From an uncultured Lachnospiraceae bacterium (lineage in GTDB: Bacteria; Bacillota; Clostridia; Lachnospirales; Lachnospiraceae), in assembly GCA_946182825.1 (NCBI GenBank), contig CAMGZH010000014.1, positions 1 to 64,000 on the forward strand: a stretch of 64,000 bases of DNA, given 5' to 3'. This document shows positions 1 through 64,000 of this stretch, piece by piece. Under the pieces are notes generated by a model. It had not been told where the DNA came from and searched no databases. It saw only the letters and a list, made by a program, of their open reading frames with translations. Positions within the stretch are counted from its first letter, which is position 1; every line of letters starts with the position of its first letter. The translations under genes were made by a program, and so were the position numbers.

Positions 1-11
1 TGATATAAAAA

Positions 12-52
12 GGGAGCTGGAAAAAATGATTATCTCATTTTTTCACAGCCCC
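12..52 (-). terminator. Intrinsic terminator downstream of metK
   Basis: Inverted repeat gggagctgg-aaaaaatga/tcatttttt-c-acagcccct followed on the minus strand by TTTTTATAT. Confidence 0.6.
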
Positions 53-102
53 TCTCTGTCTCTTTCAACTCAGTCTAAGTTCTGCTTCGGCTGATCCTGT
101 CA

Positions 103-1284
103 TTAGAGATACTTCTTCAAAACGTCTACCTTATCCAGCGCTTCCCATGGAAGGTTCAAGTCGTTACGACCAAAATGTCCGTAAGCTGCTGTCTCACGGT
201 AGATCGGACGGCGAAGATCTAACATTGCAATAATACCTGCCGGACGAAGATCAAAGTTCTCACGAATGATCTCTACCAGCTTCTCAGAATCAAGCTTTCC
301 TGTACCGAACGTCTCAATATTGATGGATGTCGGCTCAGCTACTCCGATTGCATAGGAAAGCTGAATCTCAGCCTTCTCTGCCAGTCCTGCTGCAACAATG
401 TTCTTGGCTACATAACGCGCTGCATAAGCTGCGGAACGATCCACCTTTGTGCAGTCCTTACCGGAAAAAGCTCCGCCGCCGTGACGTGCCATTCCGCCGT
501 AGGTATCCACAATGATCTTACGTCCGGTAAGACCGGCATCCCCCTGTGGTCCGCCGATAACAAATCGACCGGTAGGATTGATGTAGAACTTTGTCTTATC
601 ATCAATAAGTTCCTTTGGAAGAATCTCATCAAAGACATACTTCTTGATATCCTTATGGATCTGCTCCTGTGTCACAGCCTCATCGTGCTGTGTGGAAAGT
701 ACAACAGCCTCAAGACGCTTTGGCTTGTGATCCTCATCGTACTCGACAGAAACCTGTGTCTTACCATCCGGACGAAGGTAGGAAAGTGTTCCGTCCTTAC
801 GTACATCGGTCAGTCTCTTGGCCAGCTTATGCGCCAGTGAGATCGGATACGGCATATAGTCATCGGTCTCATTGGTTGCATAACCAAACATCATACCCTG
901 ATCTCCGGCACCGGTATCAAGGTCATCCTTCAGCTCACCCTCTCTGGCCTCAAGTGCTTTGTCAACGCCCATTGCGATATCAGCAGACTGCTGGTCAAGA
1001 GCTACCATAACGGCACAGGTATTACCATCAAAGCCGATCTTCGCATCGTTGTAACCGATCTCGTTCACTGTCTTACGAACAATGGATGGAATATCCAGCA
1101 CTGCCTTTGTAGTGATCTCACCTGTTACCAGGATATAACCGGTACATGCAACGGTCTCGCAGGCAACACGGCTCATTGGATCCTGCTCCATGCAGGCATC
1201 CAGGATCGCGTCAGACACAGCATCACAGACCTTGTCCGGATGTCCCTCTGTAACAGACTCTGATGTAAATAATAACTTTTCCAT
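103..1284 (-). CDS. metK: S-adenosylmethionine synthetase
   Basis: [21 protein letters not shown]..., [19 protein letters not shown] motifs; the track ORF runs to 1395 but start at 1284 has an RBS (gggagaaggag) and matches family N-terminus. Confidence 0.97.
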
Positions 1285-1352
1285 AGTGTCTCCTTCTCCC
1301 TTACGGGTATCCATAATCGTGCCTCTTGAATTGTCGCTAAGGACTCGATCAA

Positions 1353-1382
1353 ATAAAAAAATCCGCAAAAAGCGGATTTGAA
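1353..1382 (-). terminator. Intrinsic terminator of the SAM riboswitch expression platform
   Basis: Minus strand: aaatccgc-ttttt-gcggatttttttattt, between aptamer and metK start. Confidence 0.85.
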
Positions 1383-1395
1383 AATTAATCATCAA

Positions 1396-1501
1396 ATCCC
1401 CTTATTGTTCGATTGCTCGCTCAGGTTGGCACCGTCCTGCCTGTGCAGGGGTTGCCGTGGTTTCACAGATCCTTTGTATCTCCGCCACTCTGAATAAGAG
1501 A
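1396..1501 (-). promoter_or_regulatory. SAM-I (S-box) riboswitch aptamer upstream of metK
   Basis: Minus strand ctcttattcagagtggcggag...ctgtgaaaccacggcaacc...ggtgccaacctgagcgagcaatcgaacaataaggg matches the S-box core; P1 CTCTTATT/AATAAGGG closes. Confidence 0.93.
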
Positions 1502-1691
1502 ACATTGCGTGATATTCAATTCAAGCATGCATACTGCATCTTAGTTATAATATAACGTCACAATATTTCTGTCTAGAGGAAATTTGTATTTTCTATGGAT
1601 TTCATTGCGTACGCCATAAAAATATTTTATACTAAAAACGTACTATTCTGTGCATTTTTGCACAGTTTCTATGAGTTAGGGGAGCAAGAAT

Positions 1692-2924
1692 ATGCAAAAA
1701 ATTCCTTCAAGAAATCTTACCGCAGGCATGGTCCTTGCCGACGACATCACAACCAAGCATGGTCAGGTCGTGGCTAAGAAAGGGACCATATTGACCGATC
1801 CGCTGATTGCCAGATTATCTTTTTACCGGATTGACTTTGCTTTTATTGACGGCAACGGTGAACCGGAAGAGTTACGACCTCTGGTGGCACCTATACCTAC
1901 GGATCTTCATACGGAGTCTGTTACTCCTCTTCCGGACGAACCTTTCATCGAAGCGAAGAGTGTCTCCACTCCCACCCCCAAGCCGGAGGTGAAGCTTACA
2001 CCCAACGATCGTCCAAGACAGTTTGTCACCGACAACAAAACGATCCCTTATTCGCAGAAGATTCGTTCCACCCCGGAATATCAGAAATTCCAGCTGGATT
2101 ATTCACGCAACATCACTCTGATGCGAAGCGTCTTTGAATCGATCGTGAAGAAGGGAGAGACCACCATTGACTTTACCCACATCCTAAGTGAGGTACAGTC
2201 TTTGTTCGCCTCCAAAACGACCTTGGATCTTTTCGAGATCCTTCACACCATGACAGCTCTTGATGATGCCGTATATGTACATTCCCTGAATGTGGCACTG
2301 ATTGCCCGGGGACTTGGCAAATGGATGAAGCTGGACAAGAACAAGCTGGATATTCTGACCCTTGCCGGTTACTTCCATGACATCGGTAAGATCGTTATTC
2401 CACCAGATGTTTTGAACAAGACCGGTAAGCTTACCGATGAGGAATTCCAGTTGATCCGCCAGCATCCTTTAGAAGGTCGTAAGCTTTTGAAATCTATCGA
2501 AGGAATTGACGGACGTATTCTCTCCGCCACGCTTCAGCACCATGAGCGCTTTGACGGTTCCGGCTATCCACGAGGACTTGCCGGTGACGAGATCGACACG
2601 ACAGCAGCTATCGTCGCCGTTGCCGATGTATATGACGCCATGACCGCCACTCGCGCCTACCGTGCACCAAAGTGTGCGTTCCAGGTGATTTCCGATTTTG
2701 AAGACGACGGTCTTCAGAAATACGACCCGAAGGTCATCATGACCTTCATCAAACGCATGGCCGCCGCTTATCAGAATGCCCGTGTCATCCTTAACGACGG
2801 CAGCCGCTGCAAGGTCATTTATCTTAACCCACAGCGCATGAGCAAGCCCATGGTGGAATTTGATGATGGTAAGATCCTGGATCTGTCCACCACCAATGAT
2901 ATTTCTATTACTTCTATCATCTAA
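1692..2924 (+). CDS. HD-GYP domain protein, putative c-di-GMP phosphodiesterase
   Basis: HSLNVALIARGL, FHDIGKIVIP, HHERFDGSGYPRGL motifs; N-terminal MVLADDI... domain. Confidence 0.9.
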   Translation: MQKIPSRNLTAGMVLADDITTKHGQVVAKKGTILTDPLIARLSFYRIDFAFIDGNGEPEELRPLVAPIPTDLHTESVTPLPDEPFIEAKSVSTPTPKPEVKLTPNDRPRQFVTDNKTIPYSQKIRSTPEYQKFQLDYSRNITLMRSVFESIVKKGETTIDFTHILSEVQSLFASKTTLDLFEILHTMTALDDAVYVHSLNVALIARGLGKWMKLDKNKLDILTLAGYFHDIGKIVIPPDVLNKTGKLTDEEFQLIRQHPLEGRKLLKSIEGIDGRILSATLQHHERFDGSGYPRGLAGDEIDTTAAIVAVADVYDAMTATRAYRAPKCAFQVISDFEDDGLQKYDPKVIMTFIKRMAAAYQNARVILNDGSRCKVIYLNPQRMSKPMVEFDDGKILDLSTTNDISITSII

Positions 2925-2936
2925 TACAAATGCAAG

Positions 2937-2985
2937 AAAAACGGGGTCTGTCGCACTAGAATCCAGTGCGACAGACCCCGTTTGA
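2937..2985. terminator. Bidirectional intrinsic terminator between convergent HD-GYP and murA genes
   Basis: Perfect ~19-bp inverted repeat AAACGGGGTCTGTCGCACT/AGTGCGACAGACCCCGTTT. Confidence 0.9.
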
Positions 2986-2992
2986 ACTTCTA

Positions 2993-4288
2993 TTATGACA
3001 CCTTCAGAATAAACTTCTGAAGATCATGATCACTGTCTACCTTCTCAATAGCAGCTCCGATTCCACGAAGCTTCTCTTCAAAGTCTTCATATCCTCTCTG
3101 AATGAAATGGATATCATCCACAGTTGTTACGCCATCTGCTGCAAGTCCGGCAATCACCAGTGCAGCTCCTGCACGAAGATCCGGAGCAGATACCCTTGCT
3201 CCTGTAAAATGCTCTACGCCGGTAATGATCGCAATGTTGCTCTCCACCTTCATATTCGCACCCATGCGGGCAAGCTCATCCACATACTTAAAACGATTCT
3301 CAAAGATGGACTCGGTCACTGTTGAAGTTCCGGAAGCAAGTGCTAACACAACCGCCATCTGAGGCTGCATATCCGTCGGGAAGCCCGGGTACGGAAGGGT
3401 TGTGACCTGTGTCGGTGAAAGCTCGATATCCTTGGCACAGACACGAACCGCATCATCATACTCGATGATCTCACAGCCAGCCTCAAGAAGCTTTGCTGTG
3501 GTAGCCTCAAGATGCTTCGGGATCACATTCTTCACCAGAACATCACCATGTGTCGCAGCTGCAGCACACATAAAGGTACCTGCCTCGATCTGATCCGGAA
3601 TAACAGAGTACACGGTTCCATGAAGCTTCTCCACACCCTGAACGCGGATCACATCGGTTCCTGCACCACGGATGTTTGCACCCATGCTGTTCAGGAAGTT
3701 CGCCACATCAACCACATGAGGCTCCTTCGCCGCATTCTCGATGGTGGTCTTACCCTCAGCCAAAGCTGCAGCCATCAAAATGTTAATGGTCGCACCCACA
3801 GAGACCTTATCCAGATAGATATGGGTTCCCACCAGACTCTGAGCCTGGGCAGAAATCAGACCATATCCAATATCCACGCTGGCTCCCAATGCCTTGAAGC
3901 CCTTGATATGAAGGTCGATCGGACGACTTCCGATGGCACATCCACCCGGAAGGGCAACCTCTGCCTTCTTATACTTACCGAGAAGCGCACCTAGCAGATA
4001 GTAGGAAGCACGGATCTTCTTAATGTACTCATAATCAACCGAAAGAGCTGAAATAGATGAGCCATTGATCTTAACGGTATGCTTGTCCAGATACTCAACC
4101 TTGCCGCCGATCTCCTCGATTGCAGTGAGCATAACCTTGACATCCCGAACATCCGGAAGATTCTCAATGGTTACGGTATCGTCTGTCATGATTGCTGCTG
4201 CCAAAAGAGCAAGAGCCGCATTCTTCGCCCCGGAAATATTAACGGTTCCGGTTAACGGTGTGCCGCCCTTCATTACATATTGTTCCAT
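2993..4288 (-). CDS. murA: UDP-N-acetylglucosamine 1-carboxyvinyltransferase
   Basis: MEQYVMKGGTPLTGTVNISGAKNAALALLAAAI...; DLRAGAALVIAGL; likely start at 4288. Confidence 0.95.
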   Translation of the reverse strand: MEQYVMKGGTPLTGTVNISGAKNAALALLAAAIMTDDTVTIENLPDVRDVKVMLTAIEEIGGKVEYLDKHTVKINGSSISALSVDYEYIKKIRASYYLLGALLGKYKKAEVALPGGCAIGSRPIDLHIKGFKALGASVDIGYGLISAQAQSLVGTHIYLDKVSVGATINILMAAALAEGKTTIENAAKEPHVVDVANFLNSMGANIRGAGTDVIRVQGVEKLHGTVYSVIPDQIEAGTFMCAAAATHGDVLVKNVIPKHLEATTAKLLEAGCEIIEYDDAVRVCAKDIELSPTQVTTLPYPGFPTDMQPQMAVVLALASGTSTVTESIFENRFKYVDELARMGANMKVESNIAIITGVEHFTGARVSAPDLRAGAALVIAGLAADGVTTVDDIHFIQRGYEDFEEKLRGIGAAIEKVDSDHDLQKFILKVS

Positions 4289-4462
4289 TATTCTATCCCT
4301 CAATCATATTCTGAAACAGCCGAAGGTACATCGGCTGTCTGCTTATCATTCTTATTATTTATCAGGTTATTTCAATTTGAACAAAAATATCCTTATATAA
4401 TTCTATATAGGTTTTTCGTTTTGTCAACCCAAAATACCACCAAATTGTTGATATGCGGCAGT

Positions 4463-6220
4463 TTACGACTGGGATGAGACGAACTGACTGCGGTAAAGTT
4501 TCGCATAATATCCGTCTTTTTTCAAAAGCTGCTGATGGGTCCCCTGTTCCAACACCCGACCATTCTCCATATACAGGATCAGATCTGCGTCCCGGATGGT
4601 CTGAAGTCTGTGGGCAACAATAAAGGTGGTCCTTCCTTCCATCATCTTATGAAAAGCGTCCTGAATCCGGATCTCCGTTCTCGTATCAATGGAAGAGGTC
4701 GCCTCATCCAGGATCAGCATATCCGGCAGAGCCAGCATCAGCCTTGCAATACAAAGCAGCTGCTTTTGTCCCTGGGACAGGCTTCCGCCCTCCGGTGCAA
4801 GGAAGGTATCATATCCCTTCGGCAGCCTCCGGATAAAACTGTGGGCGTGGGCCGCCTTTGCCGCCGCGATCATTTCCTCCTCTGTCGCATCCGGTTTGCC
4901 AAGAAGAAGATTTTCCCGGATCGTTCCGCTAAACAGGAACGTCTCCTGTAGCACCATACCGTAATGACTACGAAGGGAAGCACGGTCTAAGGTGCGAATA
5001 TCGGTGTTGTCCACTGTAACCGCACCCTTTTGCACATCATAAAACCGCATGAGAAGATTGATGATAGTGCTCTTTCCCGCTCCCGTAGGACCAACGATTG
5101 CAACGGTCTCGCCCGGTTCCGCTGTAAAAGACAGACCACGGATCAGCTCCACATTGGGATCATAGGAAAAATCCACCTGCTTCATTTCTACTCTGCCCCG
5201 GATGGACTCCGGCAGCATCTCGCTTCCATTCTCCACCGGCTTAGCGTCGATAATGGCAAACAACCGCTCCGCGCAGGCCATGGCATTCTGCATTTCCGTC
5301 ACCACACCTGTAATCTCGTTAAAGGGTCTGGCATACTCTCTGGCATAGCCCAAAAAGCTGGACAGCTCTCCCACTGTGATCCTTCCTGCAATGGCTACCA
5401 GCGAACCCGCCACGCCAACTGCCGCATAGATCAGCGCATTAACAAAACGCGTGGAGGGATTGGTCAGGGAGGAATAGAACGTGGCCTTCATTGCCGACTC
5501 CGTCAATGCCTGATTTTTTTCGAGGAATTCTTCCTTTGTCTTCTCCCGGTGTCCCAGTTGGTTCACAAGATCCGACAGGGTGATCCTCTCCTGCAGAAAC
5601 TCCGTCAGCTCTCCCCTGTCCTTGGACTGAGCGGAAAACATCCGATAGCTTCGCCCCGCAATAAACTTTGCAATCTTCAGAGAAAGAGGCGTTAGCACAA
5701 TAACCACAAGGGCAATGCCCACCCGGATCCGAAGCATGAAACCGATGGTTCCGACGATGGTCATAATTCCCGTGAACAACTGGGTAAAGCCTAACAGAAG
5801 TCCATCGGAAAAACTGTCTGCATCGGTAACGATCCGGCTGACAATATCGCCGTGGCTCTCCCGGTCCATCACAGCCACCGGCTGAACCAGAAGCTTTTCA
5901 AAAGCCTGCTGCCGCAGATTTCTCGTTACAGAATAGGTGATGAAATTGTTGATCCTGTTCATAACAAGCTGGAAGAAAAAAGTTCCTGCCGCTACCACGG
6001 CGATCTGTTTTAACACAAGGATCAGTCCCGGGAAATCCACCTTTCCTTTCCCCACCATGTGATCAATGGCTCTACCGGAAAGGATCGGAATCAAAAGGGT
6101 GGTCACCACTGTTCCCAAGGCACAAAAAAGAGACAGTAACATGTAGAAACTGTAAGGCCTCAACAGAGCTGCCACTTTTCGTGTGGTCTCTTTTTTCTTA
6201 TCTGACGTTTTATGACGCAT
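4463..6220 (-). CDS. ABC transporter ATP-binding/permease protein (multidrug exporter-like)
   Basis: GPTGAGKSTIINLLMRFYD, SQGQKQLLCIARLML, ILDEATSSID; N-terminal TM domain; start trimmed to MRHKTSDK at 6220. Confidence 0.92.
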   Translation of the reverse strand: MRHKTSDKKKETTRKVAALLRPYSFYMLLSLFCALGTVVTTLLIPILSGRAIDHMVGKGKVDFPGLILVLKQIAVVAAGTFFFQLVMNRINNFITYSVTRNLRQQAFEKLLVQPVAVMDRESHGDIVSRIVTDADSFSDGLLLGFTQLFTGIMTIVGTIGFMLRIRVGIALVVIVLTPLSLKIAKFIAGRSYRMFSAQSKDRGELTEFLQERITLSDLVNQLGHREKTKEEFLEKNQALTESAMKATFYSSLTNPSTRFVNALIYAAVGVAGSLVAIAGRITVGELSSFLGYAREYARPFNEITGVVTEMQNAMACAERLFAIIDAKPVENGSEMLPESIRGRVEMKQVDFSYDPNVELIRGLSFTAEPGETVAIVGPTGAGKSTIINLLMRFYDVQKGAVTVDNTDIRTLDRASLRSHYGMVLQETFLFSGTIRENLLLGKPDATEEEMIAAAKAAHAHSFIRRLPKGYDTFLAPEGGSLSQGQKQLLCIARLMLALPDMLILDEATSSIDTRTEIRIQDAFHKMMEGRTTFIVAHRLQTIRDADLILYMENGRVLEQGTHQQLLKKDGYYAKLYRSQFVSSQS

Positions 6221-7943
6221 CCACGGCCTCCTTTCCAAACTGTGTGCTGTAGATCTCACGATAAATATCACAGGTTTCCAACAGCTCCCGGCTGCTTCCG
6301 AAGCCTGCCATGGTTCCATCCTCAAGGACAAGGATCCGATCCGCCTCCATAACGGAGGAAGCCCGCTGGGAGATCAGCACAATCGTCGGCTTCCACGGAA
6401 GATTCGTAAGGGTCTGCCGCAGTTTTTTCTCTGTCAGCATATCCAGCGCCGACGCACTGTCATCCAGGATCAGAAGCCGCGGCTTTTTGATCAGCGCCCT
6501 TGCAATGGTCAGTCGCTGTTTCTGACCGCCGGAATAATTGGATGCGTTCTTTAATACGACCTCATCCAGCTGATGCTCTTTTTTCTCAACGATCTCCCTT
6601 GCCTGCGCCCATTCCAGCGCCTGCCACATCTCTTCTTCTGTTGCCGAAGGATTGGCGCTCAACAGATTATAGCGGATCGTTCCCGCCAGAAGATTGGCTT
6701 TCTGAGGCACATGCCCCACAAGCTCCACCATCTCCTCATCGGTATAGCTTTCCACATCTCTTCCCCAGAGCAGAAGTTCTCCCCCTGTCCTGTCATAGGC
6801 GTGACGTAACAACCGGACCAGAGAACTTTTACCACTTCCGGTTCCACCGATAATGCCAAGCATCTGACCTTCCTCCAGCGTAAAGCTGATATCCGTAAGA
6901 GCCGTATCTCTTCCATCCCTGTAGGAAAAGGAAAGTCCCTTTGCAAGGATCGCCACCCCTGCGTCGCCCTTGCGACCGGCTTCTCTGTAGCTGCGTTCAT
7001 CCCCTGAAATCTTCAGGATATCCTCAAGCCGCCCTGCCGATGCCATGGCTCTTGTCAAAAGAAGGATCAGATTTGCCAGTTTGATCAGTTCCACTAGGAT
7101 CTGGGACATATAGTTTACAAGCGCCACTGCTTCTCCCTGACTCAGGCTTCCGGTATTCACCGCATCTCCCGAGATCCACAGTACACCAGCGATTCCCAGA
7201 TTGATCAGCGCGTAGGTCACCGGATTGAGAAGCGCCTGGATCTTACCTGCACCAAGCTGACGCTCCATCAGCTCATTGGTATCCTCGGCAAAACCTTCTT
7301 TCTGACGCTCTTCCACCCGGAAGGCACGGATCACTCTTACACCCTCAAGGTTTTCCGACACCCGCAGCAGCACCTTCTCCAGCTGGGTCTGAATCTGCCG
7401 AAACCTGGGGAGCGTCACCTTCATGACCAGGTATACCACCAGGCCCAGGAGTGGGATCACCACGCAAAAGACCAGTGCTGCTGAGAAGTCCACCAAAGCC
7501 GCCATAAGCATTGCTCCGAAGACGATAAAGGGTGAACGAAGGAAAAGGCGAAGGAACATATTCATGCCGTTCTGCACCTGATTCACATCATTGGTGATCC
7601 TTGTTACCAGCGTAGCGGTTCCCTGCTCCTCCAGTCTTCCCCGTGAAAACGTTCCGATATGGAAAAACACATCTTCCCGGATCTTTCCGGCGGCATAGAT
7701 CGCAGCCTTCGCTGAAAAATACTGCGCTGTGATCGCCACCACCAGGCCCACCACCGCCAAAAGGATCAGGATGCCGCACATCCCGGCGATATAAGGACGA
7801 TTCTGCTGCGCAATTCCCACATCAATAATCTTGGCCATTACAAGGGGCACAAACAATTCAAAGATCGCCTCCAGCATTTTAAAAAGAGGTGCCAGTATTG
7901 CTTCTTTTTTATAATCCCCCAGATATTTTGCTGCAAACTTCAT
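6210..7943 (-). CDS. ABC transporter ATP-binding/permease protein, partner half-transporter
   Basis: GGTGSGKSSLVRLLRHAYD, YSGGQKQRLTIARALI, LILDDSASALD; overlaps downstream half-transporter. Confidence 0.92.
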   Translation of the reverse strand: MKFAAKYLGDYKKEAILAPLFKMLEAIFELFVPLVMAKIIDVGIAQQNRPYIAGMCGILILLAVVGLVVAITAQYFSAKAAIYAAGKIREDVFFHIGTFSRGRLEEQGTATLVTRITNDVNQVQNGMNMFLRLFLRSPFIVFGAMLMAALVDFSAALVFCVVIPLLGLVVYLVMKVTLPRFRQIQTQLEKVLLRVSENLEGVRVIRAFRVEERQKEGFAEDTNELMERQLGAGKIQALLNPVTYALINLGIAGVLWISGDAVNTGSLSQGEAVALVNYMSQILVELIKLANLILLLTRAMASAGRLEDILKISGDERSYREAGRKGDAGVAILAKGLSFSYRDGRDTALTDISFTLEEGQMLGIIGGTGSGKSSLVRLLRHAYDRTGGELLLWGRDVESYTDEEMVELVGHVPQKANLLAGTIRYNLLSANPSATEEEMWQALEWAQAREIVEKKEHQLDEVVLKNASNYSGGQKQRLTIARALIKKPRLLILDDSASALDMLTEKKLRQTLTNLPWKPTIVLISQRASSVMEADRILVLEDGTMAGFGSSRELLETCDIYREIYSTQFGKEAVDAS

Positions 7944-7987
7944 AATCAGTTTCTCTTTCTATGATTCTATTCTTTTGCTAAGACAGC

Positions 7988-8020
7988 AAAAAGGCCGGCA
8001 GATGCTTCTACCGACCCCTT
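7988..8020 (-). terminator. Intrinsic terminator after PrsA-like gene
   Basis: Minus strand aaggggtcggtagaagcatctgccggccttttt. Confidence 0.75.
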
Positions 8021-8033
8021 AAAAACAAATGTA

Positions 8034-9080
8034 TTATTTATTGTCGTTTTTTGCGCTTTCCTTTGCTGCAAAACGGTCTTCAAAGTTTACCTGCTTCCAG
8101 AGCTTCTTATCAACCTTCCAGGAGAATCCCTTCTTCCAACCGTCGACAACCTTCGTATAGGCCTCTTCCTGTTTCTGTTCCTTCAGCTCCTTTTCCTTAT
8201 CTTTGGTAGCCTTTTTATCATAAACAGCGTCCATTCGAACAACGTAGTATCCGTCATCCTTGACCTCGATGACCTTGGAGATCTGTCCATCGGAAAGGTC
8301 CTGCGCCGCCTTTACAACGTCTGCCGGAAGTGTCTGTGACTCAGAGGCATCTGCAGAAGAAGTAAAGCTTGCTGTCTGCACCTCACCCTTCTCCTCTTTT
8401 ACCGCCTTCTTGAAGTCGGAAGCAGCAGCCACATTCTCAGCTGACTTCTTCAGCGCCTTCTTCTCATTGTCAGTCAAAGCAGTCTGCTGACCTGTGGAAG
8501 TATCTGACTTCGCTGCCGTTGAGAACTTCACGTAGGATACTGTGGACTGTGCAGACTCTTCCTCTGTCACTTCCACCTTAGCGGCACTCTTGATCTTATT
8601 CTTGACCCGCGTCATATAGGTCTCGTACTCCAGCATGGTCTTCAGATACTCTTCCGTAGCACCCATCTGCCGGATGGCCTGCTTATTGTTATCAGAGAGG
8701 AACTTCTTCGCAGCCTTCTCGATCTTCTTCCAATCGGCGTCAGAAAGCTCCACCTTATATTCACCGGCATGCTTCTTGCAAAGATACTGCTCTTCCATGG
8801 ATTCCAGCACCTGTTCCTTGGTCTTGTCCTCATAGGTCTTGCCACTGCTGTCCTTCTGCGTCCAGTAGTCACTGCTGGTTCCGTAGTAGCTTGCAAGCAT
8901 CAGGTCATACATCGCCTGATTATAGTGTGCCACAAAATTACCATATCCGTAAGAAATGGAATCCTTACCATTATCGATACTGATCAGCTGATCCGTTGCC
9001 TTTGCAGAACAACCTGAAAGTAAAAGAGACCCTGTCAGACATAAGGACAGGCCCATTGCTGCAGCCTTCATTTTCTTCAT
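8034..9080 (-). CDS. Peptidyl-prolyl isomerase/foldase lipoprotein, PrsA/SurA-like
   Basis: Lipobox LLLSGCS; central rotamase-like KFSTAAKS...; charged helical region. Confidence 0.7.
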   Translation of the reverse strand: MKKMKAAAMGLSLCLTGSLLLSGCSAKATDQLISIDNGKDSISYGYGNFVAHYNQAMYDLMLASYYGTSSDYWTQKDSSGKTYEDKTKEQVLESMEEQYLCKKHAGEYKVELSDADWKKIEKAAKKFLSDNNKQAIRQMGATEEYLKTMLEYETYMTRVKNKIKSAAKVEVTEEESAQSTVSYVKFSTAAKSDTSTGQQTALTDNEKKALKKSAENVAAASDFKKAVKEEKGEVQTASFTSSADASESQTLPADVVKAAQDLSDGQISKVIEVKDDGYYVVRMDAVYDKKATKDKEKELKEQKQEEAYTKVVDGWKKGFSWKVDKKLWKQVNFEDRFAAKESAKNDNK

Positions 9081-9202
9081 TGCGTATTGCCTCCTGTATG
9101 TTAATTTATTTACGAAACGGCACCCCGTGCCAAATACGCACTACTCTGCCATTATATCCATTTTAAAAAATATGGGCAAGCCTATATCCACGATTATGCG
9201 CA

Positions 9203-9231
9203 TAAAAAAGCGGCTCCCGGGAGCCGCCTTT
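9203..9231 (-). terminator. Intrinsic terminator after flagellar genes
   Basis: Minus strand ggcggctcccgggagccgcttttttatg. Confidence 0.88.
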
Positions 9232-9237
9232 CCTTAT

Positions 9238-9684
9238 TTATGTACGATTGGAATCTTCCGCTTTGTCTACCGGCGGAAGAGCCGTTGTATCACTGTCATC
9301 CTTGATGCCGTAAGTAAGCTTCATATGGTCTACCAGAGAATCCGTAAAGCTTCCGCCAAACTTCTCCACCAGTTCCTCTGCCATGCTGGAGATGGTGCTG
9401 TCCATGTAATAGTCACTCATCTGGCTGGCCGCCATATCCTGGTTCTCTTTGTCCGGATTCATTCCGTCCAAAGACTTCTTCATCTCCTTGAGGATCTGCT
9501 CCACAAAGTAGGTCTCAAAGGATTTTGTCGCTTCCACCAGTTCCTTCTCCGTGGAATGAGAACCAAGGGAAGATGCTGTATTGGACAATTTCTCGGCAGC
9601 TGCAGCCGACTGCTCGGCGGAGTTCTTCGTCCCCAATGTATTCAGCATGCCGGCAGAATACGGATCAATTGAGATTCCCATCAT
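9238..9684 (-). CDS. Rod-binding (FlgJ N-terminal-like) protein without a muramidase domain
   Basis: SFETYFVEQILKEMKKSL...MAASQMSDYYMDSTISSMAEELVEKFGGS; adjacent to flagellar rod genes. Confidence 0.8.
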   Translation of the reverse strand: MMGISIDPYSAGMLNTLGTKNSAEQSAAAAEKLSNTASSLGSHSTEKELVEATKSFETYFVEQILKEMKKSLDGMNPDKENQDMAASQMSDYYMDSTISSMAEELVEKFGGSFTDSLVDHMKLTYGIKDDSDTTALPPVDKAEDSNRT

Positions 9685-9694
9685 AGCCTCCTAA

Positions 9695-10516
9695 TTATCT
9701 TCTCAGACCATTTGCTGTCTCAAGCATACTGTCTGATGTGGTGATCGCCTTGGAGTTAAGCTCGTAAGCTCGCTGGCTGACGATCAGGTTCACCATCTCG
9801 TCTGCGATATTAACATTCGAACCCTCGATATAGCCCTGCTTGATCGAGCTCTTCGTGATGTTCAGATTGGTCGTGGCTTCATTAACGGCTGCTCCGGATG
9901 CTGCTGTGGCACCATAGAGGTTACCGCCCTTCTCCTCCAGTCCGTTAGGATTGGAGAACTGGAAAAGTCCAACCGTCTGTCCTGTCGCAGAATAGGTTCC
10001 ATCCGCATTACGATAAGAGATGGATCCGTCATCACCAAACACCACGGACTCAGAGCCAACACCATTCGGCAGGGTAATACGCTGTCCCTTGGAATCCAGC
10101 ACACGGTTACCGCTGTTATTGGTCAAAATTCTCTTACCGTCAGAATCCAGAGACCAGTTAAAATCTCCATCCCTTGTGTAATAAACCTCACCGTCTACAC
10201 CCTCTACAGAATAGAAACCGCTTCCCGCAATAAAACATGCACTTGGGTTATTACTTGCCTGCTGGATACCGGTTGCAAAGTTAGTCTTCGTTGCCGCAAC
10301 CCTTGTTCCAAGTCCCACCTGTGCCTGTGTCGGCTTTGTCTCGCCATTGGCTGAGGTTGTCTTCGCCTGCAGGGTCTGGTAAAGCAGAGACTTGAATTCT
10401 GTATTCTTGCTCTTATATCCAACAGTATTAACGTTTGCAATATTATTCGAGATCGTATCAACGGCTGTCTGCTGACTCTTCATTCCTGTCGCAGCAGTCC
10501 ACAAAGATCGCATCAT
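9695..10516 (-). CDS. flgG: Flagellar basal-body rod protein FlgG/FlhP-type
   Basis: MRSLWTAATGMKSQQTAVDTISNNIANVNTVGYKSKNTEF; C-terminal EGSNVNIADEMVNLIVSQRAYELNSKAI. Confidence 0.9.
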   Translation of the reverse strand: MMRSLWTAATGMKSQQTAVDTISNNIANVNTVGYKSKNTEFKSLLYQTLQAKTTSANGETKPTQAQVGLGTRVAATKTNFATGIQQASNNPSACFIAGSGFYSVEGVDGEVYYTRDGDFNWSLDSDGKRILTNNSGNRVLDSKGQRITLPNGVGSESVVFGDDGSISYRNADGTYSATGQTVGLFQFSNPNGLEEKGGNLYGATAASGAAVNEATTNLNITKSSIKQGYIEGSNVNIADEMVNLIVSQRAYELNSKAITTSDSMLETANGLRR

Positions 10517-10573
10517 AAGATTATCTCCTTACTTCGTTAAGACCAACCGACCGGTTCCATACCGACGGTTATG

Positions 10574-11377
10574 TTATACCTTACCAACCTGTGTTACGGC
10601 CATATCCAGAGTCTCATCCTCCGCCTGGATCATCTTCTGTCCGGCCTCATAAGCACGCTGGATCGTGATCATAGATACCATTTCATCGACAATGTTCACA
10701 TTCGACTGCTCCAATGCGCCCTGCTCGATCTGAAAACGCTGGGAAGCCTGCATGGTGCCGCCCTCTACAAGGTCGTAAAGATTCTCACCGTACTTGGCGA
10801 GGTAATCCGTATTATTCACATCGACCACACCGATCCGCGCAACTTCCGTTCCATTCTGGAACACAACGCCCTGAGAATCCACCGTATACTTCTGTAACGG
10901 ATCCACACGAACGTAGCTGTTGGCGGCAATGGTACCGTTCACGGCTGCATTCTGATTCAGAAGATAATCTCCATTACCTGTACGGAAATAGCCTTCATTG
11001 TCTACCGTAAACTCTCCGTCTCTTGTGTACTTGACCGAAGTATTGCCCTGCTTATCCGTGTAGGCAATGGCAAAATATCCATCGCCACCAATGGCAAGAT
11101 CCGACGGCTTGTCCGTGATCTTAAAACTGCCCTGGCTGTAGTCGGTATAAGTCTCACCGATTCGGTCACCCATCTGGATATTCCCCAGACCTCTGGGAAG
11201 TCCCCGATCCCCGGAATCCTTGATACGGATCGCAAGGGTCTTGGCAAACGCTGCGTTGGTGGTGCCTTCCTTCTTGTAACCTGTGGTGTTGGAATTCGCC
11301 AGATTGTTGGATAAGATATCCAGTCTGCGCTGCTCCTCGATCATACCTGTATATGCGGTATATAAGCCTTTTACCAT
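10574..11377 (-). CDS. Flagellar hook/basal-body protein FlgF/FlhO-type
   Basis: MVKGLYTAYTGMIEEQRRLDILSNNLANSNTTGYKKEG; C-terminal EQSNVNIVDEMVSMITIQRAYEAGQKMI. Confidence 0.88.
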   Translation of the reverse strand: MVKGLYTAYTGMIEEQRRLDILSNNLANSNTTGYKKEGTTNAAFAKTLAIRIKDSGDRGLPRGLGNIQMGDRIGETYTDYSQGSFKITDKPSDLAIGGDGYFAIAYTDKQGNTSVKYTRDGEFTVDNEGYFRTGNGDYLLNQNAAVNGTIAANSYVRVDPLQKYTVDSQGVVFQNGTEVARIGVVDVNNTDYLAKYGENLYDLVEGGTMQASQRFQIEQGALEQSNVNIVDEMVSMITIQRAYEAGQKMIQAEDETLDMAVTQVGKV

Positions 11378-11472
11378 GTAGATTCTCCTGATTCTTCTCT
11401 CAGAAGGGTATAGTTACCCTGTTTACGTAGTATATTTCGGTTACTTTACCTATAATCTTTAGCATTATTTCA

Positions 11473-11503
11473 GAAAAAAGCGGAAGCCTTCGCCTCCGCT
11501 TTC
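11473..11503 (-). terminator. Intrinsic terminator after mreB-like gene
   Basis: Minus strand agcggaggcgaaggcttccgcttttttc. Confidence 0.82.
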
Positions 11504-11554
11504 TATCTTCGTTCTTATATACAGGACCCGTTGCCGCATCCTGCCCCATAGAAA

Positions 11555-12556
11555 TTACAGCTGAGAAAGGTCATGGTTACCTGCCATGAATTCTACATAC
11601 TTACCTGTTCCTACAGCCACACAGGTCATAGGGCTCTCTGCTGTCATGGTATTGATTCCTGTACGCTCCTCCATAAGCTCCTCAAGTCCACGGAGAAGTG
11701 CGCCGCCACCGGTCAGGATGATACCACGATCCGCTACATCAGCTGCAAGCTCTGGTGGTGTCTTCTCAAGTACAGAGTGTACTGCCTCTACGATCTGAGT
11801 GGAAGGCTCACGAAGTGCCTCTTCTGTCTCCTCTGTAGAGACCTCGATGGTCTTAGGAAGACCGGTTACCAGGTTACGACCACGAACATTCATGGTCTCC
11901 GGCTGGCTTAACGGATAACATGTACCGATATTGATCTTCATATCCTCGGCTGTACGCTCACCGATAAGAAGGTTATGCTTCTTTCTCATATAGCGAACCA
12001 GTGCCTCATCAAAATCATCACCAGCGATCTTGATGGAAGTAGATACAACGGATCCACCCAGAGAAATAACAGCAATATCAGCTGTACCACCACCGATATC
12101 AACGATCATATTACCACATGGACGGCTGATATCAATTCCTGCTCCGATTGCTGCCGCAATTGGCTCCTCAATGATGAAGACCTCACGAGCACCTGCTGCG
12201 TATGCAGCATCCTCAACCGCTCTCTTCTCTACTTCTGTTGCTCCGGAAGGAACACAAACAGAGATCCTTGGCTTACGGTAACTTCTCTTACCAAGAGACT
12301 TCTGGATAAAATACTTGATCATCTTCTCTGTAACAGTATAGTCAGAGATAACACCCTGACGCAGAGGACGAACCGCAACAATATTCCCCGGTGTACGTCC
12401 AAGCATCAGACGAGCCTCCTCACCGATCGCCTTGATCTTATTGGTATCACGATCGAAGGCAACAACAGATGGCTCCTTTAAAACGACGCCCTTACCTCTG
12501 AGATAAACCAGAATACTGGCAGTTCCTAAATCAATTCCGATATCACTAGCAGCCAT
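11555..12556 (-). CDS. MreB/Mbl-family actin-like cell-shape protein
   Basis: IGIDLGTASILVYLRGKGVVLKEPSVVAFD, GNMIVDIGGGTADIAVISLGG. Confidence 0.93.
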   Translation of the reverse strand: MAASDIGIDLGTASILVYLRGKGVVLKEPSVVAFDRDTNKIKAIGEEARLMLGRTPGNIVAVRPLRQGVISDYTVTEKMIKYFIQKSLGKRSYRKPRISVCVPSGATEVEKRAVEDAAYAAGAREVFIIEEPIAAAIGAGIDISRPCGNMIVDIGGGTADIAVISLGGSVVSTSIKIAGDDFDEALVRYMRKKHNLLIGERTAEDMKINIGTCYPLSQPETMNVRGRNLVTGLPKTIEVSTEETEEALREPSTQIVEAVHSVLEKTPPELAADVADRGIILTGGGALLRGLEELMEERTGINTMTAESPMTCVAVGTGKYVEFMAGNHDLSQL

Positions 12557-12719
12557 AGCTGAAAGCTCCTTTCATCCAAATCCAACCACAATCTTATATG
12601 TAATAGGCAGTTCCTCAAATGACAGACTGCCACCTTTATTTAAGCATACAAGGATATTATAGCGGATAGATTTCATTTTTCAAGGAAAAATACAGGGGGA
12701 TCGAAAAATTTCCTACTTA

Positions 12720-15563
12720 TTACAAATACTTCTTGAGATATTGTCCCGTATAACTTTCCTCAACCTCTGCAATCTCTTCCGGTGTACCCTGTGCAATCAG
12801 AGTACCGCCTCTGTCACCGCCTTCCGGTCCCATATCCAGGATCCAGTCCGCCGTCTTGATCACATCCAGGTTATGTTCGATGACCACCACTGTGTTACCG
12901 CCTTCTGACAGGCTCTGCAGAATATGAACCAGCTTGTTCACATCCTCAAAATGCAGACCTGTGGTAGGCTCATCCAGCACATAGATCGTTTTGCCGGTAT
13001 TACGTCGGGAAAGTTCCGTCGCAAGCTTGATCCTCTGGGCCTCTCCTCCGGAAAGTTCCGTTGACGGCTGCCCAAGCTTGACGTAGCCAAGTCCCACATC
13101 GTACAGGGTCTGAAGCTTACGGGCCACCGAAGGAACATTCTTGAAGAATTCCACTGCATCCTCCACCGTCATGTCCAGCACATCATAGATGGACTTGCCC
13201 TTATACTTCACCTCCAGGGTCTCTCGGTTATACCGTTGTCCATGACATACCTCACAGGGGACGTACACATCCGGAAGGAAATGCATCTCGATCTTCTTGA
13301 TTCCGTCTCCACCGCAGGCTTCGCACCGACCGCCCTTAACGTTGAAGGAAAAACGTCCCTTGCTGTATCCCCTTGCCTTCGCATCCGGTGTTCCGGCAAA
13401 AAGATCCCGGATCATATCAAACACACCGGTGTAGGTCGCAGGATTGCTTCTTGGTGTCCTTCCAATCGGAGACTGGTCAATGTCGATCACCTTATCCAGT
13501 TGTTCCATTCCATCGATCCGGTCGCACGCTCCCGGGATCTTATGCGCCCGGTTCAAACGTCTGGCCAGAGTCTTATACAGGATCTCATTGATCAACGAAC
13601 TCTTGCCCGAACCGGATACACCGGTCACCACCGTCATAACCCCCAGCGGAATCTCCACGTCGATATTCTTCAGGTTATGTTCTCTTGCGCCACGGATCAC
13701 AAGCTTCCCCGTAGGCTTTCTGCGGACCTTCGGTACCGGTATGAAACGTTTGCCTGACAGGTACATTCCCGTAATAGAATTCGGATTGGCCATGATCTCC
13801 TCTGCCGTTCCACAGGCCACGACTTCTCCGCCTTCCTTACCTGCTCCCGGTCCGATATCCACAATATAATCTGCCTCCCGCATGGTATCTTCATCGTGCT
13901 CCACCACGATCAAAGTATTGCCCAGGTCACGCAACCCCTTCAGAGATGCCAGCAGCTTGTCGTTATCTCTCTGGTGCAGACCGATGGAAGGCTCATCCAG
14001 AATATAGGTCACGCCCACCAGACCGGAACCGATCTGTGTCGCCAGTCGGATACGCTGTGCCTCTCCACCGGAAAGTGTAGCAGTCGCACGGGAAAGCGAC
14101 AGATAATCCAGTCCCACATCATCCAGGAACTTAACCCTGGCCTTGATCTCTTTTAAGACGAGGCGGCCGATGTTCATCTGCTGCTCTGTCAGAGAAAGGG
14201 CCTCCAGATAACCCTTCAGCTCCCGGATCGGCATCTCGGTCATTTCATAGATATTCTTCTCTCCCACTGTAACGGAAAGGGATTCCTTCTTAAGTCTTTG
14301 TCCACCGCAGACCGCACAGGGTGAGATCTCCATGTACTCTTCATACTGAGCCTTGCTGGCGTCTGACTTGGTCTCCTTGTATCTTCTGTGGCAGTTCTCG
14401 ATCAGGCCTTCAAACTGAACATCATAGACGCCCTCTCCCCAACGACCCTTGTAGGCCACCTTCACAACCCGGTCAAACCCGTGAATGAACTGATACCGGA
14501 TCTCCTCCGGCAGCTCTTCGTAGGGGGTATCCAGAGAAAAATCATATTCCTTCGCCAAAGCCTCCAGCACAGCATGACTGTAACTCTTCGGATCGTTACT
14601 GGACTGCCAGCCCATAACCTGTACGCAACCCTCGTTAAAGGACAGACTCGGATCCGGAATCATAAGTCTCTCATCAAATTCCATCTTATAACCCAGACCG
14701 AAACACTCCGGGCAGGCTCCGAAGGGGTTGTTGAAAGAGAAACTCCTCGGCTCGATCTCATCGATGCTGATCCCGCAGTCCGGACAGGAAAAACTCTCTG
14801 AGAAACGCATGGGCTCTCCGCCAATGATATCGATGATCACCAGTCCACCGGAAAGTTTCAACGCATTCTCCAGCGAATCCGTCAGACGCTTCTCGATGCC
14901 TTCCTTCACCACCAATCGATCCACAACGATCTCAATGTTATGCTTCTGGTTCTTGTTCAGCTGGATCTCTTCCTCAAGATCGTACTGGACCCCGTCCACC
15001 ACAACTCTTACATAGCCGGATTTCTTCGCTCTTGCAAAAAGCTTCTCCTGGGCACCTTTGCGCCCCCGGACCACCGGAGACAAAACCATGAACTTGGTCC
15101 GCTCCGGAAGCTTAACAATCTGATCCACCATCTGATCCACCGTCTGCTTATAGATCGGCTTGCCGCAATTCGGACAGTGAGGCACTCCCACCCTCGCATA
15201 CAGAAGACGGAGGTAATCATAGATCTCGGTCACAGTTCCAACGGTAGATCTCGGGTTACGGTTCGTGGATTTCTGATCAATACTGATGGCTGGCGGCAGC
15301 CCTTCGATCTTCTCTACATCCGGCTTCTCCATCTGCCCCAGAAACTGTCTGGCATAACTGGACAGGGATTCCATATATCGTCTCTGTCCCTCTGCAAAGA
15401 TCGTATCAAAGGCCAGTGAACTCTTACCCGAACCGGAAAGTCCGGTTAAAACCGTAAAGGAATCTCTGGGAATATCCAGACTGACATTCTTAAGATTGTG
15501 GACATTCGCACCACGGATTTTTATATATTTCTGAGGAGTCATTGTGTTAACGGCTTCCTTCAT
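12720..15563 (-). CDS. uvrA: Excinuclease ABC subunit A
   Basis: [49 protein letters not shown]; CxxC zinc motifs; two ABC domains. Confidence 0.97.
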
Positions 15564-15582
15564 ATAGTATCTCCTTCCCGCG

Positions 15583-17574
15583 TCAATCGCCTACCCGCAG
15601 ATCACGCAGCATATTCTTTAATTCTACCATGCGGTCTCTGTACTGCGCCGCAGCCTCGAAGTTGAGATCTGCCGCAGCCTTTTCCATTTTGCCCTTGATC
15701 TTCTCAATGTAGGCAGCCAATTCCTTCTCACTCATCTCTTCCGGCTGACGTTCCATGGAAACCTCTTCTGCTGCCACTGCCTTGGAGACAGCGATCACAT
15801 CACGTACCGCCTTCTTGATCGTCGTCGGCGTAATGTTATGTGCTTCGTTGTAAGCCATCTGAATCGCACGGCGACGCTTTGTCTCGTCGATTGCCTTCTG
15901 CATGGAATCCGTAATGGTATCCGCATACATAATGACATGACCCTGATCGTTACGGGCCGCACGCCCGATGGTCTGGATCAGAGATGTCTCATTACGCAAA
16001 AAGCCTTCCTTATCCGCATCCAGGATAGCAACCAGTGTGATCTCCGGAATATCCATTCCCTCTCTCAAAAGGTTGATACCCACCAGAACATCGAACACAT
16101 CCAGACGCAGATCGCGAATGATCTCGGATCGCTCTAACGTATCGATATCAGAATGCAGGTACTTCACACGAATACCCAGCTCCTGCATATAATCTGTCAG
16201 ATCCTCCGCCATCCGCTTGGTCAGTGTGGTGATCAGCACCTTGTTCTTCTGTGCCGTTTCCTTCCGGATCTCACCGATCAGATCATCGATCTGACCCTCC
16301 ACCGGACGAACATCAATATCCGGATCCAACAACCCCGTCGGTCGGATCACCTGCTCCGCCCGAAGCATCTCATGCTCCTTCTCATACTTGCCCGGTGTTG
16401 CCGAAACAAAGAGAAGCTGATCGATCTTATCCTCCCACTCGTGGAAGTTCAGCGGCCGGTTATCCAAAGCAGATGGAAGACGGAACCCGTAGTCCACCAG
16501 AGTCGTCTTCCGGGCCTTATCACCGTTATACATGGCGCCGATCTGAGGAACGGTAATATGGGACTCATCAATGATAATAAGGAAGTCATCCCCAAAGTAA
16601 TCGATCAGACACTGCGGCGGCTCCCCCGGCTTCGTCCCGGTAAGATGACGGGAATAGTTCTCGATTCCGCTGCAAAATCCGGTCTCCCGCAACATCTCCA
16701 CATCGAAGTTCGTTCTCTCTGCGATCCTCTGTGCCTCAATCAGCTTATCCTCTGACTTGAAAAAATCGATCCTCTCCTTCAGCTCCCCTTCGATGGCATC
16801 GCAGGCCGCATTGATCTTATCCTGGGGAACCACGTAGTGGGAAGCCGGGAAGATCGCACAGTGCCGAAGCTCCCGCAAAACCTTCCCCGTCAGCGCATCC
16901 GTCTCCACGATCCGATCGATCTCATCTCCGAACCACTCAATCCGGTATGCAAAATCCGATACATTGGCAGGAATAATCTCCAGCGTATCTCCACGCACCC
17001 GGAAGGTACCGCGGCTGAAATCCATGTCATTCCTTGTATACTGAATATCCACCAGCTGACGGATCACCTCATCCCGGTCGATTTCCTGTGAGGGACGGAG
17101 GGACACCATCATGTTCTGGAAATCATCCGGACTACCGATACCATAGATACAGGAGACCGACGCAATGATCACAACATCTCTTCGCTCCGCAAGGGCAGCC
17201 GTTGCCGAAAGTCGCAGCTTATCGATCTCATCATTGATCGAAGAATCCTTCGCGATATAGGTATCATTCTGTGGCACATAAGCCTCCGGCTGGTAGTAAT
17301 CGTAGTAGGAAACGAAGTACTCCACGGCATTCTCCGGGAAAAATTCTTTCATCTCTCCGTAGAGCTGACCCGCCAGAGTCTTATTGTGGCTGATGATCAG
17401 TGTCGGCTTGTTCAGCTGCGCGATCACATTAGCCATAGTAAAGGTCTTACCGGAACCTGTGACCCCCAGAAGTGTCTCGAACTGATTGCCCTCCTTAAAG
17501 CCATCCACCAACTCCTTGATCGCTGTGGGCTGGTCTCCTGTAGGCTGATATTTCGAATGTAATCGGAACTCCAT
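15583..17574 (-). CDS. uvrB: Excinuclease ABC subunit B
   Basis: [49 protein letters not shown]-terminal UVR motif. Confidence 0.97.
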
Positions 17575-17699
17575 AATAACCTCGCCTTCCCGCTGTCTGT
17601 GTGATTTTCAGTATAGCACTGCATGTTTTCACTGTCTACGGATTTTAGAACATTTGTTTTGTTTTTATATTTTCCCGCGGAGCCTTTCGCTCAGTCGTA

Positions 17700-17740
17700 G
17701 AAAAAAAGATCAGACCACTCCAGCCGGAATAGTCTGACCC
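17700..17740 (-). terminator. Intrinsic terminator after secA
   Basis: Minus strand ggtcagactattccggctggagtggtctgatcttttttt. Confidence 0.82.
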
Positions 17741-17756
17741 CTCATTTACATTCTGT

Positions 17757-20333
17757 TTACTCCTGACGTCCGTGGCAGTTCTTATATTTCTTACCACTTC
17801 CACATGGACATGGATCATTTGGATAGATCTTCGGTGCCTTACGCTTCTTAGGACCGGAAGATGCGGTTTCATCCTTGTTGGTTCCTGTCACCTTGGCAAC
17901 CTCTTCACGCTCTACCTTCTTCTCAACACGGATTCTGAAGAGCATTGTCACAACGTCTGCCTGGATCGCTGCATTCATGGCATCCATCATATCATAAGAC
18001 TGCATCTTATACTCATCGATTGGATTACGCTGACCATAAGCCTGAAGTCCGATACCCTGACGAAGCTGATCCATATTGTCGATCTCTTCCATCCAGTGAC
18101 GGTCGATGACTCTAAGAAGAATAACACGCTCTACCTCACGGAACTCATCCTCTGTCGGGAACTCCGCTTCCTTCGCATCATACAGAGCAAGGGCATCTTC
18201 GATCATCGCCTCCTCAAGGGTCTTAACATTCTTAACGCCCTTCTCCTCAAGGTAATTCTGATCGATCGGTGCAAGTGGAATGATCTGATCAAAAATACGG
18301 TTTAACTCAGGAAGATCCCACTCATCCATTGCGATTCCGTCGTTCAATACGGTCTCGACATTCACGCGAACCTCCTCGCGGATCATGTTCTGGATCTGCG
18401 GCTTCATATTCTCACCATCCAGAACTCTCTTACGCTGAGCATATACAAGCTCACGCTGATCGTTCATAACCTGATCATACTCAAGCAGATTCTTACGGAT
18501 ACCGAAGTTATTACTCTCGATCTTCTTCTGCGCTCTCTCAATAGCAGAAGAAAGCATCTTATGCTGGATCTGCTCACCCTCAGGAATACCAAGGGAGTTA
18601 AATACACTGATCAAACGCTCCGATCCGAACAGACGCATCAGGTCATCCTCAAGAGAGATGAAGAACTGGGACTCACCCACATCACCCTGACGACCGGCAC
18701 GACCACGTAACTGGTTATCAATACGACGAGACTCATGTCGCTCTGTACCGATGATCTTAAGACCGCCTGCTGCCAGAGACTCATCATCCAGCTTAATATC
18801 GGTACCACGACCTGCCATGTTGGTAGCGATGGTAACAGCTCCGTGCTCACCGGCCTTGGCAATGATCTCCGCTTCCTTCTCATGGAACTTAGCGTTCAAT
18901 ACCTCATGTGGAATTCCTTCCTTCTGGAGAAGACGGCTGACATGCTCAGAAACTTCGATGGTAATGGTACCAACCAGTACCGGCTGTCCCTTCTCATGTG
19001 CCTTCCTTACTTCCTCAACAACCGCAGCAAACTTCTCATCCTGTGTCTTGTATACGGCATCATCATGATCGATTCTCTGTACCGGACGGTTGGTCGGAAT
19101 CTCTACAACATCCATGCCGTAGATATCACGGAACTCCTGCTCCTCTGTAAGAGCAGTACCTGTCATACCACACTTCTTCTCATACTTGTTGAAGAAATTC
19201 TGGAAGGTGATGTCTGCAAGCGTCATGCTCTCGCGCTTTACCTTCACATGCTCCTTCGCCTCAATCGCCTGATGAAGACCGTCAGAATAACGACGGCCCG
19301 GCATGATACGACCGGTAAAGTCGTCAACGATCAGTACCTCATCATCCTTCACAACGTAGTCCTGATCACGATGCATCAACTCATGGGCACGGATCGCAAG
19401 GATAACGTTATGCTGAATCTCAAGATTCTCAGGATCTGCCAGGTTATCAATATGGAAGAAATCCTCTACCTTCTTGATACCGCGCTGTGTCAGGTTCACC
19501 ACCTTATCCTTCTCGCCGACAATATAGTCACCGGTCTCTTCCTGCTCAAGACCCATGATCGCATCCATCTTAGTGAACTCAGGAAGATCGTCACCACGCT
19601 CTAACTGACGGACAAGGATATCGCTCATCTCATAAAGCTTTGTGGACTTACCGCTCTGTCCGGAAATGATCAGAGGTGTACGAGCCTCATCGATCAGTAC
19701 GGAGTCAACCTCATCGATGATCGCAAAATGAAGTCCTCTCTGAACAAGATCCTCCTCGTGTACCACCATATTGTCACGAAGGTAATCAAATCCAAGCTCA
19801 TTATTGGTGATATAAGTAATATCACAATTATATGCCTCCTGACGCTCAGCCTTCTCCATGTCATTCAAGACACAGCCAACGGTCAGACCCAGGAACTCAT
19901 GAACCTGTCCCATCCATTCCGCATCACGCTTCGCCAGGTAGTCATTGACTGTAACGACATGAACGCCCTTACCCTCAAGTGCATTCAGGTAAGCCGGCAG
20001 CGTACATACCAAGGTCTTACCTTCACCGGTTCTCATCTCGGCAATTCGACCCTGATGAAGGATCACACCACCGATCAGCTGTACCCGGAAGTGTTCCATC
20101 CCAAGGGAACGCTTTGCAGCCTCTCGTACTACTGCATAAGCCTCTGGCAGAATGTCATCTGTTGTCTCGCCCTTCGCAAGACGCTCCTTAAAGTAAGGGG
20201 TCTTTGCTCGTAGCTCTTCATCTGATAGTGCCTGCATCTCCGGACGGTAGGACTCGATCTTGTCCACTGTCTTACGGATACGAGCTAGCTCATGCTGGCT
20301 GTGTGTTCCAAAAATCTTTGATACGATACTCAT
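17757..20333 (-). CDS. secA: Preprotein translocase SecA with C-terminal SEC-C zinc motif
   Basis: [49 protein letters not shown]-terminal [16 protein letters not shown]. Confidence 0.98.
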
Positions 20334-20489
20334 GTCGATCAGTCTCCTTAATTATCTGAAGCTTTCTGTGTACTTAGTCCAAGCACATACTATGACATTT
20401 TAGCACTTAACACGTGTTGAAACAATAAAAGCAATTCTTAAATTTTTATAAACTCCCTTCCCGCCCTGCAACCGCACAGAAAATTCCAC

Positions 20490-20538
20490 AAAAATAGAAG
20501 CACCTACCCACCGTTAAAGTGAACAGATGCCCCTATTC
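20490..20538 (-). terminator. Intrinsic terminator of putative noncoding RNA
   Basis: Minus strand aatagGGGCAtCTgttCAC...GTGggtAGgTGCttctatttttg. Confidence 0.65.
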
Positions 20539-20974
20539 TTGAAGTCTGTATTCTATTATTCTACGTCCCAATGGACTGTCCTCATTCTAGTGTAGCAACC
20601 TCGTGATCCCTTCCTCGCTTCTCCGATTCCACATCTTCTGCTCTTCGATCTTCATCACCGACTAAAAACAGCCTCCGTCTCATATCGAGTGTATCTGGCG
20701 ATCATCAGGATCTGTTCCCTCTGACATATACCGGTCAGATTCGGTTAAAGAATAGCTAACGTTCCCTTTGGTACTGCCCTCCGATCTGCTTCGTAGAAGC
20801 CCCGCTCATTCCTCTGTCACCGATGATCCGATACCCTCACCCGTCTGATAAAACTCCTGCCGGGGAGTCTGCCGACGATCCAACTACGCTCAAATCCTAT
20901 CAGAGGTCCTCCTGCCGGGAAGCCTGTCACCGGTCTCTCCGGGTATCGCTTCTTGTCTTTCTCTCTCTTGTTGT
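20490..20974 (-). ncRNA. Putative structured noncoding RNA (~485 nt), family not identified
   Basis: No ORF on minus strand; consensus promoter directly upstream; self-complementary segments CGATACCC/GGGTATCG, CTGATA/TATCAG, CTCCccggcaGGAG, GCTTCtacGAAGC, TCTGAC/GTCAGA; terminator at 3' end. Confidence 0.7.
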
Positions 20975-20980
20975 ATTTGT

Positions 20981-21009
20981 ATATTACAACCATTCCTCGG
21001 TGCTGTCAA
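20981..21009 (-). promoter_or_regulatory. Consensus sigma-A promoter for the noncoding RNA
   Basis: Minus strand TTGACA-N17-TAATAT. Confidence 0.88.
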
Positions 21010-21089
21010 TCGTTATCTGACAATTTATACTGTATACATTCAGTTGACAGATTTTATCCATCTCGGTAGGGAGAACCATCTCCCGGTTC

Positions 21090-21959
21090 CTACCAGGAGA
21101 TCATCTCATATCCGTCCTCAGTTACCAGAACCTGGTACTCCCACTGTGCGGAAGGCATTCCATCCAGAGTGTAGACCTCCCAGCCGTTTTCCTGATCGGT
21201 ATAGATCTGGTTGGAGCCCATATTCACCATTGGCTCGATGGTAAAGATCATACCCGGCACCATCATCATATCCTCACCACGGTTGCTCAGATAACCCACC
21301 CACGGCTCCTCGTGGAACTCAATGCCGACACCGTGTCCGCCGATTTCTCGCACGATGCTGTAGCCGTTTTCCTCAGCGTGGGTATGAACAGCCTCTGCCA
21401 TATCTCCCAAAAAGCCCCATGGCTTTACCTGTGCAAGACCAAGATCACAACACTCCTTTGTGACCTCAACCAGACGTCTTTTCTCCTCATCGACCTCTCC
21501 GATCATGAACATGCGGGAGGAATCGGAGTAGTAACCATCTAAGATCGTAGAGCAGTCTACATTAACGATATCTCCCTCTTTCAGAATAACATCCTTGCTT
21601 GGAATACCGTGGCATACCTGATCATTTACCGATGTACAGACACTCTTTGGGAATCCCTCATAGTTCAGTGGTGCAGGAATTCCTCCCATCTTCTTGGTTG
21701 TATCATAGACGATCTGATCGATCTCAAGTGTCGTCATTCCGGGGCGAATCTTCTCTGCCACCGCATCCAGACACGCCATATTGATCTTAGCACTTTCCTT
21801 GATCTTTGCGATCTGATCCGGTGTCTTGATGATGTCATGCGAAGGAACAATATGTCCCGCTACCCGCGCCTGCTCGATCTTACGATCAAAAGCCTCATGA
21901 CACTGCTTGTACTTTTTACCACTTCCACACCAACAAGGATCATTTCTTCCAATCTTCAT
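21090..21959 (-). CDS. map: Methionine aminopeptidase type I with N-terminal SEC-C zinc motif
   Basis: [24 protein letters not shown] then MAP domain (NDQVCHGIPS, VNVDCS, GHGVGIEFHEEPWV); start trimmed to 21959. Confidence 0.95.
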   Translation of the reverse strand: MKIGRNDPCWCGSGKKYKQCHEAFDRKIEQARVAGHIVPSHDIIKTPDQIAKIKESAKINMACLDAVAEKIRPGMTTLEIDQIVYDTTKKMGGIPAPLNYEGFPKSVCTSVNDQVCHGIPSKDVILKEGDIVNVDCSTILDGYYSDSSRMFMIGEVDEEKRRLVEVTKECCDLGLAQVKPWGFLGDMAEAVHTHAEENGYSIVREIGGHGVGIEFHEEPWVGYLSNRGEDMMMVPGMIFTIEPMVNMGSNQIYTDQENGWEVYTLDGMPSAQWEYQVLVTEDGYEMISW

Positions 21960-22004
21960 TATAGTTGCACTCTTTCTGTTTTTAATTCTCTTTCGTTTTC
22001 TCAA

Positions 22005-22754
22005 TCAGCTTCCTCCCCAGCGCTTTGCCGGAGTAAAGTCCGCCTTGTGTCTCAGGGATACATTCCCCATGTTGACCCGGTTCCACACAAGCTTGTGAAT
22101 CTTCACCTTATGCTTCGCATAAATTTTCTCGTAAAAGGCACCATCCCAGTTGTAACCGGCATAGGTCCGTCCGTTTTTCCTTGCAAGCTCATACTGGTAC
22201 TTCTGCACCAGCGCCAGCTGGCGGATGGCTCTGTCGATCCGGTTATAAGATACCGGAAGGTTCTCTTTCTGTTCGTCGTACAGATCTTCCCAGAAATCCG
22301 TTGTCCGCTGCTCCAGATGTTCCTTTTCCTCTGTGGAAAGAACCACCCCGTCCTTCTGTGCCATGCGCAAAAGAATCCGGTCATGGATTGCCATCTCCAT
22401 GGCGATCCGCCTTGCCTCCGGTGCAACAAAAACACCGTTAGCATGGGTATTCCAATAACGGATCGGGTGCTTGGGATCATAGATTCGGGCCTGCTTCTCC
22501 ACATTCATCTCTTCATATACGACATAGTAGGCCATATCCTCCAGCGTCAGATCCTCCCCGTCAACCGTCACTGCCACATCATCAAGATGCGTGGTATACA
22601 CAAGGGGTCTTCTTGTGGAAATACCAATATAGATCCCCGCAAGTAAGAGCGTAAGAAAGCCCGCGATCAGCAAGACTTTCACCACAGCCCAGCGCAGATC
22701 CCGATACCTGCCGCGACGACGGAACCTAGACCTTTTTTTCCTCTGGGTCATCAT
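22005..22754 (-). CDS. Uncharacterised single-pass membrane protein, extracytoplasmic helical domain
   Basis: Basic N-terminus, one TM helix (VVKVLLIAGFLTLLLAGIYIGI); TAATG overlap with nlpC/P60 gene stop. Confidence 0.6.
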   Translation of the reverse strand: MMTQRKKRSRFRRRGRYRDLRWAVVKVLLIAGFLTLLLAGIYIGISTRRPLVYTTHLDDVAVTVDGEDLTLEDMAYYVVYEEMNVEKQARIYDPKHPIRYWNTHANGVFVAPEARRIAMEMAIHDRILLRMAQKDGVVLSTEEKEHLEQRTTDFWEDLYDEQKENLPVSYNRIDRAIRQLALVQKYQYELARKNGRTYAGYNWDGAFYEKIYAKHKVKIHKLVWNRVNMGNVSLRHKADFTPAKRWGGS

Positions 22755-24013
22755 TATACCACCCGTCGGATCGCCAATACCGTTCCGTGGTTCCAGGTAC
22801 GGTTACATGTAATACCTGCCCTGGAACTCTGAGCCTCCACGATCAGACCTCCACCGGCGTAGATCGCAACGTGCCCCGGATAACATACGATATCACCCGG
22901 CTGAATATTATTGGCGCTTACCGCACTTCCGACACTTCGAAGTGCTGCAGAATTCCGGTGTCCCGACAGATCGATTCCGAAATGCCGGTAGACCTGAACA
23001 ACGAAACCCGAACAGTCGCAGCCGTTTGTCAGAGAGTTACCGCCCCAGACATAACGATTCCCGACAAACTGTCTTGCATAAGAGACAACAGAGCCTCCGC
23101 TGACATCGGTAGAAGGTGACGGATCCGCATCCTGCTGATACGGATTGGCTCCTCCGTTATCACTACTGCTGTTATTGCCGCCTCCGTTGTTGTTACTGCT
23201 ACTGTTGTTATTGCTTCTGTTCCTTGCAGCAGCAGCTGCAGCCGCAGCCGCAGCTGCCGCTTCGTTTCGTCTTCTTCTCTCTGCCTCCAGACGGGCTGCC
23301 TCAGCCGCAGCCTTTCGCTTCGCTTCCAGCTTGGCTTTCTGTACCTGAGCCTCCAGGTTGGCGATCTGTCCCTTCTTAGAATGGATCAGGCTGTTCAGAT
23401 TGGAACGCTTGGAAGCCAGTACCTTCTGCTCCTTCTTCAGTTCCACCTGACGATTCTCAAGATCCTCCTGCATACCCTTGATCTCGATCTTGGTTGCCTC
23501 GTAGGAATCCAGAAGCTGCCTGTCATACTTATACACCGCGTTCATATAGGAAACACGGTTGATAAAATCCGTAATGCTTCCGGACTCTAAGAGCATCGTA
23601 AGAATACTGTCGTTGTTATCATTCTCATAGAAGTAACGGATCCGTTTCTTGGTAGCCTCATACTGTTTCTTCTCGGCCTTCTTTGCCTCTGCCAGGCTCT
23701 CCTTGGTATCCTCGATATCGGTCTCGTTGCTGGCGATATCAGACTCAAGTCCCTGGATCTGGGTCAAGAGGTTCACAAGCTTTGACTGAAGCTTTGCCAC
23801 CTCCGTCTGCTTTTTCTTCTTCCGTTTCTGAAGTGTCTTGATGGACGTCGCCTGTGCAGACACGACCGGTGCAATGGCCTGCTGTGCCGTTTCCACCGGC
23901 TTTAATCCTCCACCGCTCAACGGTGCAAAAAGACCGAGGGTGGTAACAGCCGTTAACGCAATCGCCGTCAGACTACGCCGCATTTTTCTCTTATCAAAAA
24001 ATGATCGTCTCAT
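22754..24013 (-). CDS. NlpC/P60 peptidoglycan hydrolase with N-terminal coiled coil (PcsB/CwlO-like)
   Basis: Signal peptide; long coiled coil; poly-Ala and Asn/Ser/Gly linker; YVWGGNSLTNGCDCSGFVVQVYRHFGI, GDIVCYPGHVAIYAGGG. Confidence 0.92.
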   Translation of the reverse strand: MRRSFFDKRKMRRSLTAIALTAVTTLGLFAPLSGGGLKPVETAQQAIAPVVSAQATSIKTLQKRKKKKQTEVAKLQSKLVNLLTQIQGLESDIASNETDIEDTKESLAEAKKAEKKQYEATKKRIRYFYENDNNDSILTMLLESGSITDFINRVSYMNAVYKYDRQLLDSYEATKIEIKGMQEDLENRQVELKKEQKVLASKRSNLNSLIHSKKGQIANLEAQVQKAKLEAKRKAAAEAARLEAERRRRNEAAAAAAAAAAAARNRSNNNSSSNNNGGGNNSSSDNGGANPYQQDADPSPSTDVSGGSVVSYARQFVGNRYVWGGNSLTNGCDCSGFVVQVYRHFGIDLSGHRNSAALRSVGSAVSANNIQPGDIVCYPGHVAIYAGGGLIVEAQSSRAGITCNRTWNHGTVLAIRRVV

Positions 24014-24061
24014 TTCATCTTCCTTTCTGACAAACCGTCCCTCTCATTTTAGACAATCAGC

Positions 24062-24096
24062 CCAAAAAACGCAAGATTCCTGCGAATCCTCGCAGA
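24062..24096 (-). terminator. Terminator-like hairpin in the leader of the NlpC/P60 gene
   Basis: Minus strand gcgaggattc-gcag-gaatcttgcgttttttg (one bulge). Confidence 0.55.
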
Positions 24097-24137
24097 GCGT
24101 TTATCTCAGTCTGAGATTGGGACCCGACTGAGATAAA
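24086..24137 (-). repeat. Copy 1 of dispersed 26-nt motif, plus TTTATCTCAGTC/GACTGAGATAAA inverted repeat
   Basis: Minus strand gactgagataaacgctctgcgaggat; 25/26 identical to 62273..62298. Confidence 0.8.
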
Positions 24138-24145
24138 ATAGATAT

Positions 24146-24173
24146 AAAAAAAGAGCCCTGTAAAAAGGCTCCT
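24146..24173 (-). terminator. Intrinsic terminator after veg
   Basis: Minus strand aggagcctttttacagggctctttttttat. Confidence 0.82.
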
Positions 24174-24201
24174 GATACATTATGAAATTGTATAACGTGC
24201 A

Positions 24202-24441
24202 TTAGCAGAGCTTCATACGGATCTCTTTGGTAATCACGTCTGTGTAGCTGAAAGATAACAGCTGATCCGGATGGTCTTCCTCCGCCTCTACCAAGATAGT
24301 AAATACGCTTGGATAAGCATCCTTGATGATACCAGTCTGTACATCCACCTTATTACGACCGCGATCTAACTGAATCATTACCTTGCTTCCACACTGCTGC
24401 TGAATGGATGCGCGAACTTTGTTAAAATCTGCCTGTTCCAT
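24202..24441 (-). CDS. veg: Veg family protein
   Basis: 79 aa; GRNKVDVQTGIIKDAYPSVFTILVEAEEDHPDQLLSFSYTDVITKEI matches Veg pattern. Confidence 0.85.
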   Translation of the reverse strand: MEQADFNKVRASIQQQCGSKVMIQLDRGRNKVDVQTGIIKDAYPSVFTILVEAEEDHPDQLLSFSYTDVITKEIRMKLC

Positions 24442-24688
24442 AGGGCTTAAACCTCCCGTACCTGATTATTTGTTTCTTTAACGCATAATAGCGTCGGTCA
24501 TATTTTAGCACCCTCAACCAAATTTGTCAAAAAATCTTGTGCATACTGCCAAACTTGTGCAAAATTATTTCTACATTTTCTTCAATTATCCTCCCGCCGG
24601 TTTTATCTAGCTTTTCGATTTCTCATAAGCCTTCTTTTTTGATATGAATACAATCGAAAACAATTTTCTACAGAGGGGGTATGTACAC

Positions 24689-25627
24689 ATGTCTGAAACA
24701 ACTTACAGCTATAATGACAGCGGACTGGGCGGTGCTCTTCGCAGCCTGAGAGATCAACATAACATCTCCCAGGTGGATCTATGCCGGGGGATCATGTCCA
24801 CCACGAAACTTTCCCGTATTGAAACCGGAAAGGATCTTCCATCCGATCTGGAACTTTCTTTATTGATGGATCGGTTACACGAGCCGGGAAATCTATTATC
24901 CGATCTCTATTCCTCACCTTCTGCCGACGAACGTCGCAGCCACTTTATCCTTCGAAACGCCTGTTATTTTGATCGTTGGGAACGGGCAGAAGAACTTCTC
25001 TGGGCCTACGAAAAACTTTCTCCGCCCTCTTCCATTCCCTGCACGCAGTACGCGCGGCTTGTCGAACTCGTCATCCAGCGCTATCAGGGTGCCGATATCC
25101 CGCCCCAGGAGTGGGTTTCTTACTGTATCAAGCTTTTGAAAATGACCTGCCCCGACTACCAGCCGGCCATCGATATCACCGAACTGCATCTGACCCAACA
25201 GGAGGTTTTGATCCTGAATGCCATTGCCGTCGGACTAATGGAATGGAACATGCTCCGTCAGTCCCAGATCCTTCTGCTCCAGCTTCTTGCCTTCAATCAC
25301 AGCCGCCGCGATTACGGTGATCTATGTGCCGTCACCCGCATCGTACTGGAAAACAATCTGCTTTTATGTGAAATGAAACATCCCTTCCACGGCCATGCCC
25401 TTGAGACCTGCCGCCGGCTTTTGTCCCATTGCAGCGTTGCCGGCGGAACCTATCTCTATTGTAAGATCCTTCGTACACGTCGGATCCTGCTTTTGGATCT
25501 TGGTCAGGAAAATGCCGCAAACGAAACGGAGCGCATCATGTGTTTTCTCTACCAGCAACTACCGTCTCACAACAAGATCCCCTTTGAAAAATTCCTGGCG
25601 GGCTCCCCGGAACTCTTTATGTTATAG
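24689..25627 (+). CDS. XRE-family transcriptional regulator with helical-repeat C-terminus (Rgg/PlcR-like)
   Basis: LRSLRDQHNISQVDLCRGIMSTTKLSRIETGKDLPS HTH; C-terminal helical repeats. Confidence 0.75.
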   Translation: MSETTYSYNDSGLGGALRSLRDQHNISQVDLCRGIMSTTKLSRIETGKDLPSDLELSLLMDRLHEPGNLLSDLYSSPSADERRSHFILRNACYFDRWERAEELLWAYEKLSPPSSIPCTQYARLVELVIQRYQGADIPPQEWVSYCIKLLKMTCPDYQPAIDITELHLTQQEVLILNAIAVGLMEWNMLRQSQILLLQLLAFNHSRRDYGDLCAVTRIVLENNLLLCEMKHPFHGHALETCRRLLSHCSVAGGTYLYCKILRTRRILLLDLGQENAANETERIMCFLYQQLPSHNKIPFEKFLAGSPELFML

Positions 25628-25817
25628 GCATTTTTATAATTCCCCAATAAATTTTCTGATATTTTTTGATTTTTTGTATTGTTTTCAGATGAAATATGCT
25701 ATAATTTCTACATGACACAGGAGACGAAATTTTTAGTATCAAGTGGGGAAGGAGGATACTACTCATTAACGCACCGTCTACCCGTGATCAAATTTAATTC
25801 ATTAGGGGGTTTTCATC

Positions 25818-26351
25818 ATGAGAATCAGCATCACAGGACGTAACATTGAACTCACCGAAGGACTTAAGGCAGCAGTGGAGGATAAGCTGTCAAAATTAGA
25901 GAAGTACTTTACACAGGACACGTTAGCTAATGTAACATTATCTGTAGAGAAGGATCGTCAGAAGATCGAAGTAACCATTCCGGTTAAGGGGCAGATCATT
26001 CGATCCGAGCAGGTCAGCAACGACATGTATGTTTCCATCGACTTAGTTGAGGAAGTCATCGAACGTCAGCTTAAGAAGTATCGCCAGAAGATCATCACCC
26101 GTCAGCAGGACGCGGAACGTTTTTTCCAGGAGGATTTCATCGGTGATGAGGATGACGGTGACAGCAATGAGGTTAAGATCATCCGCTCTAAGAAGTTTGG
26201 AATGAAGCCTATGTATCCTGAGGATGCCTGCATCCAGATGGAGCTTTTAGGACACAATTTCTTCGTATTCCGTAATGCACAGACAGACGAAGTGAATGTT
26301 GTTTACAAGCGTCGTGGCAATACATACGGACTGATCGAGCCGGAGTTCTAG
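25818..26351 (+). CDS. hpf: Ribosome hibernation-promoting factor, long form
   Basis: MRISITGRNIELTEGLKAAVEDKLSKLEKYF...; C-terminal dimerisation domain KKFGMKPMYPEDACIQMELLGHNFFVFRN. Confidence 0.95.
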   Translation: MRISITGRNIELTEGLKAAVEDKLSKLEKYFTQDTLANVTLSVEKDRQKIEVTIPVKGQIIRSEQVSNDMYVSIDLVEEVIERQLKKYRQKIITRQQDAERFFQEDFIGDEDDGDSNEVKIIRSKKFGMKPMYPEDACIQMELLGHNFFVFRNAQTDEVNVVYKRRGNTYGLIEPEF

Positions 26352-26380
26352 ATTGACATCACATTTCCATTGAATGATCT

Positions 26381-26415
26381 AAGACCTGTTCCCAGAAGAG
26401 AACAGGTCTTTTTTA
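26381..26415 (+). terminator. Intrinsic terminator after hpf
   Basis: aagacctgttcccagaagagaacaggtcttttttat. Confidence 0.92.
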
Positions 26416-26521
26416 TCTATTTTATTTTCCACTTGTTTTTTATTCCATACCTTTTATAATGTACATGGTCACGTCATATTAACGGGCGAATTTTGATGTT
26501 TGAGAGGAATAATTATTTTTT

Positions 26522-27238
26522 ATGAGAACTTTTATTATCGGGATCTACCTTATTATTTTCCTGATCTGCTCCCTTCCCATCATGGGTGTGATCACCATCA
26601 TTCATAAGATGGATCCGGAAAGAGCCGACCGAATGGCCTTGCACGTTGTTCAGCATGCCTTTTTCATCATTGAATTTTTTTCCGGCGTCGATCTCACCAT
26701 CAAAGGACAGGAAAATATCCCGAAGGATACCGCTGTGTTATACATCGGTAACCATCTTGGATTTTTCGACATAGTGCTGACCTACAGCCGTGTCCCCTCT
26801 TCCACCGGTTTTATTTCCAAGCAGTCGGTTTTCCGGGTACCCATCCTGCGTCTGTGGATGTACCGGCTTCATTGCATCGGCCTTGACCGTTCCAACGTTC
26901 GTCAGGGAATGAAGGTCATCTTAAAGGCCATCGACTATGTAAAAAACGGAACTTCCATTTTCATCTTCCCGGAGGGAACGCGAAGCAAGACCGGCGAGGT
27001 TCTTCCTTTCAAGGGAGGAAGCTTCAAGGTTGCCACAAAGTCCGGTTGTCCCATCGTTCCGGTTGCCATTACCGGAACAGACGACCTGTTTGAGAACCAC
27101 TTCCCGTGGATCAGAAAGGCAAAGGTTTCCATCACCTACGGTACCCCCATTCATGTTTCAGAACTGTCCGTAGAAGAGAAAAAAGCACTTCCCGAGCACG
27201 TACGCCAGGAAATCATAAAGTTAAAGGAGCAGCAGTAA
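26522..27238 (+). CDS. plsC: 1-acyl-sn-glycerol-3-phosphate acyltransferase
   Basis: GNHLGFFDI (HX4D-like variant), FPEGTRSKTGEVLPFKGG. Confidence 0.9.
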   Translation: MRTFIIGIYLIIFLICSLPIMGVITIIHKMDPERADRMALHVVQHAFFIIEFFSGVDLTIKGQENIPKDTAVLYIGNHLGFFDIVLTYSRVPSSTGFISKQSVFRVPILRLWMYRLHCIGLDRSNVRQGMKVILKAIDYVKNGTSIFIFPEGTRSKTGEVLPFKGGSFKVATKSGCPIVPVAITGTDDLFENHFPWIRKAKVSITYGTPIHVSELSVEEKKALPEHVRQEIIKLKEQQ

Positions 27239-27250
27239 GCTGCTCCTTTT
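27223..27250 (+). terminator. Intrinsic terminator overlapping plsC stop
   Basis: aaaggagcagcagtaagctgctccttttgttt. Confidence 0.75.
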
Positions 27251-27263
27251 GTTTGGGGACAAC

Positions 27264-28001
27264 CTACAGATAGGCGCCATCCACACCAAGAATCTGTCCC
27301 GTCACATAGGTTAAATTCATAATATCCCAGGCTGCCTGTGCCACCTCGGAGGGCTTTGCAAACCGTCCCATGGGGATCTCCTCTGCCAAAGCCGCTCTCT
27401 CCTCTTCCGAGAACACCCGGTTCATATCCGTATCGATACACCCGCATGCCAGGGCGTTCACCCGGATTCCGGAGGGAGCCAGTTCCTTCGCCAGAGCCCT
27501 GGTGTAGGAATTCACACCGCCCTTGGTAGCGGAATAGGCCACCTCGCAGGAGGCACCCACACTTCCCCACATAGAGGAAATATTGAGAATCCCACCGCTT
27601 TTCCTGTGAACCATCCCCGGCACAAAGGCCTTTGTCGTGTAGAACAGAGAGGAAAGATTGACATTGACGATCCTTTGCCACTGTTCCACCGTCAGATCCG
27701 TCACCAGTCCTACCATGGAGATCCCCGCATTGTTCACCACAAGATCCACAGCCCCAAACTCCTGCAGGACCCTTTCTCCCATGGCTGCCACTGCCGCTGC
27801 ATCTCCCATATCCGTCGGAAGCGCAAGTACCTTCACACCGTACTGATCCTCAAGCTCCTCTGCCAGTTTCTTCAAAGCATCGATCCTCTTCTCACAAGTC
27901 AGAGCCAGATCACAGCCTTCCTCCGCCAGTTTCTCAGCGATGGCCTTTCCGATTCCTCTTGATGCACCTGATACAAACGCAGTTCTTTTCCTTTGTTCCA
28001 T
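27264..28001 (-). CDS. Short-chain dehydrogenase/reductase, FabG-like
   Basis: TAFVSGASRGIGKAIAEKLA, NNAGIS, YSATKGGVNSYTRALAKELA; start trimmed to MEQRKRTAF. Confidence 0.9.
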   Translation of the reverse strand: MEQRKRTAFVSGASRGIGKAIAEKLAEEGCDLALTCEKRIDALKKLAEELEDQYGVKVLALPTDMGDAAAVAAMGERVLQEFGAVDLVVNNAGISMVGLVTDLTVEQWQRIVNVNLSSLFYTTKAFVPGMVHRKSGGILNISSMWGSVGASCEVAYSATKGGVNSYTRALAKELAPSGIRVNALACGCIDTDMNRVFSEEERAALAEEIPMGRFAKPSEVAQAAWDIMNLTYVTGQILGVDGAYL

Positions 28002-28216
28002 ATGATCCTCTCCTGTCGAAACCTTCATGATCTCTCTATTATATACGCATTCCTCCCGGCGGCAAAGGCGGAAGGAAAATTTTATATAATTGTGTAAATT
28101 ATCGATTTCTTCGATTGACGGAGCTCCGCGACTGACAACAACTTCCAACAACGAAAAAAGAAGCTGCGGAAGATCCTCTCTTCCACAACTTCCCGACATG
28201 TAACTTCAAGTCTCGC

Positions 28217-29287
28217 TTACGCCAACATATGCACAGGTCCCCGGGGTTCTAATCCGTCACCTTCATGAAAAACACACTCGCCTCCTGTAATGGTGAGATT
28301 AAAATACCGGCGATCCTCTGCCAGATCTACCCGTTCCTTTGTCTCCTTGAGGACAACGACGGGACGAAGCGCCTGATTCGGACGGTTCTTCACCACCCTC
28401 GCCTCACGACCGTCGGACAGGGTCACCATGGTACCGACGGGATAAATCGTCACATAGCGCAAAAAACTGTAGATCACGTCAATATCAAACATAATGCCGG
28501 CGTTCCCCATCAGATATTCCACAACTTCCAACGGGTTAAAGGGCTTCTTGTAGGAACGCTTCTGGATCATGGCATCATACACATCCGCCACATGGATGAT
28601 CCTTGCATACAGAGGGATCTCTTCCCCCTTCGCTCCGGTGGGATATCCACTACCATCATAATTCTCATGGTGCATCAGGATAGACTTCTTCATCTCATTT
28701 GTGAGTGCCGATGTCTGATCCAGAATCGTCGCCCCCAGCTGAGAGTGACTCTTCATAAGCTCCATTTCGTCATCATTGAGCTTCCCCGGCTTATTCAGGA
28801 TCTCATCCGGAATCGCCAGCTTACCAATATCATGAAGCATGGCCGTCGTCGCCAGCTCCTTCAGTTCCTGATCGGACAGACCCATGCCGATACCGCATAC
28901 CGTCGAGATCATAGCGACATTCACCGAATGGGTGTAGATATCATGCTTATGCTCTTTCAGTTCTACCATATCCAACAGCCGGTCTTCCATATGCAGAATG
29001 GATTCCACAACGGATGTGGCAAAAAAGATCACGCGATCCACATTCAGAATATGCTGTGCCTTCACCTCGCTGATGCGCCAGTCCTCACCAAAACCCGGAT
29101 TCATCTTCCCAAGTTCCGGGAATTCATCATAGACAAACACCCCCGGATAGTGCTGATTACACAGCTGTGTGATGATCGGAGGCGTCAATACATGATTCGC
29201 GCCCAGAAGGCAAACGCCTCGTCGATTGTAAATACTCTTCAGAGAAATCATCCCCGGGAGTAAATGATCGGATGGAACATACTTCAT
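28217..29287 (-). CDS. HD-GYP domain protein, putative c-di-GMP phosphodiesterase
   Basis: HSVNVAMISTVCG, LHDIGKLAIP, HHENYDGSGYPTGAKGEEIP. Confidence 0.9.
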   Translation of the reverse strand: MKYVPSDHLLPGMISLKSIYNRRGVCLLGANHVLTPPIITQLCNQHYPGVFVYDEFPELGKMNPGFGEDWRISEVKAQHILNVDRVIFFATSVVESILHMEDRLLDMVELKEHKHDIYTHSVNVAMISTVCGIGMGLSDQELKELATTAMLHDIGKLAIPDEILNKPGKLNDDEMELMKSHSQLGATILDQTSALTNEMKKSILMHHENYDGSGYPTGAKGEEIPLYARIIHVADVYDAMIQKRSYKKPFNPLEVVEYLMGNAGIMFDIDVIYSFLRYVTIYPVGTMVTLSDGREARVVKNRPNQALRPVVVLKETKERVDLAEDRRYFNLTITGGECVFHEGDGLEPRGPVHMLA

Positions 29288-29438
29288 ACTTCCCCCTAAC
29301 TATGTGCAGACTTCCTTCTGCACTGATGCCTCATCAGTTACTCCCCCTCCAAGTAAAAAGTATAGCATGACCCATTCCTAAAAGCCACGAAAACGATTTT
29401 GTTTTCTTAATTTTGTACGAATCCACAACGAAACATCA

Positions 29439-29948
29439 TCAGATTCCCCAGAAGTCACCCAAGGATTCCTTTGTTTCGAAGTCCCGGTCATTGGGATCCA
29501 GAGGTAACCCCTTCACATCCATCCGGTCGATTCGCAAAAAACGCCCCTTTTCCAGAGAAGTAAGAACAGAATCGATCTGATCCTCCGTTCCCTGGATCTC
29601 CATCAGCACCGTACCGTCCGCTTCATTGCGCACCCATCCCGTTGCTCCCGCTTCTGCCGCTGCCATCCGGCTCCGGTAACGGAACCCGACCCCCTGAACA
29701 ATACCATGGAAACGGATCCTTTTGCGCAGGATTCCCTGCCGTATCTCCAGAAAATATTCCTGCCGCCAAGGACTTCCCTCATCCAGCCCATGCTCTGTCA
29801 GCCAGGCATCCGTCACGGATACACGCATTTGCTTCCCCTGTTCATTTTCTAGTGTGAGAGACAACTTCGGCTCTTCTCCCTCCGGAAGTTCCTCACACCC
29901 ATATTCTCCGTCAAAAATCTGTCGAATGCTCCACATGAATTTTTCCAT
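29439..29948 (-). CDS. Acylphosphatase with ~75-aa N-terminal extension domain
   Basis: C-terminal RIRFHGIVQGVGFRYRSRMAAAEAGATGWVRNEADGTVLMEIQG; N-terminal IRQIFDGEYGCEELPEGEEPKLSLTLENEQG... Confidence 0.85.
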   Translation of the reverse strand: MEKFMWSIRQIFDGEYGCEELPEGEEPKLSLTLENEQGKQMRVSVTDAWLTEHGLDEGSPWRQEYFLEIRQGILRKRIRFHGIVQGVGFRYRSRMAAAEAGATGWVRNEADGTVLMEIQGTEDQIDSVLTSLEKGRFLRIDRMDVKGLPLDPNDRDFETKESLGDFWGI

Positions 29949-30098
29949 CCTTTTCTCTTTCTTTGATGAAATTGTAGCACAAATACCGGTTGGACAATTG
30001 CATTTTTTCTCTTTTAAACTTACAATATTCAGTTGGAACACATATAAAAGAGTATGTACTTGTTCGTACGAAAATTATGTAGATATGGAGGTTTTTAC

Positions 30099-31448
30099 AT
30101 GTCTATCCCTGTATGGCTTTGTATTCCCTTTGCGGGAATGCTGTTAAGTGTTGCGCTGGGCCCGATCCTGGCAGAAGAATGGTGGGAGAAAAACAAACAG
30201 TATCTGGTTGCCGGATGGTCCATCCTGACCATTGCGCTTTTTGCCATTGTCTTTGGTATTTCACAGTCGGCCGAGGTGACCCTGGAGTGTATCTTCAATG
30301 ACTACCTGACCTTTATCATCCTGTTATTCGGATTGTTCTGTGTATCCGGTAACATTTCCTTCAAGGGAGATTTGGCAGGTTCGCCTCAGGTCAACATCTT
30401 CCTGCTGACCGTAGGTACCATCCTTTCCAGCCTCATTGGAACCACCGGTTCCTCTATGCTGATGGTTCGTCCTGTGCTGAAGATGAATTCCTGGAGAACG
30501 CGTAAGAGTCATCTGATGATCTTTTTCATCTTCATGGTTTCAAACCTTGGAGGTGTTTTGACCCCCATCGGTGACCCACCGCTTTTAATGGGATTTATGC
30601 GTGGCGTCCCCTTCCAGTGGTCACTGAACCTGTTCCCCATGATGCTTTTGAATATGGTCATTCTTCTGACCATCTTCTACTTCCTTGACCGCAAGTTCTA
30701 TCGTATGGATGTTGCGGAAGGACGTATGCCGGATATCAGCAAGCCCGGTACGACTCTGACCCTTTCCGGCAAACACAACATCCTGTTTCTGATCATGATC
30801 GTGGCTGCCGTTGTTTTAAGTGGAATCCTGCCATCTGTACCGGCTTTTCAGAATGCAGACGGTACCGTACGGGGAATTCACATTTTTGGAGAGGTTACCT
30901 TCGGTTTCCCTTCTCTTATCGAGTGTGTGATCATTCTCCTTGCTGCATGGCTGTCCTTTAAGACTACACCGGAGAAGATCCGTCGTAAGAACCACTTTAC
31001 CTGGAGTGCCATTGAAGAAGTCGCCATCCTGTTTATCGGTATTTTTATCACCATGCAGCCTGCCCTTCTCCTGTTAAAGGAAGTGGGACCAAAGCTTGGA
31101 CTTACTACCCCGACCCAGATGTTCTGGATCACCGGTGCTCTGTCCTCATTCCTGGATAATACACCGACTTACCTGGTATTCCTTACCACAGCCGGTACCC
31201 TGGGTGCCACAACCGGTATTTCCACCGCCGTAGGTGTCATTCCGGTCAAGCTATTAGAAGCAATTTCCTGCGGAGCTGTCTTCATGGGTGCCAATACCTA
31301 CATCGGCAATGCCCCGAACTTCATGGTCAAGACCCTTTCCGACGAGAATGGTGTGCGTATGCCATCCTTCTTTGGTTACATGAAATGGTCCTTTGCCATT
31401 CTTGTTCCTACCTTTATCGTAGACATGCTTGTTTTCTTTATTTTCTAA
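30099..31448 (+). CDS. Na+/H+ antiporter NhaD / citrate-transporter superfamily membrane protein
   Basis: Multiple TM helices; LTPIGDPPLLMGFMRGVPF, ITGALSSFLDNTPTYLVFL. Confidence 0.8.
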   Translation: MSIPVWLCIPFAGMLLSVALGPILAEEWWEKNKQYLVAGWSILTIALFAIVFGISQSAEVTLECIFNDYLTFIILLFGLFCVSGNISFKGDLAGSPQVNIFLLTVGTILSSLIGTTGSSMLMVRPVLKMNSWRTRKSHLMIFFIFMVSNLGGVLTPIGDPPLLMGFMRGVPFQWSLNLFPMMLLNMVILLTIFYFLDRKFYRMDVAEGRMPDISKPGTTLTLSGKHNILFLIMIVAAVVLSGILPSVPAFQNADGTVRGIHIFGEVTFGFPSLIECVIILLAAWLSFKTTPEKIRRKNHFTWSAIEEVAILFIGIFITMQPALLLLKEVGPKLGLTTPTQMFWITGALSSFLDNTPTYLVFLTTAGTLGATTGISTAVGVIPVKLLEAISCGAVFMGANTYIGNAPNFMVKTLSDENGVRMPSFFGYMKWSFAILVPTFIVDMLVFFIF

Positions 31449-31463
31449 GGGGAGGTGCATCAG

Positions 31464-32558
31464 ATGAGTAATACGAAAAACACAAACAACAACGAACCCG
31501 CTAACCTGCGCGCCTCAGAAGAGCAAAGACGAGAACTGGCCAGACGGATCTACCATCTCGACCAGATTACCTATGACTCCATCGGTTCTAACCTGGGCCG
31601 CGTCTTTCCAAGCGATAAGGAGACCAGCATCGTTAAGATCGCGCACTACCTTAAGTACACGGATCTTGAGCATATCGTCCAGTCCGAGATGGCTTTGATC
31701 TACAACATGATCAACACCATCAAGAATGCAGCGCTGCGTTACGACCTTCTTCGGGAGTACGACTCTATCATGGACGAGATGAAGTCCATTACCCGTTCCT
31801 TCGAAAGCTACGAGATCATTTCCGATCACCGGGACGGAATGTCAAAACTGGTCAAAGACCTTCGCATCAAAGAGAACACTCCGCTGATCATCTGCATCAG
31901 CCGTACCTACGGCAGTGGTGGTTCCCAGATCGGAATGGAACTGGCTGATGCACTCCAGATCAACTACTACAATGCCGAGATCTTCAAGACCGTTCTCGCC
32001 CGACTTGAAGCCGAGCAGGACAATCTTCAGGACGAGACCTTCTACATGCCTTCCGACGGTGGTAAGGCAGCTGCCGGTCCCGCGGTTCCTTACGAGGCTG
32101 AGAAGAAGACCCTTCACCAGAGGATCCAGAAGATCTTCCGTTACCACGGACTTCCTACCCGTGACGCCGTCTTCTTCAACCAGAGCAACCTCATCGTTGA
32201 GAAAGCCAGAAGCGGTGAGTCTTTTGTCATTGTAGGACGTTGTGCTGACGCGATCCTTGAGAACAATGGCATTCCCCATATCAGCTTCTACATTACAGCG
32301 CCTTTTGAGAAGCGTATGCATCGTATCATGGATATCAACCATCTGTCTGCCAAGGATGCTGCCAAGCAGATCCGTAAGATTGATCAGGGACACGAAGCCT
32401 ACTACAAGTATTTCACCAGCCGTCGCTGGGGACGTGCAAGTAACTATGATATCTGCTTCAACTCTGCCATCTACGGATTGGAAGGTTCCAAAGATTTCAT
32501 CCTTCGTATCCTGAAATCCAACGATATCATTGATGATTCCGATGTCAAGAACATATAA
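31464..32558 (+). CDS. Cytidylate kinase-like protein with N-terminal helical domain
   Basis: ICISRTYGSGGSQIGMELADAL, FVIVGRCADAIL; ~135-aa N-terminal region. Confidence 0.8.
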   Translation: MSNTKNTNNNEPANLRASEEQRRELARRIYHLDQITYDSIGSNLGRVFPSDKETSIVKIAHYLKYTDLEHIVQSEMALIYNMINTIKNAALRYDLLREYDSIMDEMKSITRSFESYEIISDHRDGMSKLVKDLRIKENTPLIICISRTYGSGGSQIGMELADALQINYYNAEIFKTVLARLEAEQDNLQDETFYMPSDGGKAAAGPAVPYEAEKKTLHQRIQKIFRYHGLPTRDAVFFNQSNLIVEKARSGESFVIVGRCADAILENNGIPHISFYITAPFEKRMHRIMDINHLSAKDAAKQIRKIDQGHEAYYKYFTSRRWGRASNYDICFNSAIYGLEGSKDFILRILKSNDIIDDSDVKNI

Positions 32559-32575
32559 TTAAGTATACCTGCCAT

Positions 32576-32612
32576 AAAAACCGCTATCCCTTTACAGGGA
32601 TAGCGGTTTTTA
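32576..32612. terminator. Bidirectional intrinsic terminator between convergent genes
   Basis: aaaaaccgctatccctttacagggatagcggttttt. Confidence 0.93.
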
Positions 32613-33686
32613 ATGCTCTCGCTTAACGGCTTCCTCTCGGTCCACCTTCTGATAGGGAAGAAAAAGATACCTTCCATCCTTCAGGGAAAAATCCCTTAGC
32701 TCCCGCTTTTCAATCAGTGCCAGGGCTAGCTGTGCGATTGCACCGGCCTGCCCCTCCTTGTCGTTGTATACCGTCCCCTGAATTTTCCCAGAGGCGACAG
32801 CTGCAAGGCCTTCCTTTAATCCGTCGATTCCATAGATCTGGGGGTAGTCCTCTTTGGACAAGCCGCTTTTCTCGTAAGCCTCTCTTGCCCCAAGCGCCAT
32901 GGCATCATTATTTGCCAGCACCAGTTCGATCTCATTTTTCTTTTGTGCAATAAGCTGGGTCATTTTGTTCCGAGCCTGATCCTTACTCCAGTCGGCGATC
33001 TCATAGCTGACCTTATCCAGCTTAATCCCTTTTGCTGTCAGCGTTCCCACTGCTTCATCGGTTCGAAGGATCGCATCCTGATGACCGGTCTCTCCCTCCA
33101 GCACTACGTACTGGATCCTGCCGTCCCGATTCCGGTCCACCTTTGGATCATACTTCCCTTTTCCTTTCTTTTTAGAGTTTTTTAAAACGATATGATCCGC
33201 CGCCATTTCTCCCTGCATCACACCGGAAACAGCCGCATCTCCTCCCACATAATAGAGTTTTTCCCACTGCATCAGATCTTCTCTCACAAGCTCCCGGTTA
33301 AAAAACACCACGGGGATATCGTTACGACGGGCCATGTTGATGATCTTGGTGGGTGCTGTCCGATCTACCAGATCAACGCAGAGGATATCGCAGCCAGCAT
33401 CGATCATCTCTTCCACCACCCGGTCCTGTATTGCCTGTTTTCCGCCTCCATTCTTCACCGTTACAACGATGTGCATCTGCGAAGTTTTTTCTTTTTTTGC
33501 AAAATTATCCCGGAGGCAATCCGTTAATGCGTTGATATAATCGTCCTGTTCAATATACTTTACGACCCCCACCCGTATGGTCTTTGAGGAATGGGATTTC
33601 TCCTGTCCACAGCCTGCTGCAGACACAAGAAAAATTGAGAAAATCAACATTTGTACTAACCTTACGTTTAACTTCTTCATTCTCAT
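32610..33686 (-). CDS. MglB-like galactose/glucose periplasmic binding lipoprotein (sensor-associated paralog)
   Basis: Signal/lipobox VSAAGCG; IPVVFFNREL; Ca-loop-like DRNRDGRIQYVVLEGETGHQDAILRT. Confidence 0.85.
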   Translation of the reverse strand: MRMKKLNVRLVQMLIFSIFLVSAAGCGQEKSHSSKTIRVGVVKYIEQDDYINALTDCLRDNFAKKEKTSQMHIVVTVKNGGGKQAIQDRVVEEMIDAGCDILCVDLVDRTAPTKIINMARRNDIPVVFFNRELVREDLMQWEKLYYVGGDAAVSGVMQGEMAADHIVLKNSKKKGKGKYDPKVDRNRDGRIQYVVLEGETGHQDAILRTDEAVGTLTAKGIKLDKVSYEIADWSKDQARNKMTQLIAQKKNEIELVLANNDAMALGAREAYEKSGLSKEDYPQIYGIDGLKEGLAAVASGKIQGTVYNDKEGQAGAIAQLALALIEKRELRDFSLKDGRYLFLPYQKVDREEAVKREH

Positions 33687-34645
33687 CGCTCCATTGCTGA
33701 CAGGAATTTTTGATATTTCTCAGTAAAAAGCTCTCCCTTGTCCGGAACCAGAACATCGATAGACCGATCCTTTAGCTCCCTGCCCGGAAAGGAAAGCTTT
33801 TGTGCCATTTCCTGTACACTGTAATATCCCATGTCATAAAGATCCGCTGTCACCAGTCCCGCAATAATCTCACGTTCAAGCGCATAAACGGACTTGATGC
33901 TGTGACCGATCCCGTAGACGATGGCTCCATGCACGTCGTGCGCTGCCGCCGCATCCGCCACGTCCTCCAGAGTATCCGTCTCAAGGACCGCCAGGGCGGA
34001 AACCGTTGACCGGCTTCTTATCTCCTCTGCGATTGCTGTATCCTGCCTTTGATCCAGGATCCAGCAGATCTTTCCTCCTGCCTTTTCCACCACGTCAGAA
34101 AGCCCCTTCCAGCGCTGTTCCACGGCGGGATCTTCCTTTCTCCCCCGGACAACACCGATGCTTTTATCTCGTAAATTCCCGTTGTAATCTTTTACAATGC
34201 ACTGCCCCAGGGCTGCCCCCATCCGGTAATTGTCCGGCGCAACCAGGGCATAACGGCCGTAAAAATTCCTTCCGGTGGTACTCGCATTCAAAAGGATAGG
34301 CTCATGAAAGCCGGAGAGGACAGACTCCGTTTCTTTGCCGACTGCAGGCTGCAGGATAAAACCGTTGACCCCCTTGTTCCTTTGTTCTTCCATCAGTTCC
34401 TTTTCTTCTTCCAGATCAAGACCGTTATCGGTATTGCAGATTACCAGATGCAGGTTGTTTGCCTTGGCTGCATCCTTCAATCCCTTAATATAAGAATTCC
34501 ATTTACTGTTACCGGAGTCCTCAACGATTACCGCCACCTTTTTCTGAGGCCCTTCATCCGCCGATATTCGAACCGCCATGGTCATGGTAAAGATCCCAAG
34601 GATCAGTTCCACCACAAAAAAGATTGTTCTGCTCCATTTTTCCAT
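33683..34645 (-). CDS. Membrane-anchored sugar-binding periplasmic-binding-like protein
   Basis: N-terminal hydrophobic anchor without Cys lipobox; KKVAVIVEDSGNSKWNSYIKGLKDAAKANNLHLVICNTD PBP type 1 fold; 4-nt overlap with upstream-coordinate gene. Confidence 0.8.
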   Translation of the reverse strand: MEKWSRTIFFVVELILGIFTMTMAVRISADEGPQKKVAVIVEDSGNSKWNSYIKGLKDAAKANNLHLVICNTDNGLDLEEEKELMEEQRNKGVNGFILQPAVGKETESVLSGFHEPILLNASTTGRNFYGRYALVAPDNYRMGAALGQCIVKDYNGNLRDKSIGVVRGRKEDPAVEQRWKGLSDVVEKAGGKICWILDQRQDTAIAEEIRSRSTVSALAVLETDTLEDVADAAAAHDVHGAIVYGIGHSIKSVYALEREIIAGLVTADLYDMGYYSVQEMAQKLSFPGRELKDRSIDVLVPDKGELFTEKYQKFLSAMER

Positions 34646-34647
34646 TG

Positions 34648-36456
34648 CTATGACCTTTCACTGTTCCCCTTATTCTTCATCTGCTGCTCCATCTGCCGGC
34701 ATGTTTCCGGCGAATACGGGATTGCCGGAAGATGAATGGTAACGGCAGTCCCCTCATCCGGTTCGCTCTCCGCTGTGATCCCGTATGCAGGGCCAAACAA
34801 CAACCGGATCCGGTTGTGTACATTTAGAACCCCCACACCGCTTCCGTGCTTTGGAACCTTCTCTCCTTCCGTCAGAAGATGATCCAGCTCCTCCTTCGTC
34901 ATACCGTTCCCGTTATCGACCACCGTCAGCCGGATCTCATCTCCGTCCATAAGTCCTGTCACTGTGATCTGTCCGCCATCATCTTCATCCATGTCTCCCA
35001 CCCCGTAGTAGATGGCATTTTCCAGCAACGGCTGAAGGATCAGTTTCACAGTGCAGCAGGAAAGGATCTGCGGATCGATCTTCGTCTGAAACGTAAAACG
35101 CTTCTTATAACGGATCCTTTGAATCTGCATATAACTCTCACAATGCGCAACTTCATCGGCAATACTGATAATGGTATGTCCCTTGGACAGACTGATCCTA
35201 AGAAGCCGCGCCAGCTGTGAGATCATCATAACAGCCTCATCGTTCTTACCCCCCTCTACCATCCAGGTAATGGAGTCCAGTGTATTGTACAGGAAATGGG
35301 GATTGATCTGAGACTGCAGCGCTGCGATCTCGCTTTTTCTCCTCTGATTCTGTTCTTCCACAATCTGCTTCATCAGATGATCGATCTCCTCATAGGACTT
35401 CTGTACCGATCGTCCCAGATACCGGATCTCGGCAGATCCACCCACATAAATATTCGGTTTCTCGCCAGCTTCATATGCCCTGACAGAACGATTCAGCTTT
35501 AAGATCGGCAGAGAGATCCGTCGGGCCACAATTCGGTTGACCCCCAGGAGCATCATAAGCAAAAGTCCTCCCGCCGTTAAAATAAAATACCGGAAGCGCT
35601 TCATACTGGAACTGATAGCGTTATCCGGCACGACCCCAACCAACTTCCAGCCGGTATACGAGATCGTCTTCACCTGATTGTGACGATGGGATCCCTTCAA
35701 TGCATCCGTATAGGAACCATCCACACGTGTTGCCATGGCAACACTGTTTTCCTTCACCAGACCGCGGTTGATCTGATCCAGACTGGGATGATAAATCAAC
35801 TCTCCTTTGTTATTACACAGATAGTAGTATTTTCCGTCCCCGGTCTCGTTGATCTGATCCATGATTTCTTTGATTCGACCGTAATCCATATCCACAAGAA
35901 GTACACCGGTACTTGGGTTCTCTCCGTCGGTCAGATCCACAGACTGACTGAGGGAAATGACCCAGTGATAGGGATCGGAGGCATTCTGAAAAAGATTCTG
36001 AATATGAGGCATGGAAAAATGCATATTCTCAATCTCCCCTGCTGCATCCGAGAACCACTTCTGCCTGGTTACATTCGGATCTTCCTTCTGGGTTAGAGAA
36101 GGTTCCGACATAATAAGACTTCCTTCATTGGAATAGATCGCAATGGATACCACAGAATCCCTGGATGACTCATATAACAGCCCCAGCTGCTGCATCAACT
36201 GAGGATTCTTCACATCCAGAGAATGTATCAGATCATAGTTTACCGTATTCGAGATGTTGCGCATACTCAAAAGCTCTCCCTGAAGGTTGGACACCGTTCG
36301 ATCCATCAGGCTGTCCGTATCCTTAAGGGTAAGCCGCATAAGTGATTTGGAATAGCTGTTAAACAGCAAAAGCCCCAGCGTCACTGTAATCACAATGGTA
36401 ATGGTCGTAAGGGCCGTCATGATCATTGCCTGAATTCCAAATATTTTTCCTTTCAC
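34648..36456 (-). CDS. LytS/YesM-type sensor histidine kinase
   Basis: Two TM segments; EIAALQSQINPHFLYNTLDSITWM; GSGVGVLNVHNRIRLLFG. Confidence 0.92.
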   Translation of the reverse strand: MKGKIFGIQAMIMTALTTITIVITVTLGLLLFNSYSKSLMRLTLKDTDSLMDRTVSNLQGELLSMRNISNTVNYDLIHSLDVKNPQLMQQLGLLYESSRDSVVSIAIYSNEGSLIMSEPSLTQKEDPNVTRQKWFSDAAGEIENMHFSMPHIQNLFQNASDPYHWVISLSQSVDLTDGENPSTGVLLVDMDYGRIKEIMDQINETGDGKYYYLCNNKGELIYHPSLDQINRGLVKENSVAMATRVDGSYTDALKGSHRHNQVKTISYTGWKLVGVVPDNAISSSMKRFRYFILTAGGLLLMMLLGVNRIVARRISLPILKLNRSVRAYEAGEKPNIYVGGSAEIRYLGRSVQKSYEEIDHLMKQIVEEQNQRRKSEIAALQSQINPHFLYNTLDSITWMVEGGKNDEAVMMISQLARLLRISLSKGHTIISIADEVAHCESYMQIQRIRYKKRFTFQTKIDPQILSCCTVKLILQPLLENAIYYGVGDMDEDDGGQITVTGLMDGDEIRLTVVDNGNGMTKEELDHLLTEGEKVPKHGSGVGVLNVHNRIRLLFGPAYGITAESEPDEGTAVTIHLPAIPYSPETCRQMEQQMKNKGNSERS

Positions 36457-38057
36457 TGCGCCATATGCTCCGTTCTATACTTTGATGGAGAAATCCCGAA
36501 CTGCTTCTTAAAAACATAACTGAAGTAGTTGGCATCAGGATACCCCACATGTTCTGCGATCTCATAATTTTTCTCTGCCGTCTCAAGAATAAGCCCCCGG
36601 GCCTTCTCCATCCGGTATTCCGTCAGATAAGAGATAAAGGACTTCCCGGCCTCCTTCTTAAAAACAGATGAAAAATAGGAATTGGATACTCCAAGCTCTG
36701 CACACACCGTATCCAGGGACAAATCCGCTTCCTGATAGTGATTCTCCACGTACGCCTTCGCTTTCGTGATCAGGTTCCGCGAGGAGCTGTTACGTGCTGA
36801 GCTTACTTCGTTACGAAGTTTGCCCGCCAAAGTATAGACCCAGGTAAAAAGCTCTGTCTCATCCATCTCCGGCACTTCCCGGTAAGGGTCCACCAAAGCT
36901 CCCTTATACTCTTCAAAAACCAGACCATTGTTCGAACAGTACCGGTGAAATCCCTTGACCAGTTCCATCGCAGACAAACGGTACTGATCCACCGTATGTG
37001 CATGGCGGTGGAGAAGCGTAACCTCCTTCTTCACTGCCTCTGCAAGATCTTCTTCCCGTCCCATGCGAATCACCTTTAAAAGCTCGTGCCATCCGTCCTC
37101 TTCCACCTCCGGCATCTTCAGGTTCTCCTGAGGGATAACCTCTGCGATATTAATGGCTCTTCCCGTTCCGTAAAGAACCCGATAGGATACCGCTTCCCGC
37201 GCCCCCTCATAGGACGCACCAAGATTTACAATATCATCCACACTCTGACCGATGCCGGCCGTAACTGTCGCTCCGATGATGCGGTCCGCCCAACGACAGA
37301 ACCGGTCACATTCATCCGTCAAGGCAGTGATCTGCTCTCCGGCAGGCAACTGAAGAATCAGAACCGTATTCCCCTGATAGACAAAACAGTGTCCCCTGTA
37401 ATGTTCCATCACCCGTTCTTTGATCTGTTGCTGCACAGACATATTAAGCAACAGCGGTGACATTCCTTCCGGAACCCGGTGGGATGAGGTATGAAATACC
37501 ACGCTGCAGAGCATGGGACCGGACAGGTCGATCCGGTAATCCACCAGATATCTGGACAGATCCTTCTCTCGGATCCTGCCCTCCAGCAGGGAAACAAAGA
37601 AGTTTACCTGCAACAGGGGGAGGGACTCCATATAATAATCCTGAAGCTTTTGCACATTCAGCTTGTCTTCTCTCTCCTGATCAAGCGATGTGCGCAGCCT
37701 TTTTAACGCCTCTGTCAGCTCACTGGCATTCAAAGGCTTCAAAAGATATTCCCGGATCTCCAGGTGAAGCGCCTCCCTTGCATAGGAAAACTCGTCAAAA
37801 CCGGTAAAAAGCAGGATCCGGATCATAGGATATTCCTTCTTAAGCCTGCGGGACAATTCCAGCCCGTCCATGTAAGGCATCTTGATATCCGTAAATACCA
37901 CATCCGGCTGTTCCTTTTCCACAAGCTCCAATGCCTTCACCCCGTTTCCGGCACTTCCCATCACATGGAATCCCAGCTCCTCCCAGTTAATCCTCTTCAT
38001 AATCACGTCGATGACTTCGCTCTCGTCATCCACCAGTAATACCTTATATAAATCCAT
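36453..38057 (-). CDS. YesN/AraC-type response regulator
   Basis: KVLLVDDESEVIDVI, PDVVFTDIKMPYMDGLEL; C-terminal AraC HTH (SNSYFSSVFKKEAGKSFISYLTEYRMEKA); start trimmed. Confidence 0.93.
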   Translation of the reverse strand: MDLYKVLLVDDESEVIDVIMKRINWEELGFHVMGSAGNGVKALELVEKEQPDVVFTDIKMPYMDGLELSRRLKKEYPMIRILLFTGFDEFSYAREALHLEIREYLLKPLNASELTEALKRLRTSLDQEREDKLNVQKLQDYYMESLPLLQVNFFVSLLEGRIREKDLSRYLVDYRIDLSGPMLCSVVFHTSSHRVPEGMSPLLLNMSVQQQIKERVMEHYRGHCFVYQGNTVLILQLPAGEQITALTDECDRFCRWADRIIGATVTAGIGQSVDDIVNLGASYEGAREAVSYRVLYGTGRAINIAEVIPQENLKMPEVEEDGWHELLKVIRMGREEDLAEAVKKEVTLLHRHAHTVDQYRLSAMELVKGFHRYCSNNGLVFEEYKGALVDPYREVPEMDETELFTWVYTLAGKLRNEVSSARNSSSRNLITKAKAYVENHYQEADLSLDTVCAELGVSNSYFSSVFKKEAGKSFISYLTEYRMEKARGLILETAEKNYEIAEHVGYPDANYFSYVFKKQFGISPSKYRTEHMAQ

Positions 38058-38103
38058 TGTAAATAACCCCTCATTCCCTTTTTCACAGGTCTCTATTATA
38101 ACA

Positions 38104-38134
38104 CAAAAGAGGAGAGCCCCTACAGAGCTCTCCC
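38104..38134 (-). terminator. Intrinsic terminator after mglC
   Basis: Minus strand gggagagctctgtaggggctctcctcttttgtg. Confidence 0.75.
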
Positions 38135-38162
38135 ACATCGAGGTAGTAAAAAATATCTGCCA

Positions 38163-39812
38163 TCACTTTTTCTGAACATACTTCAGACAGTCAAGTGTTA
38201 CGGCTGCAAGAATAATGATTCCTTCAAAAATAAACTGAAGGTTTGTATCAATTCCCAGGATGGTCAGAGAGTAGGTCAGTGCTGTGAAGATGGAAACACC
38301 TACAACAACACCGGAGATCTTACCGATACCACCGGTAAAGGAAACGCCACCTACTACGCAGGCTGCAATGGCATCCATATCCCAGCCCTGTCCATAAGCA
38401 GCAGAACCGGAACCAACCATTCGCATACACTCCAGCCAGGAACCAAATCCGTACATGATACCGGCTAATACAAAAGCACCCATCGTAACCTTGAATACGG
38501 AAATACCGGATACGGATGCTGCTTCCGGATTACCGCCGACTGCATACAGATTCTTACCAAACCGGGTCTTGTTCCAAATAAACCAGATCACTGCAATGGC
38601 GATCACAGCCCAGATGATGATCGTCGGGAATCCGTTGATCTTCGGAATAAAGATCATTGGAATGCTTGGCTCAATGGCTCCGAAGGATACACCCTTTGTC
38701 GCATAGGTTACAAGACCGAAGATAATCAGCATGTTTGCCATGGTGGAGATGAACGGATGCATCTTGAATCTCGCCATAAAGAAACCGGCAATGGATGCAA
38801 AACAGGTGGTCAGCAGTGTTGTTACAACCAATGCAAGGATCGCACGGAAGGCCACCGGAAGACCGGTAAAATCAAAGATCAGCCCAAACACTCCACCGGT
38901 ATTCACACCCTGATGCATGATGATGGTGGATGTTACCATGCCCATACCAACCATTCGGCCAACGGAAAGGTCAGTACCTGTCAAAAGAATCAGTCCTGCA
39001 ACACCTAACGCCAGGAACATACGAGGCGATGCCTGCTGCAAAATGTTGAGTACATTGGTCGGCGTCAAAAGAGAGGTATGCTTTACCATAGGCGTAATGA
39101 TACAAAGACCAATAAAGATCATAACAATGACAATATACAGTCCGTTCTTATACAGGAAGTTGGAGAGTTTAAAGTTATACTTGTAATTCTCCCAGTTCTG
39201 GATCCGCTTTTCTCCGAAGGAGAAATGGGACATGGTCAGAAGGTCGATCAAATGATACCTGTGGGCAAATGCCTCATGCTTATGATCCTTGATAACAGCA
39301 AGCTTTGCATCACGACTCATCTTCGCATCAAAGAGCTTGTTCTTATAGACATATTTCTCATCCTTTAATTCCTGTTTGTCCGAGGTCTTTCGGATGCTTT
39401 CTTCGTAGTCATTTTTGATCTCTGCCACAGACCGCTCATACTCGGCAAGGGCAGCTGCTTTTTCTTCCCTGCAGCTTTCTACGACCCTGCTGTAATACTC
39501 CCTTTCGTAGTGTCCATCCAGATATTTTTTTGCCTCAGCGATCAGAGCATCGATCTTGCCCTTGTTGGTCGCTTCTACCCGCTTTGCCTCTTCGATCTGC
39601 CGCTTATCCTCGGCTATGATCCTGTTTCTCTCTTCCTTTGTGTAATTCTTATCCTCTTTTACAATTCCAATATGGTTGCGAAGATATACGATCTTCTCTG
39701 TGCCGTCAGCACGGAGTTCGTCAATTTTCTTTTGAAATTCAGCTATATGACGATCGATCGGCTCAAGCAGCCTGCTCTCCTCTTCCGCTGAAAGAATCAC
39801 ATTGTTTGCCAT
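38163..39812 (-). CDS. mglC: Galactose/methyl galactoside ABC transporter permease with long N-terminal coiled-coil extension
   Basis: ASPRMFLALGVAGLILLTGTDLSVGRMVGMG, AVGGNPEAASVSGISVF; first ~215 aa charged/helical. Confidence 0.9.
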   Translation of the reverse strand: MANNVILSAEEESRLLEPIDRHIAEFQKKIDELRADGTEKIVYLRNHIGIVKEDKNYTKEERNRIIAEDKRQIEEAKRVEATNKGKIDALIAEAKKYLDGHYEREYYSRVVESCREEKAAALAEYERSVAEIKNDYEESIRKTSDKQELKDEKYVYKNKLFDAKMSRDAKLAVIKDHKHEAFAHRYHLIDLLTMSHFSFGEKRIQNWENYKYNFKLSNFLYKNGLYIVIVMIFIGLCIITPMVKHTSLLTPTNVLNILQQASPRMFLALGVAGLILLTGTDLSVGRMVGMGMVTSTIIMHQGVNTGGVFGLIFDFTGLPVAFRAILALVVTTLLTTCFASIAGFFMARFKMHPFISTMANMLIIFGLVTYATKGVSFGAIEPSIPMIFIPKINGFPTIIIWAVIAIAVIWFIWNKTRFGKNLYAVGGNPEAASVSGISVFKVTMGAFVLAGIMYGFGSWLECMRMVGSGSAAYGQGWDMDAIAACVVGGVSFTGGIGKISGVVVGVSIFTALTYSLTILGIDTNLQFIFEGIIILAAVTLDCLKYVQKK

Positions 39813-39827
39813 ACCCTTACTCCTCCA

Positions 39828-41345
39828 TTACAGATATTTCGCACTGAGCCTTAAGAGCTCTTCCTGATCGGTCTCTTTGGTATTTACGATTCCGGAAAGA
39901 CGTCCGTTTGACATAACTCCGATCCGGTTGGTAATTCCAAGGATCTCCGGCATCTCGGAAGAAACAACGATGATGGTTTTTCCCTGTTTTGCCATCTGAA
40001 TGATCAGCTCATAGATCTCATATTTTGCACCGACATCGATGCCTCGTGTCGGATCGTCCATCATAAAGATGTTCGGTGAACGCTCCAGCCATTTTCCAAA
40101 GATGACCTTCTGCTGGTTACCACCGGACAGGCTGGATATCATGTCGTCCGGTCCCATACACTTTGTATGCATGACACGGATCTCATCCGAGGTGGCCTTT
40201 GTCATCTGATCCTTGGACAAAGCGATGCCCGCCTTGTAGTGACTCAGATTGGCAATGGTCGTATTGAAGGTAAGATCCCCCTTCAGGAAGAGACCATTGG
40301 CTTTGCGTTCCTCTGTGATCATGGCAAAGCCATGCTCCATGGCCTCCTTGGGAGAGGAAAAATTCATCAGTTTACCCTTGTAATACACGCGGCCTGCCGC
40401 TCTTGTTCTCACACCGAAGATCGTCTCCAAAAGCTCGGTTCGTCCTGCTCCCACCAGTCCGTAGAGACCGAAGATCTCACCTTTTCGCACATCAAAGCTG
40501 ATATCCTTCAAATGTGGCTCAAACTTAGTGGACAGATGCTGTACGGAAAGAACCGTCTCTCCCGGAACATTGTCCACCGGTGGAAAACGGTTCTCAAGAG
40601 AACGTCCTACCATGGCGGAGATCAGCTCGTTCATATTCGTATCTTCGCAATCCTTTGTCATCACCAGACTTCCGTCTCGAAGTACGGACACCTGATCACA
40701 GATATCAAAGATCTCATCCATCTTGTGTGAGATATAGATCAACGAAATACCCCGATCCCTCAGCTGTCTCATCATCTTAAAAAGCTTTGCAACCTCCGGT
40801 GCTGTCAGAGACGATGTCGGCTCATCCAAAACAATGATCTTGGAATTATATGAAATTGCTTTTGCGATCTCACACATCTGTCTCTGAGATACAGACATGT
40901 GCTTCATCGGCTGTGTCAGATTAACGGTAATGCCAAGTTTTCTAAAAAGATCAGATGCTTCCATCTTCATCCTGGCTTCATCGATGATACCCATGGAATT
41001 GACCGGATAACGTCCAAGGAACAGATTGTCCACCACGCTTCGCTCAAGGCACTGGTTCAGCTCCTGATGTACCATTGCCACACCGTTCTCCAGCGCATCC
41101 TTCGGTCCTGCGAAATTTACTTCCTTACCGTCCAATGTGATGGTGCCTTCATCCCTTTGATAGGTTCCAAACAGGCACTTCATCATCGTTGACTTCCCGG
41201 CTCCGTTCTCGCCCATCAGCCCCATGATGGAACCGCGTTTTACATCCAGATGGATACGGTTCAATACCCTGTTTCGGCCAAAGGACTTGCTCATGCCGTC
41301 AATGGACAGGATATAGGAATCCCTGCTGTCTTCTGCCATACTCAA
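39828..41345 (-). CDS. mglA: Galactose/methyl galactoside ABC transporter ATP-binding protein
   Basis: Two ABC domains: GENGAGKSTMMKCLFG, SVSQRQMCEIAKAISY; LSGGNQQKVIFGKWLER, DDPTRGIDVGAKYEIY. Confidence 0.95.
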   Translation of the reverse strand: MSMAEDSRDSYILSIDGMSKSFGRNRVLNRIHLDVKRGSIMGLMGENGAGKSTMMKCLFGTYQRDEGTITLDGKEVNFAGPKDALENGVAMVHQELNQCLERSVVDNLFLGRYPVNSMGIIDEARMKMEASDLFRKLGITVNLTQPMKHMSVSQRQMCEIAKAISYNSKIIVLDEPTSSLTAPEVAKLFKMMRQLRDRGISLIYISHKMDEIFDICDQVSVLRDGSLVMTKDCEDTNMNELISAMVGRSLENRFPPVDNVPGETVLSVQHLSTKFEPHLKDISFDVRKGEIFGLYGLVGAGRTELLETIFGVRTRAAGRVYYKGKLMNFSSPKEAMEHGFAMITEERKANGLFLKGDLTFNTTIANLSHYKAGIALSKDQMTKATSDEIRVMHTKCMGPDDMISSLSGGNQQKVIFGKWLERSPNIFMMDDPTRGIDVGAKYEIYELIIQMAKQGKTIIVVSSEMPEILGITNRIGVMSNGRLSGIVNTKETDQEELLRLSAKYL

Positions 41346-41373
41346 AACTCCCTTACTTCCTTCTACGTACAGA

Positions 41374-41403
41374 AGGGACGGTCAGAACTACTGAACCGTC
41401 CCT
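41374..41403 (-). other. Intercistronic hairpin between mglB and mglA
   Basis: agggacggtcagaactactgaaccgtccct inverted repeat, no strong U tract. Confidence 0.7.
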
Positions 41404-41414
41404 CCCCTTTCTGA

Positions 41415-42707
41415 TTACTGATTAAGAATTGATGTGTAAGATGCTGCGTTGTCGGTCTTAACCATGTTGATGGCAAATGCATCGTAAGCACCCGGGTTAC
41501 CAAGTCTGTTTGTGATGTTGGACTCTGTCTGTCCATCACCTCCGATGTACTCAACATCCAGGTTCATAAGATCATCGTACTTCTCCAGAAGCGGCTGATA
41601 GGTGGAACCAAGGAAGTTGTCACCTGCGTTGTAGATATCCAGCCATACCTTCTTCTTGTCGCTCTTAAGCTGTTTGTTGACCTTGTCGTAAGGCTTTGTT
41701 GAATCTGTAAAATCCTTATAGTTGTCAGCTGTTACAGCAATGTTCAAGGCATAGTAGCTTCTCTCATCTGCGTTATATGCGTAATCCTCTCCCTCTTTCA
41801 GCTGGTTACCGGCTTCATCTGCTGTTCCGATTCCGGTATCGATGTCAACGCCGTCCAATGCGTTACGAAGAACACGAAGTGTCAGGTATGCCTGCACATC
41901 CGCATGCTGTGAAATTGTTCCGCTGTACCCCTCTGCAATTGCTGCAACAGCGTCACTGTTTGCGTCGTAACCAAAGGTTGGCACCTTGTTGTCCTTTGCC
42001 CATGCGTTGAACATTGACATTCCCATACCATCGTTATTGGAAACAACGATGTCGATCTGATCACCGAAGGAAGATGACCATGTTCCGATGGCATTTCCTG
42101 CCGTTGCCGCATCCCAGGTTGCACCTGCTGAATTCTTCATCTCCTGGGAAGCCAATTCACGGATGGTATAACTCTTACCGTCTACCTCAACCTTTGCATC
42201 CTGAACCACCTTTGCAGATCCGTCTGTGTTGGTTCCTGCCGGCTCGGAATCGGTATTGCCGTCCTTATCTACCGCTGTTCCAAGCGCCTTACGCACACCT
42301 CTTGTACGTGCAATGGAATCATTGTGTCCGATATCACCGATGGCCAGTACATAACCGATGGTTCCGTCTCCGTTTCGATCCATCTCCTTGGCATGTGCCT
42401 TGATGTAATCCATAACCATGGTTCCCTGCAGTTCTGCACCCTGGTTCGCATCAAAACCTACGTAATAGGTCTTGTCGTTGTAGTTTAAAGCAGACATGTC
42501 CAACTCACCGGTTGAACTGTTGGATGGCTGACGGTTGAACCATACAAGAGGCTTCTTTGAATTCTCACTGCCTGAATTTGTTGATTCAGCAGTCTTCTTG
42601 TCCCCTCCTTTGGAAGCACTCTTATCAGCTGTCACACCACATCCAAACATGGATACGGTCATAGCAGCGACTGCCATCAGTGTGATAAAACGTCTCTTCA
42701 TTTTCAT
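41415..42707 (-). CDS. mglB: Galactose/glucose-binding lipoprotein
   Basis: Lipobox SMFGCG; EMDRNGDGTIGYVLAIGDIGHNDSIARTRGVRKAL calcium-loop region; start trimmed. Confidence 0.92.
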   Translation of the reverse strand: MKMKRRFITLMAVAAMTVSMFGCGVTADKSASKGGDKKTAESTNSGSENSKKPLVWFNRQPSNSSTGELDMSALNYNDKTYYVGFDANQGAELQGTMVMDYIKAHAKEMDRNGDGTIGYVLAIGDIGHNDSIARTRGVRKALGTAVDKDGNTDSEPAGTNTDGSAKVVQDAKVEVDGKSYTIRELASQEMKNSAGATWDAATAGNAIGTWSSSFGDQIDIVVSNNDGMGMSMFNAWAKDNKVPTFGYDANSDAVAAIAEGYSGTISQHADVQAYLTLRVLRNALDGVDIDTGIGTADEAGNQLKEGEDYAYNADERSYYALNIAVTADNYKDFTDSTKPYDKVNKQLKSDKKKVWLDIYNAGDNFLGSTYQPLLEKYDDLMNLDVEYIGGDGQTESNITNRLGNPGAYDAFAINMVKTDNAASYTSILNQ

Positions 42708-42886
42708 TTCCCTCCTATATACTTTGCTTTGCGACCCCTCTGTCGCTTGACTGATGTCATTATAGTGTTCAAAAAAGCAAATCCATATAGAATATTTTTG
42801 GATGAAACATGAAAATTTTACGTATTTTTTGTGCAATCAGACGAACTGCACAAGTTTTTCTCCGTTTTTTTATTCATATAGCACAA

Positions 42887-42925
42887 AGAGCGATGCAAGC
42901 CTTGCTTACATCGCTCTTGGACCTG
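42887..42925 (-). terminator. Putative terminator hairpin after YitT-family gene
   Basis: AAGAGCGATG...CATCGCTCTT inverted repeat; weak U tract. Confidence 0.5.
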
Positions 42926-42944
42926 GTCGAATCCTTTTTCTGTT

Positions 42945-43802
42945 TTAATCGATTTCATTCAAATGGAAATTACCCCGGATCTCCGCAGTATTCACAGAAT
43001 TGATAAAGGCGCAGGGATCGATCTCATGTATGGCGTCGATCACATTTCGTCTGTCCGCCGCATCCACAACGGAATATACCATCTTACGTCCGTCCCCTTC
43101 GAAACTGCCTTCCGCATTCATGATCGTTGCCCCATGGGTGGTCAGATCATAGATTCTGCTACAGACCTCCTTCGACCGGTTCGTAACGATAAAAAAGGTG
43201 ACCTGCTGGTACTTACGATATAGGATCCGAAGCGCCTGGGTGCTGACATACTGGAAAATAATGGAGTACAGTGCCTTATCCCAACCGAAGAGAAATCCTG
43301 CCGTTGCAAGGATCACCACATTAACTCCAAGGACCACCGGGAAGGCATCCTTTCCTTTTTTTCTGGAAAGATAGATGGCAATAAAATCCGTTCCGCCGCT
43401 GGAGGTATCCCCGTGGAGACAGATGGCAATGGCCACCGCATTCATGATCCCTCCAAACACACTGACCAGCAGAGGGTCGTGGGTCACCTGCAGCCTTGGG
43501 ATCAGATCCACCAGAAATCCGCTGACAAGGATCATCAGGATGGAAAACAAGGTGAACTTCTTACCGATGTACTTATAGCCGATATACGCCGGAATCGCAT
43601 TGATCAGAATGTTCAGCACCGCAAAGGAGATATCAAATCCCAGAAAAGTCTCACTGATGGTCTGCAGCAGCATGGCAAGACCCGTAGCTCCACCGGGATA
43701 GATTCCTCCCACCTTGGCAAACATCTTCAGATTGACCGCCATAAGGCAGGCACCGAGCAGCACCATAACAAGTCGTTTGATATCATTTCTTTCAAATTTC
43801 AT
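42945..43802 (-). CDS. YitT family membrane protein (DUF161/DUF2179)
   Basis: GGIYPGGATGLAMLLQTI, HGDTSSGGTDFIAIYLSRKKG; C-terminal DUF2179-like TTHGATIMNAEGSFEGDGRKMVYSVV. Confidence 0.9.
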   Translation of the reverse strand: MKFERNDIKRLVMVLLGACLMAVNLKMFAKVGGIYPGGATGLAMLLQTISETFLGFDISFAVLNILINAIPAYIGYKYIGKKFTLFSILMILVSGFLVDLIPRLQVTHDPLLVSVFGGIMNAVAIAICLHGDTSSGGTDFIAIYLSRKKGKDAFPVVLGVNVVILATAGFLFGWDKALYSIIFQYVSTQALRILYRKYQQVTFFIVTNRSKEVCSRIYDLTTHGATIMNAEGSFEGDGRKMVYSVVDAADRRNVIDAIHEIDPCAFINSVNTAEIRGNFHLNEID

Positions 43803-43891
43803 AGCATTACCCTTTCAATACCTGTACAATTATAGGGCAAACAAAAAATATTTCAATCATATCCTTATCACAGGAAGGAGAAGAGAACTTT

Positions 43892-44467
43892 ATGTCGAAC
43901 AATCTGCACACCATAGCAATACGTCCGGCCACCTTGGAGGATGCCGGACGCATTCTTGAGATCTACTCCTACTATATCAAGCATACCGCCGTTACCTTTG
44001 AATACGAGGTACCTTCCCTGTCAGACTTTCAGGAGCGAATGCAAGGCATTATGGAACGGTATCCCTACCTTGTCATTGAAGATCAGGGTGTCATCATGGG
44101 CTACTGCTATGCTTCGGCTTTTCATCCGAGAGCCGCCTACAGCTGGTGCAGCGAACTTTCCATTTATCTGGACAAGGATGCCCGCCGCTGCGGAATGGGC
44201 CGCATGCTTTACGAGAAGATCGAATCCATATTAAAGGACATGGGTATCACCAACCTCTATGCCTGCATCGGCTTCCCGGAACAGGAAGACGAGTATCTTA
44301 CAAAGGACAGCGAAAAATTCCATCAGAAGCTGGGCTTTACCACCATCGGAAACTTTTCCCGCTGTGGCTATAAGTTCCATACCTGGTATGGCATGATCTG
44401 GATGGAGAAGATGATCGGAGCACATAAAAGTGATCAGACACCGGTCACATGGTACCGGAATTCCTAA
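43892..44467 (+). CDS. GNAT family N-acetyltransferase (phosphinothricin acetyltransferase-like)
   Basis: IAIRPATLEDAGRILEIYSYYIKHTAVTFEYEVPS; LSIYLDKDARRCGMGRMLYEKIE. Confidence 0.87.
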   Translation: MSNNLHTIAIRPATLEDAGRILEIYSYYIKHTAVTFEYEVPSLSDFQERMQGIMERYPYLVIEDQGVIMGYCYASAFHPRAAYSWCSELSIYLDKDARRCGMGRMLYEKIESILKDMGITNLYACIGFPEQEDEYLTKDSEKFHQKLGFTTIGNFSRCGYKFHTWYGMIWMEKMIGAHKSDQTPVTWYRNS

Positions 44468-44469
44468 AT

Positions 44470-44500
44470 CGATCCCCCGCTTCTGCGGGGGATCTTCTCT
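44470..44500 (+). terminator. Intrinsic terminator after GNAT gene
   Basis: gatcccccgcttctgcgggggatcttctctt. Confidence 0.82.
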
Positions 44501-44714
44501 TATCCGATCTCGATGGAATAGGTATAGGTTTTCTCTTCCCTGGAAAACAAAGAATGAAATCTTCCTTCTTCTGTCCCTCCTGTACCGGAACGCGAAACGC
44601 CGGATCTGCCTGCCAGATCACCTCCTGCTGCTTCTCCTTATCGTATACGGTGGACAACTCCGCACCGTGATCTGCCACACCAACCTTCAGATACGCATTC
44701 TCAATGTAAGTCAT
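44500..44714 (-). pseudogene. Aldose 1-epimerase (LacX-like) remnant: N-terminus plus frameshifted C-terminus
   Basis: Frame 1 MTYIENAYLKVGVADHGAELSTVYDKEKQQEVIWQADPAF; other frame ends EGRFHSLFSREEKTYTYSIEIG*; middle missing. Confidence 0.65.
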
Positions 44715-45646
44715 ACTTCCTCCTTGTATGTGCTGTCTGCTACAGGCGACGCTTCTGCGATCGCCCTGTTTAATGTATTTAAGACCCGTTTCTTATCCGC
44801 ACTCCACTTCGGTTCAATCAAAAGGGACTTCGGTCCATCTCCTGTGATTCGGTGGATCACGATCTCCTCCGGCAGGATCTGTAGCGCGCTGACCACCAGA
44901 TCGGTGTACTCTTCCAGCGTCAGAATATGAAAGGGAGCCGCCTCATATTCCCGCGCCAGCTGCGTTCCCGTGAGGACATGCAAAAGCTGTAGTTTCACGC
45001 CATCTCCCGGAGATAGACGGTCGCCCAGATAGGAGACCGTTTCCATCATATCCTCCTTCGTCTCATCCGGCAAGCCCAGGATCACGTGAACAATGACCGT
45101 GAGTCCGGCAGCCTTCAGACGACGGTAGTTTTCGTCAAAGACCGACAACTCATAGCCCCGTTTGATCCGTCTGGCGGTCTTCTCATGGATGGTCTGTAGC
45201 CCCAGCTCCACCCATACCGGCTTCTCCCGGTTCAACCGGGCAAGGATCTCCAGCATCTCATCAGAAATACAGTCCGGCCGTGTTCCAATGGATACCCCAA
45301 GGATATCCGGTTCCGCCAGCACCTCACGATAGAGCTTCTCCAGCCGGTGGGGATCCCCATAGGTATTGGTATAAGACTGAAAATAAGCAAAATACCGTCG
45401 ATCCTCCAGAGCAATCGACTTTGAAAATTTCCCGGCTACCTTCTCCTTGGCAAAGGCGATCTGCTCCGGCAAGGGAGAAAAGGGGGCTGCAAAATCCCCG
45501 GAACCTCCCTCGGAACAGAAGATGCAGCCACCGGTTCCTAATGTCCCATCCCGATTGGGACAACTGCATCCACTGGACAGAGCTAATTTATAAACTTTGG
45601 TATGATAGGTGGACTTAAAATAGTCCGAAAGACTTGTATACTTCAT
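44711..45646 (-). CDS. TIGR01212-family radical SAM protein (YtqA-like)
   Basis: KVYKLALSSGCSCPNRDGTLGTGGCIFCSEGGSGDFA; LGLQTIHEKTARRIKRGY. Confidence 0.93.
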   Translation of the reverse strand: MKYTSLSDYFKSTYHTKVYKLALSSGCSCPNRDGTLGTGGCIFCSEGGSGDFAAPFSPLPEQIAFAKEKVAGKFSKSIALEDRRYFAYFQSYTNTYGDPHRLEKLYREVLAEPDILGVSIGTRPDCISDEMLEILARLNREKPVWVELGLQTIHEKTARRIKRGYELSVFDENYRRLKAAGLTVIVHVILGLPDETKEDMMETVSYLGDRLSPGDGVKLQLLHVLTGTQLAREYEAAPFHILTLEEYTDLVVSALQILPEEIVIHRITGDGPKSLLIEPKWSADKKRVLNTLNRAIAEASPVADSTYKEEV

Positions 45647-45751
45647 ATCCTATATGCTACCACCTTATACCGCACTGTGTCACCCGGGAGTATCAAATAT
45701 GCTATAATCAGAGCTGTTGCCCGATGTCTAACCCACTTACAGGAGGAAACC

Positions 45752-46222
45752 ATGCGCTTTGTCATTCAGATCGCCGAAAACGCATCCTGCGAAATAAAAG
45801 AAAACGAAACGGCTCTGCCTTACACCAACGGTCCAATTCCAAAGGGCTATATGGTCCTCATCGGTATTGCTCCGGAGGACACAAGAGAAATTGCAGACAA
45901 GATGATCCAAAAGATGTTGGGACTTCGTATCTTCTCCGATGAAAACGGAAAGACCAATCTGTCCTTATCCCAGGTGGATGGAGGGCTTCTTCTGGTCTCC
46001 CAGTTTACCCTTTACGCCGACTGCCGCAAGGGAAACCGCCCTTCCTTTATCAATGCCGCAAAACCCGATCTGGCGGAGGAACTCTATAATTATATTGTTG
46101 AAGAATGCAAAAAGAAAGTCCCACTGGTAGCTACCGGTGCCTTTGGAGCAGACATGCGGGTAAGCTTTACCAACGTGGGACCTTTTACAATTCTTTTGGA
46201 TTCAAATGAGATCGTTAAGTGA
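45752..46222 (+). CDS. dtd: D-aminoacyl-tRNA deacylase
   Basis: GYMVLIGIAPEDT, LLLVSQFTLYADCRKGNRPSF, VATGAFGADMRVSFTNVGPFTI; start trimmed. Confidence 0.95.
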   Translation: MRFVIQIAENASCEIKENETALPYTNGPIPKGYMVLIGIAPEDTREIADKMIQKMLGLRIFSDENGKTNLSLSQVDGGLLLVSQFTLYADCRKGNRPSFINAAKPDLAEELYNYIVEECKKKVPLVATGAFGADMRVSFTNVGPFTILLDSNEIVK

Positions 46223-46238
46223 AAAAAGTTGATATTTC

Positions 46239-47336
46239 TCAACTTATCAGCAGAGAATTCAGGTAGAAATCCTCTACCGTGTTCTCTGCTTTTTTAATTT
46301 CGATGGTAACGGTATGATGTCCGGGAACATCCTCTGCAAAAACAGATTCCAGATACAGGCAGTCCCCCCAATCCTCTGTAAAGTTTCCATCCAGAAGGAT
46401 CGGATGTGCCACATCGCCATCCACAACACATTCCGCTATGGGTGCGGTCCCCCGGATCGTCTTTCGGTACTGGATCCCCAGGGTCTTGCCGTCGAATACA
46501 AAGGTGATCTTATCTCCCTCTTTTCGTCCGATCCAGCCCATCTTCCAAAGATCCAGATGTCCCTGTTTCTCCCGGGGATCTACAATAAAGCCATCCAGAC
46601 TGGCAAGACAGCCGCCTTTCAGCTCCGTTGTGTTGGCGATATTGTAACGTTTCGTATGCTCAAACCGGTTTGGGGTAACAGGTAAAACCCCGGTTTCTTC
46701 AACTTTATCCCCATTTTGCTTCACATCATCGATCCAGGCTGCAATGCGATCCGTCAGCTGTTTTGCAAGCAACGCATGCCCCTTGTCATTGGGATGAAGA
46801 CCGTCAGGACTGATCTCCTCTCTTGGAAATTCACCGGAGCGGATCCTGTGATACAGATTCTCCTTCACATTCACATGACCGATCCCATAGGCATCGGTAA
46901 CCCGGGAATGGAAGGGCTCTGCAGAAACTCCTGTATCATAGAATACGTTGTTAAGCGCCAGAACAGCCGGTTCAAAGGTTGCATACATGAGCCTCCGGAT
47001 CACACCCTCATAGGTCTCCTCAAAGAACGCATCAGGGTCATCGTTGACTGAGAAGTCAATGATCACCAGATCCGGCCGGTAGATCATAATATCCTCTTCC
47101 ATTCTGGCTACGCCAAAGTAGGACGAGGTTCCGCCGATCCCGGCATTCACATAGTGCACCCTTGCCTTTGGAAAACGCTGGGTAAACCACTGGTAGACCA
47201 GATAGGCATAACAGGTCCTGTCACTGCTGGACAGACTTCCCTGGGTGATGGATCCCCCAAGAAAGGCGATGGTAAGGTCCCCACCCAACTCTGCCCTTTC
47301 GATTTTTTCCTTTAATCTCTTGTCATTTCCCTTCAT
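46239..47336 (-). CDS. SGNH/GDSL-type carbohydrate esterase, CE17-like (mannan acetyl esterase candidate)
   Basis: IAFLGGSITQGS, NAGIGGTSSYFGVARMEEDI, DGLHPNDKGHALLAKQL; position in mannan locus. Confidence 0.75.
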   Translation of the reverse strand: MKGNDKRLKEKIERAELGGDLTIAFLGGSITQGSLSSSDRTCYAYLVYQWFTQRFPKARVHYVNAGIGGTSSYFGVARMEEDIMIYRPDLVIIDFSVNDDPDAFFEETYEGVIRRLMYATFEPAVLALNNVFYDTGVSAEPFHSRVTDAYGIGHVNVKENLYHRIRSGEFPREEISPDGLHPNDKGHALLAKQLTDRIAAWIDDVKQNGDKVEETGVLPVTPNRFEHTKRYNIANTTELKGGCLASLDGFIVDPREKQGHLDLWKMGWIGRKEGDKITFVFDGKTLGIQYRKTIRGTAPIAECVVDGDVAHPILLDGNFTEDWGDCLYLESVFAEDVPGHHTVTIEIKKAENTVEDFYLNSLLIS

Positions 47337-47348
47337 AACCCTAACCTT

Positions 47349-49097
47349 TTACATATTTGCAAGTGCCAGTAAGGCATCTTTCAATTCTTCCAGCTTTGCA
47401 TCCGCATCCGCCAGAGAGCTTCCCTTCACGCCATAATAGAACTTGATCTTTGGCTCTGTTCCGGAAGGGCGGACACATACCCAGGCATTGTCGGACAGCT
47501 CATAATAGAGTACGTTGGAGGTCGGAAGATCCACACCGGTCTCTTCCTGCTTCACCCGGTCAAACCGGATGCCCTTCTGGTAGTCTCTGTTGGCAAGAAC
47601 TTGATAACCGCCAAGTTTGTCCGGTGTCTCATTTCTCAGTCGGTCCATGATGGTTTCGATCTCCTGCTTGCCGGAAATGCCCTTTTTCTCAATGGAAGTC
47701 AATCCTTCCTTGTAGTAACCGTATTTCTCATACATGGAGACCATGGCATCCCACAGGGTCATGCCCTTCTTCTTGTAGTAGGCAGCCACCTCACAAAGCA
47801 GCATAACCGCCACCACGGCATCCTTGTCCCGGGCATAGGTTCCCGCCAGGCAGCCATAGCTCTCCTCCAGACCAAAGACATATTCTCTGTCATCCGCTTC
47901 AAAGAGACGGATCTGCTCTCCGATATACTTAAAGCCGGTCAAAACCTCCACCAGCTCCACATCATAGGCTGCCGCCACTGCTTTTGCCATATCCGTGGTA
48001 ACAATGGTCTCCACCAGAACCGGACGCTTAGGAAGGGTTCCCATGGCCTTACGCTCATGGAGAATATACTCTGCGATCAGCATGCCAGACATATTACCGG
48101 TAAAACTCCGGTATTCCCCGGTTTCCCTGTCCTTACAGTAAACACCCAGTCGGTCCGCGTCCGGATCCGTTGCCAATACCAGATCTGCGTCCTTCTCCTT
48201 CGCAAGGGCAAGAGCCAGCTCCCAGGCCTTCGGATCCTCCGGATTCGGATAGGAGACCGTAGGGAAACGGCCATCCGCAATTTTCTGTTCCTGCTGAACA
48301 TAGACCTTTTCAAATCCAAGCTCCGCCAGAACCTTACGAACCGGAACATTGCCCGTTCCGTGAAGAGGGGTGTAGACAATGGTAAAATCCTTTGCCTGTT
48401 CCCGGATGATCTCCGGATGAATGCTCTGTTCCCGAAGCTTTTGACGATACTTTTCGTCCATTTCCTCTCCCAGGACATGGTAAAGGCCCAGGACTCTCGC
48501 ATCGCTTTCTTCCATGGTCCGGATCTCGGACCAGGAGGTCACCTTTGCCACCTCCTCCATGATGTTCTTATCATGGGGCGGTGTGATCTGGGCACCATCC
48601 TCCCAATATACCTTGTATCCGTTATATTCCCTCGGATTATGGCTGGCAGTAATAACGATACCTGCCATACACCCCAGCTGGCGAACAGCAAAGGAGAGCT
48701 CCGGCGTCGGTCGAAGGGACTCAAAGCGATAGGTCTTGATTCCGTTGGCCGCAAGACAGAGGCATGCCTCTTTTGCAAAAACATCCGACATCCACCGGGA
48801 ATCGTAAGCAACCGCAACACCCTTGTCGGCTCCCTGCATTTTATTGATATAGTTGGCAAGCCCCTGTGTCGCTTGACGAACCGTGTAGATGTTCATCCGG
48901 TTGGTACCTGCCCCAATCACGCCACGAAGGCCACCGGTTCCAAATGCAAGTCTCTGGTAAAAGCGATCGGTGACCTCCTCTTCCTTCCCGGCAAGGGCCT
49001 TTAATTCTTCTCTTGTTGCCTCGTCAAAATACTCGTTCTGACACCATTCCCTGTAGGTTTCCTGAATTTTATCCACGTTGTCTCTCCTAAAAATCAC
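47349..49097 (-). CDS. Phosphoglucomutase/phosphomannomutase
   Basis: GTGGLRGVIGAGTNRMN, GIVITASHNPREYNGYKVYW, ATDPDADRLGVY, WVCVRPSGTEPKIKFYY. Confidence 0.95.
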   Translation of the reverse strand: MIFRRDNVDKIQETYREWCQNEYFDEATREELKALAGKEEEVTDRFYQRLAFGTGGLRGVIGAGTNRMNIYTVRQATQGLANYINKMQGADKGVAVAYDSRWMSDVFAKEACLCLAANGIKTYRFESLRPTPELSFAVRQLGCMAGIVITASHNPREYNGYKVYWEDGAQITPPHDKNIMEEVAKVTSWSEIRTMEESDARVLGLYHVLGEEMDEKYRQKLREQSIHPEIIREQAKDFTIVYTPLHGTGNVPVRKVLAELGFEKVYVQQEQKIADGRFPTVSYPNPEDPKAWELALALAKEKDADLVLATDPDADRLGVYCKDRETGEYRSFTGNMSGMLIAEYILHERKAMGTLPKRPVLVETIVTTDMAKAVAAAYDVELVEVLTGFKYIGEQIRLFEADDREYVFGLEESYGCLAGTYARDKDAVVAVMLLCEVAAYYKKKGMTLWDAMVSMYEKYGYYKEGLTSIEKKGISGKQEIETIMDRLRNETPDKLGGYQVLANRDYQKGIRFDRVKQEETGVDLPTSNVLYYELSDNAWVCVRPSGTEPKIKFYYGVKGSSLADADAKLEELKDALLALANM

Positions 49098-50037
49098 CTT
49101 CGGTTGTCATCAGTGCCTCGCAGCTTCCTGTCATTTTCCAGTCACCGCTTCCTGCCGGAAGGAAGAAGCTGTCTCCCTTGACGAAGGACAGGGTCTCATC
49201 GCCACAGCTGATCTCTCCTTCTCCCTCCAGGAACAGGATATGTGCAAAACTGTCATCTCCCACAGTTCCGCTTAAAGTTTGGAACTTATTACCGTCGAGA
49301 TGCAACTTATCCACAGTGAAGTACGGACAGCTCGCCACATGAGGGGCATCAGAGGCCCGTCTTCTCACCGGTGTAAGGTCTGTCACGTCCAGAGCTTTAT
49401 CCACATGGAGCTCTCGAAGCTGACCATTCTTGTCTCTACGACCGTAATCGTAGATACGATAGGTCACATTGGAATTCTGCTGGATCTCAGCGATCAGGAT
49501 TCCCTTGCCGATGGCATGAAGGGTTCCGGATTCGATAAAGAACACATCTCCCTTCTGTACCGGTGCTGCATGAAGCACCTCGGTCAGGGTGTTATTCTCG
49601 ATTCTCTCCTGAAACTCTTCCTTGGAAATTTCATGATCGAATCCATAGTACAGCTGTGCACCTTCCTCGGCTTCCACCACATACCACATCTCCGTCTTAC
49701 CCGGCTGCCCCTCCACCCGGTAGGCATAGTCATCACTCGGATGAACCTGAATGGAAAGGTCTCCCTTTGCATCAATAAATTTGATCAAAACGGGGAATTC
49801 CTTGAACCTTTTGCAGTTGGTTCCAAGGGCTGCCTCCCCGGCCTCTTCCAGATACTCTGCCAGGGTACGTCCTGCGTAGGCACCGTTGACAATGGTAGAA
49901 GGGCTGTCCGGGTAACAGGACAGCTCCCAGGTCTCAGCCAGCACATCTCCTTCGTAGTTCTTGTGATAATTCTCCACCAGACGGTGTCCGCCCCAGAGAT
50001 AGTCCTTGCATGTTGGTGAAAGTTTAAAAAGTGACAT
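49087..50037 (-). CDS. manA: Mannose-6-phosphate isomerase, class I
   Basis: LSIQVHPSDDYAYRVEGQPGKTEMWYV; KGDVFFIESGTLHAIGKGILIAEIQQNSNVTYRIYDYGR. Confidence 0.94.
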   Translation of the reverse strand: MSLFKLSPTCKDYLWGGHRLVENYHKNYEGDVLAETWELSCYPDSPSTIVNGAYAGRTLAEYLEEAGEAALGTNCKRFKEFPVLIKFIDAKGDLSIQVHPSDDYAYRVEGQPGKTEMWYVVEAEEGAQLYYGFDHEISKEEFQERIENNTLTEVLHAAPVQKGDVFFIESGTLHAIGKGILIAEIQQNSNVTYRIYDYGRRDKNGQLRELHVDKALDVTDLTPVRRRASDAPHVASCPYFTVDKLHLDGNKFQTLSGTVGDDSFAHILFLEGEGEISCGDETLSFVKGDSFFLPAGSGDWKMTGSCEALMTTEGDF

Positions 50038-50039
50038 AA

Positions 50040-51065
50040 TTACCTTCTTCCGATTTCTGTGTCATCCTCTGTCACGCAGCTGTGTTCCTTGATATAATCA
50101 ACGATCTCGTCCAGCTTTGTAAAGGCAAGTCCCACATAGCTGTCTGCCGCGCCATAGTAGATGGCGATCCTTCCTGTATCTTTGTCATGGATGGTGGCAC
50201 AGGGGAAGCATACATTCGGCACAAAGCCGCGCTCCTCATACCACTCCTCCGGCGTAAGCAAAAAAGTGCTACATCGGTATTTTACCTTAGATGGATCGTC
50301 GATATCAAGAATAGCTCCACCGATGGAGTACACATATCCGTTGCAGGTTCCGCTTACACCATGGTAGAACAGAAGCCAGCCTTCACTGGTCTCGATTGGA
50401 GCTGCTCCGCCACCGATCTTCAGAGATTCCCACCACTCCGCAGACTTGCTCATGACATGGCGGTGATGCCCCCAGTATTCCATATCCGGACTTTCGGAAA
50501 GGAAGATATCACCAAAAGGTGTGTGTCCGCTGTCGGAAGGACGGGAAAGCATCAGATATCTGTCATGTACCTTTCTCGGGAAAAGAACTGCATTCCGGTT
50601 GAAAGGCAGGAATGGATTTTCGATCCGGACAAACTTCTTGAAATCCTTGGTCTTTGCCATTCCGATGGCTGCTCCGTAAAAGTCCTGACACCAGATGATG
50701 TAGTAGGTATCCTCCACCTTGACCAGTCTTGGATCGTAAGCGTAACGTGGCATAAACGCCTCACCGTTTTCATCCTCAAAGGGGATCTTGTTTTCTTCAA
50801 ACTTCCAATGGATGCCGTCCTCACTTCTTCCCAGGTAGATATAAGGAATACCGTCCTTCTGCTCCCCACGGAAAACACCGATGAAGGCGCCCTCGTAAGG
50901 AATAACTGCACTGTTAAAAATTCTCGCAACGCCCCGAACCGGGTTACGTCCGATCACCGGATTCTCGGTGTATCTCCAGATTGGAATATCTCTTTCGTCT
51001 GCCGGTGCATCCTGCCAAGGCATGTTGGAAACAGCCGGTGCATTTAAAATTTCATATTTTCCCAT
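50040..51065 (-). CDS. GH130 beta-1,4-mannooligosaccharide phosphorylase (GH130_2-like)
   Basis: RVARIFNSAVIPYEGAFIGVFRGEQKDGIPYIYLGRSEDGIHW; ARYAYDPRLVKVEDTYYIIWCQDFYGAAIGMA. Confidence 0.88.
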   Translation of the reverse strand: MGKYEILNAPAVSNMPWQDAPADERDIPIWRYTENPVIGRNPVRGVARIFNSAVIPYEGAFIGVFRGEQKDGIPYIYLGRSEDGIHWKFEENKIPFEDENGEAFMPRYAYDPRLVKVEDTYYIIWCQDFYGAAIGMAKTKDFKKFVRIENPFLPFNRNAVLFPRKVHDRYLMLSRPSDSGHTPFGDIFLSESPDMEYWGHHRHVMSKSAEWWESLKIGGGAAPIETSEGWLLFYHGVSGTCNGYVYSIGGAILDIDDPSKVKYRCSTFLLTPEEWYEERGFVPNVCFPCATIHDKDTGRIAIYYGAADSYVGLAFTKLDEIVDYIKEHSCVTEDDTEIGRR

Positions 51066-51082
51066 GTGCTTCTCCTCGCATA

Positions 51083-52258
51083 TTATGTTTCATTTGCCAA
51101 TAACTCAAGATTGTGCCTTATCATTTCCTTTCGTTGCTGAACACACAGGGCACTCCTTCCGGGGTCGGAGGGGGTACGGAAGATGTAATCCGAAAGAAGG
51201 CTTACTGTGGTTGTCGCAACATGAAGCCTGGTATCACTGGATGCATAATAGAGGTAGATCCTTCCATCATCATCTACAATGGCTCCATTAGAAAAAAGAA
51301 CATTGGAAACATCTCCTGTTCTCTCCTCTCTTCTTGGTCCCATAAGAAGTCCTGATGGTTCTGAAATAACTTCCCACGGTCTATCCCGATCGGTTGCATA
51401 GGCATACAGCACATACCGAAGGCCTGCTGCTGTATTTCTCACTCCATGTGCAATATGAAGCCAGCCCTTTTCTGTTTTGATCGGTACGATACATTCACCG
51501 TTTTTTGCTTCGGTGATCTGGTGATATTTTCTTTTACTGATAATCTTCTCTTCTTTTATCACAGCATGTTCAATGCTGTCACAGGTTCCAAAGCCGATTC
51601 CGCCGCCGCTACCGGTGTCGATAAAGCTGTCCATCGGTCGGGTGTAAAAGGCATATTTTCCATCCACGAATTCCGGATGCAGGACCACATTCCGCTGCTG
51701 GGGGGAATCCAGTGTCACAAGGTTATCCAGCCGCTCCCAGTTCCTGAGATCCTTTGTCCTTACAATGCCTGCTGCCGCACTTGCCGCAGACAGATCCGGA
51801 TTCGTTCTGTCCTTGCTCTCAGAGCAGAACACACCGTAGATCCAGCCGTCCTCGTGGGCAGTCAACCGCATATCGTACACATTGGTCTCGTCCTCATACA
51901 GATCCGGAAGTTCCACAGGATAATCCCAGAAACGGAAACCTTCGGTTCCCTTCTCCGACTCCGCAACTGCGAAAAAGGACTTCCTGTCATAGCCCTCCAC
52001 CCGGGCAACCAGATAATATTTTCCATTGAGCTTGATCGCTCCGCTGTTAAAGGTGGCGTTGATCCCCAGCCGCTCCTGAAAGTTCGGGTTTGTCTTAAGA
52101 TCCAGATCATATCTCCAGAAAACAGGTGCGAACTCTCTTGTAAGCACCGGATGCTCATATCGCTGAAAAATACCGTTGTACTCCTCTACCGGTCGGTTTT
52201 TCCGGCGGATCAGTTCCTCCTGTTTTCTAACTTCTTCGTAGTAACGTTCATGAAGCAT
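51083..52258 (-). CDS. GH130 4-O-beta-D-mannosyl-D-glucose phosphorylase (GH130_1-like)
   Basis: [82 protein letters not shown]. Confidence 0.9.
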
Positions 52259-53468
52259 TTTCTTTTCTCCTCATAAGCAAAAGGCACATTCTTCCGTTAT
52301 GGTACGGACACTTCCAGGGTTCTGCCACAGCTCTTCCCGGGATCGGATTTCCCTCCCGGTCAACTTCCCAGAACCATTCCCCATTGCTTCGTTTATCAAT
52401 CAAATATTCCTTTGTGTAGTTCCAGATATTCCAAGCCGCCTCAAGGTACTTCTCCTCTGACGGCTGTTTTTCCCAGGCATTGACATAACCGTTGATGGCC
52501 TCAGCCTGAATCCACCAGACACGGTTTTCCTTAACCACGCCTTTCTCCTGTTCGTTGGGAATGGAGTGTCCGTCATAGGCCCTCAGATACACCGCCTCTT
52601 CCAACTGCCTTGTCATTTCACAAACAGCCGAAAGCTCCGGTTCCTTTGATGGATCCGCCTCCGGATAAGCCTCCTTTGCAGCCGCATCAATGAGCCAGGC
52701 TGCTTCAATATCATGTCCGAAGGAAGACAGATCGATCAGTGAGTGGTAATCCCCATCGAAGAACACCTCCTGACGGTGCAGTTTCTGGTTGTATATCCTA
52801 TGGGTGATGATTCCCAGGATCTCCCGCAGTCTTTCCCGGACACTCTCATCCCCGGAGACTTCTGCCAGGGAAGTGTAGGCTTCCATCACATGAAGGATGG
52901 TGTTCATGGTTCTGGTGGCAGACACACCGTTCTCCGAAAGCTTTTCATTGGATACCGGTGTAAAATCCCGTCCGAAGGCCTCCAGATATCCCTCTGTATC
53001 CCGCATTTTTTCTTCGATGAGACGGTATAGGGACATGGCCAGCTCCAGAGCCGTTTCATCCTTTGTGACCTTGTAGTAACTTGAGATCCCATAGATGGCA
53101 AAGGCCTGATTGTAGGTATGCTTTGTCATATCCAGGGGCTTTCCGTCAAAGGTTACGGACCAGTACAGCCCCCCTTCTTCCTCATCCAGGAATGCCTTTT
53201 GTAAAAATTCCCAGGCCGCTCTTGCACAGTCCAGCAGCTCCTTATCCTGTAATTCCAGATAGGCCTCTGAGAAAAACCAGAGAATGCGGCTGTTCAGAAT
53301 GCAACCCTTCTCATAGCTCTGATCCGTATACAGATCTTCATCCACATACCCATAGAAGCCGCCAAACTCCGGATCTCTCAACTTTTTCCAGAATGGGATA
53401 ATATGATTTTTCAGTTCCTCTGTTGTCTCCAGTCTGAGTTTTTTCAATAGATCTTTTTTCTCTTCCAT
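52248..53468 (-). CDS. Cellobiose 2-epimerase / AGE-family epimerase
   Basis: [61 protein letters not shown]. Confidence 0.9.
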
Positions 53469-53477
53469 TGCAATCTC

Positions 53478-54323
53478 CTAACCCTTGACTGCGCCGTTGG
53501 TGATTCCGGAGTAGATCTGCTTCTGGAACAGAAGGAAAACGATCAGTGCCGGAATAAAGGAAATGATAACGCCTGCACAGATCAGATTGTATTTGCTTCC
53601 CATTGGTCCCACGAAGGTATACAGAGAGGTTGCAATGGTATGCAGATCATCGTCCATCAGATACAGGTTGGCACAGTAATACTCGTTGTATACGCCTACG
53701 CCCTTGAGGATGCAGGCTGTGACAATGGCCGGTTTCAGAAGAGGAAGAATGATCTTCCAGTAGATCTTCCAGTAGCTTGCACCGTCGATGATGGCGCTTT
53801 CATCCAGGGATGTTGGAATATTCTCCAGGAACTGGATGAAGATATAGATCGAGATGACATCGGTTCCACACATCATGATGATGTAACCGTAGAGATGGTT
53901 CACCAACTGAAGGGAGGACATGATGTTATATACGGTAACCTGCATTGCAACTGCCGGCAGCAGTGAAGCAAACAGGTATAGATTTCGAATGAAGGTATTG
54001 CCGACAAACTTGAATCTTGTCAAAACGAAGGCCAACTGTGTTCCCACGATGACCGATACGATCAGGACAACGATCATAACAATTATGGAATTCAGAAAGG
54101 CTCTTCCCATGTTCGCCTGCTGAAAAGCTTTCACAAAGTTGTCAAAATTCAAAAAGTTCTTCGGTAATGTCATAACAGATGTATTCTGATATTCTGCATC
54201 TGTCTTAAATGCTGTGATCACACATGAAACGATGGGAATAACGGCCCAGAATCCAAAGAAGATGAGGGACACATATTTTATTACGCTCCATAGGATGTCA
54301 CCTATCCTGATATTCTTTTTCAT
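53478..54323 (-). CDS. Sugar ABC transporter permease (MalG-like)
   Basis: EAA loop SLDESAIIDGASYWKIYWKIILPLLKPAI; multiple TM helices. Confidence 0.92.
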   Translation of the reverse strand: MKKNIRIGDILWSVIKYVSLIFFGFWAVIPIVSCVITAFKTDAEYQNTSVMTLPKNFLNFDNFVKAFQQANMGRAFLNSIIVMIVVLIVSVIVGTQLAFVLTRFKFVGNTFIRNLYLFASLLPAVAMQVTVYNIMSSLQLVNHLYGYIIMMCGTDVISIYIFIQFLENIPTSLDESAIIDGASYWKIYWKIILPLLKPAIVTACILKGVGVYNEYYCANLYLMDDDLHTIATSLYTFVGPMGSKYNLICAGVIISFIPALIVFLLFQKQIYSGITNGAVKG

Positions 54324-54324
54324 C

Positions 54325-55350
54325 TTAAACCTTCTTTCCTTCTAACTTTGCGGCCTTTACCAGTGCCTTCTCCTGCTTTTTCCTCTGCTTCTTGGCTGCA
54401 TAGGACTCATCCTCTGCGTCTGCATTCCGGAAGATGTACTTAAAGAACAGCTTCTGAAGGATCGTGCAGGCAAAGATGATCAGCAGCAGAACCACCGCCA
54501 TGGCAGATGCAAGTCCAACCTTCTGGCTGGTATGTGCGATCTTATTCATGATTACAAAATAGGTTCCGGTTCCATTCGCACCGCTTGTGATTACGAATGG
54601 CTGCTCAAATGCTGAAAGTGATCCTGTAATGGAAAGGATGACATTCAACGTAACGATGGTCTTGATGGATGGAAGGATGATGTACCGGAAAATCTGGAAT
54701 TTATTGGCACCGTCCAACTCTGCTGCCTCATACATTCCTGCATCCACCGACATGATCGCTCCCACGAAAAGTACCATGGCCTGTCCCAGATATCTCCATA
54801 CGGAGGTTCCTACCAGCGCCCAGTTATTCACAGCCTGATCCTTCAACCAATAGGGAAGATTGGCCGGATCAAAACCGCACCAGGTCAGCACGGTATCAAA
54901 TACAAAACCACGGGTATAGAAAAACTTAAAAATAAAACCGATTGCGATTCCGTTGATCAGGTAGGGGAAGAACATCAAACCTTTGAACAGATTTCCTCCC
55001 TTAACCTTAAAGCTCAAAATCGTTGCCAGATAAAGGGCAAGGAACAACTGAAGGATAGCTCCCACCATATAGTAGATGGAAAGCTTCAATGCTCCGAAGC
55101 AGTCTTTTCTGCGAAATACGTCCAGATAATTCTGCCAACCCACGAAAACACGTCGATCCACCGGAGTGGTGTATTTCATTTTGTAAAAAGAAAACTTCAC
55201 CATTTCCGCGAATGGGAAGTATGTAAAAATCAAGAGCAAAGCCAATGGAATGATCATAAACCCTACTATCGTAAAGAACTGCTGTCCCTTACGAGACTTC
55301 GCCCAGGCGATCATGCCCTTCTCCTGTCTCATCTGTGTCTCCTCTCTCAT
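54325..55350 (-). CDS. Sugar ABC transporter permease (MalF-like)
   Basis: EAA loop MYEAAELDGANKFQIFRYIILPSIK; start trimmed to MREETQ with RBS gggagg. Confidence 0.92.
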   Translation of the reverse strand: MREETQMRQEKGMIAWAKSRKGQQFFTIVGFMIIPLALLLIFTYFPFAEMVKFSFYKMKYTTPVDRRVFVGWQNYLDVFRRKDCFGALKLSIYYMVGAILQLFLALYLATILSFKVKGGNLFKGLMFFPYLINGIAIGFIFKFFYTRGFVFDTVLTWCGFDPANLPYWLKDQAVNNWALVGTSVWRYLGQAMVLFVGAIMSVDAGMYEAAELDGANKFQIFRYIILPSIKTIVTLNVILSITGSLSAFEQPFVITSGANGTGTYFVIMNKIAHTSQKVGLASAMAVVLLLIIFACTILQKLFFKYIFRNADAEDESYAAKKQRKKQEKALVKAAKLEGKKV

Positions 55351-55371
55351 TTTATCCTCCCTTGGATCAGA

Positions 55372-55404
55372 TCTCCCGGGGGGCGGCAAAGCCGCCCGGG
55401 AGGA
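55372..55404 (-). other. GC-rich intercistronic hairpin between solute-binding-protein gene and permease gene
   Basis: tctcccggggggcggcaaagccgcccgggagga, no U tract. Confidence 0.75.
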
Positions 55405-55430
55405 AATATGTAATAACTCAAATCTGCGTT

Positions 55431-56816
55431 TTACTTAACTTCAACGCCTTCTGTTTCCTGTGCAGAGGACCATGCCTCGTTCCATTCCTTCATAATATCA
55501 TCAAAGCTCTTGTCACCATTTGCTGCATGCTCGATGATGGCCTGGATCTTATCATTACCACCTGCATTGATGTTCAGCTCAGAATCGGAATTCAGGTTGT
55601 TTAAAAGATCTTCTTCACCTTCAACGGCCGGATCATCCTGAAGAAGCTCAACACCGGAAAAGTCAAGCTTTGTATCTGTTGTAGATGCATCGATTGGAAG
55701 TCCATCCTCGTTGTAAGAGAAACCTGACTTCTCTGTCATCCACTTTACAAATACCATGGCAGCTGCCTTTTCATCATCGCTGGCATTTACATTGATACCA
55801 AAGCTGTAGTCTGCACCACAGAGTGCGTACTGCTTGCCGTCAACTGTGATTGGAAACGGCATGTATCCGATATCATCGGAATTCTTTCCTGCTGCCTCCA
55901 TCTGAGGGTATGCCCAGGAGCCTAATGCCATGCAGCCGATCTCACCGTTGTTCAACTTTGTCTTGCTGCCTTCCCAGTCTGTTGTGGTGTAGTCATCCTC
56001 AATGAGCTTTTGTGCTGTTGCATCATAGAGGATCTTATATACGCTGTATGGATGGGTTCCGTCACCGTAATCCTTGAACGGATCCTTGGCATGAAGGAAT
56101 TCCTGGTTCATATACTTGGTACTGCCGGTTGCATTGATTCCGATGTATGCATCCCATGCACCCATGGTCCAGCCGGCTGCATAGTTTGTGTAAAGAGGAA
56201 TTGCCTTTGTCTTCTCCTTGATCGCCTTTAATGCATTGATGAACTCTTCCGGTGTCTTTGGCACCTCTTTGATTCCTGCCTGCTCAAAGACTTTCTTGTT
56301 GTAGACAATACCCTGTGTGGTTGCTGTGGAAGGTACACCGTAGACCTCTCCGTCATACATCCAGGTATTTGCGTAGTTGATCTCCTTCTGCATGGTGTCA
56401 ATATCGCCGTAGCTGATAAAGTAGTTGGAGAGATCAGCCTTGTCCACTGCAGGGATCATCATAATGGTCTCGTAGTCTCCGGACTGAAGATGGGTCAGAG
56501 CATCATCTGCATAGTTGGTATCCGTTGTGATATCCACCTTGATGTTCGGATACATCTTGTTAAAATCTGCAAGATACTGCTTCCAGTTCTTTCCGCCGTA
56601 ATCATCGCTGTCCATATCGGTTCTGTGATTGAACATGGTGATGTTTGCCTTAAGATCGGTGTAATCCTTTCCAAGTTCAATGTTGGCATAGCTAAGATCC
56701 TTTGTATCAGATCCCTTTGTAGATCCGCTCTTCTTTCCGCTGGATGATCCACAAGCAGTTACCCCAAACGCCATAACAGCTGCCAAAAGAGCTGCGAGGA
56801 CTCTTCTTTTCTTCAT
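55431..56816 (-). CDS. Extracellular sugar-binding lipoprotein (mannooligosaccharide-binding candidate)
   Basis: Lipobox FGVTACGSS; family 1 SBP organisation (KTPEEFINALKAIKEKTKAIPLYTN...). Confidence 0.9.
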   Translation of the reverse strand: MKKRRVLAALLAAVMAFGVTACGSSSGKKSGSTKGSDTKDLSYANIELGKDYTDLKANITMFNHRTDMDSDDYGGKNWKQYLADFNKMYPNIKVDITTDTNYADDALTHLQSGDYETIMMIPAVDKADLSNYFISYGDIDTMQKEINYANTWMYDGEVYGVPSTATTQGIVYNKKVFEQAGIKEVPKTPEEFINALKAIKEKTKAIPLYTNYAAGWTMGAWDAYIGINATGSTKYMNQEFLHAKDPFKDYGDGTHPYSVYKILYDATAQKLIEDDYTTTDWEGSKTKLNNGEIGCMALGSWAYPQMEAAGKNSDDIGYMPFPITVDGKQYALCGADYSFGINVNASDDEKAAAMVFVKWMTEKSGFSYNEDGLPIDASTTDTKLDFSGVELLQDDPAVEGEEDLLNNLNSDSELNINAGGNDKIQAIIEHAANGDKSFDDIMKEWNEAWSSAQETEGVEVK

Positions 56817-56925
56817 AGTGTCATTTCCTCCTTAAATTTTTTACTTCTCCTCTCGGATACCTGCTAATCGTTCGACGCGTCTTACTTACTTTTTAGCTTA
56901 AACCGAGTATATTAGTTAATCACAT

Positions 56926-56944
56926 GCTTAACAAGCTTGTTAGC
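56926..56944. promoter_or_regulatory. Candidate LacI-family operator upstream of SBP operon
   Basis: gcTTAACAAGCTTGTTAgc; 14-bp perfect palindrome TAACAAGCTTGTTA. Confidence 0.6.
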
Positions 56945-56999
56945 TATTTAGCCACTACTTGCACAAATATCTTTACCTGTTTTTGTGGAACTTTTATAA

Positions 57000-57030
57000 G
57001 AAAACAGCAGACCACCCGGATCTGCTGTTG
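57000..57030 (-). terminator. Intrinsic terminator after lacI-type gene
   Basis: Minus strand aacagcagatccgggtggtctgctgttttctt. Confidence 0.75.
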
Positions 57031-57085
57031 AATATTGACTATTCTTTTCCGTTCTCCGCCCCCCCGCTTACCTTGGGGCTTCTGA

Positions 57086-58120
57086 CTACTTCAGTTCCCG
57101 TACCGTTTCCCGCTGGATCAGGTGTCCCACAACGATCACCGTTCCTTTTCTGTAATATTCCCGGTTGATCTTATGAATCAGATTATGGACGGCCTTTCTG
57201 GCCATCTCCTTGGTATCCACCTCGTAGGAGGTAAAACGTACATCGGTAATGGATGGGTAAGGAAGGTTATCATATCCGGCAATGGAAACATCTCCGGGAC
57301 AACTGTAGCCATGCTCAGAAAGCTTGCGTTCAAGATAGCTTGCAGCCAGATCACAGTTGCATACAAAGGCCGTGGGCATTTCCCTGGGCAGGGTAAAATA
57401 TTTCCCCGCATCCATCATGCCAGTGACCTTGTCCCGGTCCGGAATGACCCACTCATCCCGGACCGTAACACCGTGCTCCATCATGGATTTTAAATAGCCA
57501 AGATAACGATCGGTGATGGAACCGGTTGTCAACACGGTTCCCACATAGGCAATATCCCGGTGTCCCATGGAAAAAAGATAATTGGTCAGCTGATAGGCTC
57601 CGTAAAAGCTGTCAGAGATCACACAGTCCCTCTTGTTGCTGGAATGGGCAAAATCGACATAGACATAGGGAATATTACTGTTCGCATCCAGATAATCCAG
57701 GTATTCCTCTGCCAGACAGCCCAGTACCAGATACCCATCCACCTTATCCTTCTCCAGAAGTCTCGGAAGCACAAAGCCCTCCTCCATCTCCGGCGAAATG
57801 ATCTCCATGGTGGCAAAGCACTCCTTCTTGGCCGCTTCGTTTGTCATCAGCATCTGCAGATTTCCGTAAAAAGAATTGAACTGATCAAAAAATCTGCTTG
57901 CCATCAATATTCCAAGATTGTAGCTTAGGCTGCTTCTCTGGGATCGGTCCGTCTGGGATTTATATCCCATCTCCCGCGCAAGACGTATGATCTCCTCCCG
58001 CTTCTCCTCCGAAACGCCCTTCTGACCGGACAGCGCCTTGGATACGGTTACTGTGCTGACCTGTGCTTTTTCAGCAATATCCTTCATTCGAACTATATTT
58101 GCCATAGGATCTCCTATCAC
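57086..58120 (-). CDS. LacI-family transcriptional regulator
   Basis: VRMKDIAEKAQVSTVTVSKALSGQKGVSEEKREEIIRLAREMGY; PBP-like sensor domain. Confidence 0.95.
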   Translation of the reverse strand: MIGDPMANIVRMKDIAEKAQVSTVTVSKALSGQKGVSEEKREEIIRLAREMGYKSQTDRSQRSSLSYNLGILMASRFFDQFNSFYGNLQMLMTNEAAKKECFATMEIISPEMEEGFVLPRLLEKDKVDGYLVLGCLAEEYLDYLDANSNIPYVYVDFAHSSNKRDCVISDSFYGAYQLTNYLFSMGHRDIAYVGTVLTTGSITDRYLGYLKSMMEHGVTVRDEWVIPDRDKVTGMMDAGKYFTLPREMPTAFVCNCDLAASYLERKLSEHGYSCPGDVSIAGYDNLPYPSITDVRFTSYEVDTKEMARKAVHNLIHKINREYYRKGTVIVVGHLIQRETVRELK

Positions 58121-58146
58121 CTGCCTTCCAACAGGCAGACTAACAA

Positions 58147-58199
58147 AAAGAGGTTTATAATTAACTAACGTTTAGCTAATTATAAACCTCTTTTTTTGA
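58147..58199. terminator. Long inverted repeat between CE2 and lacI genes; probable terminator with operator-like loop
   Basis: aaagaggtttataattaactaacgtttagctaattataaacctcttttttt; 17-bp perfect arms. Confidence 0.8.
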
Positions 58200-58201
58200 T
58201 T

Positions 58202-59284
58202 TTACAAGATAGGTTCTATTTCCTTCAGGATCTTTTCTGCCGCCTTTTTATGGGATGGGCTTCCGGGATGAAGCCGACTTCCCAGTTCTTTTTCCTCTGT
58301 GTTCTCCAACTCGATCACAGCAAAACGGCTGCCTCCGTCTTCCTCTTCTTCCCTTATCCGCTCAACGGAGGAACGGATCTGGGGCATCAGAGGATCTCCG
58401 ATCATTCCATAACACCAGAAGATATGAGCCTTGGGATGCATCCTGCCCAACTCCTTCATAAAGTCGTAGACTCGCCCTGCAAAGTTTTCTCTCAGCTTCT
58501 CTCCCTGCTCCGGTAACAGATTGGAGTCATTGGTTCCCAGATTGATCAGAATCACATCCGGATGCTCCTTGATCTTATACTTTTTCTTCAGGATGGGCTG
58601 ATAACTGCTCCACTCCACGCCTGCATCATAACTTTGATCCTCTTCGCCCCGAAGAACGCCGGCAAGCTTTTGATAATATGGCGGAAGGGCATTCTTTTGA
58701 TCGCCGTCATAGGACTGGAAGGCTCCCCAGCCACTCTGGGAAAGGACACACAGATCTGCGTGCAACGCCTTTGCCACCTGATATTCATAGGTCTTCGTAG
58801 CAGAGAAGCAGTGGGAGACCCAGTCCATCAGATCGTGGTCGCCACACAGACCTTCCCCGGATGTAATACTGTCTCCGATCACCTCCAGCAAAAGGTTTTC
58901 CTCTTCCACCGGTGAGTTATCCACAAAGCTTCCGTCTGTTTCCACGGACAAAAAATCGATCCTGCTGACCGTATCCTCCGGCATGGCCTGTGTATCCCGA
59001 AGGATCCGTACATGCTTGACCACCCCGGGATCCATTCCACGGAAAATGCAGACCCTCTGCTCTCCTTTGTCCAGCATCCTCCGCTGGATCAGCGCTCCGT
59101 CGATCTCAATGTCCAGCCAGAGATCATAGATCTCATAGCTTGCTCTAAGCTCCAGCCAGAGCTGGGAGGCCCTTACATCGAATGCAATGCCGGATGCCGT
59201 CCAAAAACAGCTGATGGCCTCTTCACGCATACCGCAGCGGCCCAGTACCTTAAGTCCTTCAATTTCGCTTACCTTCTGCTTCAT
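58202..59284 (-). CDS. CE2-like acetyl esterase (jelly-roll plus SGNH)
   Basis: LLEVIGDSITSGEGLCG; VILINLGTNDSNL; N-terminal beta domain; adjacent GH26. Confidence 0.8.
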   Translation of the reverse strand: MKQKVSEIEGLKVLGRCGMREEAISCFWTASGIAFDVRASQLWLELRASYEIYDLWLDIEIDGALIQRRMLDKGEQRVCIFRGMDPGVVKHVRILRDTQAMPEDTVSRIDFLSVETDGSFVDNSPVEEENLLLEVIGDSITSGEGLCGDHDLMDWVSHCFSATKTYEYQVAKALHADLCVLSQSGWGAFQSYDGDQKNALPPYYQKLAGVLRGEEDQSYDAGVEWSSYQPILKKKYKIKEHPDVILINLGTNDSNLLPEQGEKLRENFAGRVYDFMKELGRMHPKAHIFWCYGMIGDPLMPQIRSSVERIREEEEDGGSRFAVIELENTEEKELGSRLHPGSPSHKKAAEKILKEIEPIL

Positions 59285-59294
59285 TGCAACTCCC

Positions 59295-62138
59295 TTACTG
59301 CGTAAAACTTACCTCTTTGGCGTCTGTTGTAACTGCTGTGATATTATCATAGCACAAAACGCCGCTTACCCGTCCGTCCTTTACCGCGGAGGAATCCTTA
59401 ATGGCATTCACCCAGAGTCCCAGAGAGGTAACCTGCTTACAGTCCTCTGTCAGACCGCCCTTTGGATGCCCGCTGGTATCTCGCTTGCAAAATTCCCGGA
59501 ACGGGATCACAACATGGATCTTCTTACCGCCCAATGTTTGATATTTCTCAAATTCATTGAGGTATACCTCATAGACTGTCTGGTTCGCCGTGATCTGGAT
59601 CACCGTCTTCTGATTCTTACCATCCGGAATCATGTCAAAACTCAATGCATTGGCGCCGGACCAGTCAACATCCTTATTGATGGTGGCACCTGCCCATCCG
59701 GTATCCTTCTCATCATAGGCAAACTTCAGATAACAGCTGTCCGTAAAGTCATCCTTTTTCTCCAGTGACAGCTTAAGTGAACAGTCGGTATCCTTATTCA
59801 CCGTCCATGCCGATGTCAGTCTCGTATCGATTCCGTAGTAATGTTCAAAATCGTCCACCAGATTCGGATCCGCCACCGGTTCCTTTTCGTTAAAGATCAC
59901 TTCGATCGTCTGCTGCACTTTTTTGTCAACCTTCAACGTTATGCTTCCGACTCCTTTTCCAAGAAGGGCAAGCTTTTCTTTTTTCAGGGACGCCCCATAG
60001 TACGCTCCCTTCTTTTCCATCGGCAGTGTTACCGTCTTCTTGCCTACTGCAAGTTCCAGGGTCACCCGTTCCTTACCGTCGCCACCCACAACATCTGCCT
60101 TTATGATCACGGGCTTTGTGATCCGCGTATCCGCTATAGGGGAAAGCAGGTAGGCACTGGCGCCCTTTACCGCAGCCTCCGCCTTGTCACTGCCAACCGC
60201 AAGATTAGCGATCGCCTGCTTCTGATCACTTGCAAACAGACTTCTCGGATCATTATAAAACTTCAAAAAATCATCCAGGAACTCATGTCCCCGCAGGCTG
60301 CCATCCTTGTTCTTCTGATCCACATAGGGGCTGTAATATCCGTCTGTTTTTGCAAAATTCGCCCACAGAAGGAAGTAACTTGCGGATGAATCGGAGACGA
60401 TCTGCATCACCTTACGATACCAGTCCTTTGACGGGTTGTCCTTCTTCAAGAGTGCCGTCTGGTTCTCCCCCGGTTGCGTATCATTGGACACGCCGGTCTC
60501 TGTCAAGGCAAACAGCTTGTTATGCTTCTTTGCAAAACGGTCCGCAAGCTTTACCTGCTTGGTTAAGCTGTTCAGCCAATCCTGATCGTGGGTCCTGTCA
60601 TACATATCAAAGCCCACCATATCCACATAGGCATCTCCCGGATACCTCTGCTCAAACTCAGCCACCGTGGCAGGCTCGCTTCCCGGACTGTAGACATAGA
60701 GCATGTTATGCACCTTTTTCGTATCCTTCAGATAACTTACCGTATAACGATAAATGTTTTTATAGGTCTCTTCATCACAGAAGGCCGCACCCCACCAGAA
60801 CCAGCTTCCGGTATTCTCATGGAACGGGCGGAACAGGATGCTTCCGTCCACCTGTTTTGCATAATCCGCAATCATATCCAGGTATGCTGTATATTGCTTG
60901 TTGCAGCTGCCTCCCGGAAGAATGTTGTTCGCCGGATCCTTTGTGGTGGATCCAACCGTATAGCCGTTAAAAATATATTTGGTGTAGGACTTGTCTCCCT
61001 TCTTATACTTCGGATTCTTCTTCACCTGTGCAAAGTTCGGCATATGGGCGGAAAGGGTTACAATGGAGCCGTTTTTGATTGCTTCATTACTGATTTTCGC
61101 TGCTGCTTTAACGTTCCCTGCTCCGTTCTCCTTGATCTTATCCTTATGGGTCTTATTGTAACGAGCGGCAGAATACTCATCTCCCACCAGAGACAGTCCA
61201 TCGATTCCGAAGACTCCGGCATAGGAACCTGTCACATCCTTGGTATCGGAGCTTGTCAGCGCAGGGGAACCTGCCTTGTCAAAGTAATCGTTCTGATGTC
61301 CATAGATCACATCCTCGGATTCTCCTACACTGCGAAGGTAGGCATAGGTGTTTCTTGTTGCCTGATCCGCCTTCTCATCCACCAGACGCATCTGCTTCTG
61401 GTAGGAGATCTCCTTCTTCTTTCCGTCCTTTGTCTGAAAACTGATTTTTGTCTGATTGGCACTGATTTTCTGTGTTGATGCCTTTTTTCTAACAACCGTA
61501 GATGTCACAGTCACTTCCTTTTCAACTTTCTGTCCAATCGTAAGATTGTCCAGCCAAATTGCTCCCTTGTAATCGGTATTCTGTCCCACCAGCTGAATAG
61601 CGAACTTTTTCACCTTTCCACTCTCTGTTCCGAGGCTGTCAAAGGTGAAGGATACCGTCGTCTTCTTGCGTCCGTCTCCCAGATCCACTGCCTGCGCCAT
61701 ATCCGCAAGCCCGAAGGCCCCCAGACCCTCATCCGTGTACAGCTTGACACCGATGGCTCCTGTTGTCATATTCTTCTCATCATAGATCAGGTCCACTCTC
61801 GCCTGATTGGAACCGGTCAGGTTCATCCCGTCCTTGTTTTCATATACTGCCGTCGTCTGGGACCAGCCACTGGAAGAATTTTTGGAAAAATCGACGTTCA
61901 TCCGGAGTTCTCCGTTTTCTGCCTCGATTGTTGTGGTCTTGCCACTGTCATAGTCCCACTCCCAACCGGCACCATAGTACCAGCCGTCGATTCCCTGGTT
62001 GAAATCAAAGGACTTGCAGACCCGCTCGTCACTCTTCTTGACCTTGGCAAAAGCCGGTAAACTGCTTCCTGTTGCAGATAACCCCATGCTCACTGCCATT
62101 GCAGTAGCCATAACCTGCATCATCTTTCTTCTTTTCAT
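59295..62138 (-). CDS. Secreted GH26 beta-mannanase with flanking N- and C-terminal carbohydrate-binding-like domains
   Basis: Signal peptide; FRPFHENTGSWFWWGAAF acid/base region, FALTETGVSN nucleophile region; CBM-like domains (CBM27/CBM23-type by inference). Confidence 0.9.
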   Translation of the reverse strand: MKRRKMMQVMATAMAVSMGLSATGSSLPAFAKVKKSDERVCKSFDFNQGIDGWYYGAGWEWDYDSGKTTTIEAENGELRMNVDFSKNSSSGWSQTTAVYENKDGMNLTGSNQARVDLIYDEKNMTTGAIGVKLYTDEGLGAFGLADMAQAVDLGDGRKKTTVSFTFDSLGTESGKVKKFAIQLVGQNTDYKGAIWLDNLTIGQKVEKEVTVTSTVVRKKASTQKISANQTKISFQTKDGKKKEISYQKQMRLVDEKADQATRNTYAYLRSVGESEDVIYGHQNDYFDKAGSPALTSSDTKDVTGSYAGVFGIDGLSLVGDEYSAARYNKTHKDKIKENGAGNVKAAAKISNEAIKNGSIVTLSAHMPNFAQVKKNPKYKKGDKSYTKYIFNGYTVGSTTKDPANNILPGGSCNKQYTAYLDMIADYAKQVDGSILFRPFHENTGSWFWWGAAFCDEETYKNIYRYTVSYLKDTKKVHNMLYVYSPGSEPATVAEFEQRYPGDAYVDMVGFDMYDRTHDQDWLNSLTKQVKLADRFAKKHNKLFALTETGVSNDTQPGENQTALLKKDNPSKDWYRKVMQIVSDSSASYFLLWANFAKTDGYYSPYVDQKNKDGSLRGHEFLDDFLKFYNDPRSLFASDQKQAIANLAVGSDKAEAAVKGASAYLLSPIADTRITKPVIIKADVVGGDGKERVTLELAVGKKTVTLPMEKKGAYYGASLKKEKLALLGKGVGSITLKVDKKVQQTIEVIFNEKEPVADPNLVDDFEHYYGIDTRLTSAWTVNKDTDCSLKLSLEKKDDFTDSCYLKFAYDEKDTGWAGATINKDVDWSGANALSFDMIPDGKNQKTVIQITANQTVYEVYLNEFEKYQTLGGKKIHVVIPFREFCKRDTSGHPKGGLTEDCKQVTSLGLWVNAIKDSSAVKDGRVSGVLCYDNITAVTTDAKEVSFTQ

Positions 62139-62272
62139 TTTTTCCCCTTTCTTGAAGAGACGTGTTTTGTTACGTTGCTACTGTATGCTTTTCACGGAGG
62201 CAGTTCAATTCAGTTAGCCAATTAATCGGCCAGGCAAACTCTTCGCTTCGCTTAGAGGAAGGGGGCTTATCC

Positions 62273-62298
62273 GACTGAGATAAACGCTCCGCGAGGAT
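62273..62298 (+). repeat. Copy 2 of dispersed 26-nt motif
   Basis: gactgagataaacgctccgcgaggat; 25/26 identical to reverse complement of 24086..24111. Confidence 0.85.
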
Positions 62299-63315
62299 GC
62301 GATCTTTGCTCCTCTTTCTGCAGATTATATCCTTTGCGACATTTTTTATCTTTCTTTTTGTCTTTCTTCGCCTTGACGCTTTTGAAAGCATTGCCAGCGG
62401 AAATTACCGTCTTGGATTTACCATTGCCTATTTCCTGATGACATTATCACTGGAAAAGCTTCTGCTGGTACTGACAGGAAAGTTAAAGGACCACTATTTC
62501 TTCTCAGACATGAAACCTTACAATGCCGTTATAGCCGGTGCAAAACTGCAAAGTAGCAAAAGCAGAACCTACACCCTTACTCCTTTGGTTGCAACATCAC
62601 CTCCCTTTATGCCGATCTGGAAAACGGAGATAAGTACACCTTAGGCGGACATCCCATTGCAGAAGATGACAGCAGTGCCATTTCCGATGCCAAGAACTTC
62701 CTTCGGGATACCTGGAATATCGACGCCAGAAATAGCAGCAAACATGCCACAGGCGCAACGGATGTCATTGACAGCCTCATCCGATACGGAGCCAATTCCT
62801 CCTATCGTCTTTTTGTCCAAAAGCACCCTGAAATCAAGGTTGCCGCAAAGGAAGTCCTCCACCGTTACGGCAAAGACTTCTCCGTAAAAGACGTTATAGT
62901 GGATCGGGTAGAGGATTATAAAGCCTTCCGGCATACCACCTTTCATTCGGATGAAGCCCGCTACCTTGGCGCAACTTACGCCTATGCCCGGCATGGAAGC
63001 AACGCCCTTGCCGCCTATGACTTTATACGTCTGTACCGGATCGCCGGAATCTGCAACCGGGTCGGTTTTATCTCTGACCGGGAATGCCTGACGCTCTGCT
63101 ATAACATGGCACAGGTTTTGCAAAAGAACTACACAAGCTTTGAAGATATCCATGAAATGTATTGTTACGGAGAGATGTTTCGATTAAAAAAAGACACCCC
63201 AAAAAACCGCTCACAGATCCAAAGGGATGTTACCTCCATCAAGCATTTGGAAAAAAACGGAGACTACACCTTTATGAATCTGGACTTTGACCAGAAACTC
63301 AACAAACACCACTAA
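62297..63315 (+). pseudogene. DUF1266-like protein gene, apparently frameshifted (frame A 62297..62644, frame B ~62557..63315)
   Basis: Frame A: two hydrophobic helices then KPYNAVIAGAKLQSS; frame B, open after a stop at 62554: SFGCNITSLYADLENGDKYTLGGHPIAEDD...AYDFIRLYRIAGICNRVGFISDRECL. Confidence 0.55.
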
Positions 63316-63325
63316 ATCCAAAGAG

Positions 63326-63349
63326 CTCCTCGCACAGCTTATCTTAGAC
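63326..63349 (-). repeat. Diverged copy 3 of the dispersed motif, inverted relative to copy 2
   Basis: ctcctcgcacagcttatcttagac versus atcctcgcggagcgtttatctcagtc. Confidence 0.5.
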
Positions 63350-64000
63350 GGAGATAAAAGGCCTCCAGCCGCGGCCTTGCCTTGCGGTACACCTCCGCAA
63401 GGTCCGGATCAAACTGACTGCCCATTCCTTCCAGAATAATAGCATTTGCTTTTTCAAAATCAAAGGCCTCCTTGTAGACTCGCTTACTCACCAGGGCATC
63501 ATAGACATCCGCAACGGCCATAATCCGGGCTTCAAAGGGAATCTCCTCTCCCCTTTTCCCTTCCGGGTAGCCGCAGCCATCCCAGCGTTCATGGTGATAA
63601 TGGGCCACATTTTCCGCAACCGTCTTAAATGAAACATCCTCCGTATCCAAAAGGATCCGATGAATGACCTTCGCACCCTCTGCCGCATGCTCCTTCATCT
63701 TCTCATATTCTTCCTCCGTGAAGCGACCGGGCTTGCGAAGGATGGCATCATCCACTGCAATCTTCCCCAGATCGTGCATAGGGGCAGCTTTGATCACATC
63801 CCGGCAGAATTCCTCCGACAGAGACATCCTCCCCTCTTTTTGAATCTCCTCCACCAGGATCCGGACACCCTCACTGGTTCTTTTGATGTGACCACCGGTG
63901 GAATTGTCCCGGCTCTCCACCATCATGGCAAGGGACATAATAAGATTATCATGCATCCTTACGATGTGCTCTGTCTTCTGCTCTACCTGAGACTGCAGCT
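63339..64000 (-). CDS. HD-GYP domain protein, truncated by the window edge
   Basis: NSTGGHIKRTSEGV, MHDLGKIAVDD, HHERWDGCGYPEG; frame stays open to the edge (LQSQVEQKTEHIVRMHDNL). Confidence 0.9.
   Translation of the reverse strand, partial: LQSQVEQKTEHIVRMHDNLIMSLAMMVESRDNSTGGHIKRTSEGVRILVEEIQKEGRMSLSEEFCRDVIKAAPMHDLGKIAVDDAILRKPGRFTEEEYEKMKEHAAEGAKVIHRILLDTEDVSFKTVAENVAHYHHERWDGCGYPEGKRGEEIPFEARIMAVADVYDALVSKRVYKEAFDFEKANAIILEGMGSQFDPDLAEVYRKARPRLEAFYLRLR

Follow-up and report, generated by a model that had tools for sequence, protein, structure and literature searches.

The window analyzed here, a stretch of 64,000 nucleotides from a contig of an uncultured Lachnospiraceae bacterium, contains a gap between the genes map and secA whose minus strand, judged by its sequence, very probably carries a real RNA gene. 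The components of the locus, all on the minus strand, are given below from upstream to downstream; the term unit refers to sequence elements of an RNA family that is introduced further on.

21090..22004, minus strand: map (methionine aminopeptidase), upstream neighbour
20981..21009, minus strand: promoter TTGACA-17-TAATAT, near-consensus (10 of 12 consensus positions), start of transcription expected near 20974
20490..20974, minus strand: predicted RNA of about 485 nt, based on sequence features, conservation in sister species and absence of an Rfam match
20829..20948, minus strand: 5' domain, a predicted long hairpin with the ends CGATACCC/GGGTATCG and both CTYCCCGGCAGGAG segments within
20754..20788, minus strand: degenerate internal unit CAGATCGGAGGGCAGTACCAAAGGGAACGTTAGCT, similar to the start-less unit of the family (ungapped unit profile)
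20564..20590, minus strand: last unit CTAGAATGAGGACAGTCCATTGGGACG, Shine-Dalgarno (SD)-like GAGG, conserved spacer and TTG start (one-gap profile)
20533..20571, minus strand: short ORF TTG...TAG of 12 codons, occupying the position of the 5-6 codon micro-ORF of the family
20490..20540, minus strand: terminator-like long hairpin, overlapping the 3' end of the short ORF and matching the terminator part of the family model
20350..20420, minus strand: likely separate secA promoter region (CACGTGTTAAGTGCTAAAAT), resembling the secA upstream region of congeners without the RNA at this place
17757..20333, minus strand: secA, downstream neighbour

The promoter was found in the sequence just as a preceding sequence-only reading of this stretch had claimed, and the region contains four promoter-like sites against 1.5 expected from shuffled sequences. 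Likewise, all complementary segments named in that reading are present, i.e. CGATACCC/GGGTATCG around approximately 100 nt, two copies of CTYCCCGGCAGGAG, CTGATA/TATCAG, GCTTCtacGAAGC and TCTGAC/GTCAGA. The RNA had also been said to end in a hairpin, and a long terminator-like hairpin indeed occurs at about 20540..20490, but it is missed by a simple terminator scan. The designation of the RNA as structured holds for the named segments but not in the sense of more structure than expected by chance: The minimum free energy of -141.4 kcal/mol lies within the range of shuffled sequences (mean -136.9 kcal/mol, z -0.85) and therefore does not demonstrate structure. Compensatory changes were seen in just 5 of the 128 pairs predicted from a three-sequence alignment, a low number that is explained by the close relationship of the three sequences.

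It is the conservation of the body relative to the spacers, rather than folding energy, that argues for a real gene. Among three congeneric species, identity per 50 nt of the body amounts to 61-92%, compared with 22% and 34% in the flanking spacers, and the 5' domain at 20829..20948 (alignment columns 37-156) is almost unchanged. Two of 12 genomes from the same genus carry the RNA at the same site with 84-89% identity. The minus strand is free of ORFs of 60 or more amino acids, again in agreement with the earlier claim, and neither strand of the region bears an ORF conserved across the three species; in two sister species a plus-strand ORF of 65 amino acids (20823..21020) is without a start codon, and in one it carries a frameshift. 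A protein-coding reading of the region was rejected on the grounds that no ORF is kept in the three species.

Infernal cmscan against Rfam, proposed as a check in the sequence-only reading, matched no known bacterial family at this locus. When the complete window was scanned at gathering thresholds, the only hit was a SAM riboswitch (RF00162, 69.2 bits, window positions 1399..1500, minus strand). Scanning the map-secA gap permissively, with 4227 Rfam families and E values up to 10, yielded nothing bacterial, the only matches being chance matches to animal microRNA families. Covariance models for tmRNA, RNase P, SRP RNA, 6S RNA, OLE, GOLLD, ROOL and raiA (RF03072) had no match in the window, and raiA was absent from the genome in a genome-wide search run without positive control. 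Two options had been put forward, a known large class or an undescribed RNA; the latter fits, whereas the known large classes do not agree with the cmscan results. The proposal of an independent, ORF-free RNA gene was sustained by the presence of the RNA at this site in the sister species together with the lack of an Rfam match. A permissive Rfam scan of 12 related loci gave nothing relevant. At locus L019 (1983..2098) a tp2 match remained below threshold (34.6 bits, gathering threshold 50).

The window RNA leads to a large RNA family of gut-inhabiting Lachnospiraceae that appears to be undescribed. The lead was provided by its 3' element, GAGGACAGTCC-A-UUG-GGA. In the map-secA gap of the congeners G002, G006 and G008 the opposite strand contains a promoter, several hundred ORF-free nucleotides, GGAGGTACAGTCC-NN-TGGAC or a near variant of it, and a terminator; the NTG start is missing from the G006 copy. 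The pattern GGAGGTAMRGTCCNNYGGRCA, with one mismatch allowed, was detected in nine out of 120 Lachnospiraceae genera (reversed control, 0), and in the neighbourhoods of these matches the motif recurs along promoter-driven RNAs. At least 120 stretches in the GTDB species collection match the unit pattern AAAGNNAGGTACNNNCCACCNNAAA. Among the matches listed, titled records belong nearly all to Lachnospiraceae or its genera, with one clear exception, a Bacteroidetes record (L045) in which the match looks like ribosomal-protein coding sequence. With a family model consisting of last unit plus terminator (R1) and a cutoff of E <= 1e-4, matches were obtained in 164 of 397 Lachnospiraceae genomes, and in 143 of 334 genera. 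When 391 genomes from across the Clostridia were sampled, R1 matched six at E <= 1e-6, all of them Lachnospiraceae and none outside. The unit pattern occurs once (L214, an IMG/VR contig) among 2.9 million viral contigs, and phage origin was rejected on this basis. Given the range of the R1 matches and the single match in a viral contig, the family is, as far as sampled, a chromosomal RNA of Lachnospiraceae. A description of it was not found in the open-access papers searched. When Clostridium phytofermentans, a member of the Lachnospiraceae, grows on cellulose, its strongest start site is that of a transcript presumed to be noncoding (PMC5171806).

Its position upstream of and in the same orientation as secA bears the possibility that the window RNA is a 5' leader or attenuator of this gene. 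We regard this as highly improbable: The RNA has its own terminator, and secA is preceded by a separate promoter-like region at 20350..20420 that is 80-82% identical across the three species and common to congeners without the RNA. Moreover, the RNA is antisense to secA in G002, G006 and G008, and family members outside the map-secA gap have other neighbour genes. In three congeners (loci L015, L016 and L017) the RNA resides in the map-secA gap in the orientation opposite to that of the window copy; the reversed orientation may stem from an inversion or from independent arrival.

In canonical members, a promoter of the type TTGACA-17/18-TATAAT lies, in most cases, shortly upstream of the RNA, which begins with an A-rich 5' leader. 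One or more start-less units with the consensus GAAAGRRAGGUACRGWCCACCRRAAACNUAA (core GAAAGNNAGGUACRGWCCACC) follow, the first of which is located about 39 nt downstream of the -10 box, or about 85 nt when it stands behind a variant unit. The middle is variable, and one subfamily repeats GUACNNAAGA there; at L037, L041, L044, L058 and their relatives an array of this repeat surrounds a mid-RNA hairpin with varying arms (GTAACG/CGTTAC, GTGCAG/CTGCAG-like). The last unit reads GGAGGUANNGNCC-N-NTG-GAY and precedes the terminator, whose covariation is apparent in the 3' segment, where 16 of 18 predicted pairs show compensatory changes.

The final SD is followed by a micro-ORF of 5-6 codons, typically MDSIV-stop, that abuts the terminator. 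In 46 non-redundant last units the start codon is TTG (28), ATG (16) or GTG (2), never CTG, and always at the same position. A stop codon follows after 5-6 codons in all 46, with TAG, TAA and TGA all in use. Since these units were retrieved by an NTG-containing pattern, the presence of a start codon is in part predetermined by the search, in contrast to the stop position and the synonymous bias. Single-base codon differences, counted pairwise and uncorrected for kinship, are synonymous versus nonsynonymous in a ratio of 979:423 in frame as compared to 191:714 and 145:770 in the other frames. Among 40 further, more divergent model matches the SD-start signature occurs in 31, 30 of which have 5-8 codons. 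Judged by these counts, which were computed on family members other than the window copy, the micro-ORF of the family is clearly under coding selection, and the last unit is a predicted translation start subject to that selection. The term noncoding, which the sequence-only reading had applied to the window RNA, does not strictly apply to the family because the 3' end consists of a ribosome-binding site and a short ORF, an element that had been missed.

The start-less units exhibit bulged complementarity to the 3' tail of 16S rRNA. At the position NN of GAAAG-NN-AGGTAC, 118 units have AG (59), GA (47), CG (6), GG (4) or TG (2), whereas AA is absent against 23.5 expected from base frequencies (Fisher 1e-21, with related sequences treated as independent). 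The absence of AA is what would be predicted for a 10-bp duplex with ACCUCCUUUC containing one bulged base, in which one G must pair while the other base is bulged. The mean energy of pairing between unit and 16S tail is -20.2 kcal/mol as opposed to -9.2 kcal/mol for shuffles and a median of -10.2 kcal/mol upstream of ORFs in the window. However, similar or better energies are reached by several further 20-nt segments of the rRNA operon, and the 16S tail is therefore not singled out by energy alone. In addition, the conserved spacer ACRGWCC and the downstream CCACC-AAACNUAA go beyond what SD pairing alone explains. Conservation of this spacer between SD and start, unneeded for plain 30S binding, is what could be expected if the RNA were a decoy for another RNA-binding protein that reads AGGUACRGWCC, the similarity to an SD then being mimicry of that protein's mRNA targets. 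We deem such a decoy improbable, as it is opposed by the adherence of the NN variation to the 16S-pairing rule and by the use of the last unit as a putative start site under coding selection.

Does the window RNA belong to this family? As in the family, a near-consensus TTGACA/TATAAT promoter is located directly upstream, and an SD-spacer-CC-N-NTG last unit is found next to the terminator, with a one-base deletion relative to the consensus (CTAGAATGAGGACAGTCCATTGGGACG in place of GAGGTACAGTCCATTGGA). With one gap allowed, CTAGAATGAGGACAGTCCATTGGGACG, situated just before the terminator, is the place in the RNA that scores highest against the last-unit profile, and this score was reached in 0 of 200 shuffles in each of the three species. 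The internal unit CAGATCGGAGGGCAGTACCAAAGGGAACGTTAGCT is less distinctive, its ungapped profile score being attained by 4 of 500 shuffles (G004, 0 of 500; G005, 15 of 500). The window RNA is devoid of a canonical start-less 5' unit (GAAAGNNAGGTACRGWCCACC) and has the degenerate internal unit only. G002, G006 and G008 also display the last unit only, and the 5' unit is therefore not universal even among strong R1 matches. Sites complementary to the anti-SD are not enriched in the window RNA (10 versus 10.2 in shuffles). Its ORF comprises 12 codons, and those of the sister species 11-12, with a 3-nt indel in G004 that preserves the frame, as against 5-8 codons in the family; the second residue is not acidic. 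R1 gave 16.2 bits on the window copy, for the terminator part only (E 0.04; genome-wide E 0.9), and at E <= 1e-4 does not detect it genome-wide. Profile HMM and BLAST searches for homology of the body to other family members returned short chance matches only. The reversed orientation in G002, G006 and G008 and the missing NTG in G006 also count against the family assignment. A candidate for a second family copy in the genome, a 28.9-bit match on C45, was rejected as the end of a glutathione-peroxidase-like gene. Because the last-unit match is kept, yet a canonical 5' unit and an enrichment of anti-SD sites are lacking and R1 sees the terminator only, we infer that the window RNA is a divergent member of the family. 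The missing body similarity, the weak score with the family model, the deviating ORF length and the GC-rich hairpin body would suit a structured orphan RNA confined to a few species and unrelated to the family, with an ordinary short translation start near its terminator as 3' element. This reading appears rather unlikely to us in view of the gapped last-unit match, which is the best place in all three species, and of the spacer ACAGTCC, which is shared with the family in addition to the SD. It is further disfavoured by congeners that hold canonical last units in their map-secA gap and by a genome without any other strong family match.

Taken together, we consider it somewhat more probable than the contrary that the locus is an independently transcribed RNA gene, a divergent member of the undescribed Lachnospiraceae family, that works by engaging ribosomes. 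Promoter, terminator, conservation, the lack of an Rfam relative, the shared 3' element and the coding selection on the family micro-ORF can be read from the sequences. Docking of 30S subunits, abundance of the RNA and any effect on translation are what we infer for the following scheme. In canonical members, the start-less extended SD units would allow 30S subunits to dock without initiation, and a docked subunit would shield the transcript against 5'-3' decay in the fashion of a STAB-SD; the docked units may also titrate 30S subunits. On the NTG at the 3' end, a ribosome would initiate, read 5-6 codons and halt at the terminator stem. In the lineage of the window copy the 5' units would have been lost or degenerated, such that mainly the 3' ribosome site remains on a folded body. 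A bolder and distinctly more tentative proposal is that of an RNA class specific to the Lachnospiraceae lineage and driven by near-consensus promoters, which acts on ribosomes in parallel to 6S RNA acting on RNA polymerase: Start-less extended SD units would hold 30S subunits while the pentapeptide micro-ORF at the 3' end is translated in brief rounds, resulting in a ribosome sink or hibernation-like factor from which the window copy would be derived with its 3' site only.

A STAB-SD has been described for the cry3A mRNA of Bacillus thuringiensis: Close to the 5' end of this mRNA lies an SD-like sequence that is not used to direct translation and is able to pair with the 3' end of 16S rRNA, and the bound 30S subunit is thought to block RNase J1 (PMC4113751). 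By sequence complementarity the start-less units look like elaborated STAB-SDs. While a STAB-SD stabilizes an mRNA, however, the family units are part of a stand-alone, terminated RNA, and they are often repeated, bulged and accompanied by the conserved downstream CCACC and the 3' micro-ORF. To our knowledge, repeated SD units or a micro-ORF do not occur in the raiA motif family. Like the family presented here, raiA motif RNA/ModT is a conserved stand-alone RNA in Bacillota (RF03072; PMC11706538). OLE, GOLLD and ROOL are alike in size class, and their cellular role is likewise mysterious (PMC12286853); they are defined by elaborate conserved folds, in contrast to the linear units and micro-ORF that define the present family.

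Repeated short purine-rich sites along one RNA are also a feature of the sponge RNAs CsrB and RsmZ. A CsrB-like function of the family, with repeated GGA-rich sites titrating CsrA, would be in line with the recurrence of such sites, with the GUACNNAAGA repeats in the middle of one subfamily and with the presence of CsrA in the window genome and many carriers. GGA is not conserved in the family, however, many units being devoid of it (AAAGCGAGGTAC, AAAGTGAGGTAC), and no CsrA match was obtained in 6 of 15 canonical-carrier genomes, including Blautia, Eubacterium ramulus and Lacrimispora, nor in G129, G141 and G153. Since carriers such as Blautia and E. ramulus appear to be without CsrA, an obligate sponge role is disfavoured, and we attach very little probability to this explanation.

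Ribosome engagement, the reading that we prefer, would place translated and non-translated functional parts in one RNA, as is the case for the dual-function sRNAs SgrS, SR1 and RNAIII, except that the ORF of the family, which directly adjoins the terminator, is only 5-6 codons long. With five codons, a conserved ORF of this kind is below the size that gene finders call. In the mammalian gut, Lachnospiraceae belong to the dominant bacteria, and an RNA gene in at least two fifths of their sampled genomes that is driven by near-consensus promoters and absent from Rfam and from the papers searched would represent a sizeable gap in the knowledge of their biology. If it is true that start-less units hold 30S subunits, this would constitute a new mode of acting on translation. 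In Eubacterium ramulus (L065) the RNA contains about eight units, some of which have two-codon ORFs (ATG AAA TAG, ATG AGA TAA) that are reminiscent of phage minigenes.
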